NCBI GenBank assembly: GCA_015227615.1 | Contig: JAALGZ010000024.1 | Span: 434,001-498,000, forward strand | DNA length: 64,000 nt | Origin: Labyrinthula sp. Ha | Taxonomy: Eukaryota > Sar > Bigyra > Labyrinthulida > Labyrinthulaceae | Direction: 5' to 3' | In this document: positions 1-64,000 of the stretch, piece after piece | Layout: each line of letters opens with the position of its first letter | How positions within the stretch are numbered: position 1 is the stretch's first letter | The notes under the pieces: model-generated | What the model saw: the letters and a program-made list of their open reading frames with translations, nothing else | Told to the model about the DNA's origin: nothing | The model's database searches: none | Program-made: the position numbers and the translations under genes

Positions 1-1330
1 TTCAATTCAGATTTTCTCGGTTGCACCTTCATCAAGTATGCGCAAGTACCCAAGTGTTCTATTTCAAAGAGGACTTTCTTAGGGAAAGATAGTCTTTAAC
101 AGAGTAGCTGTTTCAAAACAGTTATATTTTATTTTTTTTTACTACATCGAGTCTTTATTTACAAGTACTAATGATGCATCTTTTTCTGGATAGCATTGGG
201 GACATAAACTTATACAAAACAGATTAGGGACTCAATCTATAAAAATTCTATACTGCTTTTGATATGGGTAGAACTATATGAATATTCATACGATGTTTCT
301 AGCATTAGTTAGCTCTTTCTTTAAGATATTCTTATATTCTTAACTCTGTTCATTTGCTACAGAAAATGTAGAGGCTAGATCCAACATCCCAGCATAGATA
401 ATTGAAATATTGATTTGTTTAACACAGTCTTTACATTATCATATATCTCCGAATAAAGCATGGAGGAGGAGATGTTTTTTGGACATGTTCTTGTATAAAA
501 AGAAAGAAAACAAATAGTTAGCTAGATTTTTCTCAATTTAGTCGAAGTACATAATTGTATGGATAAATTAATGATCAATTTAAACAAAAACATAATAGTC
601 AATTCTTTTCCTCAATGTGTGTGTGTTACGACTCTTCAAGGATAGATTGTAAACTAAATATAGAAAGACCATATGTTCTACTTTTTATTCTTTAACTTGA
701 ATTATTTCTTATTGGGTTTAAGTTGATGACGTGTGGGTGAACTAAAGTCCAAATAAGCACATACTAGTGGGTTGTAATTATATTTTTAATTATATTTTCT
801 ATAACCAATAATATTCATTCTGGATGAATTTTCAAATACACACGAAAAAAATAATAAGAGTTTATATTTTATTATTTATATTTACTATGTTTTTGGATTT
901 ACTCTTAAATATTATTGTAAAATTTTCTATTATTTTTAGATTAATTACCGAAAATTCGGTAAATTATATAATTAAATATCAGATTTTAAATATATAATAA
1001 TATATCAGTTTTTTATTTACTATATTTATATATATTAAGAACTAGTTCTTATACTTCTTATACCATGGAATATAATATATATAAAATATTATATATATAT
1101 ATATACCATAATATTATTTCATTTTGTATTCGTTATATTTATGAGTTATGTCAAAATAACCATACGCACAATTTGTAAGTAAATGAGATATAAATACAGT
1201 AAATTATTAAAGGTAAGAAGAAAAGAAGAAACCACCCTTTCTTTATTATAATGACTCGTGCAATATCTATTTATTTCCGTTTTAGGTAAGAAAACAAAAC
1301 TAACCAAAACAGAACAAAAACAAAATAAAT
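1..1330. other. intergenic, no gene recognised
   Basis: No coding region is recognisable. The sequence is AT-rich and becomes almost pure A/T from about 840 to 1130. The last 70 bases before the first gene form an A- and C-rich, T-poor tract, the usual 5' leader in this window. Confidence 0.6.
1089..1105. repeat. (AT)n microsatellite
   Basis: A short uninterrupted AT dinucleotide run lies inside a larger, nearly pure A/T block at about 1015-1110 upstream of the hydrolase gene. Confidence 0.7.
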
Positions 1331-3349
1331 ATGAAACTTATATTCCTATTTCAACAAAGTTTGTTACTATTTTCTATAGTAAGAGCTCAATTTGAACTAT
1401 TCTCTGACTTAGAATATGGACCAGCTGAAAGAAATATACTTGACTTATATATCCCAAACGCAAATTCTTTTGAAGATCAACAACATCCACTTGTGTTATT
1501 TATTCATGGAGGAAGATGGCAAAGAGGAGATAAATCACAAATTCTTTTATATAATAGAATAAATGCAATGACTTCAAATGGACTTGCTGTAGCTTCTATG
1601 AACTGGCAATATTCATCTACAGCTATTTGGCCAGCACAATTAAATGATATAATTTCTGCTTTAGATTTTCTTTCAGAAGAAGAAAATGTAGATTTATATG
1701 GATTAGATATTACAAAAATATCACTTTGGGGACAAAGTTCAGGTGCACATATGGCACTTATGGGTTCTTTTAATGCAGAAGAAATGACAAGTTTAAATTT
1801 AAATATATCAGCTGTTATTTCTTGGTATGCACCAAGTGATTTATATCAAGTATATTCAGATCGACTTATAGATGAAGTTGAAGGAACAATATTTGATGCA
1901 GCTCCTGAAGAACAAGTATTAGGAGTTAATAGAACAATAGAAAATAAACAAATATTTGATGAAGCAAGTCCTTTATATATTATAAATAATACAGAAGTTG
2001 GTATAAAGCTTCCAGTTGAAAATTTATTAATAGTTCATGGAGATTCAGATAATACAGTTTCACCTTTACAAAGTGAAAGATTATATAGTTCACTTTTAGA
2101 ACAAAAAGGTTATTCTTCTTTAGAATATAGAATAGTTGAAGGTGGTGAACATGGAGGTGAAGGTTTTGATGAAGAAACTTTTTATGCAGTTAGTTTTCTT
2201 GCTGAATCAATGGGTTCTCAAAAACCTAATTACGACCTTATTTCTGATTTAAAATATGGAGAAGATGAAAGACAAAATGTAAGTTTATATTTAGCAACTT
2301 CAACACCAGAAGGATATGCAAATAATCCACTTATTTTATATATTCATGGAGGAGCTTGGTTTAGAGGAAGTAATGCACAAGTCTTAGATTATAATAGAGC
2401 CCAAGAAATAACCTCCCGTGGATATTCTGTTGCTGCAATAAATTATAGATTTAGTTCAACTGATTCTTGGCCAGCACAAAAAAATGATGTTATTCAAGCA
2501 CTTGATTTTCTTGTTGAAAATAGTGAAATTTATAAATTCAACCTTTCTAAAGTTGCAATTTGGGGACAAAGTTCAGGTGCTCATTTAAGTTTACTAGGTG
2601 GATTATTATCTCAAGAGTTAACAGAGTCTAATTTAGAAATATTAGCAACTGTTTCATGGTATGCGCCAAGTAATTTATACGATCTACCTCAAGATTTACT
2701 TGATGATCTAGTACCTGGTCCTGATGAAACTGAATTTATACCTGCAAAAAATCCAAGTGAAGGTGAGCCTGAAGAAATGTTAATGAATATGAGTTTAACA
2801 GAAGAAAATAAAGATTATTTTGATGCAGCAAGTCCAGTATATTGGATTAACTCTATGGAACGTGGATTACCAACTTGTGATTTCTTAGTTTTACATGGTA
2901 CTGCAGATGACAGAGTTTCTCCACTTCAAACCCTAAGATTATTTCATGCTCTTGAAAATCAAGGGGGTGCTCAAAATTTAAATGTACGTATCATTGAAGA
3001 AAATGGACATGGAGGTGAAGATTTTTTTGATGAAACAATTCCTTCTTTGGATTTTATTTCAAGAAGCTTTGGATTGGCTGAGTTTGATTGGGCAGATAAT
3101 AATGATAACGTGGATTTAATCTTAACTGGAGTTGAAGCTTCAGAATATGAAGCTATTGGCACAGAAATTGAAGACGAGGAAGAGGAATCACTTTTTGAAG
3201 ATGTTTCATTCTTGCAATCAGCTCTGGTTATTACTCTTCTCTTGGTTGTAGGGTTAGTAGCTAAAATTGGATTTACCAAACAAAAATTTTCAGTTGAATC
3301 TACGCCTGGAAAAAAACAAACTGTATTGGTTAAAGAGGCATCTCTTTAA
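1331..3349 (+). CDS. secreted/membrane-anchored tandem alpha/beta-hydrolase (esterase-like), two catalytic domains
   Basis: A 672-residue single-exon protein. Residues 1-20 look like a signal peptide (MKLIFLF...SIVRAQ). Two homologous alpha/beta-hydrolase domains follow, at about 22-297 and 303-580. Each keeps a full set of catalytic motifs: the oxyanion-hole HGG (HGGRW, HGGAW), the nucleophile elbow GQSSGAH (about residues 134-140 and 412-418), an acid-loop Asp (VHGDSD, LHGTADD) and the late His (EGGEHGG, EENGHGG). The fold resembles the BD-FAE/carboxylesterase/kynurenine-formamidase-like group. An acidic linker leads to one membrane segment (about 632-650) and a short basic tail, so the predicted topology is an outward-facing type I ectoenzyme. 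Substrate is unknown. The start is the only ATG before the signal peptide and follows an A-rich leader. Inference: internal duplication with both halves still active. Confidence 0.88.
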   Translation: MKLIFLFQQSLLLFSIVRAQFELFSDLEYGPAERNILDLYIPNANSFEDQQHPLVLFIHGGRWQRGDKSQILLYNRINAMTSNGLAVASMNWQYSSTAIWPAQLNDIISALDFLSEEENVDLYGLDITKISLWGQSSGAHMALMGSFNAEEMTSLNLNISAVISWYAPSDLYQVYSDRLIDEVEGTIFDAAPEEQVLGVNRTIENKQIFDEASPLYIINNTEVGIKLPVENLLIVHGDSDNTVSPLQSERLYSSLLEQKGYSSLEYRIVEGGEHGGEGFDEETFYAVSFLAESMGSQKPNYDLISDLKYGEDERQNVSLYLATSTPEGYANNPLILYIHGGAWFRGSNAQVLDYNRAQEITSRGYSVAAINYRFSSTDSWPAQKNDVIQALDFLVENSEIYKFNLSKVAIWGQSSGAHLSLLGGLLSQELTESNLEILATVSWYAPSNLYDLPQDLLDDLVPGPDETEFIPAKNPSEGEPEEMLMNMSLTEENKDYFDAASPVYWINSMERGLPTCDFLVLHGTADDRVSPLQTLRLFHALENQGGAQNLNVRIIEENGHGGEDFFDETIPSLDFISRSFGLAEFDWADNNDNVDLILTGVEASEYEAIGTEIEDEEEESLFEDVSFLQSALVITLLLVVGLVAKIGFTKQKFSVESTPGKKQTVLVKEASL

Positions 3350-6300
3350 TAAGTATACAGCAATTTATAGTTTGAGTTATAAAAATGGTTAGAAACTAGA
3401 GTAGAAGTTTCTCAGGTTTAAACTTAATGAAATGAATAAATAATTTTTTCATAGCTGTTCATAAGTAAAACAAAGAACAAAAATATATTTTTTCAAGTCT
3501 TGGATAGCAGAAATACTGCTGAATATTTAATAGTATATTGTATATAGTTATTTCAAGTTGGTGACATGAAAATAAGTGGATTATTTTTTTAATATCTGTA
3601 TTATTTTACTCTGTGTATCTGTGTACATTAACACTTTATTGGTAACTTATTCATAACAATATTAAATTACCATATAAATTGTGTGCAGTTGGTTTCTAAC
3701 CTATATTTGAACAGTCAATGAGATATAACTGTAATGCTTGGAAAGGAAAAAATATTAAAATCAAGGTCTTACAGTACCCAAAATGCGTAATATCAGAAGA
3801 AAGGGTACTTGGCAAAAATAAACTATATTACATTAAATAAAAGAGGTTTAGAAGAGACTGTTCTCAAGAAATAAACAACCCTGCATAAAACAATATTTTA
3901 CAGGGATTTGAAATGTTTATTGTAAGCCGTCTTTGTCTGAATTTGAGTATCTAATGTCAACCATTTCTGACCCTGTATACTCTTGCCACAATTGTTCCAA
4001 GCTCTAGGCACTAAGAAACGTCGATGCCTAAAGATAATAAACAACTTCGAGAAATTCCCGATAAAATAGCAAAGAGCTTGAGCTAAGAGCTCTGGTTCAC
4101 ATCAATTACCTGGTATTTTTTAGCTTTCAAGGCTGACTATAAACATGGAATCTTATATCAACAACCTTGTTGAAATAGTTTAGTTATATTTGTTGGTAGA
4201 ATAAATTATAAATTAAATTCACTAATGTGATTCAATTATGGTGGGCAATGTAGAATGTGCCTCGCGAATAGGGATATCAGTGAATTTGACGAACTATTTA
4301 CTCAGATCTCATGGGGATATATCTCTAATTTGCCGTCTCACGGATAAATGAAGAACCCTAAGATTTTATTCCATACATCAATAGAATACATGTCTGAAGA
4401 ACAAGAATTCATTCTATTACTAGTAATAATCGTTTATAGAGAAGCTAGCAACAAAGTAAAAATAATAATATTTTTAATTAAAGAAGCATGTACAAGAATC
4501 TGTTTATTTTAGATGGAGCTATTATAGAACACCTCGTGAAGAGAAATGGATTGTTATTGCGCAAGTGCCATTCAAGAACATTACCATGTCGACATGTGAA
4601 ATGATTTTGTAGCAAACCATATTTTAAAGAAAAATATGTATCAGATAGAAGAAGCAATTATCTGAGTTCTTATTACGATTGTACTGGTTTCGCTTTGTTG
4701 AGGATTATTGGTATGGGAAATTATATGGATGAAACTAGGGAATACTGTCGAAACAGCTTAGCCATATTTTTTTAGCCAATAAATGATCAAATTAAAGCAA
4801 AGTCAACAGAGGTTACTGCATATACCTAACTATCTTATTTTTATATTTGAAACATCATATTTAGATTTTTAAAACCTTCAATAACTGCACAACTTCTTAT
4901 AAATTGTGCAAGTTATTATTTCGGTTTTTGAGTAATGTGTGTGAAAGGTATTAGTTGACCTTAGACCCAGTTTCGTGAAATAAAATATTAATGTTTTCGA
5001 CACATCGGTTCTATGTGGCAGCTACCCCGAATATTGTATCCTCCCATTTCTAATTTTATCCATGAGCCCAAGCTATACCTGGGATAGCTCTCTATTAGGT
5101 TTGTTGCCAGGAAGATTAGAGACAAATACCGGGTACTCGCATAAATGGGTCCTACCTTTAATTAGGTTGGTATACAGAAGAGAATTCATCATTGAGAAAC
5201 TGAGGAAACTCAAACATAAACATACCCAGGGCAATTTTTTGAAGTTATGGGGATCCGTCAATTCCCCTTGAAAAATCCTCAGAAATCCTAAGTAAATAAG
5301 CCAATCACTCCCTGAATTAATTCTTTTATCGGTATCCTAATAAGTTGCTCTACCAGTTCAACACTAGGAAATCCTCAATGTGTTTATCATTTCTCCATGA
5401 ATGTTGTATTGAGAGTTGCTCAGACTTGCTAAGCCAGTAGGATAATTTCTGAAAGGTCCAAAGCAACTCTAAAAGAAGATTTACTACACACCCCTCCCGG
5501 TACCAAGTGGTTGCGGTTCTTCCTTACTCTTATCATTTGTGATAAATCTAAGCGGTTTTTATATTATTTTCTCTCCGTGTCAATACTGTTTCCCTCAACA
5601 AAAATCCCTTTCCTGAATAATACCGCGACCAAGTACCATATTTAGAGTTAGAGAACGACTAGGTACCATTAAATCCATCACAGTATGCGAAAGTTCTTAA
5701 TTTCATTTGCACATGTCTCATTCTAGATAATATGAAATTAGGATATGTTTGCCCCGGACTTTGCAATTCTTGTGTCTTCTATAAATTTGACATGATATTG
5801 ACCTTGTTCATATTCCTAGTAATATGATATATAAAGCCGCTAGTCATAAGCATTGAGGTACTTGAGTTGCATTATTTTCTTAACGGTGTCCAAAAGATTT
5901 CATATATTCTAAGCATAGAGCTGATTTAGCAATTTGCAACATTTTATTATGGTATTAACGTTAGCAAATACTGGACCAGCTCTAATGAAAAGCTCAGGGT
6001 ATTGATAAGTTAATGCCCTATTGTATCTTTTAATACAGCATATTGTTATTGAAAATGAAGATGAGTACATAAAATATTATTAATGGTTTTGTTGGAAGAG
6101 ATTTGTTTTTTTCATTAAAACACGTAAGAGGTTTCTGGAAGAGGAGAGTAGCTACATGTGCTTTGAGATTTTATTTTAAAAACTAGGCTGCTAATATTAT
6201 AGCATAGTTTATGTAGTACTTCAATCAATTTCATTGTAATATAAATTCGTTTCTGTTAAATGATATATTAATGCATTAATTCTACGATTTTCTTATATTT

Positions 6301-8012
6301 CATTCTTGATGTTATGTAAGATTACAAGTGAAGTGGGTTATATTAAGTCAGATTCAATTTATTTAACAAGCATTTATGATCATAGGAGGAAGAGGTAGTT
6401 TGTAACTGTGTGTAGAAAGTTTTTAGAACGATAAATAATGGTATTAATTAGGGGATCAACTAGCAAAAAATATAGCAAGTAAAACTGTGAATCAAGATAG
6501 CAAAGGAAAATTGAAAACGGAGAACTGGACCTAAGAAGTAATAGGGGGCGGTTATATTTCTAATCCTTTCTAAATAATACATAAACTTAAAGAACATTTA
6601 GTAGTCTGGATTTTTTACTAGTCTTTGTCTAGCAAGAATGTTCGCTGAGGACACAGCTACATAAAATACACCTCAATCAAAACAGTAACAAAGAGCAGTA
6701 TTGGGAAGTAGAAAAACATGCCTGGAACCTAATCAAAACAATAATAGTTCTTTGCTAAACTGACATTACCCCTGATAATAGTACTATTGGGATATTAGAT
6801 TGAATAAGACATCCTGGAGGATTGTTCCGTAGTCACTTGCTTGTTCGAAATTTTCGAGAAGTCTATATTGTTCATGTCGGAGAAGCCGCAACTGTGTACT
6901 TAGAAATTTGTACACAAGCTGCTAATATACAATAAAATGGCACGAAATTTCTCAGATATAGCAACTCTGGTGCAAACATTATTACAATACTACATTAATG
7001 ATGAAAATATGTTTGATTCGTGCCGCTGATAAGTTACGAAGGGTGAAGAAACCAAATCCAACATAAAGTCAGATGCACATTTCTTATTGCATACGTATAT
7101 AATATGTAATCCGTTGAAGTTTAAGAAAATTAAGCAGGAAATAAGAGCAACGGTAATTTAAACCCAAATTCTGCAGTTTCCATTGCTGCTCCCCAGGAGA
7201 CCTGGACCCAAGACCGTGTGTGTTGGCATACCAGAGGAGTTTTCATTTCAAAAAAACTGTTATTGGATTAGAGGTTCACGAAGCAGTTCTTTGCATTGTT
7301 GAAAAGAACATATTTTTCTTTTCTTCTAAATATCTTGACTTGATACTTTAAAACCTTTATTGCAACCCGAGGAACTCAGAAAAAAGGTACAAAACACTAG
7401 GAGAAGCAATAGGAACTACGTGACCAGCCATAATCTTGTCAAGGGTAATTAAATTTATATATATTATACAACTTATTCTATACTTTTGATAGTTTTAGAA
7501 ATATTTCTTAGGAGTTTTTATTGTTTAATTTATAGCCACTTTGCTGCTCGTGCTTGTGCCTCCAGTTATTTCTCTTACCCTGGTGGGCAAATGGGTTAGC
7601 TTACTCTAACATGTTCAAAAAGAGCAGATTATTTCTATAACTAACACCATTGAAGCAAAAGGTGACCTAAACCAGTGAGCTAGTGAGAGCAATATATCAT
7701 AAGGTAGAATTCACAGAATAAGCGTAAGAAAATGAAATTGATCGATGAAACGATTTTACTAATAGTAAGCAATATGCCATCAGAAAATAATCTTGTCCAA
7801 GAGTTCAAAGAATATGACTATATAATACTAGAACATATCAATAGCATAAATATATTTGATACTTTCAAGTTAACTTAACTAATTCTTATTTTTTTGATTC
7901 GACAGAAAGTGATTATTAGTAGATGTACAACTACTAATGACGTCATTATGTAGTAGCCGATCTAGTTTTTGTACACCCAGAACTAAACGAAAAATACGAA
8001 ATAAAACAAGAA
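3350..8012. other. gene-poor interval
   Basis: About 4.7 kb without a supported gene. ORFs here are under about 70 codons, lie on both strands over the same bases (for example around 5062-5271) and match nothing I recognise. GC content looks somewhat higher than in the A/T-rich gene flanks. No tRNA or rRNA was recognised. Confidence 0.5.
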
Positions 8013-9257
8013 ATGTTTTTCCAAAGATTTGTAAAAGGTCGAAACATCGATGCTCTTGTAGAAAACATGACAATAGATAAAGTTGAACATGTGAATCACA
8101 TTGACTTTGATCGAGATAAAGTAACAGTTGATTCCAAGGCAAAGAACGGACTTGCAAACATCCCCAAAGATTATGATGCAGCACTTGAAGCAGCTGGTTT
8201 AAGTAAAGAAGAAATAATGGAAAATAAAGATAAAGTTTTAAATATTCTTCAACTTAATTTTGAAGGGTTACCAAAAGTTCCAACAACTCAAGCATTTCAA
8301 AGAAATTTAGATGAAGTATTTACAGTAACACCGGGAGACCCAGAAAAGATTCTAAGAAGAGTAAAAAAATTAGGACAAGGTGGACAAGGAAAAGTTCTTT
8401 TATGTGTTGATACAAGAACAAATACAGAAGTTGCAGTAAAAGTATCAGATTCAAATATTGTTGAAGAAATTAAACAAGAAATAGCTATGCAAGCAATGAG
8501 TAAACATAAAAATGTTGTCAAAGTTTTTGATATTTTTGTAAAGTTTGATGAATATTGGATTGTTATTGAACTTATGTCAAATTCTTTAGTTCCTTTAATT
8601 CCTCTTGATTGGAATGAAAAACATTTAGCTTATGTTTTTAGAGAAACTTTACAAGGATTAGAAAGTTTACATTCAAGACATAGACTTCATAGGTATTTTT
8701 TTACCTATTTTTATTTTTTAGAGATATTAAACCAGATAACATTTTATGGAATTATTCTGGACAAATAAAATTAGCTGATTTTGGTTTTGCCACGTCATTA
8801 ACTAAAGAAGCTGATCATAGAACAACTGTTTTGGGAACCCCACTTTGGTAAGTTTAATATGATTATTATTTATTGAAATAGGATGGCACCAGAAATAATA
8901 AATAATCTTGAATATGATTATGCTGTTGATATTTGGGCAGTTGGAATAACAGCTATTGAATTAGCAGATTCACTTGCACCTTTTGCAGGTATTGAACCTA
9001 TGAGAGCAATGATGTTAATTTCAAAATCTCCATCACCTAAATTAAATAAAAAAAATAAATGGAGTATTGAATTTAATAGTTTTGTTGATAGATGTGTAAA
9101 AAAAGATCCAAAAGAAAGAGCTGAAAGTCATTTTCTTTTAATTCATCCATTTATTGGAAGTGCAGCTAGAAAAAAAAGTTTTTCTAAATGGTTAGAAGAA
9201 CAAAGAAATGTTATAGAACCTAAAAAAATGGGTCCTCCAAAGAAGAAAAAGAATTAA
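8013..9257 (+). CDS. PAK-like (STE20 group) Ser/Thr protein kinase, three exons
   Basis: Exons are 8013-8692, 8722-8847 and 8882-9257, giving 393 residues; introns are 29 and 34 nt. Splicing restores an uninterrupted kinase core across both junctions. Residues 21-86 resemble a CRIB/p21-binding domain: IDKVEHVNH fits the I-x-x-P-x-x-F-x-H spacing with Pro and Phe replaced, and LSKEEIMENKDKVL follows as in PAKs. The kinase domain starts near residue 110: Gly loop GQGGQGKV, VAVK lysine, EIKQE helix-C Glu, HRDIKPDN catalytic loop spanning exons 1-2, DFG, and GTPLWMAPE spanning exons 2-3. The C-terminus is Lys-rich. Expected role: Rho/Rac-GTPase-regulated actin and polarity signalling in the cytosol. 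At under 400 residues it is short for a PAK, with little N-terminal region. Its TAA overlaps the stop codon of the convergent neighbour. Confidence 0.9.
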
Positions 9258-9928
9258 AAGTTGTTTTTAAATAGATTAAGTTCAAATTCTTTTATATCTT
9301 TCTTAAAGCTTTGATTAGTGTCATTTGATGAAATGTATATTTGTGGTAAGTCATCTAAAATTTCTTCTGAATCAAAAGAAGATTGAGTAAAAGTAGGTGA
9401 ATACTTTTGTTTTTCTTGGTTTTCCAGTTGTTTTTTAAGTCGTTTGTTTTCATTTAAGAGGATTAAAAGAGATGAATGTGTATTTTCAATTAATTCTTCT
9501 GCAGATTTCAAAACAGAACAGATTTCATTCTTAGAAAAAGTTTCATTTTTAAGTTGCTTTAACTCATTTTTTGTATTTTGAAGTTCTTTTTTATTGAATT
9601 TATTTTTCTTCTTCATAATTTCGAGTTGGTTAATTTGAAAAACAGCTTCTTCTTCAAGGTACAAAAACTGTTCACCAATTTTTTTCAACATAGAGTTTTC
9701 TTTTGAAAGTTTGATACATTCCAAACTTTTCTGTACAACTTTTTTTTCTGCATTTTCTAATTTTTGCATCATTATTTTTGTTTCTTTTGTTACATTTATG
9801 ACTTTATTTTCTGTTTGATTCTCTTCTAATATATCCCTCATAGAAGAAATTTGTTTATTCAAGCAAGATAAAAGGTATATTGGAGAAAATAACTCCATAA
9901 AGCTCCCGCAGCAGCGGAAAGGGTTCAT
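9254..9928 (-). CDS. coiled-coil protein of unknown function
   Basis: A 224-residue single-exon ORF starting at an ATG preceded by an A-rich leader. I do not recognise a family. The N-terminus contains FRCCGS and a modestly hydrophobic stretch (about 10-25). Residues about 30-175 are almost continuous Lys/Glu/Asn/Leu heptad-like helix (KKLENAEKK, KNELKQLKN, NENKRLKKQLENQEKQ), then an acidic Ser-rich tail. It is probably a structural or scaffold coiled coil. Its stop codon and that of the PAK-like kinase share the palindrome TTAA, so the two mRNAs must overlap tail to tail or have essentially no 3' UTR. Confidence 0.65.
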   Translation of the reverse strand: MNPFRCCGSFMELFSPIYLLSCLNKQISSMRDILEENQTENKVINVTKETKIMMQKLENAEKKVVQKSLECIKLSKENSMLKKIGEQFLYLEEEAVFQINQLEIMKKKNKFNKKELQNTKNELKQLKNETFSKNEICSVLKSAEELIENTHSSLLILLNENKRLKKQLENQEKQKYSPTFTQSSFDSEEILDDLPQIYISSNDTNQSFKKDIKEFELNLFKNNF

Positions 9929-12900
9929 TCTTCTTCTTATGTATTGATTTCTTATGTTTTTTTGTGATTTAGAATTTGTGATTTATAATCATTTTTTGTG
10001 AATTATTAAATTTGAGCATACTCATGGTAATGCAACATTGTTATATTATATTATACAAGCAGCAGATTTGTATCATTGAGAAATTCCATAATAAGAAAGG
10101 AATTCATTTCTACAGTTTTACTTAAAGCAAAAGAAAAAATATTTTATCATAGTTATAGTATTTATTTTATTGAGTCTAACATTATTAAAATTATAGATTA
10201 GGATCAACAAGTTTCCTAGATTTTCCGGTTACAAGTTGGCTCCATCGAATGTGTAGCGTTTCAATAAAGACACTAAGGACATCAGATGGAACTATTAAAG
10301 GTAAGAAATTATGATTTGAATAATTCTTATATTTTTTTATAATAAATGGGCTAGGAAGAAATATTTGATGAATGAATCTCTATTAGAGCATTGTTACCAG
10401 GTAGAAATGATGAACTCCTTATCCTCTTACAGGCATGCTTCTATCGAAATATACCATAGCTTCAATAGACATAATTTAATAAATTCAAACAAATTTCAAA
10501 AAAATGAGTTAGAACTTAATACCACCATGCTCTTCTTACAGAAATTATTTTCCTATCCAATGTCAAACATACTTCAAGAAATTGTTCAATAAACTACCTG
10601 TCAAGAAAATCCTACGTGCTGCTTTCAAACTGGAAACTAAATTTAAACTTCAGTAAGATACATATAATATATAGTATTTTTCAATATTGTATCATGAAAT
10701 AATATTCCTCGATAGTTTTGCCAAGTTAGAAGCAGGTTTGCATTTTTTTGAAAATTGAACAAGGTAGCTTCATTGATAGATTGGCGAACATAATAAAACC
10801 TGTTACAATACTCTAAAGAGAATGTTTCATACAAAAGAAACCATTATCACTTTAGTAGGATTTACTTCTTTTAAACCAAGCATGAAACTCGTCATGAAGT
10901 TGACCCATTTTTTTTGTTCTATTGATATGCTAGCCACAATTCATATACAGAGCTATCATCCGTTACGTCGGGGAAGTGATATTCTTTGTTTGAACCATAT
11001 TTTGCCAGAGTCTATCTGGTTTAATTGTAGCTGAATAGAAATTTGGAAAACAACTGTGAGATTTTTGCTTACACTGAATATGGAATCTCTAGTACCTAAT
11101 CATTTCTGTAAGCTGTGAAACTTTTTAACCATTAGTCCTATACCACATTTTTGTTATCGTGGGAAACAGAACAAAGAGCTTAGTGCCATGTAGAGTACCG
11201 AATTGTTTTTTACTTAATGTTGCTAATACTGAAGGAATACTGATGACCAGTCCAGTCCATGACATTATGATTCTAGGGAATTTTCTGCGAAGTCAACTTA
11301 TGAGAATCAATACAAAGTAGATTCTGATTAAAGTCTAAGTCGCAAACAAAAATAGCGATACCAAGGAAAACAAAGCTACGAGCTTCCTGAAGTACTTGGG
11401 CTTATTTTTCTATTAGAGTCAAAATGGGTTTTTTCATATCCAATAGTACAAGGATAGACTTCAAGCGTCTCCTTGCAAGCAACATCACTTTCACTACAAC
11501 CCAACGAAGCAAGTAAAAGTAGTTTTATATTTCTTAATAACAACTTAAGGTAGGTTCTAGATTTTTTCGGATATTGCGACTAAGCATGACTAATTAGTAA
11601 TTTTGCTTATTAGCTAAATTAAAAAATATTGCCAAATATTTGCACACTTAATCTTCAGTAGATCTAATTGAAACCTACTATAACAACACTACAAAAAAGC
11701 TAAGCTATTACAGAAAAGCCTCACTTGAAGCAAGTTAAACTAAGACTTATCCCAAGGCAATTCGGTGACGAACCAAGCTACTATAGCAAAAACCAAAGTA
11801 ACAGGTGAACAATAGGTCATAGACACTCCCTAATAATGATTAAACGTAAATTTTTACCCTTCAGCCTAGATGCTGACTAAGGTATTTAGTACATATTGGC
11901 AGCAGTAACGATAATCATACTCTCATAACAAAAGTGTCTAGTGACTCATCTGGCCAAGTAATGAATGCTAGCTTTAGGGAGGAAATTTGAAACCTCTGCA
12001 TGATTTCATAAGGACCTATGCCAGGTTATTATTGTTTCCGCGACACGTTCTGATAATTTGATTTCATATTAAGTTTTCGGGTAAATTTTATCTTTTAAGC
12101 ATTTGAAAAATCTCTTGCAGTAAACTTTGACATTTTAGTGAAGTTCGGGCGTCAAATTAATCACTTATTATTAATTAGGAGTCTTTCTCGTGCTAGAAAT
12201 AAAATTGACGACTGTTAAGAAAATGGTTCCTAAATAACGTTAGTGGCCCAGCTAATGTGAAACAAAAGGTTACTACTAACATTCCAACGTTAAGATTTTT
12301 CTGTTTTTTCAATTCTTAGAATCTCAATAGGACTCCTACAAATTTGCTGCTTGCAGTTACATATGGTGCAGAAAATTTCAAAAAAAAATATTATATCGAA
12401 ACATTAATTTAGAACAACATTGAGCGTATAAGAAATACACCATTTGAAACTTTTTAAAGTGAAAATCCGAAAAAGACAAGGTATCGTAGCGTTCAAGGTT
12501 AGATTTAATACCAAAAAAACGTGGAAACTATTCGTAGTATATCTTAAGACTTTATCTGTTCGGAAGTCTTAATATAGTGTTTAGGTTGCTTTAGAACTTT
12601 GCTTTAATATTTTCCTAAATAAAATGTCTTGCCTTAATAATGGAGAACTTTAAAGGATAAACAAAACTTTAACTTCTACAGTTACAACTCGGACCCTTGG
12701 CAGGATGAACTCAAAATTTAATTCGCTACAAATCCCTTCTTCCTCTAAAGTGCGTTCTTCACTTCTTCGCATATGACATCAAACTATAAATTAATAAGAA
12801 GAACACTTTTAAGTAAAATGAACCTTGGGAGATGTAAGGCGAGTTGCTCAACAAAAACGACTTCTAAGCTCCCGAAAGCTAAGCCTGTTTTCTCTGCACA

Positions 12901-13474
12901 TCGCATATTTTGACTTTTTATACCCCTTTGCAACTTTAGTCGATCTATGGGTGTTAGATTGGTTTATGAACGTTTATTATTTCCAAGAACGACATAAGAG
13001 AACTATGAGTCAACGATAGCACGTTGGCTAAACATAATTTAACATTACCAACAACCTCCAAAATATCTCTTACACTAAGCCTCATTAACTCAAGTGATGT
13101 CTAACTCAGATATTAGAAAAAATTTAATGAAGTTGTGTATATGAAGATATTGTTTCTTTTTTTTAATTCAGAGAATGTTTCAATTTGATATAATATTTGG
13201 GCGTATTTCTATTATATAATAACTCAGTATTTATGGGATTATGTTTTCATATATAGTAAAATATAAAATGAAACCCCCATACGTATTGAGACTAGATATG
13301 CAATAAGAGAATATCTTAATATTATATAAATACTAATATCAATACCGAGTATTCTAGTGTCCAACACTTTACCATATAATTTCGGTAACTGTTTAGAAAG
13401 TGTTCCAACATACAAGCTAGCGGTTAAAAGTTTAACAAAACAAAAAAAATTGTTGAGAAAAACAAGAATAGAGG
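9929..13474. other. gene-poor interval
   Basis: About 3.5 kb with no supported gene. ORFs of 60-75 codons (for example 10365-10592 and 10822-11034) have no recognisable motif and are within chance expectation. The last 40 bases are an A-rich leader feeding the next ATG. Confidence 0.5.
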
Positions 13475-15493
13475 ATGTGGTGGGAGCAAAGAAGAGATTC
13501 CGAAGAAGGAAATAGGGCAAGTGAGGTTGGAAGATATAGTGGTTTTGGGAATGGGCAATATAATAACGTTCGTAACCTTGGTTTTGGCGGCCAACAGAAT
13601 CAAAAGCAAGCGCAGCGAAATGAAACAGAGTGGCTTCCGAAGAGGAAATTGGCAATGATTTTGGGTTAACTCGGGTTCATTTTGCTGATTGTGGTATTTG
13701 CAACCTCTTCAAACTCTTCAAACAACATGCTCTCAAAGGAAATAGATACAACAGCATCTCCCACATCCTCCCCAGATGAAGATAGATTAGATATAACAGA
13801 AGCTTGTACTGCTCAAAGTATTGAGGAGATATATCAAAAGGTGCATGAGAATATTGATGGGAGGTCATCGCTGACTTGGATGTTAGATACAACTGGAATC
13901 ATGAAGTTACCTCCTTTTGCTTTCCAATGTTTGATTACACATCCAGATTTTGACGGTTCACAAATAACATTGAAAATAAATATGAAATCTAATTTTGCTT
14001 TGGATGAAAACGCATTTCGAATGAGTGATGGAGAAGTTATTCGGCCTTGGACAAGTAGGTTCAAAGAAATTCGCTTTTTTACGAATGGGCATAATTTGCA
14101 GTTTCCGAAGAATTTAATTTCTTCTGATACTTTTTTCTCTAATGAACCTATTGGATTATACTTAGAACTGGACGGAGCAGAAGATGTTCAGATACAAGAG
14201 ACGACAACTACTTCATTATCCATATTGGAAATTGTTGTGTTGGATCCAGATGTAGTTTTTCCAGTTCAGCCATTCTTTAGTAGCTGGAACATAGAACAAA
14301 TAAATTTCCAGAATATACGATTGGAGAATGTGAATAACCTAGGCTCAAATTTGAAAACAAGATTGAAGAAACTAAGATTAGGTAATTGTGGCTTCCTTGA
14401 ATTTCCATGGGATCTGATTTTTGACTTCATAAACTTAGAATATCTTTTCTATGAAGAAAGTGAATTGAGTTCTTTTGAATCTCCGGCTCAAATCATACAG
14501 TTAGATAGTTTGGAGGAAATTAGATTGATGCTTCCTAGCGTGAGTGTGATGCCGGATAATTTTCTCAAGCCTTTTGATAGCTTAGATCTTCTAGTTGTTG
14601 AAGGTTTAATTCAATCTGAATGTTTGGAGTCTTTTATCAATAGATCTGGAAAACATGTGAACAACACAGACTTGGATGTGATTGGTATTTCTGATTCTAC
14701 TCGCTGTCTTTCTCTTGATGGTTCAGTCTCTTTGGAAGATTTTATGAATGATTTCTGTACAGTTGCCGAAACTTATGAAGCTGTTGCTTGGTTACAAGAT
14801 TTTTCTTTTACCCCTGAGTTCATCTATTTTCCTACATCTTGTGTTCCTCCGTTTGTATATCACTTATCTCAACAAAATTACCTCTCTTATGATTTCATCC
14901 ATTTATATTTTGATCATGTTGATAAAATGTCAACGAATGCTTTTTTGAGCTCAACTGAGGACTTCAAGTCTCCTTTTGAAAATGTTGTTGATTTAAGTTT
15001 GTACTTTACTGAAGAAGTAATACTAAGCGAAAATACATTCTCATCAATTGCATTTCCAAAGTTGGACTCAATTATCTTTGATAAACGATATAATGCGTTT
15101 CCAAAGATAAGCTTTGAAGGAAGTATTTTGGGATCTGGATCAACTGTACGATCAGTTACAGTAAAAAACTACAACGCGTCAAACATTATTCCTGGATTAG
15201 CAAACCTCACCTCTTTGGAAGAAGTGATGTATATTGATTATGGAAGAATTGAGACATTTACAGATAGTTTTTGTTTGAATGAAAGTCAAACAACTTTGCA
15301 GAAGCTTGTTTTCAAAGGTGGAACAATAACACTAATTGAAGATGACGCGTTTCTTCATTGTACAAGTCTTCAATCATTGGAGATAGAAAATGTGGAATAT
15401 GAAGAAGAAATAGATGTGTTCAAAAATAGAACAGGTGCTTGTTTGAACCATGGTTGTGTACTTGAATATTCAACAAGCATATCTGCTTCCTAA
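13475..15493 (+). CDS. leucine-rich-repeat membrane protein, interrupted by one in-frame TAA
   Basis: From ATG 13475 the frame reads a 64-residue Gly/Asn/Gln-rich segment ending in basic KRKLAMILG, meets TAA at 13667-13669, then continues in the same frame with LGFILLIVVFA and about 600 uninterrupted residues. The basic residues plus the hydrophobic run on both sides of the stop make one signal-anchor, so this looks like a type II membrane protein with a nonsense codon in its membrane segment. The ectodomain has irregular leucine-rich repeats (KKLRLGNCGFLEFP, LDSLEEIRL, LQSLEIENV), several Cys, and N-glycosylation sequons (NRS, NNT, NLT, NES, NRT). If translation instead starts at ATG 13727, the product is a soluble 588-residue LRR protein. 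Pseudogene, readthrough, polymorphism or assembly error cannot be separated here. Only 120 bp separate it from the next gene. Confidence 0.7.
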
Positions 15494-15613
15494 ACTCTTT
15501 TGTTTAAGTGTAACTATGTATATTTCATACATCTCGAAACATTCTTCAAAATTCTCGAATTCCTTATTTGTTACTCGTTAAATTCTCGAAAAATCTTGAA
15601 AGGTATTGATTTA

Positions 15614-16531
15614 ATGGAACGAGTTTCGAGAATTTCATTAAAGTATTTTTCAACAAAAAAACATTCATTTAAATGGATAAAAGTAAATAAAAGAGCAAGA
15701 AATTGTTTCAAGATTCGAATGGATTTTTCTTATGATGGTAGAAATTATTATGGATGGATGAAACAAAGTACAAAGAATTCTTCTCTCAAAACCATAGAAA
15801 GTACACTTGAAGATACTCTAAGACCCCTCCTATATCAAAACTTACGTTTCTTTCCTTCTGGAAGAACAGATTCTAAAGTTTCTGCAAATCATCAGGTTGC
15901 TGTATTTTTCTTAATGACTGAATCTGAACCAAAAACAAAACCAAATGAAATCATAACACGAATTTACCAAAACGAGTGTGCAAAATTAGTTTTACTTTCT
16001 GAGTTGAAGAAACATTTTAACCAAAGATTACCGAATGAAATTCAGATTAAGTCTTTAAGAGTTGTTGAAAAGAAATTTGATCCTATGAAATGCTCCCAGA
16101 AAACGTACTCGTACACTGTAAAACAAGATCAGTTTGAAGAATTATATAAATTTCTCTCTTTTTGTGCTGAGCAGAATGGATTTCACACAAAATCAAAACA
16201 TCTTTCTTTGGATTTGAACAAAATGAAAAACGCTGGAGAAATTTTAGTTGGTATTCATGACTTTAAATCTTTTCAAAGTAAGAATGGGAGAAAAAGTACT
16301 GTGCGAGAGATTCTTAAAGTTGAAATCCTGGAAAATGAAAATGAGTTAAAGATGCTTTTTACAGGAAAAGGTTTCTTATATAATCAAGTTCGAATTATGG
16401 TAGGAACTTTGTTTTTTGTTGGAGCTGGTTTTATTGATGATATTCGATTAGTTTTAGAGAAGAAAAACAGAAACTTTGCAGGACCTAAAATGTGGCCAGA
16501 AAATTTGTTTCTTGAAGAAATTAAATATTAA
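15614..16531 (+). CDS. TruA-family tRNA pseudouridine synthase
   Basis: Isomerises uridine to pseudouridine in the anticodon arm of tRNA (TruA/PUS1/PUS3 family). The product is 305 residues from ATG 15614; the open frame runs further upstream, but without an ATG. Seen: MDFSYDGRNYYGW near residue 35, the catalytic-Asp motif GRTDSKVSANHQV (the usual form is GRTDxGVHA, so Gly and His are replaced), LPNEI, FDPMKCSQKTYSY, the FLYNQVRIMVGTL core and the C-terminal NFAGPKMWPE...L signature. The N-terminus is rich in Arg, Ser and Lys without acids (MERVSRISLKYFSTKK), compatible with a mitochondrial presequence. It is convergent with the aminopeptidase gene, only 5 bp between stop codons. Confidence 0.88.
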   Translation: MERVSRISLKYFSTKKHSFKWIKVNKRARNCFKIRMDFSYDGRNYYGWMKQSTKNSSLKTIESTLEDTLRPLLYQNLRFFPSGRTDSKVSANHQVAVFFLMTESEPKTKPNEIITRIYQNECAKLVLLSELKKHFNQRLPNEIQIKSLRVVEKKFDPMKCSQKTYSYTVKQDQFEELYKFLSFCAEQNGFHTKSKHLSLDLNKMKNAGEILVGIHDFKSFQSKNGRKSTVREILKVEILENENELKMLFTGKGFLYNQVRIMVGTLFFVGAGFIDDIRLVLEKKNRNFAGPKMWPENLFLEEIKY

Positions 16532-16536
16532 AAACT

Positions 16537-19209
16537 TTAGTTCAACATATCAATGAACTTTTTATCAGCAAGAACCATGTCTTTAAACTTTGCAGTTGTT
16601 CTGGTAGCTTCAACAATTTGAGCAATTTTTCTTTTTACATTGGTTTCATTTTGCTTAAAAAAATCCTCGATTTCATTCGCCTTTTCAGCAGATGTGAATC
16701 CAGATGCAGAATAGGAAACAACAGCTGCAAATAGGCTAGGACTTGCAGTTTTTAACATATCCTGGTACTTTTTAATATTGGTTTTAAAATATTCCCATGT
16801 AGTTTCAACTCCTAATGTTCCTGGTCCAGAGAGGTTCACCCCAGCTATTGGATAAAAGAAATCCTGCAGCTTCAATTCACCAGAGGAGGCCCAATCAAGG
16901 GTTTCCTTTTTGCAATCAGCGCTTGCCACAGAGCCTAGAGTTAAGTAAATTAACTTCAACTCCGCAATATCAGTTAGTTTATCCAAAACTGCTTTCAACT
17001 GCTTATATTCTTCTGTGCTCGATGAAGTCTTCAAGACCATCCGAAACACGGATTGTCTGAAATCGGTTGGCAACACCTTTGCAATTTCGGGATCTGTCGG
17101 GTTCTGTACATATGCAGAAAATCTCTTCCTGGCTTCTGAGAGAACATCCGTACTGTCATAAGCATACTTTTCTAACATTGAAATCATCAAATTACGCTGC
17201 AATTTTCCAAGATGTCCATCCTGGTCACTAGGATCCCATCCAGATTGAGCGGCAGCAGTTTCAACCAGTGGTTTAACAATCATCCTGAACTTCTCCCTTA
17301 ATTCTGTTTCTGTTTTTAATACGTTGCTCAATCCACCCACTGCTGTAGATAAAGCTTCCCATACAATGAAGTCTGTTTCAGCACCTAGACTTTGTACCAA
17401 AGAAAGTACTTGACTAGCAGGCACAGCACCAGATTTAGCGAGCGCATAGGTATCCATAATAAGCCCTGCTCTATCGCTTGGAGCAAGCAATTTATTTTTC
17501 ATCGCCGTAGTTAACCCTTCCATTAAAGCATCATCATACTGTACTCTTAAAGGCACAAACTGTCCAGCATTGATTTTTAAGTAGCCGCCGGTTAAAGTAT
17601 GCTCCAAGGTAAACTCAAACGTTTCATCTTTCATCAACCCAATCTGCTTCGGTTCCCTATTCTTATGAGTGGAAATGAAAATAGGAATAGACCACTTCTT
17701 TCCTTCCATCTCTGCTGGTGTTGAGCCATCAGCCAAGAACCACCTTTGTGAAAGCTTTACTGTATTGTTTTCACTTAATTCCGCTTTTAAAACAGGAAAT
17801 CCCATCTGCTCAGTCCATGACGCCATAACTTCAGTCACAGGTAAACCAGATGCTTCTTCCCATGCTCCCCATAGATCCTTTGTTATTGTATTACCGTACT
17901 GATATTGTACCATATAGTTTTTCAAACCTTTCAAAAAGTTTTCATGTCCCAAGAATGAGTACACTAGTCTTACAATACACGCGCCTTTCCTATAAGAAAT
18001 CGCATCAAAAACCTCCTCAACTTCTTCTGCATGTTTAATTGGAACCTGAATTGGGTGACTAGACTGAAGGGAATCCAAATTGAGAGCCATTGCTTGTTCA
18101 TTCGTCACGAATTGGTCCCAAAGGCGCCATTCTGGGAATATAATATCACAAGAATACTCTTGCATCCAACTTGCAAATCCCTCATTCAACCATAAATCAT
18201 CCCACCATTCCATTGTGACTAAATTTCCAAACCACTGATGTGCCAGTTCATGAGCTACAACAGATGCAACCCGTTGTTTGTGCTGCGGTGAAGCGGTTTT
18301 CTCTTCTATTAGAACATCAACCTCTCTATATGTAACAAGCCCCCAATTTTCCATAGCTCCCATTGCAAACTCTGTAATTGCTATCATATCCATCTTTGGC
18401 AATGGGAATTTAACACCAAACATATCATCATAAATATCGAGACATTTCTTAGCACACTCAAGTGCAAAATTTCCACTTTCTTTTCGTCCTGGTGGTGTAT
18501 ACACACGTACCAATACTCCTCCTTTTTCTGTTGTTCCCTCAACATAATCAAACTCGCCAACACAAAAGCAAACCAAATAAGTTGACATCTTCGGAGTAGT
18601 CTTAAATGTCACAACCCTTTCAGCACCAATTATTGAATCACTCTCCACGGAGCAATTTCCCAACACAGTAAGTTTATCCAAATCTGGAAGGTCAGCGGGG
18701 AATTTTAACGAGCAGTCGAAGGTAGCTTTCGCAGCAGGTTCATCAACGCAAGGAAAACATCTTCGAGCATCTAGGGCTTCAAATTGTGTGCTCAGCATAA
18801 TTGGAAAAGCTTTTGAGTTTGTTTTACATCTATAAAAACCCGCCATTTGATCGTTATGAGTTCCAGTATAATTAATTGTAAGTTTGAAATAGTCTTCTCC
18901 TAGAAAATCTTCATCAAATTTCAAGAGAACTTTGACTTCTTCTGTTATTGGCTCAATACTTGAAGTGGCAAGTTCCTTACCACTTGTGAGTATTAATGTA
19001 GCATTTTTTAGTGTTAACTGCTTGGCGTGAAGTTGTATTAAATTCTTCTCCTCTTCCTTCACGCTGGACAATTTCTCTTTCAAGACTTTGAAGGTTATTG
19101 TAACCTTTCCAGTGAACTCGAAAGGGTCAGAAAAAGTTGGATTGATTTCCAAGTTGTAATTAACAGGTTCAAGGTGAGTTGGAAGGATTACTTTGTCTGG
19201 GGATGTCAT
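16537..19209 (-). CDS. M1 zinc metallo-aminopeptidase, puromycin-sensitive type
   Basis: An 890-residue intronless protein. It removes N-terminal residues from peptides downstream of the proteasome. Seen: the exopeptidase motif GAMENWG (about residues 281-287), the zinc site HELAH followed by WLNEGFA with the third-ligand Glu (about 318-345), a downstream SYRKGA motif and the long helical ERAP1-like C-terminal domain (about 550-890). The opening ILPTHLEPVNYNLEINP is the classic start of the puromycin-sensitive/ERAP subfamily. There is no signal peptide or anchor, so a cytosolic location is expected. The length is close to the family norm and no lesion is seen. The ATG follows an A-rich leader. 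Confidence 0.95.
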   Translation of the reverse strand: MTSPDKVILPTHLEPVNYNLEINPTFSDPFEFTGKVTITFKVLKEKLSSVKEEEKNLIQLHAKQLTLKNATLILTSGKELATSSIEPITEEVKVLLKFDEDFLGEDYFKLTINYTGTHNDQMAGFYRCKTNSKAFPIMLSTQFEALDARRCFPCVDEPAAKATFDCSLKFPADLPDLDKLTVLGNCSVESDSIIGAERVVTFKTTPKMSTYLVCFCVGEFDYVEGTTEKGGVLVRVYTPPGRKESGNFALECAKKCLDIYDDMFGVKFPLPKMDMIAITEFAMGAMENWGLVTYREVDVLIEEKTASPQHKQRVASVVAHELAHQWFGNLVTMEWWDDLWLNEGFASWMQEYSCDIIFPEWRLWDQFVTNEQAMALNLDSLQSSHPIQVPIKHAEEVEEVFDAISYRKGACIVRLVYSFLGHENFLKGLKNYMVQYQYGNTITKDLWGAWEEASGLPVTEVMASWTEQMGFPVLKAELSENNTVKLSQRWFLADGSTPAEMEGKKWSIPIFISTHKNREPKQIGLMKDETFEFTLEHTLTGGYLKINAGQFVPLRVQYDDALMEGLTTAMKNKLLAPSDRAGLIMDTYALAKSGAVPASQVLSLVQSLGAETDFIVWEALSTAVGGLSNVLKTETELREKFRMIVKPLVETAAAQSGWDPSDQDGHLGKLQRNLMISMLEKYAYDSTDVLSEARKRFSAYVQNPTDPEIAKVLPTDFRQSVFRMVLKTSSSTEEYKQLKAVLDKLTDIAELKLIYLTLGSVASADCKKETLDWASSGELKLQDFFYPIAGVNLSGPGTLGVETTWEYFKTNIKKYQDMLKTASPSLFAAVVSYSASGFTSAEKANEIEDFFKQNETNVKRKIAQIVEATRTTAKFKDMVLADKKFIDMLN

Positions 19210-20695
19210 TTTCTTTTTTGTATCTTTTTCGTTTGGAATCTATTTTTTATTCGATTTGGATATTATAGAATAGGGTAATGCCATTTCGCGTTTTTTCGTG
19301 TTAATTTATTCTTTTAATATTATTTGTAATAAAAGATGTCATCAATATAAATTCAAGAGAAAATGTTAACCTTTGAAGAAAACTTTAAGTTTTTGATGAG
19401 AATTTATAAATAATGCTACAAGAAACATAAACATAAATAAATATAGATTCAAAGCCGTAAGTAGGGCACATGGTAAGAGCTCTCAATTGAATTTCAAAGA
19501 AGTAGAATACAAGCAGTTACATATACATTTTTTTGTACTTTTAGGTTTTAAAACAAAACTCAAGTATATTAAATGATATAACACAAATCTAGATAGCCTT
19601 AACAAATGTAATAGTTTCTGATAATTAGCTTGAAATGTTGTAACAAACATAGTGTTTCAGGAGCCACCTGATCTAGAGCATATTAGTAATTCTCTGAAGG
19701 GCTATTGTGTTTATGGCCAAGTGGAGGTAAATTTCAAAGAAGATTTTTTAAACAGGGAGGGTTTAGAATAATAATAACTGCAATAGCCGAGAATAAGGCG
19801 GCATTACCGAATACATGTGAAGACTGTGCAATGACAAACTTCCATCTGTAAAAAATTTAATTCTCTTGAACTTAGCTATTTTAGAGTCGCAAACTTATGC
19901 ACTGATTTTCTAAAACATTGATTTAGTTAGAAATTTTTCTGATATTAATAAGCAATCGGAGTTTGCAAACAGAAACCGCGAGTAAAAGTGAAGATTTAGG
20001 AACAAATTGAAGGAGGATTGCTCCTAATTTTGAAAATTTATCAGGTAATATATATTTTTTGCAGTTTGACAATTGAATAAAAAACCTGATTCTTGAAATC
20101 TGCTTTGGACAGTTTGTAATTTGAAACTAGATATCGATTATTGTGTTTATTTTCACGTATTCTCAACTGCCAATAGCTAGAAATGAAGTCAACATATTTG
20201 AGCTTGTCTACCGTTAGGATCTTGAAAAATGCAGTAGTAGCAAGTGCACCGTTAGGGCCTAGGAAAACACAGGTGCAGTAGCTAGCTATAACGTACCAAT
20301 AATGATTTGAAGGATGACGATATTATATTCATAGATAGAGTAATTTGATTGGTAGATAGAATTTGTCATCACTATGTCGGATTAGGTCATAGTGAAGAAC
20401 CCAATCAATTTAAGATTTAAAAGAAAATCACATAAGAAAAGTATACAGAATATAAAGTCACGTACAAGATACAAGCTAGCCAATACTAAGCATCAATATA
20501 CAGATTGGTGCACTAGTCTGAAGAAGATTTAAGTTTTCAAATTAACAGATTTTCGGCGTTCTACCATCCTTATCGCATATTGTCTCTTCCAAAATTTTTT
20601 TATAATATTAATATTTCCCTAAGGGTTACATAACTAGATTCTAAAGTAGATTTGCGAAATATATTGGAAAATTAGCTTTTCAATATCTCCAAACT

Positions 20696-20881
20696 TTATA
20701 AAATCTCCATAAATTCATGGGTTTTAAATGATAAAGCGGTATAACATATGAAATATGCTAAATAAAAAGTTTCTAAAGGTTGTTCTTGAGGGGCACCATG
20801 TGGCCGACAATTAAGTATACGGAAGTCTTTGTCTGGAATATTAGGAAAATACTCATTGTACCATTCTCTGTAGTATTTCAT
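20696..20881 (-). CDS. candidate small protein or orphan exon
   Basis: A 61-residue ORF starting at an ATG whose upstream sequence is the T-poor A-rich tract seen before the confident genes. The product (YREWYNEYFPNIP, then NCRPHGAPQEQPLE and a hydrophobic stretch) is less low-complexity than chance ORFs here. No family is recognised. It could be a short gene, a first exon of a gene that I cannot follow, or chance. Confidence 0.27.
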   Translation of the reverse strand: MKYYREWYNEYFPNIPDKDFRILNCRPHGAPQEQPLETFYLAYFICYTALSFKTHEFMEIL

Positions 20882-23800
20882 TTCTAGTGTCTTGTATTAT
20901 TTTTGTATCTTATTTTCTTACTTAATAGGATTAAGAATTGTGTGAAAAATAATTGTGGTCTTATAATTAACTTAATAATGCCTTTAAGATTATATCACCA
21001 ATGCGTTGTGTCATTAACATGAATATATATATATAACTATATGCAATAATATGTAAAAGAATATTCTAATGTTTGTTTGAGAAAAAAGGATCATATAGAT
21101 GTTTCAAGCGATATTGCAGAGCTAATTTGTAACATTTTATTGGGTTTTATCCAGTGTACAAAGTTTTACTGCCAAATTGCAGTTGTATTTTGTGTCAAGT
21201 ATGAACAAAAGTATTACAAATCAAAGAATCTCTATTATGGTCTTTAAATGTTAATACCAGCTCTTAATTCTATTCTTGCAGGTTCTCAGGTAGAAAAGAC
21301 TCTGAGAGATATTACTTACAGATTTGAAAATTTAAAGATAGAAAACAAGTTCATGTGTAAAATGTAGAATAACAAAGTATCCTGATCTATTTAAACAATA
21401 TGAATTTAGAACAAAATTGGTTTATTTTTATTCTTATATTCAAAAAATATTTTAATTAAGTTATTAGTATGTCGAGTATAAAATACGAACAAAAGGTATT
21501 ATTTGAAACTCGCATATATTTCACTAATACCTTAACAATGAATCTGTATATATATAAATCTTAGAACATAAAAATGTCAAAACTAATTTGCTGGAGTTGA
21601 TCTCTTAGATAGTTATAAAATCTTAATCAGTATGAAAACAATAGCTAATGGTTGAAAAAATAATATTGATAGAAGAAAATATTACAGAGTAAAATTTCAT
21701 TATGGTTTTCCATTCTAGAATTTATATATCCAAATCATATCTTATTTGGAGAACCATATTGCTCCTTTTGTATTATTTAAAAATTACAATAAATTACACA
21801 TAGTCTATATATGCTTTGAACAGAAATGTCTATCTATGTTAGCTTTAAGTTAGGCTCAACGAATACTAAAAAAAATGTATAGATTTTGTGCAAGGGTTTA
21901 ACAAGAACTTTTTTCGCTTTCTGAAAAGTTTAATATAATTTTAAGACTTCTGTTCTGGCTGATAAATGCATATGTATAACATTTTTTTTCAATTTTTCTA
22001 TCTAAGAATATTATAAAGTCGCAGAATACATATTTGACCTCATCTGAAAGTAACACTGTGTCTTCCTATTTAATTGCCCTGAAATGCAGCACTCATACCC
22101 ATAAGAGACGTAATGCTCTCACACAGAATCGCTCAAAATAGGCCGGGTCAGAAACAGAAAAAACGGTTTAATGCTGTTCAAGCAGATTTTGAATTCTTTA
22201 CAATCTATAAACTTAGACTGGTTATAATTAATTTCATATTTTGTTCACCCAAGAATCACTTTTTGATATTTTGAATAGCTTTGTTTGATCTTGAGTGAAA
22301 GTATCACAGCTGGTACAGGTTCGTGAATAGATAAAAAAGTAAAATATATTTCTACTCCGAGATTATCATTTTAAGAATCATAGTTCCAGATTGATGAGTT
22401 ATATTTCTGTTTATTGCTGTTAATACTTAATATCGAAAATATTAAAAGCTTTGTATTACTATGTCTATGAAATACATTACTTTTTTTTGCAATAACATCA
22501 ATAGAATTAATTTTTCTGGGTCTTTAGAATCTATACTAAAATTTTTTAGTGAATAGATTCCTTGCAAAACCTGGATTTCTTGAAAAAAATTCTCTCTGAA
22601 GAAATTTTTGTCACACTTTCAAATTTGCGGATTCCTTTAAATTCAACAGAACTGTAAGATTTTAAACTAGTTATCTGGTATAGGAACTATAGATTAGCTT
22701 ACTAATATTTAAAATGGAAACTTATCTAACAAGAAAATTCAAATCAGAGATAATCGAATCTTTGCAAAAAGTCCTTCACAAGCTCAAAGTTATTCAAGAA
22801 ATTTGTTATACGGTAATCAACTTAGACGTGACAGGTTTTGCAGACAACAATTGTCATATCAACATTCTCTATTCTAGGAAATCTTTGCATTCGGAAATAT
22901 TTATTGAATTTGCGCAATATTTTCGTCGCAATAAGTGCTCAAAAAAAGATTTGATATAGTAAAAATTAGGAATTTTGTAATCTATAGATTTAGAAATCCC
23001 TGAACAAAATAGAAATTCCATATTAAATGCTTTTTTCAGAATAAGTAAACGTGCTTCGTTTGTATAAATTCTATTATATTAAGTTTTTCTAAATACTCTA
23101 TGTTGCAACAATTTCATTGAAAAAACCTCTCATATGAACCGAGGTCCTACCTTCAATCCCATTTTAATTTTTCTTCTCTAGCGCAATATGGTATAATCTT
23201 TCTTTTCCAATTTATAGAGTTTTCTCTAAATTTTTGAAACATTAGTATCAAGTTAACAATTCGCATATTTTCCCCGGAAGCGCACTCAAATTGCTTGATT
23301 TTTATTTGGTTAATTGTACTTAGATACATATAAATTTAAAGGGATCACATTCATGTGCATATAGTTTCTATACTTTTGTGATATGTATCGAATGATTTCA
23401 TGAGTTTCGCACAGATTAATCTTGAAGATATTTTAGATTTAGCATAAATGAAATGAATAATAACTAGTTTATGCAAACACTAAAATGAATATCAATTTAA
23501 ATGATCATAAAGTATATGTGGTAAAATTTAAATTTGTTATTTGTAGTGCAAATTAGACTTTAGAATCTATACAACCAAAAAACGATATCTGCAATAGCGT
23601 CAAATTTCTGGAACAAATTGTATTCAAAACAAAACCCTCAAAATATTCTTATAAATACTAACTTTCCTTTTATACATATAGTGTTCCTATGACTATCTCA
23701 ACTGACAGCACTAGATATTGACATATCAAACAGAATAGTGATTATAAAAGAGGATTTCCATTGCTATTTTTTAATAACTGAAGACATTTTTCTCGTCTTG

Positions 23801-23995
23801 CTTAAAGTAGAATTCAACGTATTATTCAGTTAAAGCTCATTGAACAATATCTAACCGAGAAGCTTATGAATCAATCATTGTTAGCTCTTCTGAGATATTA
23901 AAAAAAGCGTGAAAATATTTAGATTTAATAAACTAACAAATTTTATGCGTGTCAGGATCTATATTAACACATTATCTCGATTTAATATATATACT

Positions 23996-24014
23996 TATAT
24001 ATATATATATATAT
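23996..24014. repeat. (TA)n microsatellite
   Basis: An uninterrupted TA dinucleotide run in a gene-poor interval. Confidence 0.7.
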
Positions 24015-26611
24015 TTGTATTTACTACGTGATTTTAGTATTATTGCAAGATAGATGCTTATAGACTAAATAGTTGAACAGGAAATGCATAGTAATTAAAA
24101 GCAATTGAACGAAAATCCTTCATAGTATCTCAAATTTTGTTTTGAACCAGATTGGTTGAATATTTGGGTAATATTAAATTTTGCATAAAGAACAGCTTTG
24201 GAGGCCATTAATTACCTAAAATTTATAATTAGGTGAAATCTAACTTTATATTCTAGTAGTAGGGGTTTAAATCGTATCGACCTCCAATATTTCTTCTTGG
24301 GACTTTAGTACTCTTGTTATTATTCTTCATATATTATTATTTTGCTTTTAGTAGATAGAAATATGAAATTTCAGATGTCACATTATTATAACCCTTGTGG
24401 ATGAAATGCCTCCGTTATTTCTTGGTACTCGTTGGAGTTGATTAGAGAAAAAGAGAACATGTACGAAATATTCTTTCTGTACCAAAATGACTCAGTAACC
24501 CTAAGATTAACTTAATTCTTATCATACAGAATCTTCTTTAATATTAGTCTTACACTGTTTTGGTTACTTAGGTAATTCCCAACTTTGAGTTCCTATTTAA
24601 TTATTTCTACCAATAAACTTAAAGTAGAAATAAACCCCTCATACCTGCAGAGATTTGTGGATAGATTGAAAACTGTTAATTCGTTAGTAGAAATAATTTT
24701 GGAGATGTTTTCAATTTGCGAGAGATCCTGAAAAACTCCACACTATGGGAAAATCAAAGGATAAGATGGACACTCAGCCTTTATTATTTTTTCACTAAGT
24801 GGAATGGAAAATACTCTAAACATTCTCAGCAAGTGCTCACACTTTCACAGTTAAATTTTGAAATGTTTTCTAAAAATTATATGCTTAGAGACAGAAACTG
24901 AATTGGACAATATTTTCAAAATTAAAATTTGAAATTTTGCTCGAGAACTACGATTCTGAGGAAATATACATATATTCCTTATGCTCTGGTTTCCTTTACC
25001 AGGGTTTGTAAATGTACAAATTCTGTCCCTATGACACAGAGGCACTGGGTTTTTAGTATAGCCCCATTTTTTTTCTTAGAATTGAAACTATATCTATTAT
25101 TGTAGCATAGTAATCATACTAGTTTATAAAATGCTCTAGATGTATTACATTCGACAACATCACTCTAAGTCCTGCATGGTTTACCCACATTCTATAAAGA
25201 ACTGATAGATTTGAGAAAGCCCTTGTATCCCCAGATTACTTTCTAATTATTTTCTTATCTTTACTTGAGGTCAGAGCTATATTTTTTAAAGATTAAGGTT
25301 AAATTTAGGGTTAATGTTCTAGTAGGAAAACGACAATGGTCTCTTTACAAAGTTCTTTCAATTTATCATGATAGTAAATGCTAACGGAATTTAGCCATGC
25401 TTATATTCTTGAGCTTGGAGACACTGTTATCCTAAGTATATTAACTAAAGTATATTTTCGCTAAGCAATAAAAAGATATGAATGGCATTATGATAGAATA
25501 GAGTAAATATCAGATGTATTCATGCAATATTATGGGTTATCAACATATTAGTAATAGCCATACTTGGACGTAGCAGATTTATTTTTTTTTGAAAACCTAG
25601 ATAATATCATAAAAATGACATAGAAACAGATAGACAGTAAAAACAGGTGATATCCAGGGACCAGCAATAAACTACAAGGTGATAGCTCTATATATAGTAA
25701 GTGTGAAACCTTGGACGACGACAATTATAGTTGACCAAACTTTTGTATTTTAACGTAATCGATTCATCTCTTTATTCTCTTCTTGGTATCATAACATTAG
25801 GCAGACAGGTAGGTTGCTCTATTTAGCTTTCTCTATATCACTTAAAAATTGAAAAAGGCTCGTTACTTTCCTTGTCCCCTATATGAACGATCGCCTGTTG
25901 GGTTATTCTTACAGAGTTAATGAACATACCGTACATAACACAGTACTTTAGTTTTAGCGCAAATGAGCTCCTGGGATATTTAATGACTCAATAATTGTCA
26001 ATACTTGGATTAATGGTTTTATCGATGAGGTAAGTATACTCTTATGATTTAAGAAGCGTGCATTGATGTTCTACTAATACCCGGCTTACTATTGATCTAG
26101 GGGTTTTAATAATTAAGCGAACAAGGCTCCACAGGGACTTTGTGCATTAAAGTTACAATAAATTTATTTTCAAAAATAGAATTTGATAATCTTAAGGGTA
26201 ACTTGCACTGCCAAGGCATAAGAAGATGAAGATAGAGTTGTTAGGAGTAACACTCGATTCTTTGGAAACGAGAAGAGTATTGTGCAGCAAGATTATGAAT
26301 AAATTAATTCTTTATGCTTTCAAACATTAGTTTTAACTTATTTAATAGATTGCATAGTTGGCGCTATATTCAATTATTAATCTGATGAGCACTTTTACTA
26401 AATATAGGCGCAACTAATCTTAGACTTTTATGTTTGGTTACGATTGAATTAGTGTCCTTTCGATACATAGCTTGTATTCTCTATTTTCTTATCTAATCAT
26501 TCTCTCTTCACATTATCTTACTGCAAATGCTAATCTCTGATGTTATTTACTAGTTTTTGAATGTTGCTCTACATGTAACAGTGTCGCGGCCAGCGGAACA
26601 GGGTATTGAGA

Positions 26612-26628
26612 ATTCCTCGTTGAGGAAT
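26612..26628. repeat. short perfect inverted repeat (hairpin)
   Basis: ATTCCTC, a GTT loop, then GAGGAAT. It sits in a locally GC-richer patch (26582-26635) inside an AT-rich desert. No flanking gene explains it, and it may be chance. Confidence 0.4.
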
Positions 26629-27443
26629 GGAGGACTCATGCATCCAAATTTACTCATAAGAAATTTAAAAAGTTTATTTTTCTCTAAAAAACTTATTTAA
26701 AAAACTTAAAATTGTCGATGTAATTCACAATCAACTCCTTATTTCTGATTCCATGACTCAAAAATTGTTGATCTTTCCCTCTCTCCTAACTCGAGAAGAC
26801 AGAGTTAATTTGTCATTCTAGAATCCCAAAACAGCGTTAGAATACAAAGGAATAGATATTACTTATCTAAGGTTTATATAAAAAAGTTTGCTTGATATAT
26901 TCTGATTAATAATAATTAATATTGGCAAAACTAGTTTGATTAGGTATTGGCAATCAATTGTTTAATACTACAAGGTATACACATTTATCCCTGGGGAAAA
27001 TGAGAAAGAATAACGTTTTAATTTTCTTACCGTATATAAAATTACTTATATGGTCGTTTTTTCTTGGAATGATTTGGACAAACGATATAGCTGGACGACA
27101 TGACCCATTTCTTCAGCGTTTTTACGAGAAGCAAAGTTGAAACATACATTCTTTGGTCCTTTGAGCCAGTTTTGTGATAAATATCTAATGTAAGTATGAA
27201 TAAATCCATAATAATTATATCAGAATAAATGCAAAGTTTTCTCTTGGAAAATCAGAATCAAGACCAATACCAAGAAGAATATTGATAGGTTTTATTAAAC
27301 CCTATGTCTAGTTCTCATCCCTTACACAATAAGATTGATATCCAAAACCATTCATATACATTTTATTCCTCATATTGTTCATCAATGCCTGAAATATTTC
27401 TATATTAAGAACTTTTTCTCTCTTTGCCCCTAATTAAATTTTG

Positions 27444-27447
27444 TTTC
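27444..27447. repeat. 4-bp target-site duplication, left (TTTC)
   Basis: TTTC directly precedes the 5' LTR and recurs directly after the 3' LTR (34060-34063). A 4-bp duplication is in the range made by Ty3-type integrases. Confidence 0.65.
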
Positions 27448-27631
27448 TGTTCTGTAGTTGTAATAGCAGTTACCTAGTTTGAACATATACATCTTTTTAC
27501 TATATTCCAATCATTAACTTTTAGAACTGTCATAAAAAAAGTTTTCCCTAAGCAAATTTTCTCAAATGTGCAAGTTTATTAAGGGTCATAGTTATTATAA
27601 AGTTAGTACAAGACTATAAAAAAGCCGAATA
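27448..27631 (+). repeat. 5' LTR (184 bp)
   Basis: It begins TGTTCTG and ends GCCGAATA. Aligned by eye without gaps to 33876-34059, it differs at about 10 of 184 positions (about 95% identity), 7 of them transitions. Confidence 0.92.
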
Positions 27632-27648
27632 TTGATCAATATCGGGCT
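27623..27648. repeat. imperfect palindrome across the 5' LTR / internal junction
   Basis: A 26-bp inverted repeat is centred on GATC: 11 of 13 positions pair, with two adjacent mismatches. Its left arm is the end of the LTR and its right arm is where a primer-binding site is expected. No TGG typical of a tRNA-primed site follows the LTR. Confidence 0.7.
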
Positions 27649-27666
27649 AAATTGTACGAGATTGAG

Positions 27667-28566
27667 ATGAGTAAGAAAGATTTCTCCGATTTGTTTGAGA
27701 AATTAACTCAAGTTTTGGATGCCGTCCAAGTGTCGCAAGAGGCGCTACGAAGAGTTAAGTAGCCTATGCTTCCGGAAGAAAAGGATCCCAATTTTGATGT
27801 AGACTTACTGAAGGAATTAGATCCTAAGAAGATTGATCGACTGATCATTCAATACAGGAGACTCTCCAGTAGGCAGCAAAAACGTGTTAATATAGAACAG
27901 AAACTGGTTTTGGTGCCTTTTGAGCACTTCTAGCAGTTGGATAAAGCGAAGAGCAATGATGATATAATCGCCCATCTGAAAGTATTGAGGGATGAAGCTC
28001 GTAAGCAGGATCTAGGTGCGCCTGACCGCATGATAGCCAAAAATATCGATTTTCAAGTGGGAATGAGGGAGGAAAATGCTGTGGCAATAATGTTTACCAA
28101 GGTTAAAAAGTTACTTGCCTTGATGCCGGAGAGTTGCGCTAAATCCAAGAAGAAAATCGCGCTGGCAATTTTAAAAAAGTTACCTAAGTATTTTTGGGTC
28201 AGCAGTGAGGATCTTATACTTAAGCCAGAGTTGCTAGAGTTGGATCACAAGAACCTGCAAAATTATTTGCTACAATGCATACCACCCTCTAGGGTACGCA
28301 AAGTAATGAAAAAAGGTTTACCTTTTGTCAATGATTTACACGAGATGCGAACAAAGAAGGTTTCAGCTTGTACTGTATTTCCCACCATTTCTGCAAAACC
28401 AAATATTACCAAGTCCAAAGTAGACGAGCCCTGCTTATTTTGCCGTAATTATAGTCATCCAGAGAGGAGATGTTCTATTAAGAAAAATGCAAAAGGAGAT
28501 GGTAAAGATGTATCGTCCCCATTGCCATTACCTGCTAAAGATATTATGGATAAATGGAGGATATAG
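27667..28566 (+). pseudogene. gag (capsid/nucleocapsid) of the LTR element
   Basis: The frame opens at ATG 27667, only 35 bp after the LTR. TAG codons at 27760 and 27931 interrupt it, and a third TAG at 28564 ends it; the intervening protein is otherwise coherent and highly charged. Near the end is a CCHC zinc knuckle (CLFCRNYSHPERRC, spacing C-x2-C-x4-H-x4-C, 28432-28473) typical of nucleocapsids. The middle is helical Lys/Leu-rich, as in capsid domains. Confidence 0.75.
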
Positions 28567-28649
28567 TTTCAGGGAAAACGAACAGAACAGCGGAAATCTA
28601 AGCTAAAAAATAAGGAAAACCACCTGAGAATACAGCCACACGTAAAGAT

Positions 28650-29633
28650 GTGGAAACTAACTACGTCGATGTGGACCAATCCATGGCCCAGCCTTCGGTT
28701 TTGACTACGGTTAGCTGGAAGTGTGATGCAAAAATGAGTTTTAGATGCAAAGGAGAGAAGTTGTTAGTAGATGGAATGTTGGACTCTGGAACAGGCATCA
28801 CTGCGGAACCACGTTGGTTAGTTGAGAAGATGTGTGAGAAAGTTTTTCCAGTTGAAGAGTCTACGCGTGTAAAAGTAACCAATGGTTGTTTCCATGAGGT
28901 GCTTCTAGTAGGAGTTATTAGGCCTACTGTGGTCATAAATGGGCTAGTATAATATGATTTGGGCCCGGTGAAGTGTTTGCTAGTTGAGGGTGTGAAGTTG
29001 TGGAGTAAGTTGTTGATTGGGTTTGATATCCTAGAGAGACATGGGATTATCCCTATGCAGATGTTGTTCGATAAGATTAAGACCAAGCAGACTGACCCTA
29101 TTGAAGTTAACGCCACTCAGCTGGAAACTAAGAAATCAACTCGTGAGTTAAGCGACTGGTTCATATCTTCTTTCACTTCATCTAAAAATAAAAGTCAGCA
29201 AGATCTTGATATCCAAATCACGGAGGCGGAGATGGAGCAGTCTGAGAAAGAACCCTATGTTATAAAAAGAAGAGCTCTCTTTAGGGATGAAGCTGTTACC
29301 TTCGATCCACAAGAAGATTCCTTTGTTGATGATGATTTGGATATTGGAGGTAATTTGGATGTCAACGTTGAAGAGGATGTTGCGAGGTTACGACATACTC
29401 TGCAAGATAAGGTGAATCAAAATAAAGATAAATACATGTACCACCAGTGGAGAGAAAAGTTTTTGAAGCTGTTCTTGAATAACGCGGAGGCCTTTGGTGA
29501 CGATTTGAATCCAACGAGGATATTGACATTAAAGCCGATTAAGTGCACGCTTATTCCAAATGCTGATGTTGGTGTCAGAAAATCACATCCTATGGGCCCA
29601 GAAAAAGAAGATTTTCTTCGTTTACGTATCTAA
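28650..29633 (+). pseudogene. pol N-terminal part: retropepsin-like aspartic protease and linker
   Basis: The catalytic DSG is in MLDSGTGI (Asp codon 28782-28784). The C-terminal half of the retropepsin fold (LLIGFDILERHGI) follows in the same frame after a TAA at 28950-28952. A charged linker then leads to TAA 29631-29633, beyond which the same frame enters the reverse transcriptase. Confidence 0.72.
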
Positions 29634-29639
29634 AAGATC

Positions 29640-30420
29640 CTAAAAAATAAGATTATTGCTCCAAATCGAAACCCGGTTCACTCTATGATGAACTTGGGTG
29701 TTCCGAAAGCGGGGCCAAAAAAGTACAGGTTTGTAATGAATTTTCACCCCTTGAATGTAGTGACGAAGAAGATAAATTCCACGTTGCCGAATATAGAGAG
29801 TCAATTGGGAAAAGCGCGAGGTTCCGCGTTTTTGGATAATACGATTTACTTTCAGGTTTTGACTAATTTTCTACAGATAAAAAAAGTCAACCTTTATTTA
29901 CTTTCAATACACCATGGGGTCTTTATTATAGGTTTTTAGGCGCACCACAAGGATGATGTAACACCCCCGTCGTTTTTTAGTGAACGTATTATTTGTGAGG
30001 TCCTCAAATCACAAAAAATATTTTTACCAAAACGTTACAGTGGATAGACGATACAGTTCTTCTAGGAGATACGATTCAAGAATTTTACGACAATACACGG
30101 AAGTTTTTAGAGGGATTAAAACAAAAAAAATACGCTTAAATATCGACAAGTACCGGTTCATAAGCGACAACGCTGTATTTTGTGGGCATAAACTCACTCA
30201 AAAGGATCCCAGACCGGATGACTGTTATGCTAAAAACCCTTTAAGCAGAAAACGTCCCCAATACACTTATGAGTTAGCTCAGATGATTTCACACCTAATT
30301 GGATTGTAGAAGTTTTACCGGAGTTTTCAGAAGTGAGAACCCTAATTACGACGGACAATAAGATAACTGGGAAGCTTAAGACACTGGAACGTAAAAAGAT
30401 CCCCGTTAAATAGACTGACA
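29640..30420 (+). pseudogene. reverse transcriptase of the LTR element
   Basis: RT blocks are visible in alternating frames: YRFVMNFHPLN (finger region), TPWGLYYRFLGAPQG (the family's FxTPfGLyxF...PfG block), the active site WIDD at 30041-30052 (usually Y/F-x-D-D), FCGHKLT, then a thumb-region block GL-x-KFYR with TAG (30307-30309) at the x. Frameshifts fall near an A7 run around 29880 and before the WIDD motif. Confidence 0.82.
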
Positions 30421-30479
30421 CTTTCAAAGATGTCTACAAGAGATTTATTGAACTACTGGAAGATTGTCTTCATACAACT

Positions 30480-30925
30480 CTTGATTATTATGATCCACAG
30501 AAACATATAATAATATTTGTAGATGCAAGCGAAAGATTCTGGAGTTACTATCTTTGCCAGACTGATGAAGAGATACATGTTAAGAACCCTATTTTAGCAA
30601 GCTTTCACGTTATTGAAATATCTTCTGGATACTTTAAAGGCAGTCAATTGGATTGTCATATAAGCAGTAAAGAGTTGTTTCCTGTTATTGAAGCGGACCG
30701 GAAGTTTGCATACATGTTAAGGGGCAATTTTAAAAGGAAGATCCTATTTACGGATCGTAAAAACTTGGTTTATATTTTAAACCCGCAGCTCTGTTCTAAA
30801 AAAGCTTATGCAGAGAGGCTAACCCATTGGGATGTGGCTTTCCAGTAGATTGCGTTAGAAGTTTCCACATAGAAGGGAAGCGAAATTTGGCTGCAGATAT
30901 CCTATCTAGGTGGCCAAATCTTGAA
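30480..30925 (+). pseudogene. RNase H of the LTR element
   Basis: Catalytic positions are visible: FVDAS near 30515-30530, SSKELFPVIEA (second acidic residue), TDRKNLVY (third), and the family C-terminal signature FHIEGKRNLAADILSRWP near 30860-30915. TAG at 30846 and a frameshift just after it interrupt the frame. Confidence 0.82.
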
Positions 30926-31029
30926 TATGAAGTATCTACTCTAGAAATGTTTGCAGTGGAAACAATGCTAGAACAGGAAGACTATCTTAGAAAACTTGAT
31001 GAAAGTTGTATTTCTTGGAGATCTCCTTC

Positions 31030-32172
31030 AAGTTTAGCAGTTTGACCGGTAATGGATGAATTATATGCCAAGAAGCTGCAAGAAAAGGATCTAAAAAAGA
31101 ACTTGAATAAGATTTTGGAAAATAAGAATAAAATTATTCTGACAAGAAGTCTTATCTTGCCTGCTGTGGTACATGGTCATCTTCGTTTCAATCATGGGCA
31201 AAGGAAGTGGAAAAGAAATAGTTGACAAATTCTTATGTTTTACATTCAGATGATTTAAAGGAGGTTTTGAAAACTTCATGGCTCAAATTTAGGTGACAGT
31301 GTTTGCACTGTCAGAAAGCTGTTCATTTAGTCAAGAGGCCATTCAATCTAACGAAACTGGCTACTAGAACAAGGCAAATCCTTCTGTCTGGTTACTTGTA
31401 CCTAAGTAAGAAGGAAGGTTATTTATTGACATTGATTGATTAACTATCTCGTGTAACAGTGTTATTGCACTGTCAATCAGCTAATACTGAAAATGTAGTG
31501 AAAATATTATGGAAGCTTAATAGTTTTTATGAATTAGATGAGAACTTCTTATTGGTTTCTAATCAGGGTTCACATTTTATGAACCAGGTGGTCGATTTAT
31601 TTTTGAAGCAGAGTGGTGGTGCTCGTTATTTTACATGTGCGTATGCGCGGTTTACGAATGGCAGCATCGAGATGCAGAATAGAACTATCCTGAAGCATAT
31701 TAGATCCTTATTATCTGAATTTGGGTTGCCAAGAAAGAGTTGGCCAGATGTGGTTGATAGGGTGCAGTATTTTTTAAATGCTAACCCAATGCGTTTAAGA
31801 GGCAACCTAACTCCGCTCCAGATAATCATGGGCAAAGAGCCAGGTGAAAATAGTATTGGCAAACCGATGGGCTTAGATTTTACCACGGAGAAATTGATGG
31901 ATTTGAATACGTTGGTGGAAGAACTAATGGTTAAATTGGAAAAATATCAGGTTAGGTCCTTTAAATACGCCACTCACATGAAAGAGGATCAGAATGCAAG
32001 ATACAATGATAATGTAAAGACAGGAGTACTTAATTTTGCGACTGGAGAGTATGTGATGATGAGTAAACCAGTTAAATATGAGAAGGTGAAACCTCAATGG
32101 GTTGGACCTTATCAAGCAGTGAAGACCTGCAGTGAACATGTTTACTTAATTCGTTCATTAGATGGAGATTAG
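31030..32172 (+). pseudogene. integrase of the LTR element
   Basis: Remnants of an HHCC zinc domain (HGHLRFNHG; CLHCQKAVHL near 31300) precede the DDE core: LTLID then LSR (first Asp, TAA directly after at 31441), SNQGSHF (second position, usual Asp replaced by Asn), and NGSIEMQNR (catalytic Glu). The FLNANPMR...LTPLQIIMG block and the basic pre-chromodomain segment follow. TGA at 31043 and 31294 and TAG at 32170 are further lesions. Confidence 0.82.
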
Positions 32173-32829
32173 TTCGAGGTTCATGCAACAAGGTTGATGT
32201 TTTTCGCTCCCTCCACGTTCCTACCAAACGCTGCGACGAAAGCAGTTTATCTCAATGACGCTGGTAAATTGGAAGTTAAAGAGTTGTGTGGTTTGAGAAA
32301 ATGTAGGAAGCAGATAGAGGTGAAAGTTTGGTGGCGAGGATTCAATAAAGAAAGCGATAAAACTTGGGAACCAGTTGTGACGATAGCTGAAGACCTTCCA
32401 GATGTAGTAATAGAGTATTTGAGAAGTCAAACATCGTTGTTGGCCAAGGAGACGTTGCTAATGCTGTCAAGATTATTTGATTTGGGTGCATCGGCTACGA
32501 CAAGTGTGGTAGGGGTATGTTCGGTTGGAGTCAATTATGATTTGATTACTGTACCAGCTGATGATGAGGTTGCATTCAAAGTGGGTTGGTCGAAAGCTGA
32601 GAAAGAGTTACTACGTCAGTGTGTTAAGAAATACGCTCTTGGGAGTTTTCAAGAATATGCTAGACACCTCCCATCTATGAATCGTCAGCAACTCTATGGA
32701 ATGCTGCAAAAGTTGTGTGTTAAAAAAAGCGGCGAGAAGTTACCTAGGGATGCATTTGGATCTCGTGGAAGTTCGCAAGAAGAATATGGATGCATATGGT
32801 TGTGCGTACTATGTGAAAAGGAAGTTTAG
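32173..32829 (+). pseudogene. integrase tail: chromodomain followed by a Myb/SANT-like domain
   Basis: In the integrase frame, FEVHATRL is the usual link to a chromodomain. The chromodomain core VKVWWRGFNKESDKTWEP lies near 32320-32375 and should target integration to specific chromatin. About 60 residues later GWSKAEKELLRQCVKKYALG...YARHLPSMNRQQLYGML (32584-32705) has the three-helix, regularly spaced hydrophobic pattern of Myb/SANT domains. A frameshift follows at about 32750-32820. The chromodomain call is firm; the Myb call is by pattern only. Confidence 0.62.
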
Positions 32830-33852
32830 TTCCTCTAAGTTGGTTAGACTGCAAAGATTTTTCACTATATTAAAATATCACAAGATGCATTGCAGATTGA
32901 AAAGAAAAGCTAATTAGTATCAAGTCATGCAGTATTATGATGTAGAAGAATACGAAGGGCCGAGAAATTATGTAATGAAACTACGTTTGGGTAAAGAATT
33001 GGACAATATATATCCACCGGTAGCTAGGCGTGATGTCGCTGTTGAATTGCCCAAGTAGGAAAATAAATTGATTGAAGCACATGATTACCATATTGAGAAG
33101 AAAGTACTGATAAAATATCCAGATGAGATAAACCATAAACTGCAGGATGATGTGAAACTGGGACAGTTAGATAAGTTTAACGTGCCCGACGTAGGAGTTT
33201 CTCTGGATGAATATATTAGCAACTTATTTTGGTTGAGGTGCATGTTCGTTAAGAAAGCTTATTGGATTCAACCTGTAGCTTCAATTAAGATGGTTAAAGA
33301 TGTTAGAAGTTTCTTGAAGAATAACCAAGAGCGAGTTGACGTCTTATTGATAGACCCACCATATTCTTGGTGTGGACCCAATCCAACTCGCGGACCTGCT
33401 CATCAGTATGGCACTTTAAGCTATCACGAAATTACCAACCAACCGTTGGGAAAAGCTGTGGCTAATACCTTGGTAGCTGTCTGGACTATTACTTCGAAAA
33501 AAAAATGTTGTTTTAGAAATGTTTAAGCAGCAGAATATTGAATATTTGGACAGGATTGTATGGATAAAAACCACAATAGTGGGTAAGTTGAGGTCAAGTT
33601 TAGGGCGGCTGACACAAAAATGCACGGAAGAGTTGATATTTGGGAAAGTTAAAGAATTCCAAGAAGCAATCTTAAGTATGAACTTTGGAAAGGAATGTTG
33701 TATTATTTCCCGTATTAGGAAATTGCAGAAAGCCGCGTTACTTCAAAGAGTTGATTGACTCTAAGTTCGAGAAAGGTGCTAAAAAATTGAAATTATTTGT
33801 GAGAAAGAATAATTTGGCAAATGATTGGAAGTCTGTAGGTTTACAGCTATAA
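32830..33852 (+). pseudogene. MT-A70-family adenine-N6 methyltransferase encoded by the LTR element
   Basis: Read in pieces: VDVLLIDPPYSWCG with the catalytic DPPY at 33353-33364 (DPPW in most MT-A70 enzymes), a Y-x-x-L-S-x-x-E-I helix and VWTIT strand as in METTL3/4/14 relatives, WIKTT near 33560, LGRLTQKCTEELIFGK, then the family C-terminal signature KKLKLFVRKN...WKSVG, ending at TAA 33850-33852. Breaks: TAG at 32915 and 33056, a shift in an A9 run at 33497-33505 and another shift near 33725-33740. It ends 23 bp before the 3' LTR, so it is the last domain of the element. Expected activity in an intact relative: N6-adenine methylation of DNA or RNA; which one cannot be told here. Confidence 0.78.
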
Positions 33853-33866
33853 TGTCAAACGTAGTC

Positions 33867-33872
33867 AAGGGG
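33867..33872 (+). other. candidate polypurine tract (AAGGGG)
   Basis: A short purine run ends 3 bp before the 3' LTR, where plus-strand synthesis is primed in LTR elements. It is short for a polypurine tract, but it is the only purine run at the right place. Confidence 0.45.
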
Positions 33873-33875
33873 CAA

Positions 33876-34059
33876 TGTTCTGCAATTGTAATATCAGTTG
33901 CCTAGTTTGGACATATACATCGTTTTGCTATATTCTAATCATTAACTTTTAGAACTGTCATAAAAAAAGTTTTCCCTAAGCAAGTTTTCTCAAATGTGCA
34001 AGTTTATTAAGGGTCATAGTTATTATAAAGTTATTACAAGACTATAAAAAAGCCGAATA
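33876..34059 (+). repeat. 3' LTR (184 bp)
   Basis: Same length and termini as the 5' LTR, no gaps, about 10 substitutions. It ends 169 bp before the ATG of the next gene and so occupies its promoter region. Confidence 0.92.
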
Positions 34060-34063
34060 TTTC
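34060..34063. repeat. 4-bp target-site duplication, right (TTTC)
   Basis: Matches 27444-27447 exactly. Confidence 0.65.
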
Positions 34064-34228
34064 TTTAAAAGGAACAGTAAATAGTTTTCGTATGAAACTA
34101 AATACCAATGGTGCATTACTATAGGAATTGTATAAAATTCCGTTACAAAGAAAACAAGCAATCAAGAATCTTAGAAACTCTTTAGATTCCAGGAAACAAG
34201 ATCACATATTGTACTCAAAACAAGCATA

Positions 34229-36077
34229 ATGAACAATCCTCTTGTTAATACTCCAAAAACTACCTCTAATCCTGAACCTGAAAAGAAGCAACGGGCAAAA
34301 CCAAAGCGTTGGACTCCAGAAGAAGAAAAGCTTTTCGAAGAAGGTCTAGAAAAGTATGGAAGAGATTGGAATGCAGTTGCTGGAAACATAAAAACCGTAT
34401 ATAATTCAGTTAAATTACTTTATTTAGCGCGAATCTAAAGCTGTAAAGTCACATGCACAAAAACATTTTATGAAATTATACAAAGAAAACAAAGAATTAC
34501 CACAAAAAGTAAGAGAATCTGGTGAAGGATATACAATATCTGGAAAACCGTTAGATGTTAATTCAGGAGCAGCAAGAATGTATGGGTTAAAAGGACCTGA
34601 AAGTAAAAAGCAATACCTATTAACACGAAATAAAAAATATCTTTCTAAACTTTTGACGCATAAATTAATTCAACCTGGGCCATGTAACCCTAGTTTTTAA
34701 TTTATTCGTTTAGTTTTGGTTATTGTAACGGATAAAAAGATAGAAGGAAGGTTGACTGAAGAAATGAAGTTTGTTTTTGAAGGAAAAGAATATGTTGCAC
34801 AAGAGTTTGAAGGTTTTTTGATTGAAAAGTTGGAACTTAATCTCTTCACAGATTTGTTGTTTAAAGAGGGAGATGAGTTCAAAAACTTGAAGGATCAGGG
34901 ATTAAGTGAAGGATTTAAATTTCAAAGGCAAAAGAAAAGAGCACCAAAAGCTATAAAACCACCAAAACCAAAGAAAGAGAAGAAAACAGTTGATCCTATT
35001 CAAAAAAAGATTAAAATCCAGGAGAGAATAGCTAATAGAGAACGCCTAACCAAGTTGAAGAATAAGATTTTATACGATGAGAAAGGTTTTGCAAATACAG
35101 ATTATGCGAAAAGACGAAGTAGAAGAACAAGGTCAACCCTTCAAAAAGCTTTGGTTGGCGAAAGTTCTGTTATTCCTCAACTTTTTGAATGCCAAACATA
35201 TGAAGAGTACAATCGAAACATCGTTCAAAATAAATTACCAAATGGTGATATGCTTTTTCAACCGTATAAAGTGGTTGTAGCACCATCAGTAGGTCTTATA
35301 ACCGAGGTACACGCACATCTGTCTCTACAAGAGATCATTGGATATTTAGCTGGATACATAAGAGTTGATGAGAAAGGAAAAGAAACAATTTATGTAACTC
35401 ACGCTTTCCCTGGTAGATCAATGACTGATTATAGTGCTTCTGGAATTGAATGTGAACTAGATCCACAATCATCTGTTTTAATCCACGAAGAAATAGAGGA
35501 TATTAATGAAGAGAGAGTTAAAAAAGGGGAACATGAAATCATTCTTGTGGGTTGGTATCATACGCATCCTACATTTTTGTGTACGCCTAGTGATTGGGAT
35601 ATAATAAATCATACCAATCATCAACACATGTTTGATGGTCGGTTTGTCGGTTTAATAATATCCCCATATTTAGATACAAATGTAGTAGCAAATAATTCCG
35701 GGCACGAGTTTATAACAACGAGCTCCTGGTTTCATACTGTTTATCCATATGATCAAGAGCATACATTTAAGATAGATGTTGAAATTTTGGAGTTTCAAGG
35801 TGCTAGAGATGAGGATTCGTTCAAGTTTATTTCAGAGAAGTTGAGAAGTTTGGTTTTATCTAATCCGAATGAAATGTTTCGATGGTACTCAAGTTATGAA
35901 CAGAAGTTGGATTTAAGTGAAACCTGGGTTAAAAAGATAAAATACAGAGAAAAGCTGGATTCTGTTTTTGAGCGATGGTTACCAGATGTTGTACGGGAGT
36001 TGAAGAAGGATCCAGGTTTTGAGCTGGAAGAGTTTGTGAACAAGATGGTTTCAGGATTCCTGGATAAAGGAAGTTGA
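34229..36077 (+). CDS. Myb/SANT + JAMM (MPN+) deubiquitinase, MYSM1-like, three exons
   Basis: Exons are 34229-34396, 34428-34683 and 34714-36077 (595 residues; introns 31 and 30 nt). Residues about 26-75 form a Myb/SANT domain with WTPEEEKLFEEGLEKYGRDW and, across the first intron, KAVKSHAQKHF, the SHAQK(Y/H)F class. A Lys-rich central region (about 210-290) may be nuclear-localising. The C-terminal half is an MPN+ domain: an early Glu in HLSLQEIIGYL and the complete JAMM zinc motif HTHPTFLCTPSDWD (H-x-H-x7-S-x2-D), so it should be catalytically active. In animals MYSM1 removes ubiquitin from histone H2A. Unlike MYSM1, I see no clear SWIRM domain between Myb and MPN. The first-intron splice is needed to complete the Myb domain. 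Confidence 0.87.
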
Positions 36078-36147
36078 TGCTGCTGATTTTCTGTGCAATC
36101 TACTGAAACAATGAAGTAAACAGGTTTATATCCTTGTATAGGATAAA

Positions 36148-36434
36148 ATTAAGAGCGATCCCCAGGAAGCTATCCGCTTTGCGCTTAAGGTTCACACAAA
36201 CCAAAATAGTTATACATTTATACACGGTATACATCCGGGAGTCGTGTTAAATCGTAACATAGCAGGGATTTATCCCAAGCTTTCAGGAGAGATAACCTCA
36301 GGGGCGTGAAGGAGAACTTATAGTTAGTTCTAAATTTGTTTCTGCTTAGAGCTGAATGGCAAGTTCATCAGCTGGGGCAATGCTCTAATCCTGCACAAAT
36401 TGAAGACCTGATTCAGCCTTTCACGAAAACTTAG
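36148..36434 (+). pseudogene. integrase fragment of a second LTR-type element
   Basis: An open stretch 36148-36306 reads PQEAIRFALKVHTNQNS...IHGIHPGVVLN, matching the pattern ALxxHN...GxxPxxLVxG found at the end of retroelement integrase cores. After a frameshift, 36342-36431 reads LRAEWQVHQLGQCSNPAQIE, resembling the following RRAxxxAxxxxESxxRI helix. The sequence differs from the corresponding part of the 27.4-34.1 kb element, so it belongs to another family. No LTRs or target duplications were found. Confidence 0.42.
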
Positions 36435-39400
36435 TATTCACTTTATATCTGTCTAATTTGTATTCAGTTCGTTCATGTGGGCATTATCTCAACTTTTAGT
36501 TTCGCTGTACTGGAAATTTTTTTCTTAGCTTTTTTTTTTGAACAAAGAAAGGGCCAATGGGATAAACTTTTAGGATACTTGATTTTCTCAGTTGATTCTT
36601 TAAACACTCTTCTTCAATTGCGACAGAAATTGACTTGCCGTTTGTTCCTGTAGCAGTCGGGAATGTTAGAAAGTATCAAGTGAGAAACTTGCAAATTTCG
36701 TATAAACCTGAATGGTAGCAGATTTGGTGGGTATGTTTTTAAATTAAAATGTAATAAATCGAACCAGAAAATCTCAATCCACAGGGAACTCTTTGTCTGA
36801 GATGAAGCACAAAATTTATTAAGAAGAATAATGCAGAAAACAAAGATGATAGTTTGTTTTCTTGTGTTTCTTCCATTGTTGCTTCTTTTCTCTAATTCTT
36901 GGGATATTTACCCTATAATGAGTGGTAGTCTTGAATTAGCAAACAGTTCCCGGAAAAAGTCTCCAAACATTGAAAATGGATGCAGATATATAGGATGGAC
37001 ATGTTCCTAAATATCATATAATTCTTTAACATTGTACATTTTTTTTCCTAGATATATGAATCGAGGATAATATGGAAATAAGGTAATATAATGTTCGTTT
37101 TAAAACTATTTATAAGGAAATAGTGAGATCAATATAGGAGACTAGAAAGAAAAGAGCGAAAAAGAAACTGAGAAAGCTAAGCCCGAGAAATAATGAGGAC
37201 ATTCAAGTCAAGAAACAGAACAAAGTTAAAAGCTTTAAGAACTACAAGCCAGTGGTTTGATTTTGTTAATAGATTAATCTAGACTAAGAAAGAAAAGAAA
37301 ATGGAATCTTATTACGAGAAACTGTTTCTAATCTGATGGAAGAAATAAAGGTCTTATTTCGTTCAAATATATTCAATACTTTAGTTACTAAACAAAATTT
37401 ATGCCTTTCCCTTAATGTACTCTGTTTTTAACCATTTCATCATCTAGTTTGAGCAAAGTAAAGCATAGATGTATCCAATCTCTAGAAAAAGACTGAAAAT
37501 TTTTAAATAAAATTAGAAAAATGCCTTTTATTAGTAATCAGAGTTCATTTTCCAGATATATCTTCGATATAAATGAAGAAATCAGGAAAATAATCAAGTT
37601 TATGACGTTAATGTCCATTTATGAGAGGAGTGCGGTCGTTAACAGTATAATACTTATTTTCTACCTGTCTAACAAAAGTTTCTTTTTTGCAAAACATATA
37701 AGAATTGTTTACATTCGGATATATGGTTTATGTCTAAGAATATTGCCATTTGCATGAGATATTGCATCAACACAAAAATTTAGGAGTTGATCTGGATGTT
37801 ACAATATTTGATTTCAAGCTACAATCTTAAGCGTTGCAGCATTCTGAGGCAATTAAATTTCCCAATCTTTTCCTCTAGCAAGTAAATATGACTGTCAAGA
37901 TGGTAATAGAATTTTAAAATTTTCTTGGAAGCTTAATTATTTTTGCATAATATAAATATATTTCTCCTTAGCATTTGGAGAAAGCTGTTCTGTCAAACTT
38001 ATCTTGAAATCACATACTGAGTACTGTTAGTCATAAATTAAGTGTATAACTTAGGCTAACTTGTTTGATAAGATCTTCTTTAGCTTAGAATTGCTTATGT
38101 AATCTTCTTGATATTTGTTAAGTCATACTAATTTATTACTACTGTATTGCTTACTATTTTCATTAACTTTTCAAGAACCATCTTCGTAATTATGTAAGTA
38201 TTAAAATAGATAGTATGCCTTTAGACAATCACTATTATCAGTACTAGTAGAGCCATTAAAGGAATTTTCCAACGAAAACAGATTTCATGCAATTATGATC
38301 GAAACAATAATATTACCAGGAAAATACAAAGATAAACGAGTCCTCTATGAATAAAAATAGTTACTATCAACAGTACTCATTGAAAGGTTATTTGTATTCT
38401 AACATAGGCATTAAGTGACCCTATGACAGCGTTTGATCCATAAAATCTTTGAAAAGCTTTCTTAGAAAGCAATATACTTTGTACTAAAAATGGTACTCAA
38501 TCTAGTTTGGAAACATACATATCCTTCATTAAGAAAACTCAATCCTAGTTTCTATAAAATGGTTAACTAAGTTTCTCAAAGAGCCTAAACTTTAATTAAA
38601 AGAAAGGATCGGACTTTTATTCTATTTTATTTTTCCTAAATATAGACATTTCCAATCACTCGTACTTCAGTAGCACTACGTCAATTGATACAGCTATCAA
38701 GAAAAAAAAGAAAAAAGAAAAATATATTAAGTTTAAATTTGGCAAATTCTTGATATTTTTATAACCTCAATAAGAAAAATTTCCGAGGACGTGTATTATA
38801 TCATAGTCGACATGTGAGATGTAATGGAAGTCTAATGACTCTACGGAAGCAGTTCCCATATAGGGTTGATCGTTGCAGTTGCTCATTGCGAAAAAGAAGG
38901 TTGATGTATTGTATGAAGGTTAACACATATATTTAAAACACATACTAAAGCCAAAGGTATAGCTTCCAAGTTAATAAATTAATAAAAGTTATATGACTCT
39001 ACTTTCTAGCTTTTGATTCTCATAGTACCACAAGTTACATAAAATTGTGTATGATTGCCTTAACTATGCTTTTGTTCTGGGCAAAACAAACTTTTCTCTA
39101 GCAATAAAAATATATCGTGGCGTGATAACCAGAAGATTAACATGAGATAGTCTACAACAAATTATAGCACCTTGAAGAAGTCTACTTTAGGTTTGCAACC
39201 TACCAAAATGGATCCAATCCCTTTTATTTCTGTCACGGCGGCAGATTCTCAAGTAAAATATTATAACCAGTGATGGGTCTTTCGATATATACCGATACTC
39301 TAGATTCGTGTTCAATGAATGTTGTTGCAATAAATATAAAACTTATTTAACTATATAACCTTAGTACAATTGAGAAATAGACTCTTTTTTTTTCACGTAT

Positions 39401-40979
39401 AAATCTTAGAACTTCAAGAAGTTAGCAGAGATCGAGCAGACTGCCTCAGCAAGAAAATCTGCTATACAGCAATCACAACTGTTAAACTAGAACAATAATG
39501 CGACATTTAAAAGAAAGAAGTTAGCATAAATTTTCTTATTCTAGGAGCTGAATAGTGAATAAAGGAAACAATATCCCACAGATTGTAAATAACGTGTGTA
39601 TGAATATTTCTGAAGTAAGGCAAGAAATCGACAAATATTCTTTTATCGAGCAAGAACACCTTGAACAATAAATGAATATATAAACTAAACCATAGATGCA
39701 ATGAATTTATCAGTTTCACTATTTTCTCTTTATAATGATAGGAGGTCAAAAGATATTCCATGAACCACCGACAGCTCAATGAATTAGATTCTCCAGCAAT
39801 TTTCCATGGAGCACTCATCCAGTGAACAAAAATTCTGCACACGCTTCTATACTCTATGGATTGAGACTGAAACCAAAAATAAAGATCTTACAACAAGAAT
39901 TGCCGAATAAAAAGAAAATTTCCTAAAAGTTCGTTTTGTCTAGCTCTTGAGAATCATTTCCAAAACGCCTTTCTTAGTGCTTAAGGTAACTAATACATTC
40001 AATATATATTCACGCTCACTTGCTAAAAGGCTACCATCTTTACCGAAAGAAGAGGAAGCTACTAACTTTTCAATATCTTCATTTATATTTTCCACATTTG
40101 ATTTTTCTTTTGTAACTAATTACATTTGTTGAATGTTGATGCCTGTTCTACAGAATATGCTTGACTCCAGCTGCTACGGGTTCACAAGCACGGGTTACAT
40201 CTCGAATAATCGTTATTTTCCAATTCTATATCCACGAAAAAAAGTTTGGTCCAATTCTTAAGATTCTAGATTTCTCAGTTTTTCTTATATTTATCATTGT
40301 TTCTGGTAGAAATCTTACAGAACCTCATTAATAGCGTCAATAAGAGTAATTACATATATAATCTACATGCCTAAAAGTTCTTCGCTGTGGTTAAGCTGTC
40401 ATATCTCAAAGTAATATTTTATCTCCGAGTAAAAATCAGGTTCGTATTCATAAAATCAAGGAAAAATGCGTGTTGGAAAAAGACCTCGAAAATTTGGAAG
40501 TAAATCTAGAAATACCTAGAATATCGAGAGAAAATCGAGAAAACCAAGAGAAAAAACCTTAAAAAAATATAACTCAAAATTTCAAATGGACACCTCTATG
40601 CTTAAGATAAAGTGTTTTATTCAAGTAGGATTAAGCTTTAGTCGCTTGTGTGCCAAATGTGGGTAACTCAATATTCATTGTGTTACCCATCTACCTGCAA
40701 ACTCAAATGCAAACTTATTTTAAAGCACCGATTGCATTATCATGCAAACAATGTTTCTCATTACAAGTTGCTTATTAAGTTTACATATTCCAAATATTAA
40801 ACAAAATCCTAATCTATTACTCTTTTTTTTTGTTTTTCCGAGTTTTACGCAAATCTTTAAATATGCCCAAAATACAAAATTTATGCAACTGTTTATTTTA
40901 CACAGAATTCATCCGTTAGTTGAATTATAAATGTTCCCGCTTCTAAAATAACGGAACAAAAATAAAACAAAATAAAACA
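36435..40979. other. gene-poor interval
   Basis: About 4.5 kb with no supported gene. ORFs up to 111 codons occur (39507-39842), but they lack an ATG start or any recognisable motif. The last 40 bases are an A/C-rich leader for the scramblase gene. Confidence 0.5.
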
Positions 40980-42112
40980 ATGGTGAATATAAGTTCCATT
41001 GAAGAAATTTTAAAAAGATTAGGAAAAACTGATGGTAAAATTTTAATAAATATAAATTTTAGGTTTCTATATTGAACAACAATGGGGTGCACTTGAAGAA
41101 ATTACTTCTTGTTGGGAGCAAGAAAATGTGTAAATTAGTTCCTACCTAGTTAATACTCTTTAGTTATGAAGTTTATTCACTTCCAAGAAACTATAAAGAT
41201 AGAAAAGCAGGAAATATTACAGGAGCTTTTAAATTCTTTTCTGCTAAAGAAAAAACTGGATGTTGTAAACGTAACTGCTGCGGAGAAAATCGACCATTTA
41301 CATTTAATTTTCTTGATGTGGAGTCAAAAAAACCTGTAATTCAAATTAGTAGAAAGTAAGAAAAATATTTTTTTTGTTTAAAATTAGACTTGCCTGTTGT
41401 GGATGGGCAGTTATTCCTTGTTGTGCACATCAAGTTGATGTTCATGCATTAGTAAAAAGAAAAAAAGATGGTGGACATGATTTTGTAAAAAGACCAAATA
41501 AAAAAACTTTAGCAGCAAGAGTATTAAAAAATATTTTTTATTTTATTTTAGGTTCAAACACCAAAATGTACAGGTGGATGTTGTTGTCCAACATATTACT
41601 TACTTGACCATAAAAAAAGATATATGGGAAGAATTGAAGGGTATACTTGCTGGGCGTTACCGTGTTTTATTTGTGATACTTGTGGTGCAGATTTTCAAGT
41701 TTATGATCACCAAAATATTCAAGTTGCTAAAATAGATAAACTTGGAATAGTTGATTGTAAGGATATTTTATATGAAATAGCAACAAGTAGTGATAAATAT
41801 ACAGTTGAATTTGATAAAGGTGCTCGATTAGGACCAAATTTTAAATTAGCTACTTTAGCAGCTGTTATGCAAATTGATTTTAATTTTTTTGAAGATGAAA
41901 GAGGATTACAACAATGCCACTGTTGTGATTTATATTGTTGTGGATATGCTCTTCCATGTATACCTTTATGTTGTATGTCTCCAATCTGCTTTTTATGTTG
42001 TTGTTGTTGTTGTGATAAGAAAAAAAATAAAACAAGAAGAAATAGTAGATTACTAACAAATGGAGATAGAAGACCAAGTGGAGCACCTCAAATGTTAACT
42101 ATGGAAGTTTGA
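40980..42112 (+). CDS. phospholipid scramblase family protein, five exons
   Basis: Exons are 40980-41034, 41063-41129, 41164-41355, 41388-41520 and 41552-42112; introns are 28, 34, 32 and 31 nt, and the joined frame is open for 335 residues. The family mediates Ca2+-dependent movement of phospholipids between leaflets or acts as a membrane-tethered beta-barrel regulator. Seen: the Cys-rich beta-barrel pattern (TGCCKRNCCGENRPF, KLACCGWAVIPCCAHQ), GRIEGYTCWALPCF, ADFQVYDHQN, and the family block LGPNFKLATLAAVMQIDFNFFEDERG. The C-terminus is exceptionally Cys-rich (six Cys in a row near residue 305) followed by a basic tail, probably a palmitoylated membrane anchor. Its stop lies 1 bp from that of the convergent neighbour. 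Confidence 0.88.
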
Positions 42113-42113
42113 A

Positions 42114-43427
42114 TTAGTTTAGAGTATCATACATTCCAGCATTTGTATCATAACTTAATCTTCTCTTGAGCAATTCTTTTTTCTTTTTTCTAGTTATATT
42201 ATTACTTGTATTTTCTTTTTCTGCTTCAGAATCAGTAAAAAGATCAAAACTATCAGAATCTGAATTTATAGATTGGATTTCACTTTCTACATCTGAATTT
42301 TCATAAATTTCACCACTAAGATCACGAAATGTTTGATTCATATCTTCTTCTTCTTCTCTTTTAATCTGCTCTTTCATTGTTTCAAATTGAGATTTTTCAA
42401 TCATAACATTTTGTGTTTTCATTGTCAAGTCAGGCAATTTAGATTCAACTTTTTTTTGTTCTTTTTTTATTATTTGAATTTCTTTCTTCTCAACAAAACT
42501 CTCTTTTTTCTTTTCCATGACTTTTAAACAATACTTTTTCAATATTTTTTCTTTTTCCATTTTACCTTTTAAATGCAATTTCTCAGCTTCTCTTTTAAAA
42601 CAAATTTCCATGTCCTGTATTTTTTCTTCTATTTCTTTTTCAATAACTTCAAACTCCCGAAAAACTTCAGTAAACAATTCGTTCTCTTTTTCTTCAATTT
42701 TTACTTCTTTCTTCTTCTCCAACTTTTCGTTTTCATTCTTCTTCATTTTCATCCGAAGTCCAAGTTTTTGACAAATCTCCTTTGCTTTTAAAATAGATCC
42801 TTCCTTTCCATCTAAATATTCTTGATAAGTAAATCCAGATTGAGAAAGCATAAGTCTAAATCCATATTCTTTCGCATGAAGTCGATTTCCTGTTTTCTTA
42901 TCAAAGTATCTGTATCTTCTCTGATTTCCATTTGGACTATGAACTCTAACTTGACATCTTTGTTCTTGTTCCTTTTTTTCTTTTTGTGAAGTTTCCATCA
43001 TTTTTTTTACCATTGGTCTTAATTTAAGAATCTCTTCTTTTGTTGGTTTTCTACATTTGGAATCTTTTTTTAGATTTCGAGGTGTTGCGACTAAATTCAA
43101 AGGATAATCAAAAAATTCGAGAAAAATATCTCTTATTCGTCTTGCTAAATAAAATTCTTCCCGAATTCTTAAATTCAAGCAAGTAAAATGTCTAATCATG
43201 TGTGTTTTTAAGGCATCTTTCTCTTTTGCGTCCGTAGGGCATTTGTTCAGTTCGTCAAGCTTTAAACAGGTTGCAGCTTCCAGAAGATGAGGAATTTTTT
43301 CATATCCATATATTTTTGGTGATTTTTGACGAGCTCGTTGTGTTCTTAATCCAATTTTTCTCTGAGGTGTTTGCATTTTTTTAATGTCTTTATCTTTCCT
43401 CAAACAATTTATACTAAGCGATTTCAT
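42114..43427 (-). CDS. unrecognised basic/coiled-coil protein with acidic C-terminus
   Basis: 437 residues from the first in-frame ATG (43427); a second ATG at 43376 sits in a better A-rich context and would give a 420-residue protein. No known family recognised. The N-terminal half is basic and includes a compact, conserved-looking block around residues 175-240 with RYRYFDKKTGNRLHAKEYGF and then YLDGKEGSILKAKEICQKLG. A long Lys/Glu-rich coiled coil follows (about 240-375), then an acidic Ser/Asp/Glu-rich tail. This suggests a nuclear or nucleic-acid-associated protein (inference). It is convergent with the scramblase gene and divergent from the rhomboid gene. Confidence 0.7.
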   Translation of the reverse strand: MKSLSINCLRKDKDIKKMQTPQRKIGLRTQRARQKSPKIYGYEKIPHLLEAATCLKLDELNKCPTDAKEKDALKTHMIRHFTCLNLRIREEFYLARRIRDIFLEFFDYPLNLVATPRNLKKDSKCRKPTKEEILKLRPMVKKMMETSQKEKKEQEQRCQVRVHSPNGNQRRYRYFDKKTGNRLHAKEYGFRLMLSQSGFTYQEYLDGKEGSILKAKEICQKLGLRMKMKKNENEKLEKKKEVKIEEKENELFTEVFREFEVIEKEIEEKIQDMEICFKREAEKLHLKGKMEKEKILKKYCLKVMEKKKESFVEKKEIQIIKKEQKKVESKLPDLTMKTQNVMIEKSQFETMKEQIKREEEEDMNQTFRDLSGEIYENSDVESEIQSINSDSDSFDLFTDSEAEKENTSNNITRKKKKELLKRRLSYDTNAGMYDTLN

Positions 43428-43439
43428 TGGTAAATTTAA

Positions 43440-43544
43440 CCAATCAAATATAAATTTATTTAATTGGCTTAATCTACCAATCAATCTGCATCTTCCTTTT
43501 CCTTATATGATTGGGTGATAGTAAAAATTAAGGAATATGATTGG
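43440..43544. promoter_or_regulatory. cluster of four CCAAT boxes between divergent genes
   Basis: Four exact copies of CCAATCA or its complement TGATTGG lie at 43440-43446, 43477-43483, 43508-43514 and 43538-43544, with start-to-start spacings of 37, 31 and 30 bp. CCAATCA is the NF-Y (HAP2/3/5) consensus, and roughly 30-bp spacing is typical of multi-CCAAT promoters. The cluster lies between the unrecognised coiled-coil gene and the rhomboid gene, so it may act as a shared bidirectional promoter. Confidence 0.55.
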
Positions 43545-43620
43545 ATAAATATTTGGCTATATGGCCAAAAAGTAAAAAATTCAGTGCAGTTCATTGTAAA
43601 GAAAACAAGACAAGAATAAG

Positions 43621-44943
43621 ATGTCTGATATTGATTCTCCTCTTCAAGATCATCTCACTCACCTTGGATCACAACAAACAAGAAGGAGAAGTCAAAATCC
43701 AGTTGGAACACGTCAAAGACGTGCAAGAAGGCACGATTCGATCGCTTCAACAACTTCAAGCTTACAAAACGTAACAAAGACTTTAAGTGTAAGAAATATT
43801 GACACAGAAATTTCAGAAACAAGAAAATCAATAAAAAATCTTGAAAGAGAAATTGTAAATGTAAAAAGAAATTCTTTACATTCCCTTGCTCGTTATTCTT
43901 TAAATTCAGATATTGAAACTTCGGAGAATGAAGATAAAGATCAAGAGTTTGAGTTTAGACATAGTAGACCAAGAAGTTATAAACCATTCTTTTCTCTTTT
44001 CTTTCTTTTTTCATGCTTAATTTTATTCATTGTGGAAATTGGAAGAAATGGATGGGCTGTTGAAGAGCTTCATTTGAACCCTTTGATTGGACCTAGTGTT
44101 GATGTTTTGGTTGATTTAGGTGCAAAGGATACAGAAAAACTTCAAAATGGTGAATTTTGGAGACTTTTTGCACCATTAATCCTTCATAGTGGTTTAATTC
44201 ACCTTTTGGCTAATCTACTTGGTTTGGTTACGATTGGGATTCCGATGGAGCAAGAATTTGGAACTGTTCGAATTGCCATAATTTCAATCTTCTCAGGAGT
44301 TGCAGGAATTACTTTGAGTGCTTTAATGGCACCTAATTTGATTGGTGTTGGTGCATCAAGTGCAATATTTGGCTTATTTGGTGCTGCTTGGGCTGATTTG
44401 ATACAGAATTGGAAAACATACGCTGGAAAAAATGTTGGTATTCTTATTCAGCTTTTTCTTTATACTGTAATTAATTTCTCATTTGGATTAATGCCATTTT
44501 TGGATAATTTTGCGCATATTGGAGGATTTATTGTTGGTCTTTTAATTGGGATGTCTATTTTAAGTAAGAATTATGGAGATGTAAATGTAAGTCGAACTAA
44601 AAAAATGTTTGTAAGATTATTCAGTGGAATATTATTTCCTGCTGGTTTAGCTGGATTGTTGTTGATGCTTTTTCTAGGTTTTGAAGTTGCTGATAATTGT
44701 GAGTTTTGTGAATATTTGACTTGTGTTGAATTTCCTCCTGGTGCTGCTGAAGGTGATTTATGGTGGGAATGTGGACCTTGTTTAAATGGATTTGGTTCTT
44801 TTTCTAATTTTAGTGAATCAGCTGGAGTAAATATAATTTGTCCTGATGAAACAGAAGTTTTTGTTGGTGTACCAGTTGATTTAACTTTAGAAGAGTTTGA
44901 AACAAACTTTATGTTTTATTGTCAAGATACTTGCGAAAGTTAA
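43621..44943 (+). CDS. rhomboid-family intramembrane serine protease
   Basis: 440 residues, single exon. A polar N-terminal domain of about 115 residues (Arg/Ser-rich, short coiled coil near 60-90) precedes a first membrane segment and the rhomboid core. Core motifs: EFWRLFAPLILHSGLIHLLAN (loop-1 WR and the HxxxxHxxxN element), the catalytic Ser motif GASSAIFGL (Ser about 246) and the catalytic His in NFAHIGGFIVG (His about 299). Both catalytic residues are present, so it is not an inactive iRhom-like protein. A last membrane segment at about 330-350 is followed by a Cys-rich acidic tail of about 85 residues (DNCEFCEYLTC, WWECGPC, CQDTC). Rhomboids cleave membrane-anchored substrates; the substrate is unknown. 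The ATG follows an A-rich leader. Confidence 0.9.
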   Translation: MSDIDSPLQDHLTHLGSQQTRRRSQNPVGTRQRRARRHDSIASTTSSLQNVTKTLSVRNIDTEISETRKSIKNLEREIVNVKRNSLHSLARYSLNSDIETSENEDKDQEFEFRHSRPRSYKPFFSLFFLFSCLILFIVEIGRNGWAVEELHLNPLIGPSVDVLVDLGAKDTEKLQNGEFWRLFAPLILHSGLIHLLANLLGLVTIGIPMEQEFGTVRIAIISIFSGVAGITLSALMAPNLIGVGASSAIFGLFGAAWADLIQNWKTYAGKNVGILIQLFLYTVINFSFGLMPFLDNFAHIGGFIVGLLIGMSILSKNYGDVNVSRTKKMFVRLFSGILFPAGLAGLLLMLFLGFEVADNCEFCEYLTCVEFPPGAAEGDLWWECGPCLNGFGSFSNFSESAGVNIICPDETEVFVGVPVDLTLEEFETNFMFYCQDTCES

Positions 44944-47900
44944 TAGAAAAAAATAAGTATGTTAGAAGTTATTATTTTTTAAACTTTTTAGGTTTGTTAT
45001 TTTTCCATATATAAAAAGTATATTTTGTTCAACCGAAAGATGTGGAAAAGAACGAGAGATTAAACTGCACTTCGAATGGATTTAAGACTTTTTTCTAATC
45101 ATTTTATACTAAAATATTGAAAGCTGTCAATGAACTCAAGTGAGGAAAAGACTGTAAAAATAATATAATTTGTGTAGTTTTGCATGAATTCAAATTCACA
45201 ACATGACCGTAATTGTCTTCAAAAACAGAATTAGTACAGTCTTACCATTCTTTCAAATTTTCATCCAACAGAAGAGCTAATCTCATAACATATCTTTATA
45301 ACAAAGCAAAGTGTTTAAATATATTTGAGTTATTTATATGGTAGTTTAGTTTATAATTTCGTTACAATATATAGTATGGTATTAAAGCAGATCTTAATAC
45401 TTAAAATACTTGAACATAGGAAAGAACATTCTTTGATAAAAAGTTTACAGTAAATAATCTTGATCAAGCATGGATATACTCTTAAGAGATTTAAGTAGGA
45501 TTCAAAATTTAGACTATATATATTAAAAAGAATGACTATTTTATAATTTACTCAATTTAAATATTCTCAAGGACACAATCTTTCCACTATAGTACAGAGA
45601 AAGGTTGATTCGAAATTCAGACAAGGAATTACAGATTATAATATGATTAACACTATAGCAAATATGTAACAAAAATTAGATGAATTAAATCCAAAAAATA
45701 AAATGTTAGTTAATTTTAGTCATTAATGCGTAATCTAAATTGGTTTCACTGCTAAATTCTATGGGGATATCAAATTGTCACTTACTTAATAGAAATATAC
45801 TCACAAAGCAAGATTAACAAATGGGTATACAAATCTTACGAAGTAACATATAATTCGGTATAACACAGATGATTATGGCAAGAAGAAATATGAATGAAAT
45901 TAAATGGTCGATAAATTGACAGAAAAAACTCTACTGGTGATAAGACAATGGTAGAAACACTTCGCAGGATTTTTTAGTTTTACCACTGAACAGCTGGAAA
46001 CTGTAGAGCTAAAGTATTTCTATTAAATGTGAAAAAATATAAAGTTTTTATAGTCAAAAAAAACTCGATTGAGCTAAAATAATTCAAACTCCAGCTTGCA
46101 TATGTTCATTGATTACAGTTTTCATTTGTAAATACCTTGCAAAATTCAAAGAATTTCTTCGATATACAATCCTTAGTCAAAGCACGCAATAACAGAAAAC
46201 CTAAACACCGCCCTTTGGTGCGAAGACCTACCGTCCATGACAAAGCAGTACCCCATTAAAACAAAATAAGAACAAAGTGGAAATGGACTCAAAGGACTCG
46301 TTCGATGTTCAAAGATTTAATGTTGGCAGCAACACAGTGCTGCATTAGTATACTTGCCCAACTAATGAAACAAAGCTGAGAAACAGAAAAATGACTCATA
46401 AACTTAAACCACCTCTTCTTCATTGATCAGTTAACCTAGTCACATAAATCTTTATTGAAATCTTTCTTATTCTGGGGTCAAAACTTTTCAAAATCTGATT
46501 GGATCTAAAGATATTAGCCAAATGATCAAATCAAAAATTCTTCATAGTCTTAATTTGGAACGAGTGGAATATCAATTTTAGAATACAAAGGGTTAACATT
46601 AAAGGGGCGGAATCTAGAAATTTGTATTTTGGCTTAGTCTTGAAGAGACGGGACTTAGGAGTTCATCAGAGACCATATAACCCTCATCAGAATAGCTCAC
46701 AGGAAGAATTAAAATGCCATGAAACAAAAGCGAGCGTATCCAAGCCCCTGTGAACTTTACAGACATTAACGAATATCCTAATCGAACTGTAGAAGAGTTG
46801 TTATTGAATTTCAGGGGTTCTTGAGAGGTATCTGTGCTTCAATACTTCAACTTCGTGATGACAGACCTCTTCAAGTAAAAAAATGGGGCTTATCACCTTT
46901 TGAAACTTAAAGAAAGTAGAAAAAAAAGAAATAAAATTAACATGCAAAACTTACCAGAACCATACGAGTTTGAAGTTTCTCTATTTCTTGTAGTCTTGAA
47001 GTCAATATAGAGTTAAATATTGCCAACTCAGAGTACTTTTTACTGTTTTGCGTTAATCTTACCTTGAAAACGAAGTTAGTCCTTTAGGAGATATTAGAAA
47101 AATTAAGCAAGAATTAACAGAAAATTAATTAAGGTTTAAAGACAACTTAGTTATTACAGATTTCAAGGTTGTAGCTGCTGATGTGACAATTCATCGCAAT
47201 TTTCCTGGAATATTTCCAAAAAGATTTACATTCATTTGTTTTTAAGAAAATCTTAAAAGACAAGTCTTTCAGCACTTATTTACCTCTTGCTGTTTTCCTA
47301 GCATCTAAACTTTCAACGATTCCAACAGAGGGAGGTGGATTGCGAGGTTGATATTCACCGCAATTTTGTCTCTAAAACTGTTTTCCGGCTCGTTAAACAT
47401 GAAAATCATCTTTCCCCCCTTCACATTTCTACACCAGTTTCTGGATAACTTTCCCTGTGCTTCACTTCTGAGTTGATAGGAATAGAAGTCCTCTTCGTCC
47501 ATCTAAGAATTAGCTTAGCCTACTGTGAGACTTCTAACGCTATCAATGTCCATTTGTTCAGAATTTGTAGTGTCCAACCCTGCCATATCTGGAGAGCTTT
47601 GATTGGTTACTCATAGTATTTTTTTTGTTTGGGCTTGTTCTTGTGTTTAGATAATCTTTGTGTTCTAGTTGCATAGTGTATGTTCTGAACTCAAAATCTT
47701 AGGGGAATTATGGTTTGCCATCATTCTAGCAATAGGATGCATATATTTCACATAATTTTCCTAGTGCTAATGTGAACGACTTAGCAGATGAAGTGCTGTT
47801 ACTAGGTTTGATTTTCAAGGACCAGGGAAGATATTACAGCACTACAATGTAATGCTTGAAAGCTACGAATTAGGAAAAGAGGTAGAACTCAAAGTATCAA

Positions 47901-48756
47901 AATATCAAAGAATTGTGCCATATGGCCAACAACTCAATGATACTCATAATATTAATAAAACTCACTTAAAGTTGCTGGTAAAAAGCTTAAACTTGCAAAA
48001 AAAATAATTTTAAAATCCTCAAAACTCGTTTGATATGTCATGATAATATCAAACTGCACCCCTATATCAAGTTCAAGATGATGTTTTCTTATTAGCGTTA
48101 GCTCTTATTGCGTTTTTCGTGTCGTAAGAATTAAAGTACATATTTGCGAACACGAAGAATTATCTGCTAATAAGCTCAAAACCACGTTTGAAAACATCAA
48201 ATGTATTTTTTTTGCTTATACTAACCGCTGTATCATATACACTGGTCCTTTGTAGCGATATGCCACTATGCCAAGAACTCATTCCGACTTATTCCAAGGT
48301 AATAGCACTTTCTAAAAGTGAAACACAGTGATCCCAATTAGAAACATAATACAAAAACAATCTCCCAAGCTAAGAAGTATCATTAAGTACTTCTACACAT
48401 ACTTGATAATTTCGTATAAAGAATTGGTGGCACATATAAATTCGTTCAATATCTCATATTTTATTTACTGCAATATATATATATATATATCAATACAACA
48501 ACTTCATACAGTAAACCTTTCATTTGAAAGTACACAAATAAATAAAATATTACAACATTACCAAGATATATGAGAAGTTTCAACTGCAAAATGAGAGCCC
48601 TTATCTTAAAACATAACACTTTCCAAATATAGTGACATATATAATTTATTTGATTCAGTTATTTGGTTTTTTATAATAATTACATTTACACAAAGATGTT
48701 TTGGATAATTAATTTATGTACTAAAATAACAAAAACAAAATAAAATAAATAAAATA
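44944..48756. other. gene-poor interval
   Basis: About 3.8 kb with no supported gene. The part 46150-47550 is less AT-rich and has short coding-like fragments (for example 47305-47502, minus strand), but I recognise no family, so it may hold an old mobile-element relic. The end is an A-rich leader before ATG 48757. Confidence 0.45.
48473..48490. repeat. (AT)n microsatellite
   Basis: An uninterrupted AT dinucleotide run about 270 bp upstream of the decayed ROC-COR gene. Confidence 0.7.
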
Positions 48757-51299
48757 ATGAATTCAAAGAATTCAATCAAACAACAATATGAAGAAAGAAA
48801 TGATAAAACACGCTTTGAAGTTGAATGGTATCTTAATTATCTAAATTATTCAAAGAAAAAAGTTAGATAAAATGGAGGAAGGTTCAATATGGAGATAGAA
48901 GAGTTTTTCAAAGGATTCCCATCAGATAAAGAAGTGTCCTTTACAAAGTATTCCATCTTCTTTTATCCTTATGTTAGATTTAGTAGTTTATCATTTTATA
49001 AGTTCAAATCTATATTTGTAAGATTTGTCCTTTGTTTTTCAAGTTTGAAAAAACTCGAGTATTAGGTTTTGTTTTCTTGACCTTAAGTTCAAAAAATGTA
49101 ACTTCTGTGATGAAAACTTTCAAAACTTTCTACAAGTTAAAAACTTGAAACTAATTTCTTTGGTGTAAATATTGTTTGTATGTTTAGTTTAGGCTTTCTT
49201 TGTGTAATATTCCTGAAGTGGGTTCTTTTCAGTTTCTTGAAATTAACCAGTATAAAAGATATAGAGTAAAAGTATTTCATAGTATTATTTTTACTATATA
49301 AAAACTACATCAGTTCAAAAGATATATCAAATATATTTAAAGGTTTATCTTTTAATAAAACAATTTTAATAATAGAGTATCTCTTATTAAAATATTGAGT
49401 TCTTAGTATTTATGAAGATATTCAAGATAAAGATACTCTTTCAACTATTAAAAACTTCTTGAAAACTAATCAAAGAATAAAGAGTTTAACATATGACTGT
49501 TTGAGAGGATACAAAAAGCTGTCAGAAGAAGATATTATTGAGTTACAAGAAATAGTTGATTCAAATCCTTCTATTATTGGTCTTAGAGTTTATGATACTT
49601 TTATTGAACCTAAAGGAAAAACTAAAGTGTTGAAAAAAGTTGTTCATTCTGCTTTGCAAAATCAATATGAAAAAGAAGAGGAATTAAAAGAAGTTCCAGT
49701 TATTCTTATGGGTATTTTATTTAGTTTAGTTTTATTTTTTAGGTGATGGAACAACTGGAAAAAATTCTTTTTTAAGAAACTTATCTGGAAAAATTTTTCA
49801 AAAAGAAACACAATCTACTTTAGTTTTGGAAGATTATCAAATATTTCAAGTTAGTGGAAGAAAGTTTAAACCAATTACAAAATATGATCTTAGTATTCAA
49901 AGAGTTAGAAATATGATAACTTGTAAATATTTTATTCAAGATGAAGTTCAAAAAAAGTCAAAATATAACTTAAATTTCGAAGATGAGTTGATTACAAGAA
50001 CTATAAGAGAGAAAAGTTTTGTTGAACAATATACAACAGATCTTTCTTCAGGTTTCAGAACTTATCATACTTTTTTACGTGTTTATGATTTTGGTGGACA
50101 AGAAGTTTTTTTCTTCAGTTCATCATATTTTTATGAATAAAAAAGCTATATATTTGATTGTTTTTAAAATGACAAAGTTAAAAGAAAAAGATTTATTTAG
50201 ACTAAAATTTTGGTGTGAATTATTTTAAGAAATACTCCAAAAGCACCTGTTTTATTTATTGGAACTTTTTTTAAAACTTTCTTAAAGAAAAACAAAGCAC
50301 TTGGGAATATAAACAATGCAATTAAATACTTTCTGTCTAATCTTTCTGGGATATTAACTATTATTGAAGATAAGGAAACAATTTTCTTTCCTGTTCAAAA
50401 TGCTGTAGATTCTTATATGAGTCGTGAGTATGCAATCAAAAAGAAGTTAATTAGCATACGCGAGTATAATTCAAAGTTTTATGGCTCATTAAATCCACGT
50501 ATACGGATCAAATCTGCTTATGTATTATTTTTGGATAATTGTCGTGAAGAATCAAGTTATATGACAGTTCAAGAGTTTAAACTAAAAGCTAAAAAATGTA
50601 ACTTTCCTGATGAAGAAATGGAAGAAATGTTAGAAATATATTCTAAAGAAGGAATTATTTCTTATTTCAAAAATATAAATTTATCTGAAAGTGATAATTT
50701 TATATTTTTTACACTTTCTTTTTTAGCTCAAGCTTTGGGAAGTTTTATTCGTGATGAAAGTTTTCATGAACTTTCTTTTAGAACAAATAAAAAAATATTT
50801 TCAAATTATAGAAAATATATTGATTTTGGAATAATAAGAAAAGACTTATTTAAAGTTTTATTAAAAGAGTACAAAAAAAGAAAGAGAATACGTTTTAAAC
50901 TTAGCTTTACATAGTTTGGTTTTATTTGGAAATCCAAGAGAAATAAATGCTTTTATTGTTCCAGAATTACTTCCTGAAGTAAAAGATTCAAAATTAAAAA
51001 TATCTTTGACTCCTGATTTAGTGTGGAAAACAGATAATTCAATTACAAAAGAAAAGTTTCTGAAAATTGTTCTTGTGTTCCTCAAAAAAGAAAGGCTTCA
51101 AGACTCATATTTATACAAGTTCTTTTGTAGAATAATTTTTGGTCCTGATGAAATACTTGATATATTTCTAATAAACGAAAAAGAACTTGGTTTTAGATTT
51201 ATTGGCAAAACAAAAACTAGTTTTTTTGTATGTTTTATTCAGCGGTTGGTTGAAGAAGGAAATATGAGTGAACAAGAGGTAGAAGAAATTTTTACCTAA
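48757..51299 (+). pseudogene. decayed LRR-ROC-COR (Roco-type) GTPase
   Basis: ATG 48757 follows a leader like those of intact genes, but the first 600 bp are broken and show only LRR-like shadows. From about 49459 the frame is good: a 31-nt intron (49712-49742) splits the P-loop GDGTTGKN (the usual Ser/Thr after GK is Asn). The ROC G3 motif DFGGQE, NKKAIYLIVF and the G4-region APVLFIGTF follow, then a COR-like domain (EGIISYFKN, LAQALGSFIRDE, LVLFGNPREINAF) to TAA 51297-51299. Three frameshifts fall in homopolymers: T7 at 50106-50112, T4 at 50223-50226 (which restores the first frame) and A7 at 50873-50879. Roco proteins are cytosolic signalling GTPases. No kinase domain follows. Pseudogene is favoured; homopolymer errors in the assembly remain possible. 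Confidence 0.68.
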
Positions 51300-52509
51300 G
51301 AAGCAGTATTTTGGAGGAATTTTTGTTCCTTAAGAGTCCAAGAAAACCTTGCTTTCAAAGAGTACGATAGATATTTTATCAGATGTAAAATATTTGAACT
51401 AATTTTAATGGTTAATTGTTTTTTTCAGAGTTTTAGAATAATTCCACTAGCTTTATTATTCAAAGATGAGAATATCTAGTTTTCAGTAATATAAACCAGA
51501 AGAATTTTTTTATTCACCACTTATAAATCCTGGAGTTTTAATTTGTTTTTTTCTACCTCGCACAAAGATGATGTCTTTGGAAACAATTTCTTAACAAATT
51601 GATTTTTATACTTTCTTATTTGTCAACTAGGCGACTCAACTAACGCTATTCTCACCTTTATGACTCTGTTAGCTGAGTTTTTTATATGCTTGTACTTCTA
51701 ATATTGTGTCTTGTCTTACTTTATAGTCGTTTTTCTTAGTTTTAGATATTAGACAGAGTGGCGCATTACCATAGGGATAGTTGTTACTTATAAGAGATGT
51801 AGTTGTTATTCTCCGGTATAGAATAACTTCCTTATGGCCAGTAATTCTATATTTCTCTCTATTTATGAGTTTTCTATATCGTTCGTCTGTACTCTTGATT
51901 AATCGTATTAACCCTTAATATATGTAAGTGATTACGGACTATGTCAACGGCCAAGAGCAGTGAATTTCATATAACGTAGTATTATTAGTTCAAATAGCAC
52001 TACTAGATGGAAATTGAGAATCTAGCAATAGTTTTTTTCAAGGGGCCCCAGGGAACTAGGAATTACCGAGACCTCTTTAAGGAATCATAGTATAATCGAT
52101 AAGGGACTCGAAAATATTTTTAGCGCTGAAAATCTCGTATTCTTCGTTATAAATTTTCCCAAAAAATAGAATGTCGAGGAAAAAAACAATAATTTTTGTA
52201 AGAAAAAATGTCTAGAGATGCTCAATACGAGGAGAAACTTCTAGAATTAAAAAAAAAGTTTTTTCTCTATTTTAGCGTATACTTTATTTAGTGAAGACCT
52301 TGTTTAAGCAGAAACTTTGAAATTAAGTGTTTATCAAAGCGTGGGGTTTACATTAAGTACCAATGTGACAGCATTGTCTAGAAGAAAGATCTAACTTAAA
52401 ATATATTATTTAGTAATTTAAATAGTAATAAAGTCCTGTACAGAAACTCTATCATTGGAGAGAATAACTCAATTTGTAAACCACAAATCAGCTTCTTCAA
52501 TTTTTGACC

Positions 52510-52790
52510 GAAACCTAACGTCAACACCCCAAAGTACACATTCTTCTTGAAGTTTTCTTCGGTCATTTTGGTTTTTCCATGATGATGCTGACCACTGTGA
52601 CTGAAATAATGTTCCGAAGATGCACTACTAGCTTGGTCTGATAAAACTTCGCGTGCTTTGGATGCTAAGCCTGGAAACTACTTTTCATTTGACCTCAACC
52701 ACTTAGACTGATCTTCTTCACTTTGATCGTAAATTGACATTTTTTCTAATGTTTTCAACCTCTCATCTGACATATTTTCAACTTTCTCCT
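52510..52790 (-). pseudogene. hAT transposase dimerisation-domain relic
   Basis: On the minus strand an ATG at 52773 begins a stretch with LRSNEK, a TAG (52678-52680), then FPGLASKAREVLSDQASSASSEHYFSHSG. This matches the hAT C-terminal dimerisation signature (W...FP.L...A...L....SSA.SER.FS..G), with Arg replaced by His. KTKMTEENFKKN follows where helix residues are expected. No terminal repeats were found. It differs from the 61.5-63.7 kb hAT element, so it is a separate family. Confidence 0.6.
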
Positions 52791-53506
52791 TTGGAGGTTT
52801 CCTATATAATGAAGTCAACAGATGATTGCGTGATTCGAACCTAGTATTAACAACAGTACTACTATTAATCTTAACGATCGATTCCGCTATTAACTAGTTC
52901 TTCTACCTCGGAGGCATTCTTCTCTCTTATCTTTTATTTGTCGTGTTCCTTTTCATTTCACATGTTCAATCTAAATATATCCTATTCTTGGTAGGGTCAA
53001 AATAATTATGTAAAACAACCCATACATATAAATATTACTAACCTAAATCTTATTCATTTGTTTTTTGAGAGTATTTTACGTTTCCTGTGTCAGGAAGTAA
53101 CAAAAATATAGTGCTACCAAAAAGTAAAAAAAAATCTCAAATGAGTTCAACTTTAAGTTGAATAAAATAAGTAAAACTGACAATATATCTCTTCAAAACG
53201 ATATTAACTAAGCTTTCTGAGCACAAATCAGAAACATTTAACTTTTATAAGCAGATAAATATAAAATTGGATTTAGTTATCTTTGAATACAATATAGTAA
53301 AAAATATGTTAAGAGTTGAATCAAATAAATATTACCATTAGAAACAAAGTTTTATTTTACTTTAGATGATACAAGTAACGTCTAGTGAATCAAAATCCTA
53401 ACTTAATTAACTTGTGTAAATAAAAATTTCACTTTTTCGACAAAATACCCACAATAATAACTCTAATATGAGCTTTTTTCTAAGTCAAAATATAGATAGT
53501 CTTTAA

Positions 53507-53525
53507 ATATATATATATATATATA
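53507..53525. repeat. (AT)n microsatellite
   Basis: An uninterrupted AT dinucleotide run in a gene-poor interval. Confidence 0.7.
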
Positions 53526-56500
53526 GTAATATATCTGCCGAACAAATTAGGTTTTGATCAGTTTAGCATGTATATAAGTTAGGAAAAACCCGGATTCTTA
53601 TATAGAAACTTGAATTATAATGATGTACATATTTCTATAAATAAAAGTAATAAAAATTCAGCGCTTATCTGTCCCTGTTTTAAAACGCTCTCGACTGGTT
53701 TTATATTAGACCAATTCCATATTTCGAGTTACTTGATCAGATAGAAATTCAATTCCGACTACTCTAAAGTTGAGCTTGAAACCAAGTTAAACTAGACCAA
53801 ATAACTATTTCCGAGATTAGAAGAGGACTTTTTTCGTAAAAATCTAAAAGTAAACTTTAATAACACACACCTTCAGTCAGAAAAAGTCTTCAGAGTCATC
53901 CATTATATTGTTTTAACAACTTAAAAAAATAGACATTAAAGATTGCCCCTTTTTAGAGTTACTGAGATCTTTGAAATATGGTATGTTCATGGAAACTATA
54001 TATAGAACAATTCTGTTCTCAACTAAGCTTTTCTACATTTAAACTCGTCTTTTTACTTGTGAGATTTGCAAAGGTTGTGGACTATATTTGCTGGAGAAGT
54101 TACCCGGGTTAAAATTGAGAGAAATAATATCTTACCACAATATCCACATTTCTTCGAGAAAATATTAAAATTTATTTCAAGAAATATTTTAAAAGTTACA
54201 GGTCTTGTTTTTTTTAATTCTTGAGGGCTCCATAGTAGAGAAATTTAAAGGATCATAGCCAAACTGGGATATTTCGTATTTCCACATATGCATATTCTTA
54301 ATATTGAGTTTTTCTGAGTAAAATTTACCTCAATTATAGAATTAACTAAAGTATAACGGTTTTGCGAAATATCCCTAAAACTCAGTTCTTAGAAAATTTA
54401 TAGTACCTTAAATAACTAAGATAATTCTTAGAGCTATTTTCTATGATGCTATGTTTGAATATATGTTTTTAAAGATCAGAAAATTTCATGAGAACAGCCG
54501 TATAGTTAACCTTTTCTGGATATTAAGGTATTGATACATGTCAATTACTTGAAGAAAGTTGGTGGTTATTTTTCTTGTTAATTTATAATACTTAGTGGGT
54601 GACAAAATTATGTTTAAGATAGGTTTTGCGAGAAAAAAATAAAAATAATTGTGTGTTATTTTGGACAAAGATATTCTTCATGATATATAATGCTTTATCA
54701 TTATATATTTGTATTCTTGAAAGCGCTAAATTTGTTTTCAAAAATATCTGAGGTCTTACAAAAACTTGAGAAGATATTTTAGAATATTTAACGATTTTGT
54801 TTTATTGAGAAAAGTTGTTTATATAGTCGTTCAAATCATTTAATAACCGAAGAAAAGAACTATATTCCTTAAAAATTTTATAGATAAAACATATATACCA
54901 CAATTTACAGATTAAAGAAATACTGCAACTTAATTTGGGGTTGTATTTTAGTTGGTGCAAATTGTATGTGTGCCATAATTTGGTAGTATTAGTTTTCCTA
55001 CATGAAATAAACTGTTAAAAATCCACTATTATACTATATAGCTATAAATCTATTTAAAATGACTTTAGAAAATTAGTTCTATTCTTCATATATAGATTAA
55101 TTTGCTGAGGAACCAACTTTAAAATTATTTGGTAATTCATGAAAAATAGAGTTTAAACTCAAAATAATTGGATAAAAAATATTCTTAGAGTGATCCGATA
55201 TAAAAAGTTAAAAACAAGCCATGATATATACGTTTCAGTACATAAGTTCTGTACGTCGCAATAGAACTTTAAACAAAAAATTGGCGATATACATAAGAAA
55301 TAATGATATTGCTTGAAAATGATCGATATTCTTGAAAAAAGAAAATATTAACTTTAACCACAGTATAAATTGCTAGAATTAAACATAAAATTATAGTATA
55401 TTAGCTAAATCTTAGAGTATATTAGTGTATTAATAGCGTAAACTCACGGCCCAGTTAATGATAAAACCAACTTCATTTGATCAAATGTTAATAGTCAAAA
55501 TTTTGCTGAATTTTTGTGCTTTAATACTTATATGAGTCAAAATAAACTTAATAAAGAGACATATTATTTCCTATTAACAGCCAGAAATAAAGATATTTGC
55601 ATAGTGGTATGATTAAGGTTTATTTAAAACAATTTGACGTGGGGATACTGGATTTTTCTTTTGATGATGACTTGGGACATCAAAATTCCTGAGTTTAATT
55701 TAAAGGAAAATCCCTTAAATCAAATCAGAAAATCATTGACACGAGCGTTCGTGGGCATTGAGCTGAGTGCATAGTACCTGGAAAGCATGGAACTGTCCAA
55801 TAGTACGTGAAAAGACGTGAAAGCCTTGAATTTCCCGAGGATTTATAAAAAATACAGTCAGTGCTGGATGGGTTGGGAAACGAAAAAATATTTTGGAAAA
55901 ATGAGAAGCCTTTCTGGGAACCTAATATCAACCAGGACCATTGAAATAATTTTAAATGGTTCCTAATATTCTTAAAATATTGGAGATTTTGAAATTTCAA
56001 GGTAATAATTCGAATTCAAATAGGAAAACCGCGGTACTTTTGAAAACACAGGAAACGTTTAAGACCATGCAAAATCATTTAAAAGGGCGATATCAAAAAT
56101 GTATACGCGGTTAAACAATGAGAGATGGTAGGTTACTGCTGAAAAAATGGCTATTACCCTTTGTAAACTTTTGTACATAGAAGCTAAAGACCTAACTAGT
56201 TATTACAAGTATCTTTCATTGCAAGTAGTAACAAGTTCAGGCACTAAAATATTACAGATAATACTTTATCCTGTATTTTACTGGTTGACTACAAAATTTA
56301 TTAACTTATAGTCTGAAGACAGACAGAAAGAAATAATAATTTTTATAAATTTATTTAAATCCTCTTCTTTCAGAAAATACAGAAGTTGTACTTAATCTAG
56401 AATTAATTATTGCAATTACGAATGGAATTAACAGAAAAATATATTTTTTGCTTATTCTTATGCCCTCTGAAAATGAAAAAATTGAATCGATAAGAAGGTT

Positions 56501-59500
56501 TATCTGGTCGGAAATTAATTCTCTATAAGAAAAAACATATATTTGATACAACTTGGGGATTTAAATGCTCAGGTATTTAGGTAAGAAATATATCACGATG
56601 GAAAATGCCGATAATAAAACCGCTCTAGAAGAAATAACAATTAACTTCAGGGTTTCTTCAATAAGTGTGCAATTATAAAACTAAGCTTTTAATTCAAAAC
56701 GTATAAAACTTCTCTCTTCCATCCCGTATTCTTTCAAAAAAAAGAAAATTGCAGAATACATCGAAATCGGTGGTATAATCGCCCTTCTAATGCCCAGTGG
56801 ATGGGACTGGTGGTTGAAAGGAATTAAAAGTCTTATACAATAATGCGACAGAATAAAAATATAGCGCCAACTCCTGTGTGTATAAATATATCAACAACTC
56901 CAAACAAAGAACTAATAAGAAAACAGAAACATTTCAAAACTACCGAGGGGTATTCAAAGTCGAGCAAAACCAGAAAATGAATGAAGAAATGCACCAAGGA
57001 TTAAGAACAATTGAAAAAAAAATCAAGTAGTCGGTCATCAAAAAACAGATAATAAACGAAATAAGTTTGAGAACGTCAATAAACAACTGTTTTCAACAAC
57101 ATCCCGTTTTCTGCTCATTCATTCTTTATAATTGAAGGTGTAACCTAAATGAAGTTATTGGGTTAAATTATAAGAAGGTTATGGTAACATTATCTCAAAT
57201 TTAAAATAAATTCTTCAAAATATGATAATTAATTACACACTGTTATTGTTTCATTTTTGATTGGTACTAATGTTAGATAAATAAGCTTCAAGTTTCATGA
57301 AATAATAAAAAGGAACTGCGTAGAATCTTTTTTCACATTGTAGAAAAGAAGATAAAAAGGCATCATCAGATAATTTAAATAAGCGAAAAAGTCAATTGTG
57401 ACGGAGATAGAATAACAAAATATATATACTTCATAGAACAAACTAAAGAAAACCTACGTAAAATATTGAGAAAATGTTAATACTGGAAGAAGCTGAGGAT
57501 ATTATCTCTATATAAACCCATGATAAAAGGGTCGCAACTTGGAGCAACCATTAAAAACCAAAATAATCCAGGACAATAAAACCTAAAGAATGAAATAATA
57601 ATGAATTAAATAGTTTTTTCAGATGAAAATTCATCAGCTAAAAGAGGTAAGATTCCAAAGTGCTAACGAACTTGACCCAGAGGAAGTAACGAATCTGGCA
57701 ATGATAAAAATTATTATACTTTAGAAGAAATACCCCTACGCATAAATGTCACAACTTCGGGTACATCTCTTTAATTAATACGGTATAGAAAGTAGTAATA
57801 AAACTATTTGATAATATGCTGAGACCTGAAAGTCAAAACAATAATAGCGGATTACCGCTCTGGGTTTAAAAATGTGGCAAATAAAGAAAATTTCATCTGC
57901 TTCTCAGTATTTTTGAAGGGGTTAGTGAGGAAGCAGAGAAGTATTGTTCACATTGAATGACTTTAAGAAAAATTTCGCGGATACTTGCATACTTTCTTAA
58001 CATCTGCTTTATAATAGAGGAAATTTGATTTAAAAGTTGTAAACGAAACTCTTTCTCTGTATAAGCATGTAATTTTACAAGTAAAGGTACACTCAATATT
58101 AAGTGAAATGGTTATTATAACTGAGAGATTCTAAGAGACTACAACCTAAGTTCTGGTTTATTATTTGTAGTACTTCACTGCATATTAAGATGAGTTATAT
58201 CAAAGTTGAAAATTAATTACCCGGAAGAAGAAGCTTATTTTGAAAATTACCTGAGACTTTTATAAGATATGGGTTTCTGGAATCATTTGTGGGAGATATT
58301 AGCAGCTACTACAAATATGTTTCTCGGGGGTTTACTTTAACTTGTTTAAGAAATGAATTTTGAAAAAATATTAACAACTATCCAAGGAAACGATCGGGAA
58401 GGTACATGTTTTAAACTACATATTCATTATTTTATCGAGGAATAGATTTTCCGGGGTTGTGACAAATGTTTCGTATCAAAACATGCTCTATTTACAAATA
58501 AACTTAGTTATGTTGGATCAAAAACAGCTAGATTTGAGAAGGAGAGTTTATCTAGAGTTGAAGAAGAACTGACGTATAAATATTTATTGAATCATATGCC
58601 AATATAGGTAGAGATGCAAACTGGCATCGATCTATTGATTGAGTCAAAGTAGTTAATTATTTGGAAATAAACATAAGTTATGACGATATAGCTGAAGTAA
58701 ATACAAAAGTAAAAATACATCAGACAGAGTTATAGTCAACTAGCTGTATAAATAAAGTGAATAAAAGGGACATTGCTGAAAGAAATAAAAATAACATCCC
58801 AAGGGGTTTTCTGTGTTTTTTTAAGTTATAAATGCAAATTATGGGACTTCATAAAATAATCCATGATTGTAAAACAGAACACAATATCACACAAAGTAAA
58901 ACAGCTGAAAAGGGACAAAGCATCCACGGCTTCTCCAGGGAAAGCAAGTGGTCTTCTAAGCTAAGTAGGGCTAACAAGAACTTCCTAAAAATCTAAGAAA
59001 AAGAACATAGGAACGGGTGGGGATATGTAAAGAGAGAGATGATATTTTGCAGAAAATCTTGTTAAGTCGTTGATACCCTTGAGACGAGACTATCTCAAAT
59101 GGAAGTGTATGACTAAAAGAGACTGTTTATTCTTCGAAAGAAGCACTTCCTCAAATATCCTCTCCCAGCCTTAAGAGCATCTGCAGAAAGTTGAACACCT
59201 TGATCATTTTCACTTCGTAGGAACCAGAGAAATGGCCCTAAATACAATTAGATGATTTCTGAAGATTGGATACCTAAATAGATCTTTGACAGAAATATTA
59301 ATAATCATAGTTCTTGAGTGTCTAGCACCAGATTTTCCGAGCATGTAGAATTCTTAAACATCCATTAAAACTAAAGTAATCCTCGGAAATACATGTTCCA
59401 GGAATAACATTATACTTCTGAACAGCATTTAGTGACTCGATTTAATCTTAGCAACAGGCGATGCTCTTGCATGTACTATAGTGTGGTAAAATAGCATCCA

Positions 59501-61451
59501 ATACGACCAACTGAACAGCAACTTGAATATAACAGCTGGAAGCATCTTACATTATCTTTATCATCTGAATAATGTCCTATTTTTTCTATCTTCAAATACT
59601 TAAAGTGACCAGGAAATATTCGCTTAAAATTCCAAACTTTTCTTATTCAATTGACGTTTCTCTTCAAAATTTGGATATAATTATGAGAGACTTGAAAGTT
59701 GGGGAAAATTAAGTAAAATAAAAGGCTTAGCGAAAGAAATGATAGCCAAGTGAAGGATACCATCAGAGCAATAGCGAAATTCACCACATATGCACCAGAG
59801 AAAACAGATATCGGAAACCCATAAGGAAGCTACTAAGAACTAGATGGAAAAATGTGGCGCAACGGTATCAGAGGACGACAATGGAGCTTAATGGAATATG
59901 TTGATTATAATTCGATGAATCAATTAGTTAGTGTAGTGACCCCCTAGGCCAGGATACCTTCCATCCAGCGTATTAGCATTCCCAAATACGGAACCCAGTT
60001 TCTAACACAATATCCAGAAAACCAGTGAACAGGTCTTTAGAACCTTAACTTAAACTTAACATTATTAGCTCAATGATTTGTGAGTCTTAGAAGCATAAAA
60101 AAGCGACTTTTCTAATCTTCATAATTTCGATAAATGGTTGTGGAGTCTCAAGGTCATCTGGAAAAGACATTTGTTATAGAGAAAGCATATTATTAAAGTA
60201 AATTTAGCAATAAATTAGGTAAAAAGTTTTAAGATCATTGTCCTATAGATTTTATATCTTGTTAATATATAACCTTCTGAATAAATAAAATTTTAATAAT
60301 ATAAAAAATACCGTGCTAGTCTCGACAAAACCCATACAATTAGGACTAAAAAATGGATTTCTCAGTGCAAAGTTCATTTTAGGTATCGTAAGATACATCT
60401 TTTGAAAGTCATTCCTACAATCCCAACTATTCTAAGAAAGTTATAGCTTTTTGTTAAGCTAGGTATGTTGTACATGCTTTAGAATAGAAAACTAGAAAGC
60501 AAATAATGTATAAAAATACTTTCCTAGGAAAATAAAAATTTCTTAGTGAATATTATGAACTCCTGCACCGAGTAAAATATAACCTACCAAAGATAATTTA
60601 TTAAACATGATAATCTATATTTGTACTTCAAATATGTTCATAGACATCTATATTAGCTATTTTCATGCCTTTGAAGTACATGTGAGTTTCACGCAATATT
60701 TTAATCTTTCAGTAAATTCTTCCGTTCTTCTCTAGAGCGTTATTTTCTTTTATAAACATCATCTTAATGCATATATTTAAGAAATTTCTAAAATTTCTTT
60801 AATTTGGTAGCTTGTGATTAATTGTTACCCCGGTTGTTTTAAGTTACCCTATATCTCATGGTAAAGCATTTAAAAAATGTAATCTATATTTTGTGTCAAT
60901 TTCAGTAGTCATAAAAACATAACCAAAATAATTTTAATAATATTTCGAGTTATTTAGCATAATATAGGATTTGAAATAATCAATTTTATTTAGTACCCCA
61001 AATACCATCAAATTATGACACATACATTCTATATCAAGAAAAATACATCGCGTAATTAATGTATAATATATCCATAAAATTTCAGTTGAAGTGTTTATAT
61101 TTATTTATATTCTTTTTTGGAGAATATATTTATCTTCATCTGTTGTTAAATTGTTTGAACAACTGTATATACATATGACTTTTCTCAATTCAGTATAATA
61201 GCAATATATTCTAAAATGTCTTCACAACTTCTCTGCAAGAATTCAAATATTTTGGAAACCTAATTTAGCGTTGCATAGAATAGAAATTTAAAGGGTAAAA
61301 TCAATATTAAATAAATAAACAATTACGGAAAATAACACATATAGTATTTATTCGTTCTTGTTTCAAAGTTTCGCTCAACTACAATATTCTTGCCCAAAAA
61401 ATGTCATCCATTATAAAACTTACCAATAATATTATCTTACTAGTTATGACA

Positions 61452-61459
61452 CGAGAGCG
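61452..61459. repeat. 8-bp target-site duplication of the hAT element, left
   Basis: CGAGAGCG directly precedes the left terminal repeat and recurs exactly at 63710-63717. Eight base pairs is the diagnostic hAT duplication length. Confidence 0.93.
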
Positions 61460-61471
61460 CAGTGATGCTCA
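61460..61471. repeat. hAT terminal inverted repeat, left
   Basis: CAGTGATGCTCA, exactly complementary to 63698-63709. The CAGTG start is common among hAT elements. Confidence 0.9.
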
Positions 61472-61748
61472 TTTTTTTGTGGATTTTTACGGGTCCACTA
61501 TTTCCGTGGAATTCTGTGGGGACGCTAAATTTTTAGAAAAAAATGATGGGAGCTCGGCAAGAGTGAGAAACCTCGAACGTCCCGAGACCACTCGCAAATT
61601 ACCCAAGATATCGTTGCTTTTTTCTGCACAAACTGCACCTTGTTCTCAAGAATTATATAGGTGAGAAGGTTAAGTTAGGGCTAAATTTTTACACAGTAAT
61701 ATGTATTTATATGAAGAAAAGATAAGACTTATTCATAACCCTTAAAGC

Positions 61749-63512
61749 TTAAGCTTCGTCATCGCTATGCACCTCCTTGTCACAAGAACGAAATCCTTCA
61801 AGTGTCAAATCTTCTCTTTCTTCCTCTTCATTCTCTTCCTTCATCTGTTCCACCATCTCTTCTTCTTTCCTCTCATCGAAACCTGGAATAATCTTTTTCA
61901 TTTTAACATAAATTTCGGGATCCATCAAATCATCTTTATTCATCTTCAAAAACGCAAGCCTGTTTAAAGTTGCAGGCATCATCCTATTCCTCTTGTCACT
62001 AAAAATCAGCTTGCATTGGCTAAACAATCTTTCTACACTGCACGAAGTCGCCGGAATGAACCTCACATCTGCGAAAATACTCTTCTTTTTGCTTTTTCTT
62101 AACTGAGAAAAGACCTCTGCAGTCACAGAATCACCAGGTGGAGTCTTCGCTTCTTCTTCAGAAGCATCTGTTTCTAACCTGGACAAAGCTTTTCTTTCCG
62201 CTGCATCAAGCTTATCTTCTTCCTCCCAATAAACTTTAAACACTCCAGTTTCAAAAGCACCAAACTCAACTAAAATATCTGCATCATCTTCTAAATACTT
62301 CAATAAACAATCATTATTATTGACATCTCTTAAGAGATTTGCAACAACTTTCTTCCCATCTGCAAGGTTAAACTTTGAAGTTTGAAGAGCAACTGTGTAG
62401 CGGTCGCAGGTAGCAAGAAAGTCGAGATGTTTTTCCAGAATTCTTACTCCACGCTCCCCAAAATAAGATCTTGGACTTCATCATCTTCAAGCTGTGCACA
62501 GAACTTCCAAATCTCAAGATACCTTTTCATCATGAGAAATTTTCCACTCCAACGCGTCACATTTGGAAGAATAACAACTTTATTCGTATATTTTCTAAGA
62601 GTTGCTGTTAATTTCCTTGACTTCTTGATCTTGCGAAGAAGCAACTGTACTTTGTCTAAAGCTTCGTCTAACAGTGTCTCAGATTTGATAATGCTTTAAC
62701 AACTAGAGCCAAACGATGACTAAGACAGCCCATAAACTGCGCTCCAAGATCTCTGCAAACTTCTTTGTTCGTGTTTGTGTTGTCGGCAACAATAGCAACC
62801 AGCAGTGATTCATTCAAAACCAAACTTGTTCATCAAATTCTTCAGGAAAGGAACAATATCACTTGCTCCCTGGGTTTCTATTTCTAAAGGAAGCACTCCA
62901 AGAAGGCGAAACGTCATTTTCTTCATCTTGTCAAAGCATAAATAGATATCATTGAAACTGTAACCTTGGTGAACCCAACCATCGATGACTAAACAAACTA
63001 GTTCTAAATTCACTTCTTGTTCGATCTTTTCTATAAAAAGGTGTTCCATGCGCTTCATATAGACTCTCATCGTGTTTTCACTTACAACGTCATCAGCTAG
63101 CCTGATATTTTTAAACTCTTCGGATCTCAACAATCTCAAGGGAATATTCTTCGTTAGCAAAAAGTTCAATATAGATTTATTGTAAACATCAGATTTTTCA
63201 AAGTTCATAAACTCCAGAATATCTTTGCCTTTTGTTCTACGCTCTCTTGCATGTTCTTCTTTTAGTTTCTCAATAGTTTCTTCGTCTACGTGCGTTTTTA
63301 GGTGTTCCATGAGACCAATATAACCTTTTTACTCCACCAAGTCATCTCTCTTGGTCAATGTCTGCAAGGAAGTTTGAATACGTGTGTTTCTTTGTTAATT
63401 CAGTTTTTTCAACTTTAAAATTCTGTTTAATTATTGCAAAAAGGACTGGATCTCGTCTCGAAGAGTCTTCATGGATGAGTTCTGTGGCAGACTTTGTCAA
63501 CTTAATGCTCAT
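61749..63512 (-). pseudogene. hAT transposase, frameshifted
   Basis: Pieces in order from the N-terminus: an ATG at 63512 and a vestige of a BED-like finger (the second half LMEHLKTH is kept but the Cys pair is lost); LVCLVIDGWVHQGYSF (first catalytic region of the RNase-H-like fold); VADNTNTNKEVCRDLGAQ and GCLSHRLAL (the hAT D..N...C..H.L block); NVTRWSGKFLMMKRYLE; and the C-terminal dimerisation domain SCSVERLFSQCK...NRLAFLKMN. An acidic tail ends at TAA 61749-61751. Single-base shifts are inferred near 62460, 62700 and 62810, and a stop plus loss at about 63300-63350. Confidence 0.85.
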
Positions 63513-63697
63513 TGTAATCCGAAGTTATGGTTTTATACTCTTATTTTAACGGTTTTGCGATGACCGGATTGGACATACGAGAAAAAATAATTTTAAATTT
63601 ATGGGCTCCCGGCAGCAATTTTTCCACGCAACCGGCCACTAATAATTTCTTGTGGGGACGTATGGTATAAGATCGGATATTAGTGGGCGGCCAAGTT

Positions 63698-63709
63698 TGA
63701 GCATCACTG
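63698..63709. repeat. hAT terminal inverted repeat, right
   Basis: TGAGCATCACTG, the complement of the left end. Confidence 0.9.
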
Positions 63710-63717
63710 CGAGAGCG
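63710..63717. repeat. 8-bp target-site duplication of the hAT element, right
   Basis: CGAGAGCG, identical to 61452-61459. Confidence 0.93.
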
Positions 63718-64000
63718 TATCTTTTAAACCCTAGTAAAAGTTAATTCTAGTATCCTTTTCACTAACTTTGCAGATTTCAAAAAAAAGTTTTCAAACTTAC
63801 CATCATGAAAAACGTTTCTATAGATTCTCTGATTCTTTTCATATACCGTCACAAAGGGATAGATGATTTAACAAAGTATTTGCAAAACTTTCTCTATTCT
63901 GAATAAATTTAAATCAGATAAACGCCACAAAAGGAAATCAAATGTTGAGAATTTGCAAATCTGAAAATAGAAAACCATTTAGTGTTGTTACAATCCTGTT
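63718..64000. other. intergenic tail of the window
   Basis: AT-rich sequence with no coding, RNA or transposon signal recognised. Confidence 0.5.

What the first reader, a model, noticed from the sequence alone, without database searches (positions are those of the whole stretch)
32173..33852. A chromovirus retrotransposon that carries a Myb-like domain and an MT-A70 adenine methyltransferase
Between the chromodomain and the 3' LTR lies about 1.4 kb of extra coding sequence. It shows a Myb/SANT-like helix pattern, a DPPY catalytic motif with the surrounding MT-A70 strands and helices, and the MT-A70 C-terminal LFxR...N...W..VG signature, ending 23 bp before the LTR. Cytosine methyltransferases in Ty3-type elements and Dam-like enzymes in DIRS elements are known; I do not recall a chromovirus with Myb plus MT-A70. 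Inference: an intact relative could modify its own DNA or RNA, for example to mark its copies or evade or exploit host adenine-methylation-based silencing, with Myb and chromodomain as targeting modules.
Basis: partly seen in the sequence, partly recalled or inferred. Interest (0 to 1): 0.88.

Follow-up and report, generated by a model that had tools for sequence, protein, structure and literature searches.

The report
Retrotransposons carrying a DNA-adenine methyltransferase
The window holds a broken copy of an old, abundant family of jumping genes in a single-celled eukaryote whose protein ends in an enzyme related to those that put methyl marks on DNA adenines, so these elements may write their own epigenetic marks.

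Summary
Confirmed, and larger than reported. The window element is a decayed Ty3-type LTR retrotransposon (184-bp LTRs, TTTC duplication) with chromodomain, Myb-like domain and frameshifted MT-A70 domain. It belongs to a large clade: searches of the 50.8-Mb host genome give about 325 MT-A70 places, and 123 of 150 scored Ty3-type RNase H hits have one 1.1-3.7 kb downstream (controls: 3 and 0). Ten relatives chosen for long open frames all encode RT, RNase H, integrase and MT-A70; nine show LTR pairs 94-99.8% identical. RT and MT-A70 trees share 10 of 10 splits, and 20 of 21 same-family close pairs have dN/dS 0.07-0.41, so the enzyme was most simply gained once and is under selection. Its nearest solved relative is Tetrahymena MTA1 (AMT1), a DNA 6mA writer; 39 of 40 domains sampled carry a P-x-RG motif shared with AMT1 and absent from ten other MT-A70s. 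Trees leave AMT1 ancestry unresolved, and 13 of 40 domains have non-standard catalytic motifs. In one subclade the protease lies between integrase and methyltransferase. Cytosine methyltransferases in Gypsy and Dam in DIRS elements are known; my searches found no report of MT-A70 in an LTR retrotransposon. Activity is untested.

The parts
27444..27447 (.). 5' copy of target-site duplication TTTC
   Evidence: sequence directly
27448..27631 (+). 5' LTR, TG...AATA, 184 bp
   Evidence: direct repeat 95%; C77 and C7 LTR hits
27937..28566 (+). gag-like ORF with a CCHC zinc knuckle (CLFCRNYSHPERRC)
   Evidence: by position and motif only
28650..28952 (+). protease-like ORF (DSGTG motif), upstream of RT
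   Evidence: motif only
29586..30291 (+). reverse transcriptase, broken over three frames
   Evidence: local RT profile, E 2e-25, 4e-23, 7e-11
31459..32172 (+). integrase C-terminal region by position; no Pfam hit at E<=0.1
   Evidence: (0 families); position before the chromodomain as in relatives
32272..32421 (+). chromodomain
   Evidence: PF00385 E=1.9e-5
32584..32730 (+). Myb/SANT-like domain
   Evidence: local profile E=1.1e-11; PF00249 E=0.021
33260..33849 (+). MT-A70 domain, AMT1-like, frameshifted
   Evidence: local profile in three frames
33353..33364 (+). catalytic motif DPPY
   Evidence: sequence
33380..33394 (+). NPTRG motif shared with AMT1
   Evidence: sequence
33867..33875 (+). 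purine-rich stretch AAGGGGCAA before the 3' LTR (polypurine-tract-like)
   Evidence: sequence; inference
33876..34059 (+). 3' LTR
34060..34063 (.). 3' copy of target-site duplication TTTC

Best explanation
A large, old clade of chromodomain-bearing Ty3-type LTR retrotransposons has, at the C-terminus of its Pol polyprotein, a conserved chromodomain - Myb-like - MT-A70 module; the window copy is a decayed member. The MT-A70 is AMT1-like and was probably captured once from an AMT1-type (DNA 6mA) methyltransferase before the clade radiated. Most likely mechanism (inferred): after processing, or as an integrase-linked tail, the enzyme N6-methylates adenines in the element's own double-stranded cDNA or newly integrated copies. 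The chromodomain and Myb-like domain hold it at chromatin, and 6mA gives the new copy the mark of transcriptionally permissive chromatin, countering silencing. Shown: architecture, copy number, co-inheritance, selection, AMT1 affinity by profile score and motif. Inferred: substrate, self-targeting, anti-silencing.
For: Architecture: 10 of 10 polyproteins read have RT, RNase H, integrase and MT-A70 hits (MT-A70 and RT over the Pfam cut-off in 10 of 10; integrase over it in only 3 of 10); chromodomain in 9 of 10. LTR pairs in 9 of 10. Linkage: 123 of 150 RNase H hits have MT-A70 downstream (median 3450 bp), controls 3 and 0 of 150. Co-phylogeny: 10 of 10 splits shared, shuffled mean 0.26, maximum 3. 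Selection: of 21 same-family pairs with synonymous difference under 0.6, 20 have dN/dS 0.065-0.410, each Fisher p<0.05 (pairs share copies and are not independent). 16 of the 20 are in the DPAW subfamily; the others are three other families (0.065, 0.070, 0.149) and the window's own family (C77 vs C7, 0.078). AMT1 affinity: PDB profile search MTA1 228.7 bits, METTL3 150.7, METTL14 84, METTL4-type 69, MTA9 40; P-x-RG after the catalytic motif in 39 of 40 element domains and both AMT1 rows, 0 of 10 other MT-A70 rows. Myb-like profile hits in the 5 other MT-carrying loci tested and in the window family, none in 3 non-carriers. 6mA at permissive regions with H3K4me3: PMC12695648 (passages and section 6).
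Against: No 6mA data for this host and no assay. 26 of 40 sampled domains have DPPW or DPPY, but 8 (one subfamily) have DPAW and five others DLPF, DFPY, DPSW, DAPW, DPPH; the sample is not random. So some copies, including young ones, may be catalytically poor. Trees do not place the element enzymes next to AMT1: the label needs 2-3 changes, one subclade even sits nearer METTL3/AMT2/5; one clade is not rejected (AU p 0.15-0.19). One same-family pair of two broken copies has dN/dS 1.02. AMT1 normally co-occurs with AMT6/7 and p1/p2; whether the element enzyme needs partners is unknown. In Trichomonas, nanopore data show 6mA on transcribed genes without enrichment in transposable elements (PMC12695648, passage). 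Structure models are weak (mean pLDDT 56 and 44).
Confidence: 0.6

Rival explanations
1. The MT-A70 methylates RNA (element transcripts, e.g. for packaging, stability or translation), like METTL3.
For: METTL3 is the second-best relative in sequence (150.7 bits) and tops the Foldseek list of the L010-type module; no strong host METTL3 hit was found (the best hit is the host AMT1-like gene at 130.7 bits), so the element could supply a missing activity.
Against: MTA1 beats METTL3 by 78 bits, tops the Foldseek list of the L018-type module, and the P-x-RG motif is shared with AMT1, not METTL3.
Confidence: 0.18
2. The domain is kept for a non-catalytic job (nucleic-acid binding, dimerisation with host AMT1, or as an AMT7/METTL14-like partner).
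For: 8 of 40 domains have DPAW, and this subfamily is under purifying selection (16 of 16 pairs) and has a member with LTRs 99.8% identical.
Against: 26 of 40 domains keep DPPW/DPPY; three DPPW-type families show dN/dS 0.065-0.149 (motif of one member of one pair unread). K-P, E-x-F-G-R and N positions are invariant or nearly so in A1 (their SAM-site roles are recalled).
Confidence: 0.15
3. The association is a passenger: repeated chance capture or insertion next to MT-A70 genes, without function.
For: The window copy is dead.
Against: Single long ORFs, near-fixed distance, identical RT and MT-A70 tree splits and dN/dS below 1.
Confidence: 0.02

Closest known systems
KnitGypsy-Dnmt3 (Gypsy LTR elements of Klebsormidium nitens; de Mendoza et al. 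2018, PMC5890265, passages read)
   Same: Methyltransferase inside the Pol ORF of Gypsy elements, captured from a eukaryotic family, purifying selection (paper: Ka/Ks < 0.2).
   Different: Cytosine C5 enzyme (Dnmt3), and the paper describes the repeat structure as DIRS-like; here MT-A70 (adenine), a chromodomain-Myb module, ordinary direct LTRs.
DIRS elements with Dam-like N6-adenine methylases (cited in PMC5890265 and PMC6338049, passages)
   Same: Retroelement-borne adenine methyltransferase.
   Different: Bacterial Dam type, tyrosine recombinase; here MT-A70 and an rve-type integrase.
AMT1/MTA1 (MTA1c) DNA 6mA methyltransferase
   Same: Best sequence match among solved structures, P-x-RG motif, DPPW-type site.
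   Different: A host complex with AMT7 and p1/p2; here fused in cis to integrase, chromodomain and Myb-like domain.
Bdelloid N4CMT (PMC8885841, passages)
   Same: Amino-methyltransferase fused to a chromodomain ('histone-read-DNA-write').
   Different: Bacterial N4C enzyme, host gene, deposits 4mC at transposons.
ParB-methyltransferase accessory protein of Sola1-1_Ec32 (PMC12477816, passages)
   Same: Transposon-borne DNA-binding plus N4C/N6A methyltransferase.
   Different: DNA transposon, separate gene, domains typical of prokaryotes.

Membership tests
Ty3/Gypsy LTR retrotransposon | direct LTRs with target-site duplication | tested here: met
   LTR pairs in the window and 9 of 10 copies. 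TTTC in the window; exact 4-bp duplications at the LTR ends in L010, L016, L017; in L009, L014, L018 only with shifted ends, which chance can give; none found in L012 (stretch cut), L013, L015
Ty3/Gypsy LTR retrotransposon | order PR-RT-RNaseH-IN | tested here: met
   RT-RNaseH-IN order in 10 of 10. PR motif before RT in L012-L015, L017 and (as DLGA) L018; NOT in L009, L010, L011, L016, where it lies after the integrase
Chromovirus | chromodomain at the integrase C-terminus | tested here: met
   Pfam hit in 9 of 10 polyproteins, 6 of them over the curated cut-off; window just under it
Chromovirus | RT groups with known chromoviruses | not tested
   no named Ty3 reference set at hand
AMT1 (MTA1) methyltransferase | MT-A70 fold and Pfam domain | tested here: met
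   PF05063 over cut-off in 10 of 10; Foldseek MTA1/METTL3 on weak models
AMT1 (MTA1) methyltransferase | closest to AMT1 among MT-A70 families | tested here: inconclusive
   profile scores and P-x-RG motif favour AMT1; trees unresolved
AMT1 (MTA1) methyltransferase | DPPW catalytic motif | tested here: inconclusive
   DPPW 19, DPPY 7 of 40; 13 of 40 carry other motifs and 1 could not be read
AMT1 (MTA1) methyltransferase | 6mA deposition on DNA with AMT6/7 and p1/p2 partners | not testable with these tools
   needs assay or 6mA reads
DIRS with Dam | tyrosine recombinase and Dam-type enzyme | tested here: not met
   rve integrase and MT-A70 instead
DNMT-bearing Gypsy | C5-cytosine methyltransferase in Pol | tested here: not met
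   the only methyltransferase hit at E<=0.05 is PF05063

The most novel reading that the evidence does not exclude
A retrotransposon clade that carries, in cis with its integrase, a complete read-bind-write module (chromodomain, Myb-like, AMT1-type 6mA writer) and has kept it through its radiation in this genome: each insertion could stamp itself with the permissive-chromatin mark of the host. Alongside it, the DPAW subfamily may have become a non-catalytic partner, repeating inside mobile elements the active/inactive MT-A70 pairing of METTL3-METTL14 and AMT1-AMT7.
Probability: 0.35. Interest if true: 0.88.

Novelty: new variant of a known kind. Interest (0 to 1): 0.76.

Why it matters
Mobile elements that encode cytosine methyltransferases are one of the few known cases of a parasite writing host-type epigenetic marks. 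This would add the other DNA mark, 6mA, through a eukaryotic AMT1-like enzyme, in hundreds of LTR elements in one genome that also has a host AMT1-like gene. It makes directly testable whether 6mA protects or activates transposons. A 2025 survey of 231 genomes and transcriptomes describes MT-A70 families as relatively static after the last common eukaryotic ancestor (PMC12695648, passages); hundreds of element-borne copies in one genome are an exception and a warning for MT-A70 gene counts in protists. The relocated protease shows that even the core Ty3 order is not fixed.

Tried and rejected
Window MT-A70 piece against Pfam: no hit; only profiles from relatives detect it. AMT1 ancestry by tree: unresolved; element rows need 2-3 changes, AU tests p 0.15-0.29 reject neither one clade nor an elements+AMT1 clade. 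dN/dS between distant copies is saturated and not used. Relatives outside this genome: three protein searches found EukProt proteins with one MAKER naming scheme (100% and 98% identical to copies here, or 39-44%), one ZZ-bearing AMT2/5-type protein and other MT-A70s; these searches need shared 5-mers and length-matched candidates, so absence elsewhere is not shown. Viral contigs: 40 loci match at 21-47% identity, not examined further; one 1.5-kb piece against the phage collection gave no match. Structure prediction is too weak to show domain packing. Organism: Cochliopodium minus considered for genome size and rejected (1474 scaffolds, 26.33% GC; passages); the 18S search did not complete. Older surveys of eukaryotic MT-A70s (such as Iyer et al. 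2016, recalled, not seen) could mention transposon-borne forms.

The tree drops 16 of 41 rows (METTL4, 5 rows that I labelled bacterial, 2 that I labelled METTL14-like, 8 partial or divergent element rows). The motif count leaves out duplicate places, host AMT1, L042 (partial) and second pieces of broken copies; it allowed a looser catalytic motif for element rows than for reference rows; the 40 include 8 near copies of one subfamily. Of 76 RNase H hits first lacking MT-A70, 7 that I picked were read: 4 have a divergent MT-A70, 3 do not; 27 of 150 remain without, some at contig ends. One search used 12 of the 14 close loci named (two scored too low) and printed 17 pairs, 16 of them in one subfamily; redid this on 39 rows (741 pairs): 26 have synonymous difference under 0.6, of which 5 join different families at or near saturation (dN/dS 0.59-1.11) and are left out, 21 are within families.

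Full report
Observation. The window lies at C71:434001-498000 of a 50.84-Mb, 153-contig eukaryotic genome that is not named to me. The element spans 27448-34059: two 184-bp LTRs (repeat 95% identical) flanked by TTTC. Its Pol is broken; RT pieces lie in three frames. The chromodomain is found by Pfam just under the curated cut-off, the Myb-like domain only weakly, and the open piece of the MT-A70 region has no Pfam hit at E<=0.1. A profile made from ten related elements finds MT-A70 in three successive frames, 33260-33849, with E 2e-20, 3e-16 and 9e-9.

Relatives in the same genome. PF05063 scored 150 of 354 candidates, all 150 over the cut-off. The window's own family has two further LTR-paired copies, both with MT-A70. 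I read ten other copies, chosen for long open frames. All ten carry RT, RNase H, integrase and MT-A70 hits (integrase over Pfam's cut-off in 3 of 10); nine have a Pfam chromodomain hit, six over the cut-off. Eight are a single ORF of 2061-2652 aa (L011 is cut by the stretch fetched); L015 and L016 are split in two. Nine have LTR pairs at 94.1-99.8% identity; for L011 none was found in the stretch fetched.

Linkage. The union of six searches gives about 325 MT-A70 places, broken copies and one host gene included (how the lists were pasted is told under Tried and rejected). Of 150 scored Ty3-type RNase H hits (379 candidates), 123 have an MT-A70 1.1-3.7 kb downstream on the same strand, median 3450 bp; controls: 3 have one upstream on the same strand, 0 downstream on the opposite strand. 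Of the 27 without, three (L039-L041) were read and show none; the two whose RT could be placed form a separate clade at 100/100.

History. On 13 elements with both domains the RT and MT-A70 trees share 10 of 10 splits, some of them weakly supported (shuffled labels: mean 0.26, maximum 3). The module was thus most simply gained once and inherited with the element. Of 21 same-family MT-A70 pairs with synonymous difference under 0.6, 20 have dN/dS 0.065-0.410 (each Fisher p<0.05; pairs share copies); 16 of these are in the DPAW subfamily, and 4 are in other families, the window's own included (C77 vs C7, 0.078). The exception, two broken copies, has 1.02. So the domain has been under purifying selection during spread, in catalytically standard and non-standard families alike.

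What the enzyme is. A profile of ten modules scores Tetrahymena MTA1 at 228.7 bits, METTL3 150.7, METTL14 84, METTL4-type 69, MTA9 40. The motif P-x-RG, just after the catalytic motif, is in 39 of 40 element domains (the match to the other, L026, does not include that stretch) and in both AMT1 proteins, and in none of ten other MT-A70 rows tested. Foldseek, on weak models (pLDDT 56 and 44), ranks MTA1c first for one subclade and METTL3 first for the other. Trees leave the exact root open. The host has an AMT1-like gene of its own, C91:220698-221276 (L008), which pairs with Tetrahymena MTA1 (97/84, 93/87) rather than with the element enzymes. Searches with METTL3 and METTL4 fragments gave no strong host METTL3 or METTL4; introns could hide them.

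Catalytic motif. DPPW 19, DPPY 7, DPAW 8, DLPF 1, DFPY 1, DPSW 1, DAPW 1, DPPH 1, unread 1 of 40. The DPAW subfamily has an intact member with 99.8% identical LTRs and is under selection, so not all copies need act as catalysts.

Myb-like domain. A profile from nine elements hits L015, L042-L045 and the window family (E 5e-18 to 1e-11), and none of the three non-carriers. The module is therefore chromodomain - Myb-like - MT-A70 in every carrier tested, though Pfam's own Myb model is met over its cut-off only by L011.

Moved protease. In L012-L014 and L017 the DSGA protease motif lies before RT (L018 has DLGA there; L015 has DTGA in its upstream ORF). In L009, L010, L011 and L016 the only such motif lies between the chromodomain/Myb-like region and MT-A70. 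For L011 Pfam gives RVP at residues 2196-2308, E=0.0018, just under its cut-off; profile comparison of the two protease regions gives probability 97.6, E=3.8e-12; the moved region's best PDB match is retroviral-like aspartic protease 1, E=5.5e-4. I know of no Ty3 element with this order (recall; not searched).

Mechanism. [quoted passage not shown]). The likeliest reading is that the element writes 6mA on its own cDNA or new copies, with chromodomain and Myb-like domain as tethers, to keep copies expressible. De Mendoza et al. discuss such roles for retrotransposon DNMTs, including the chromatin state of the insertion site and cDNA protection (PMC5890265, passages). This step is inference.

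Literature. Searches for MT-A70, adenine methyltransferase, 6mA and retrotransposon terms found no report of MT-A70 in an LTR retrotransposon; I saw listings for most and passages of five of the papers on this question. The library holds only open-licence papers, so this is not proof of absence.

Noticed in passing
window 34229-36077: Just 3' of the element (about 166 bp from TSD to ATG) lies a host gene with a SHAQKYF-type Myb repeat (recognised by eye) and a JAB/MPN domain (PF01398 E=3.2e-9), MYSM1-like; the element sits in its 5' flank.
   Followed up: partly
L009, L010, L011, L016: Aspartic protease located between integrase/chromodomain/Myb-like region and methyltransferase instead of before RT.
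   Followed up: yes
L018 3290-3652: Protease motif reads DLGA instead of DSGA in an otherwise open polyprotein with 99.3% identical LTRs.
   Followed up: no
C62:563456/570271, C1:1636119/1643108, C132:835172/842412: Pairs of similar-scoring MT-A70 hits about 6.8-7.2 kb apart on one strand, as expected for tandem elements sharing an LTR.
   Followed up: no
L008 1027-2007: Host AMT1-like gene, 327-aa open frame, suggesting that this organism may have genomic 6mA.
   Followed up: partly
P0023, P0004: MAKER models of element proteins bear AED 0.44 and 0.39, hinting at some transcript or protein evidence; the evidence itself was not seen.
   Followed up: no
L009 and L017 flanks: Further MT-A70 domains of other element copies lie next to these elements (L009_1, L017_1), suggesting clustering of insertions.
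   Followed up: no
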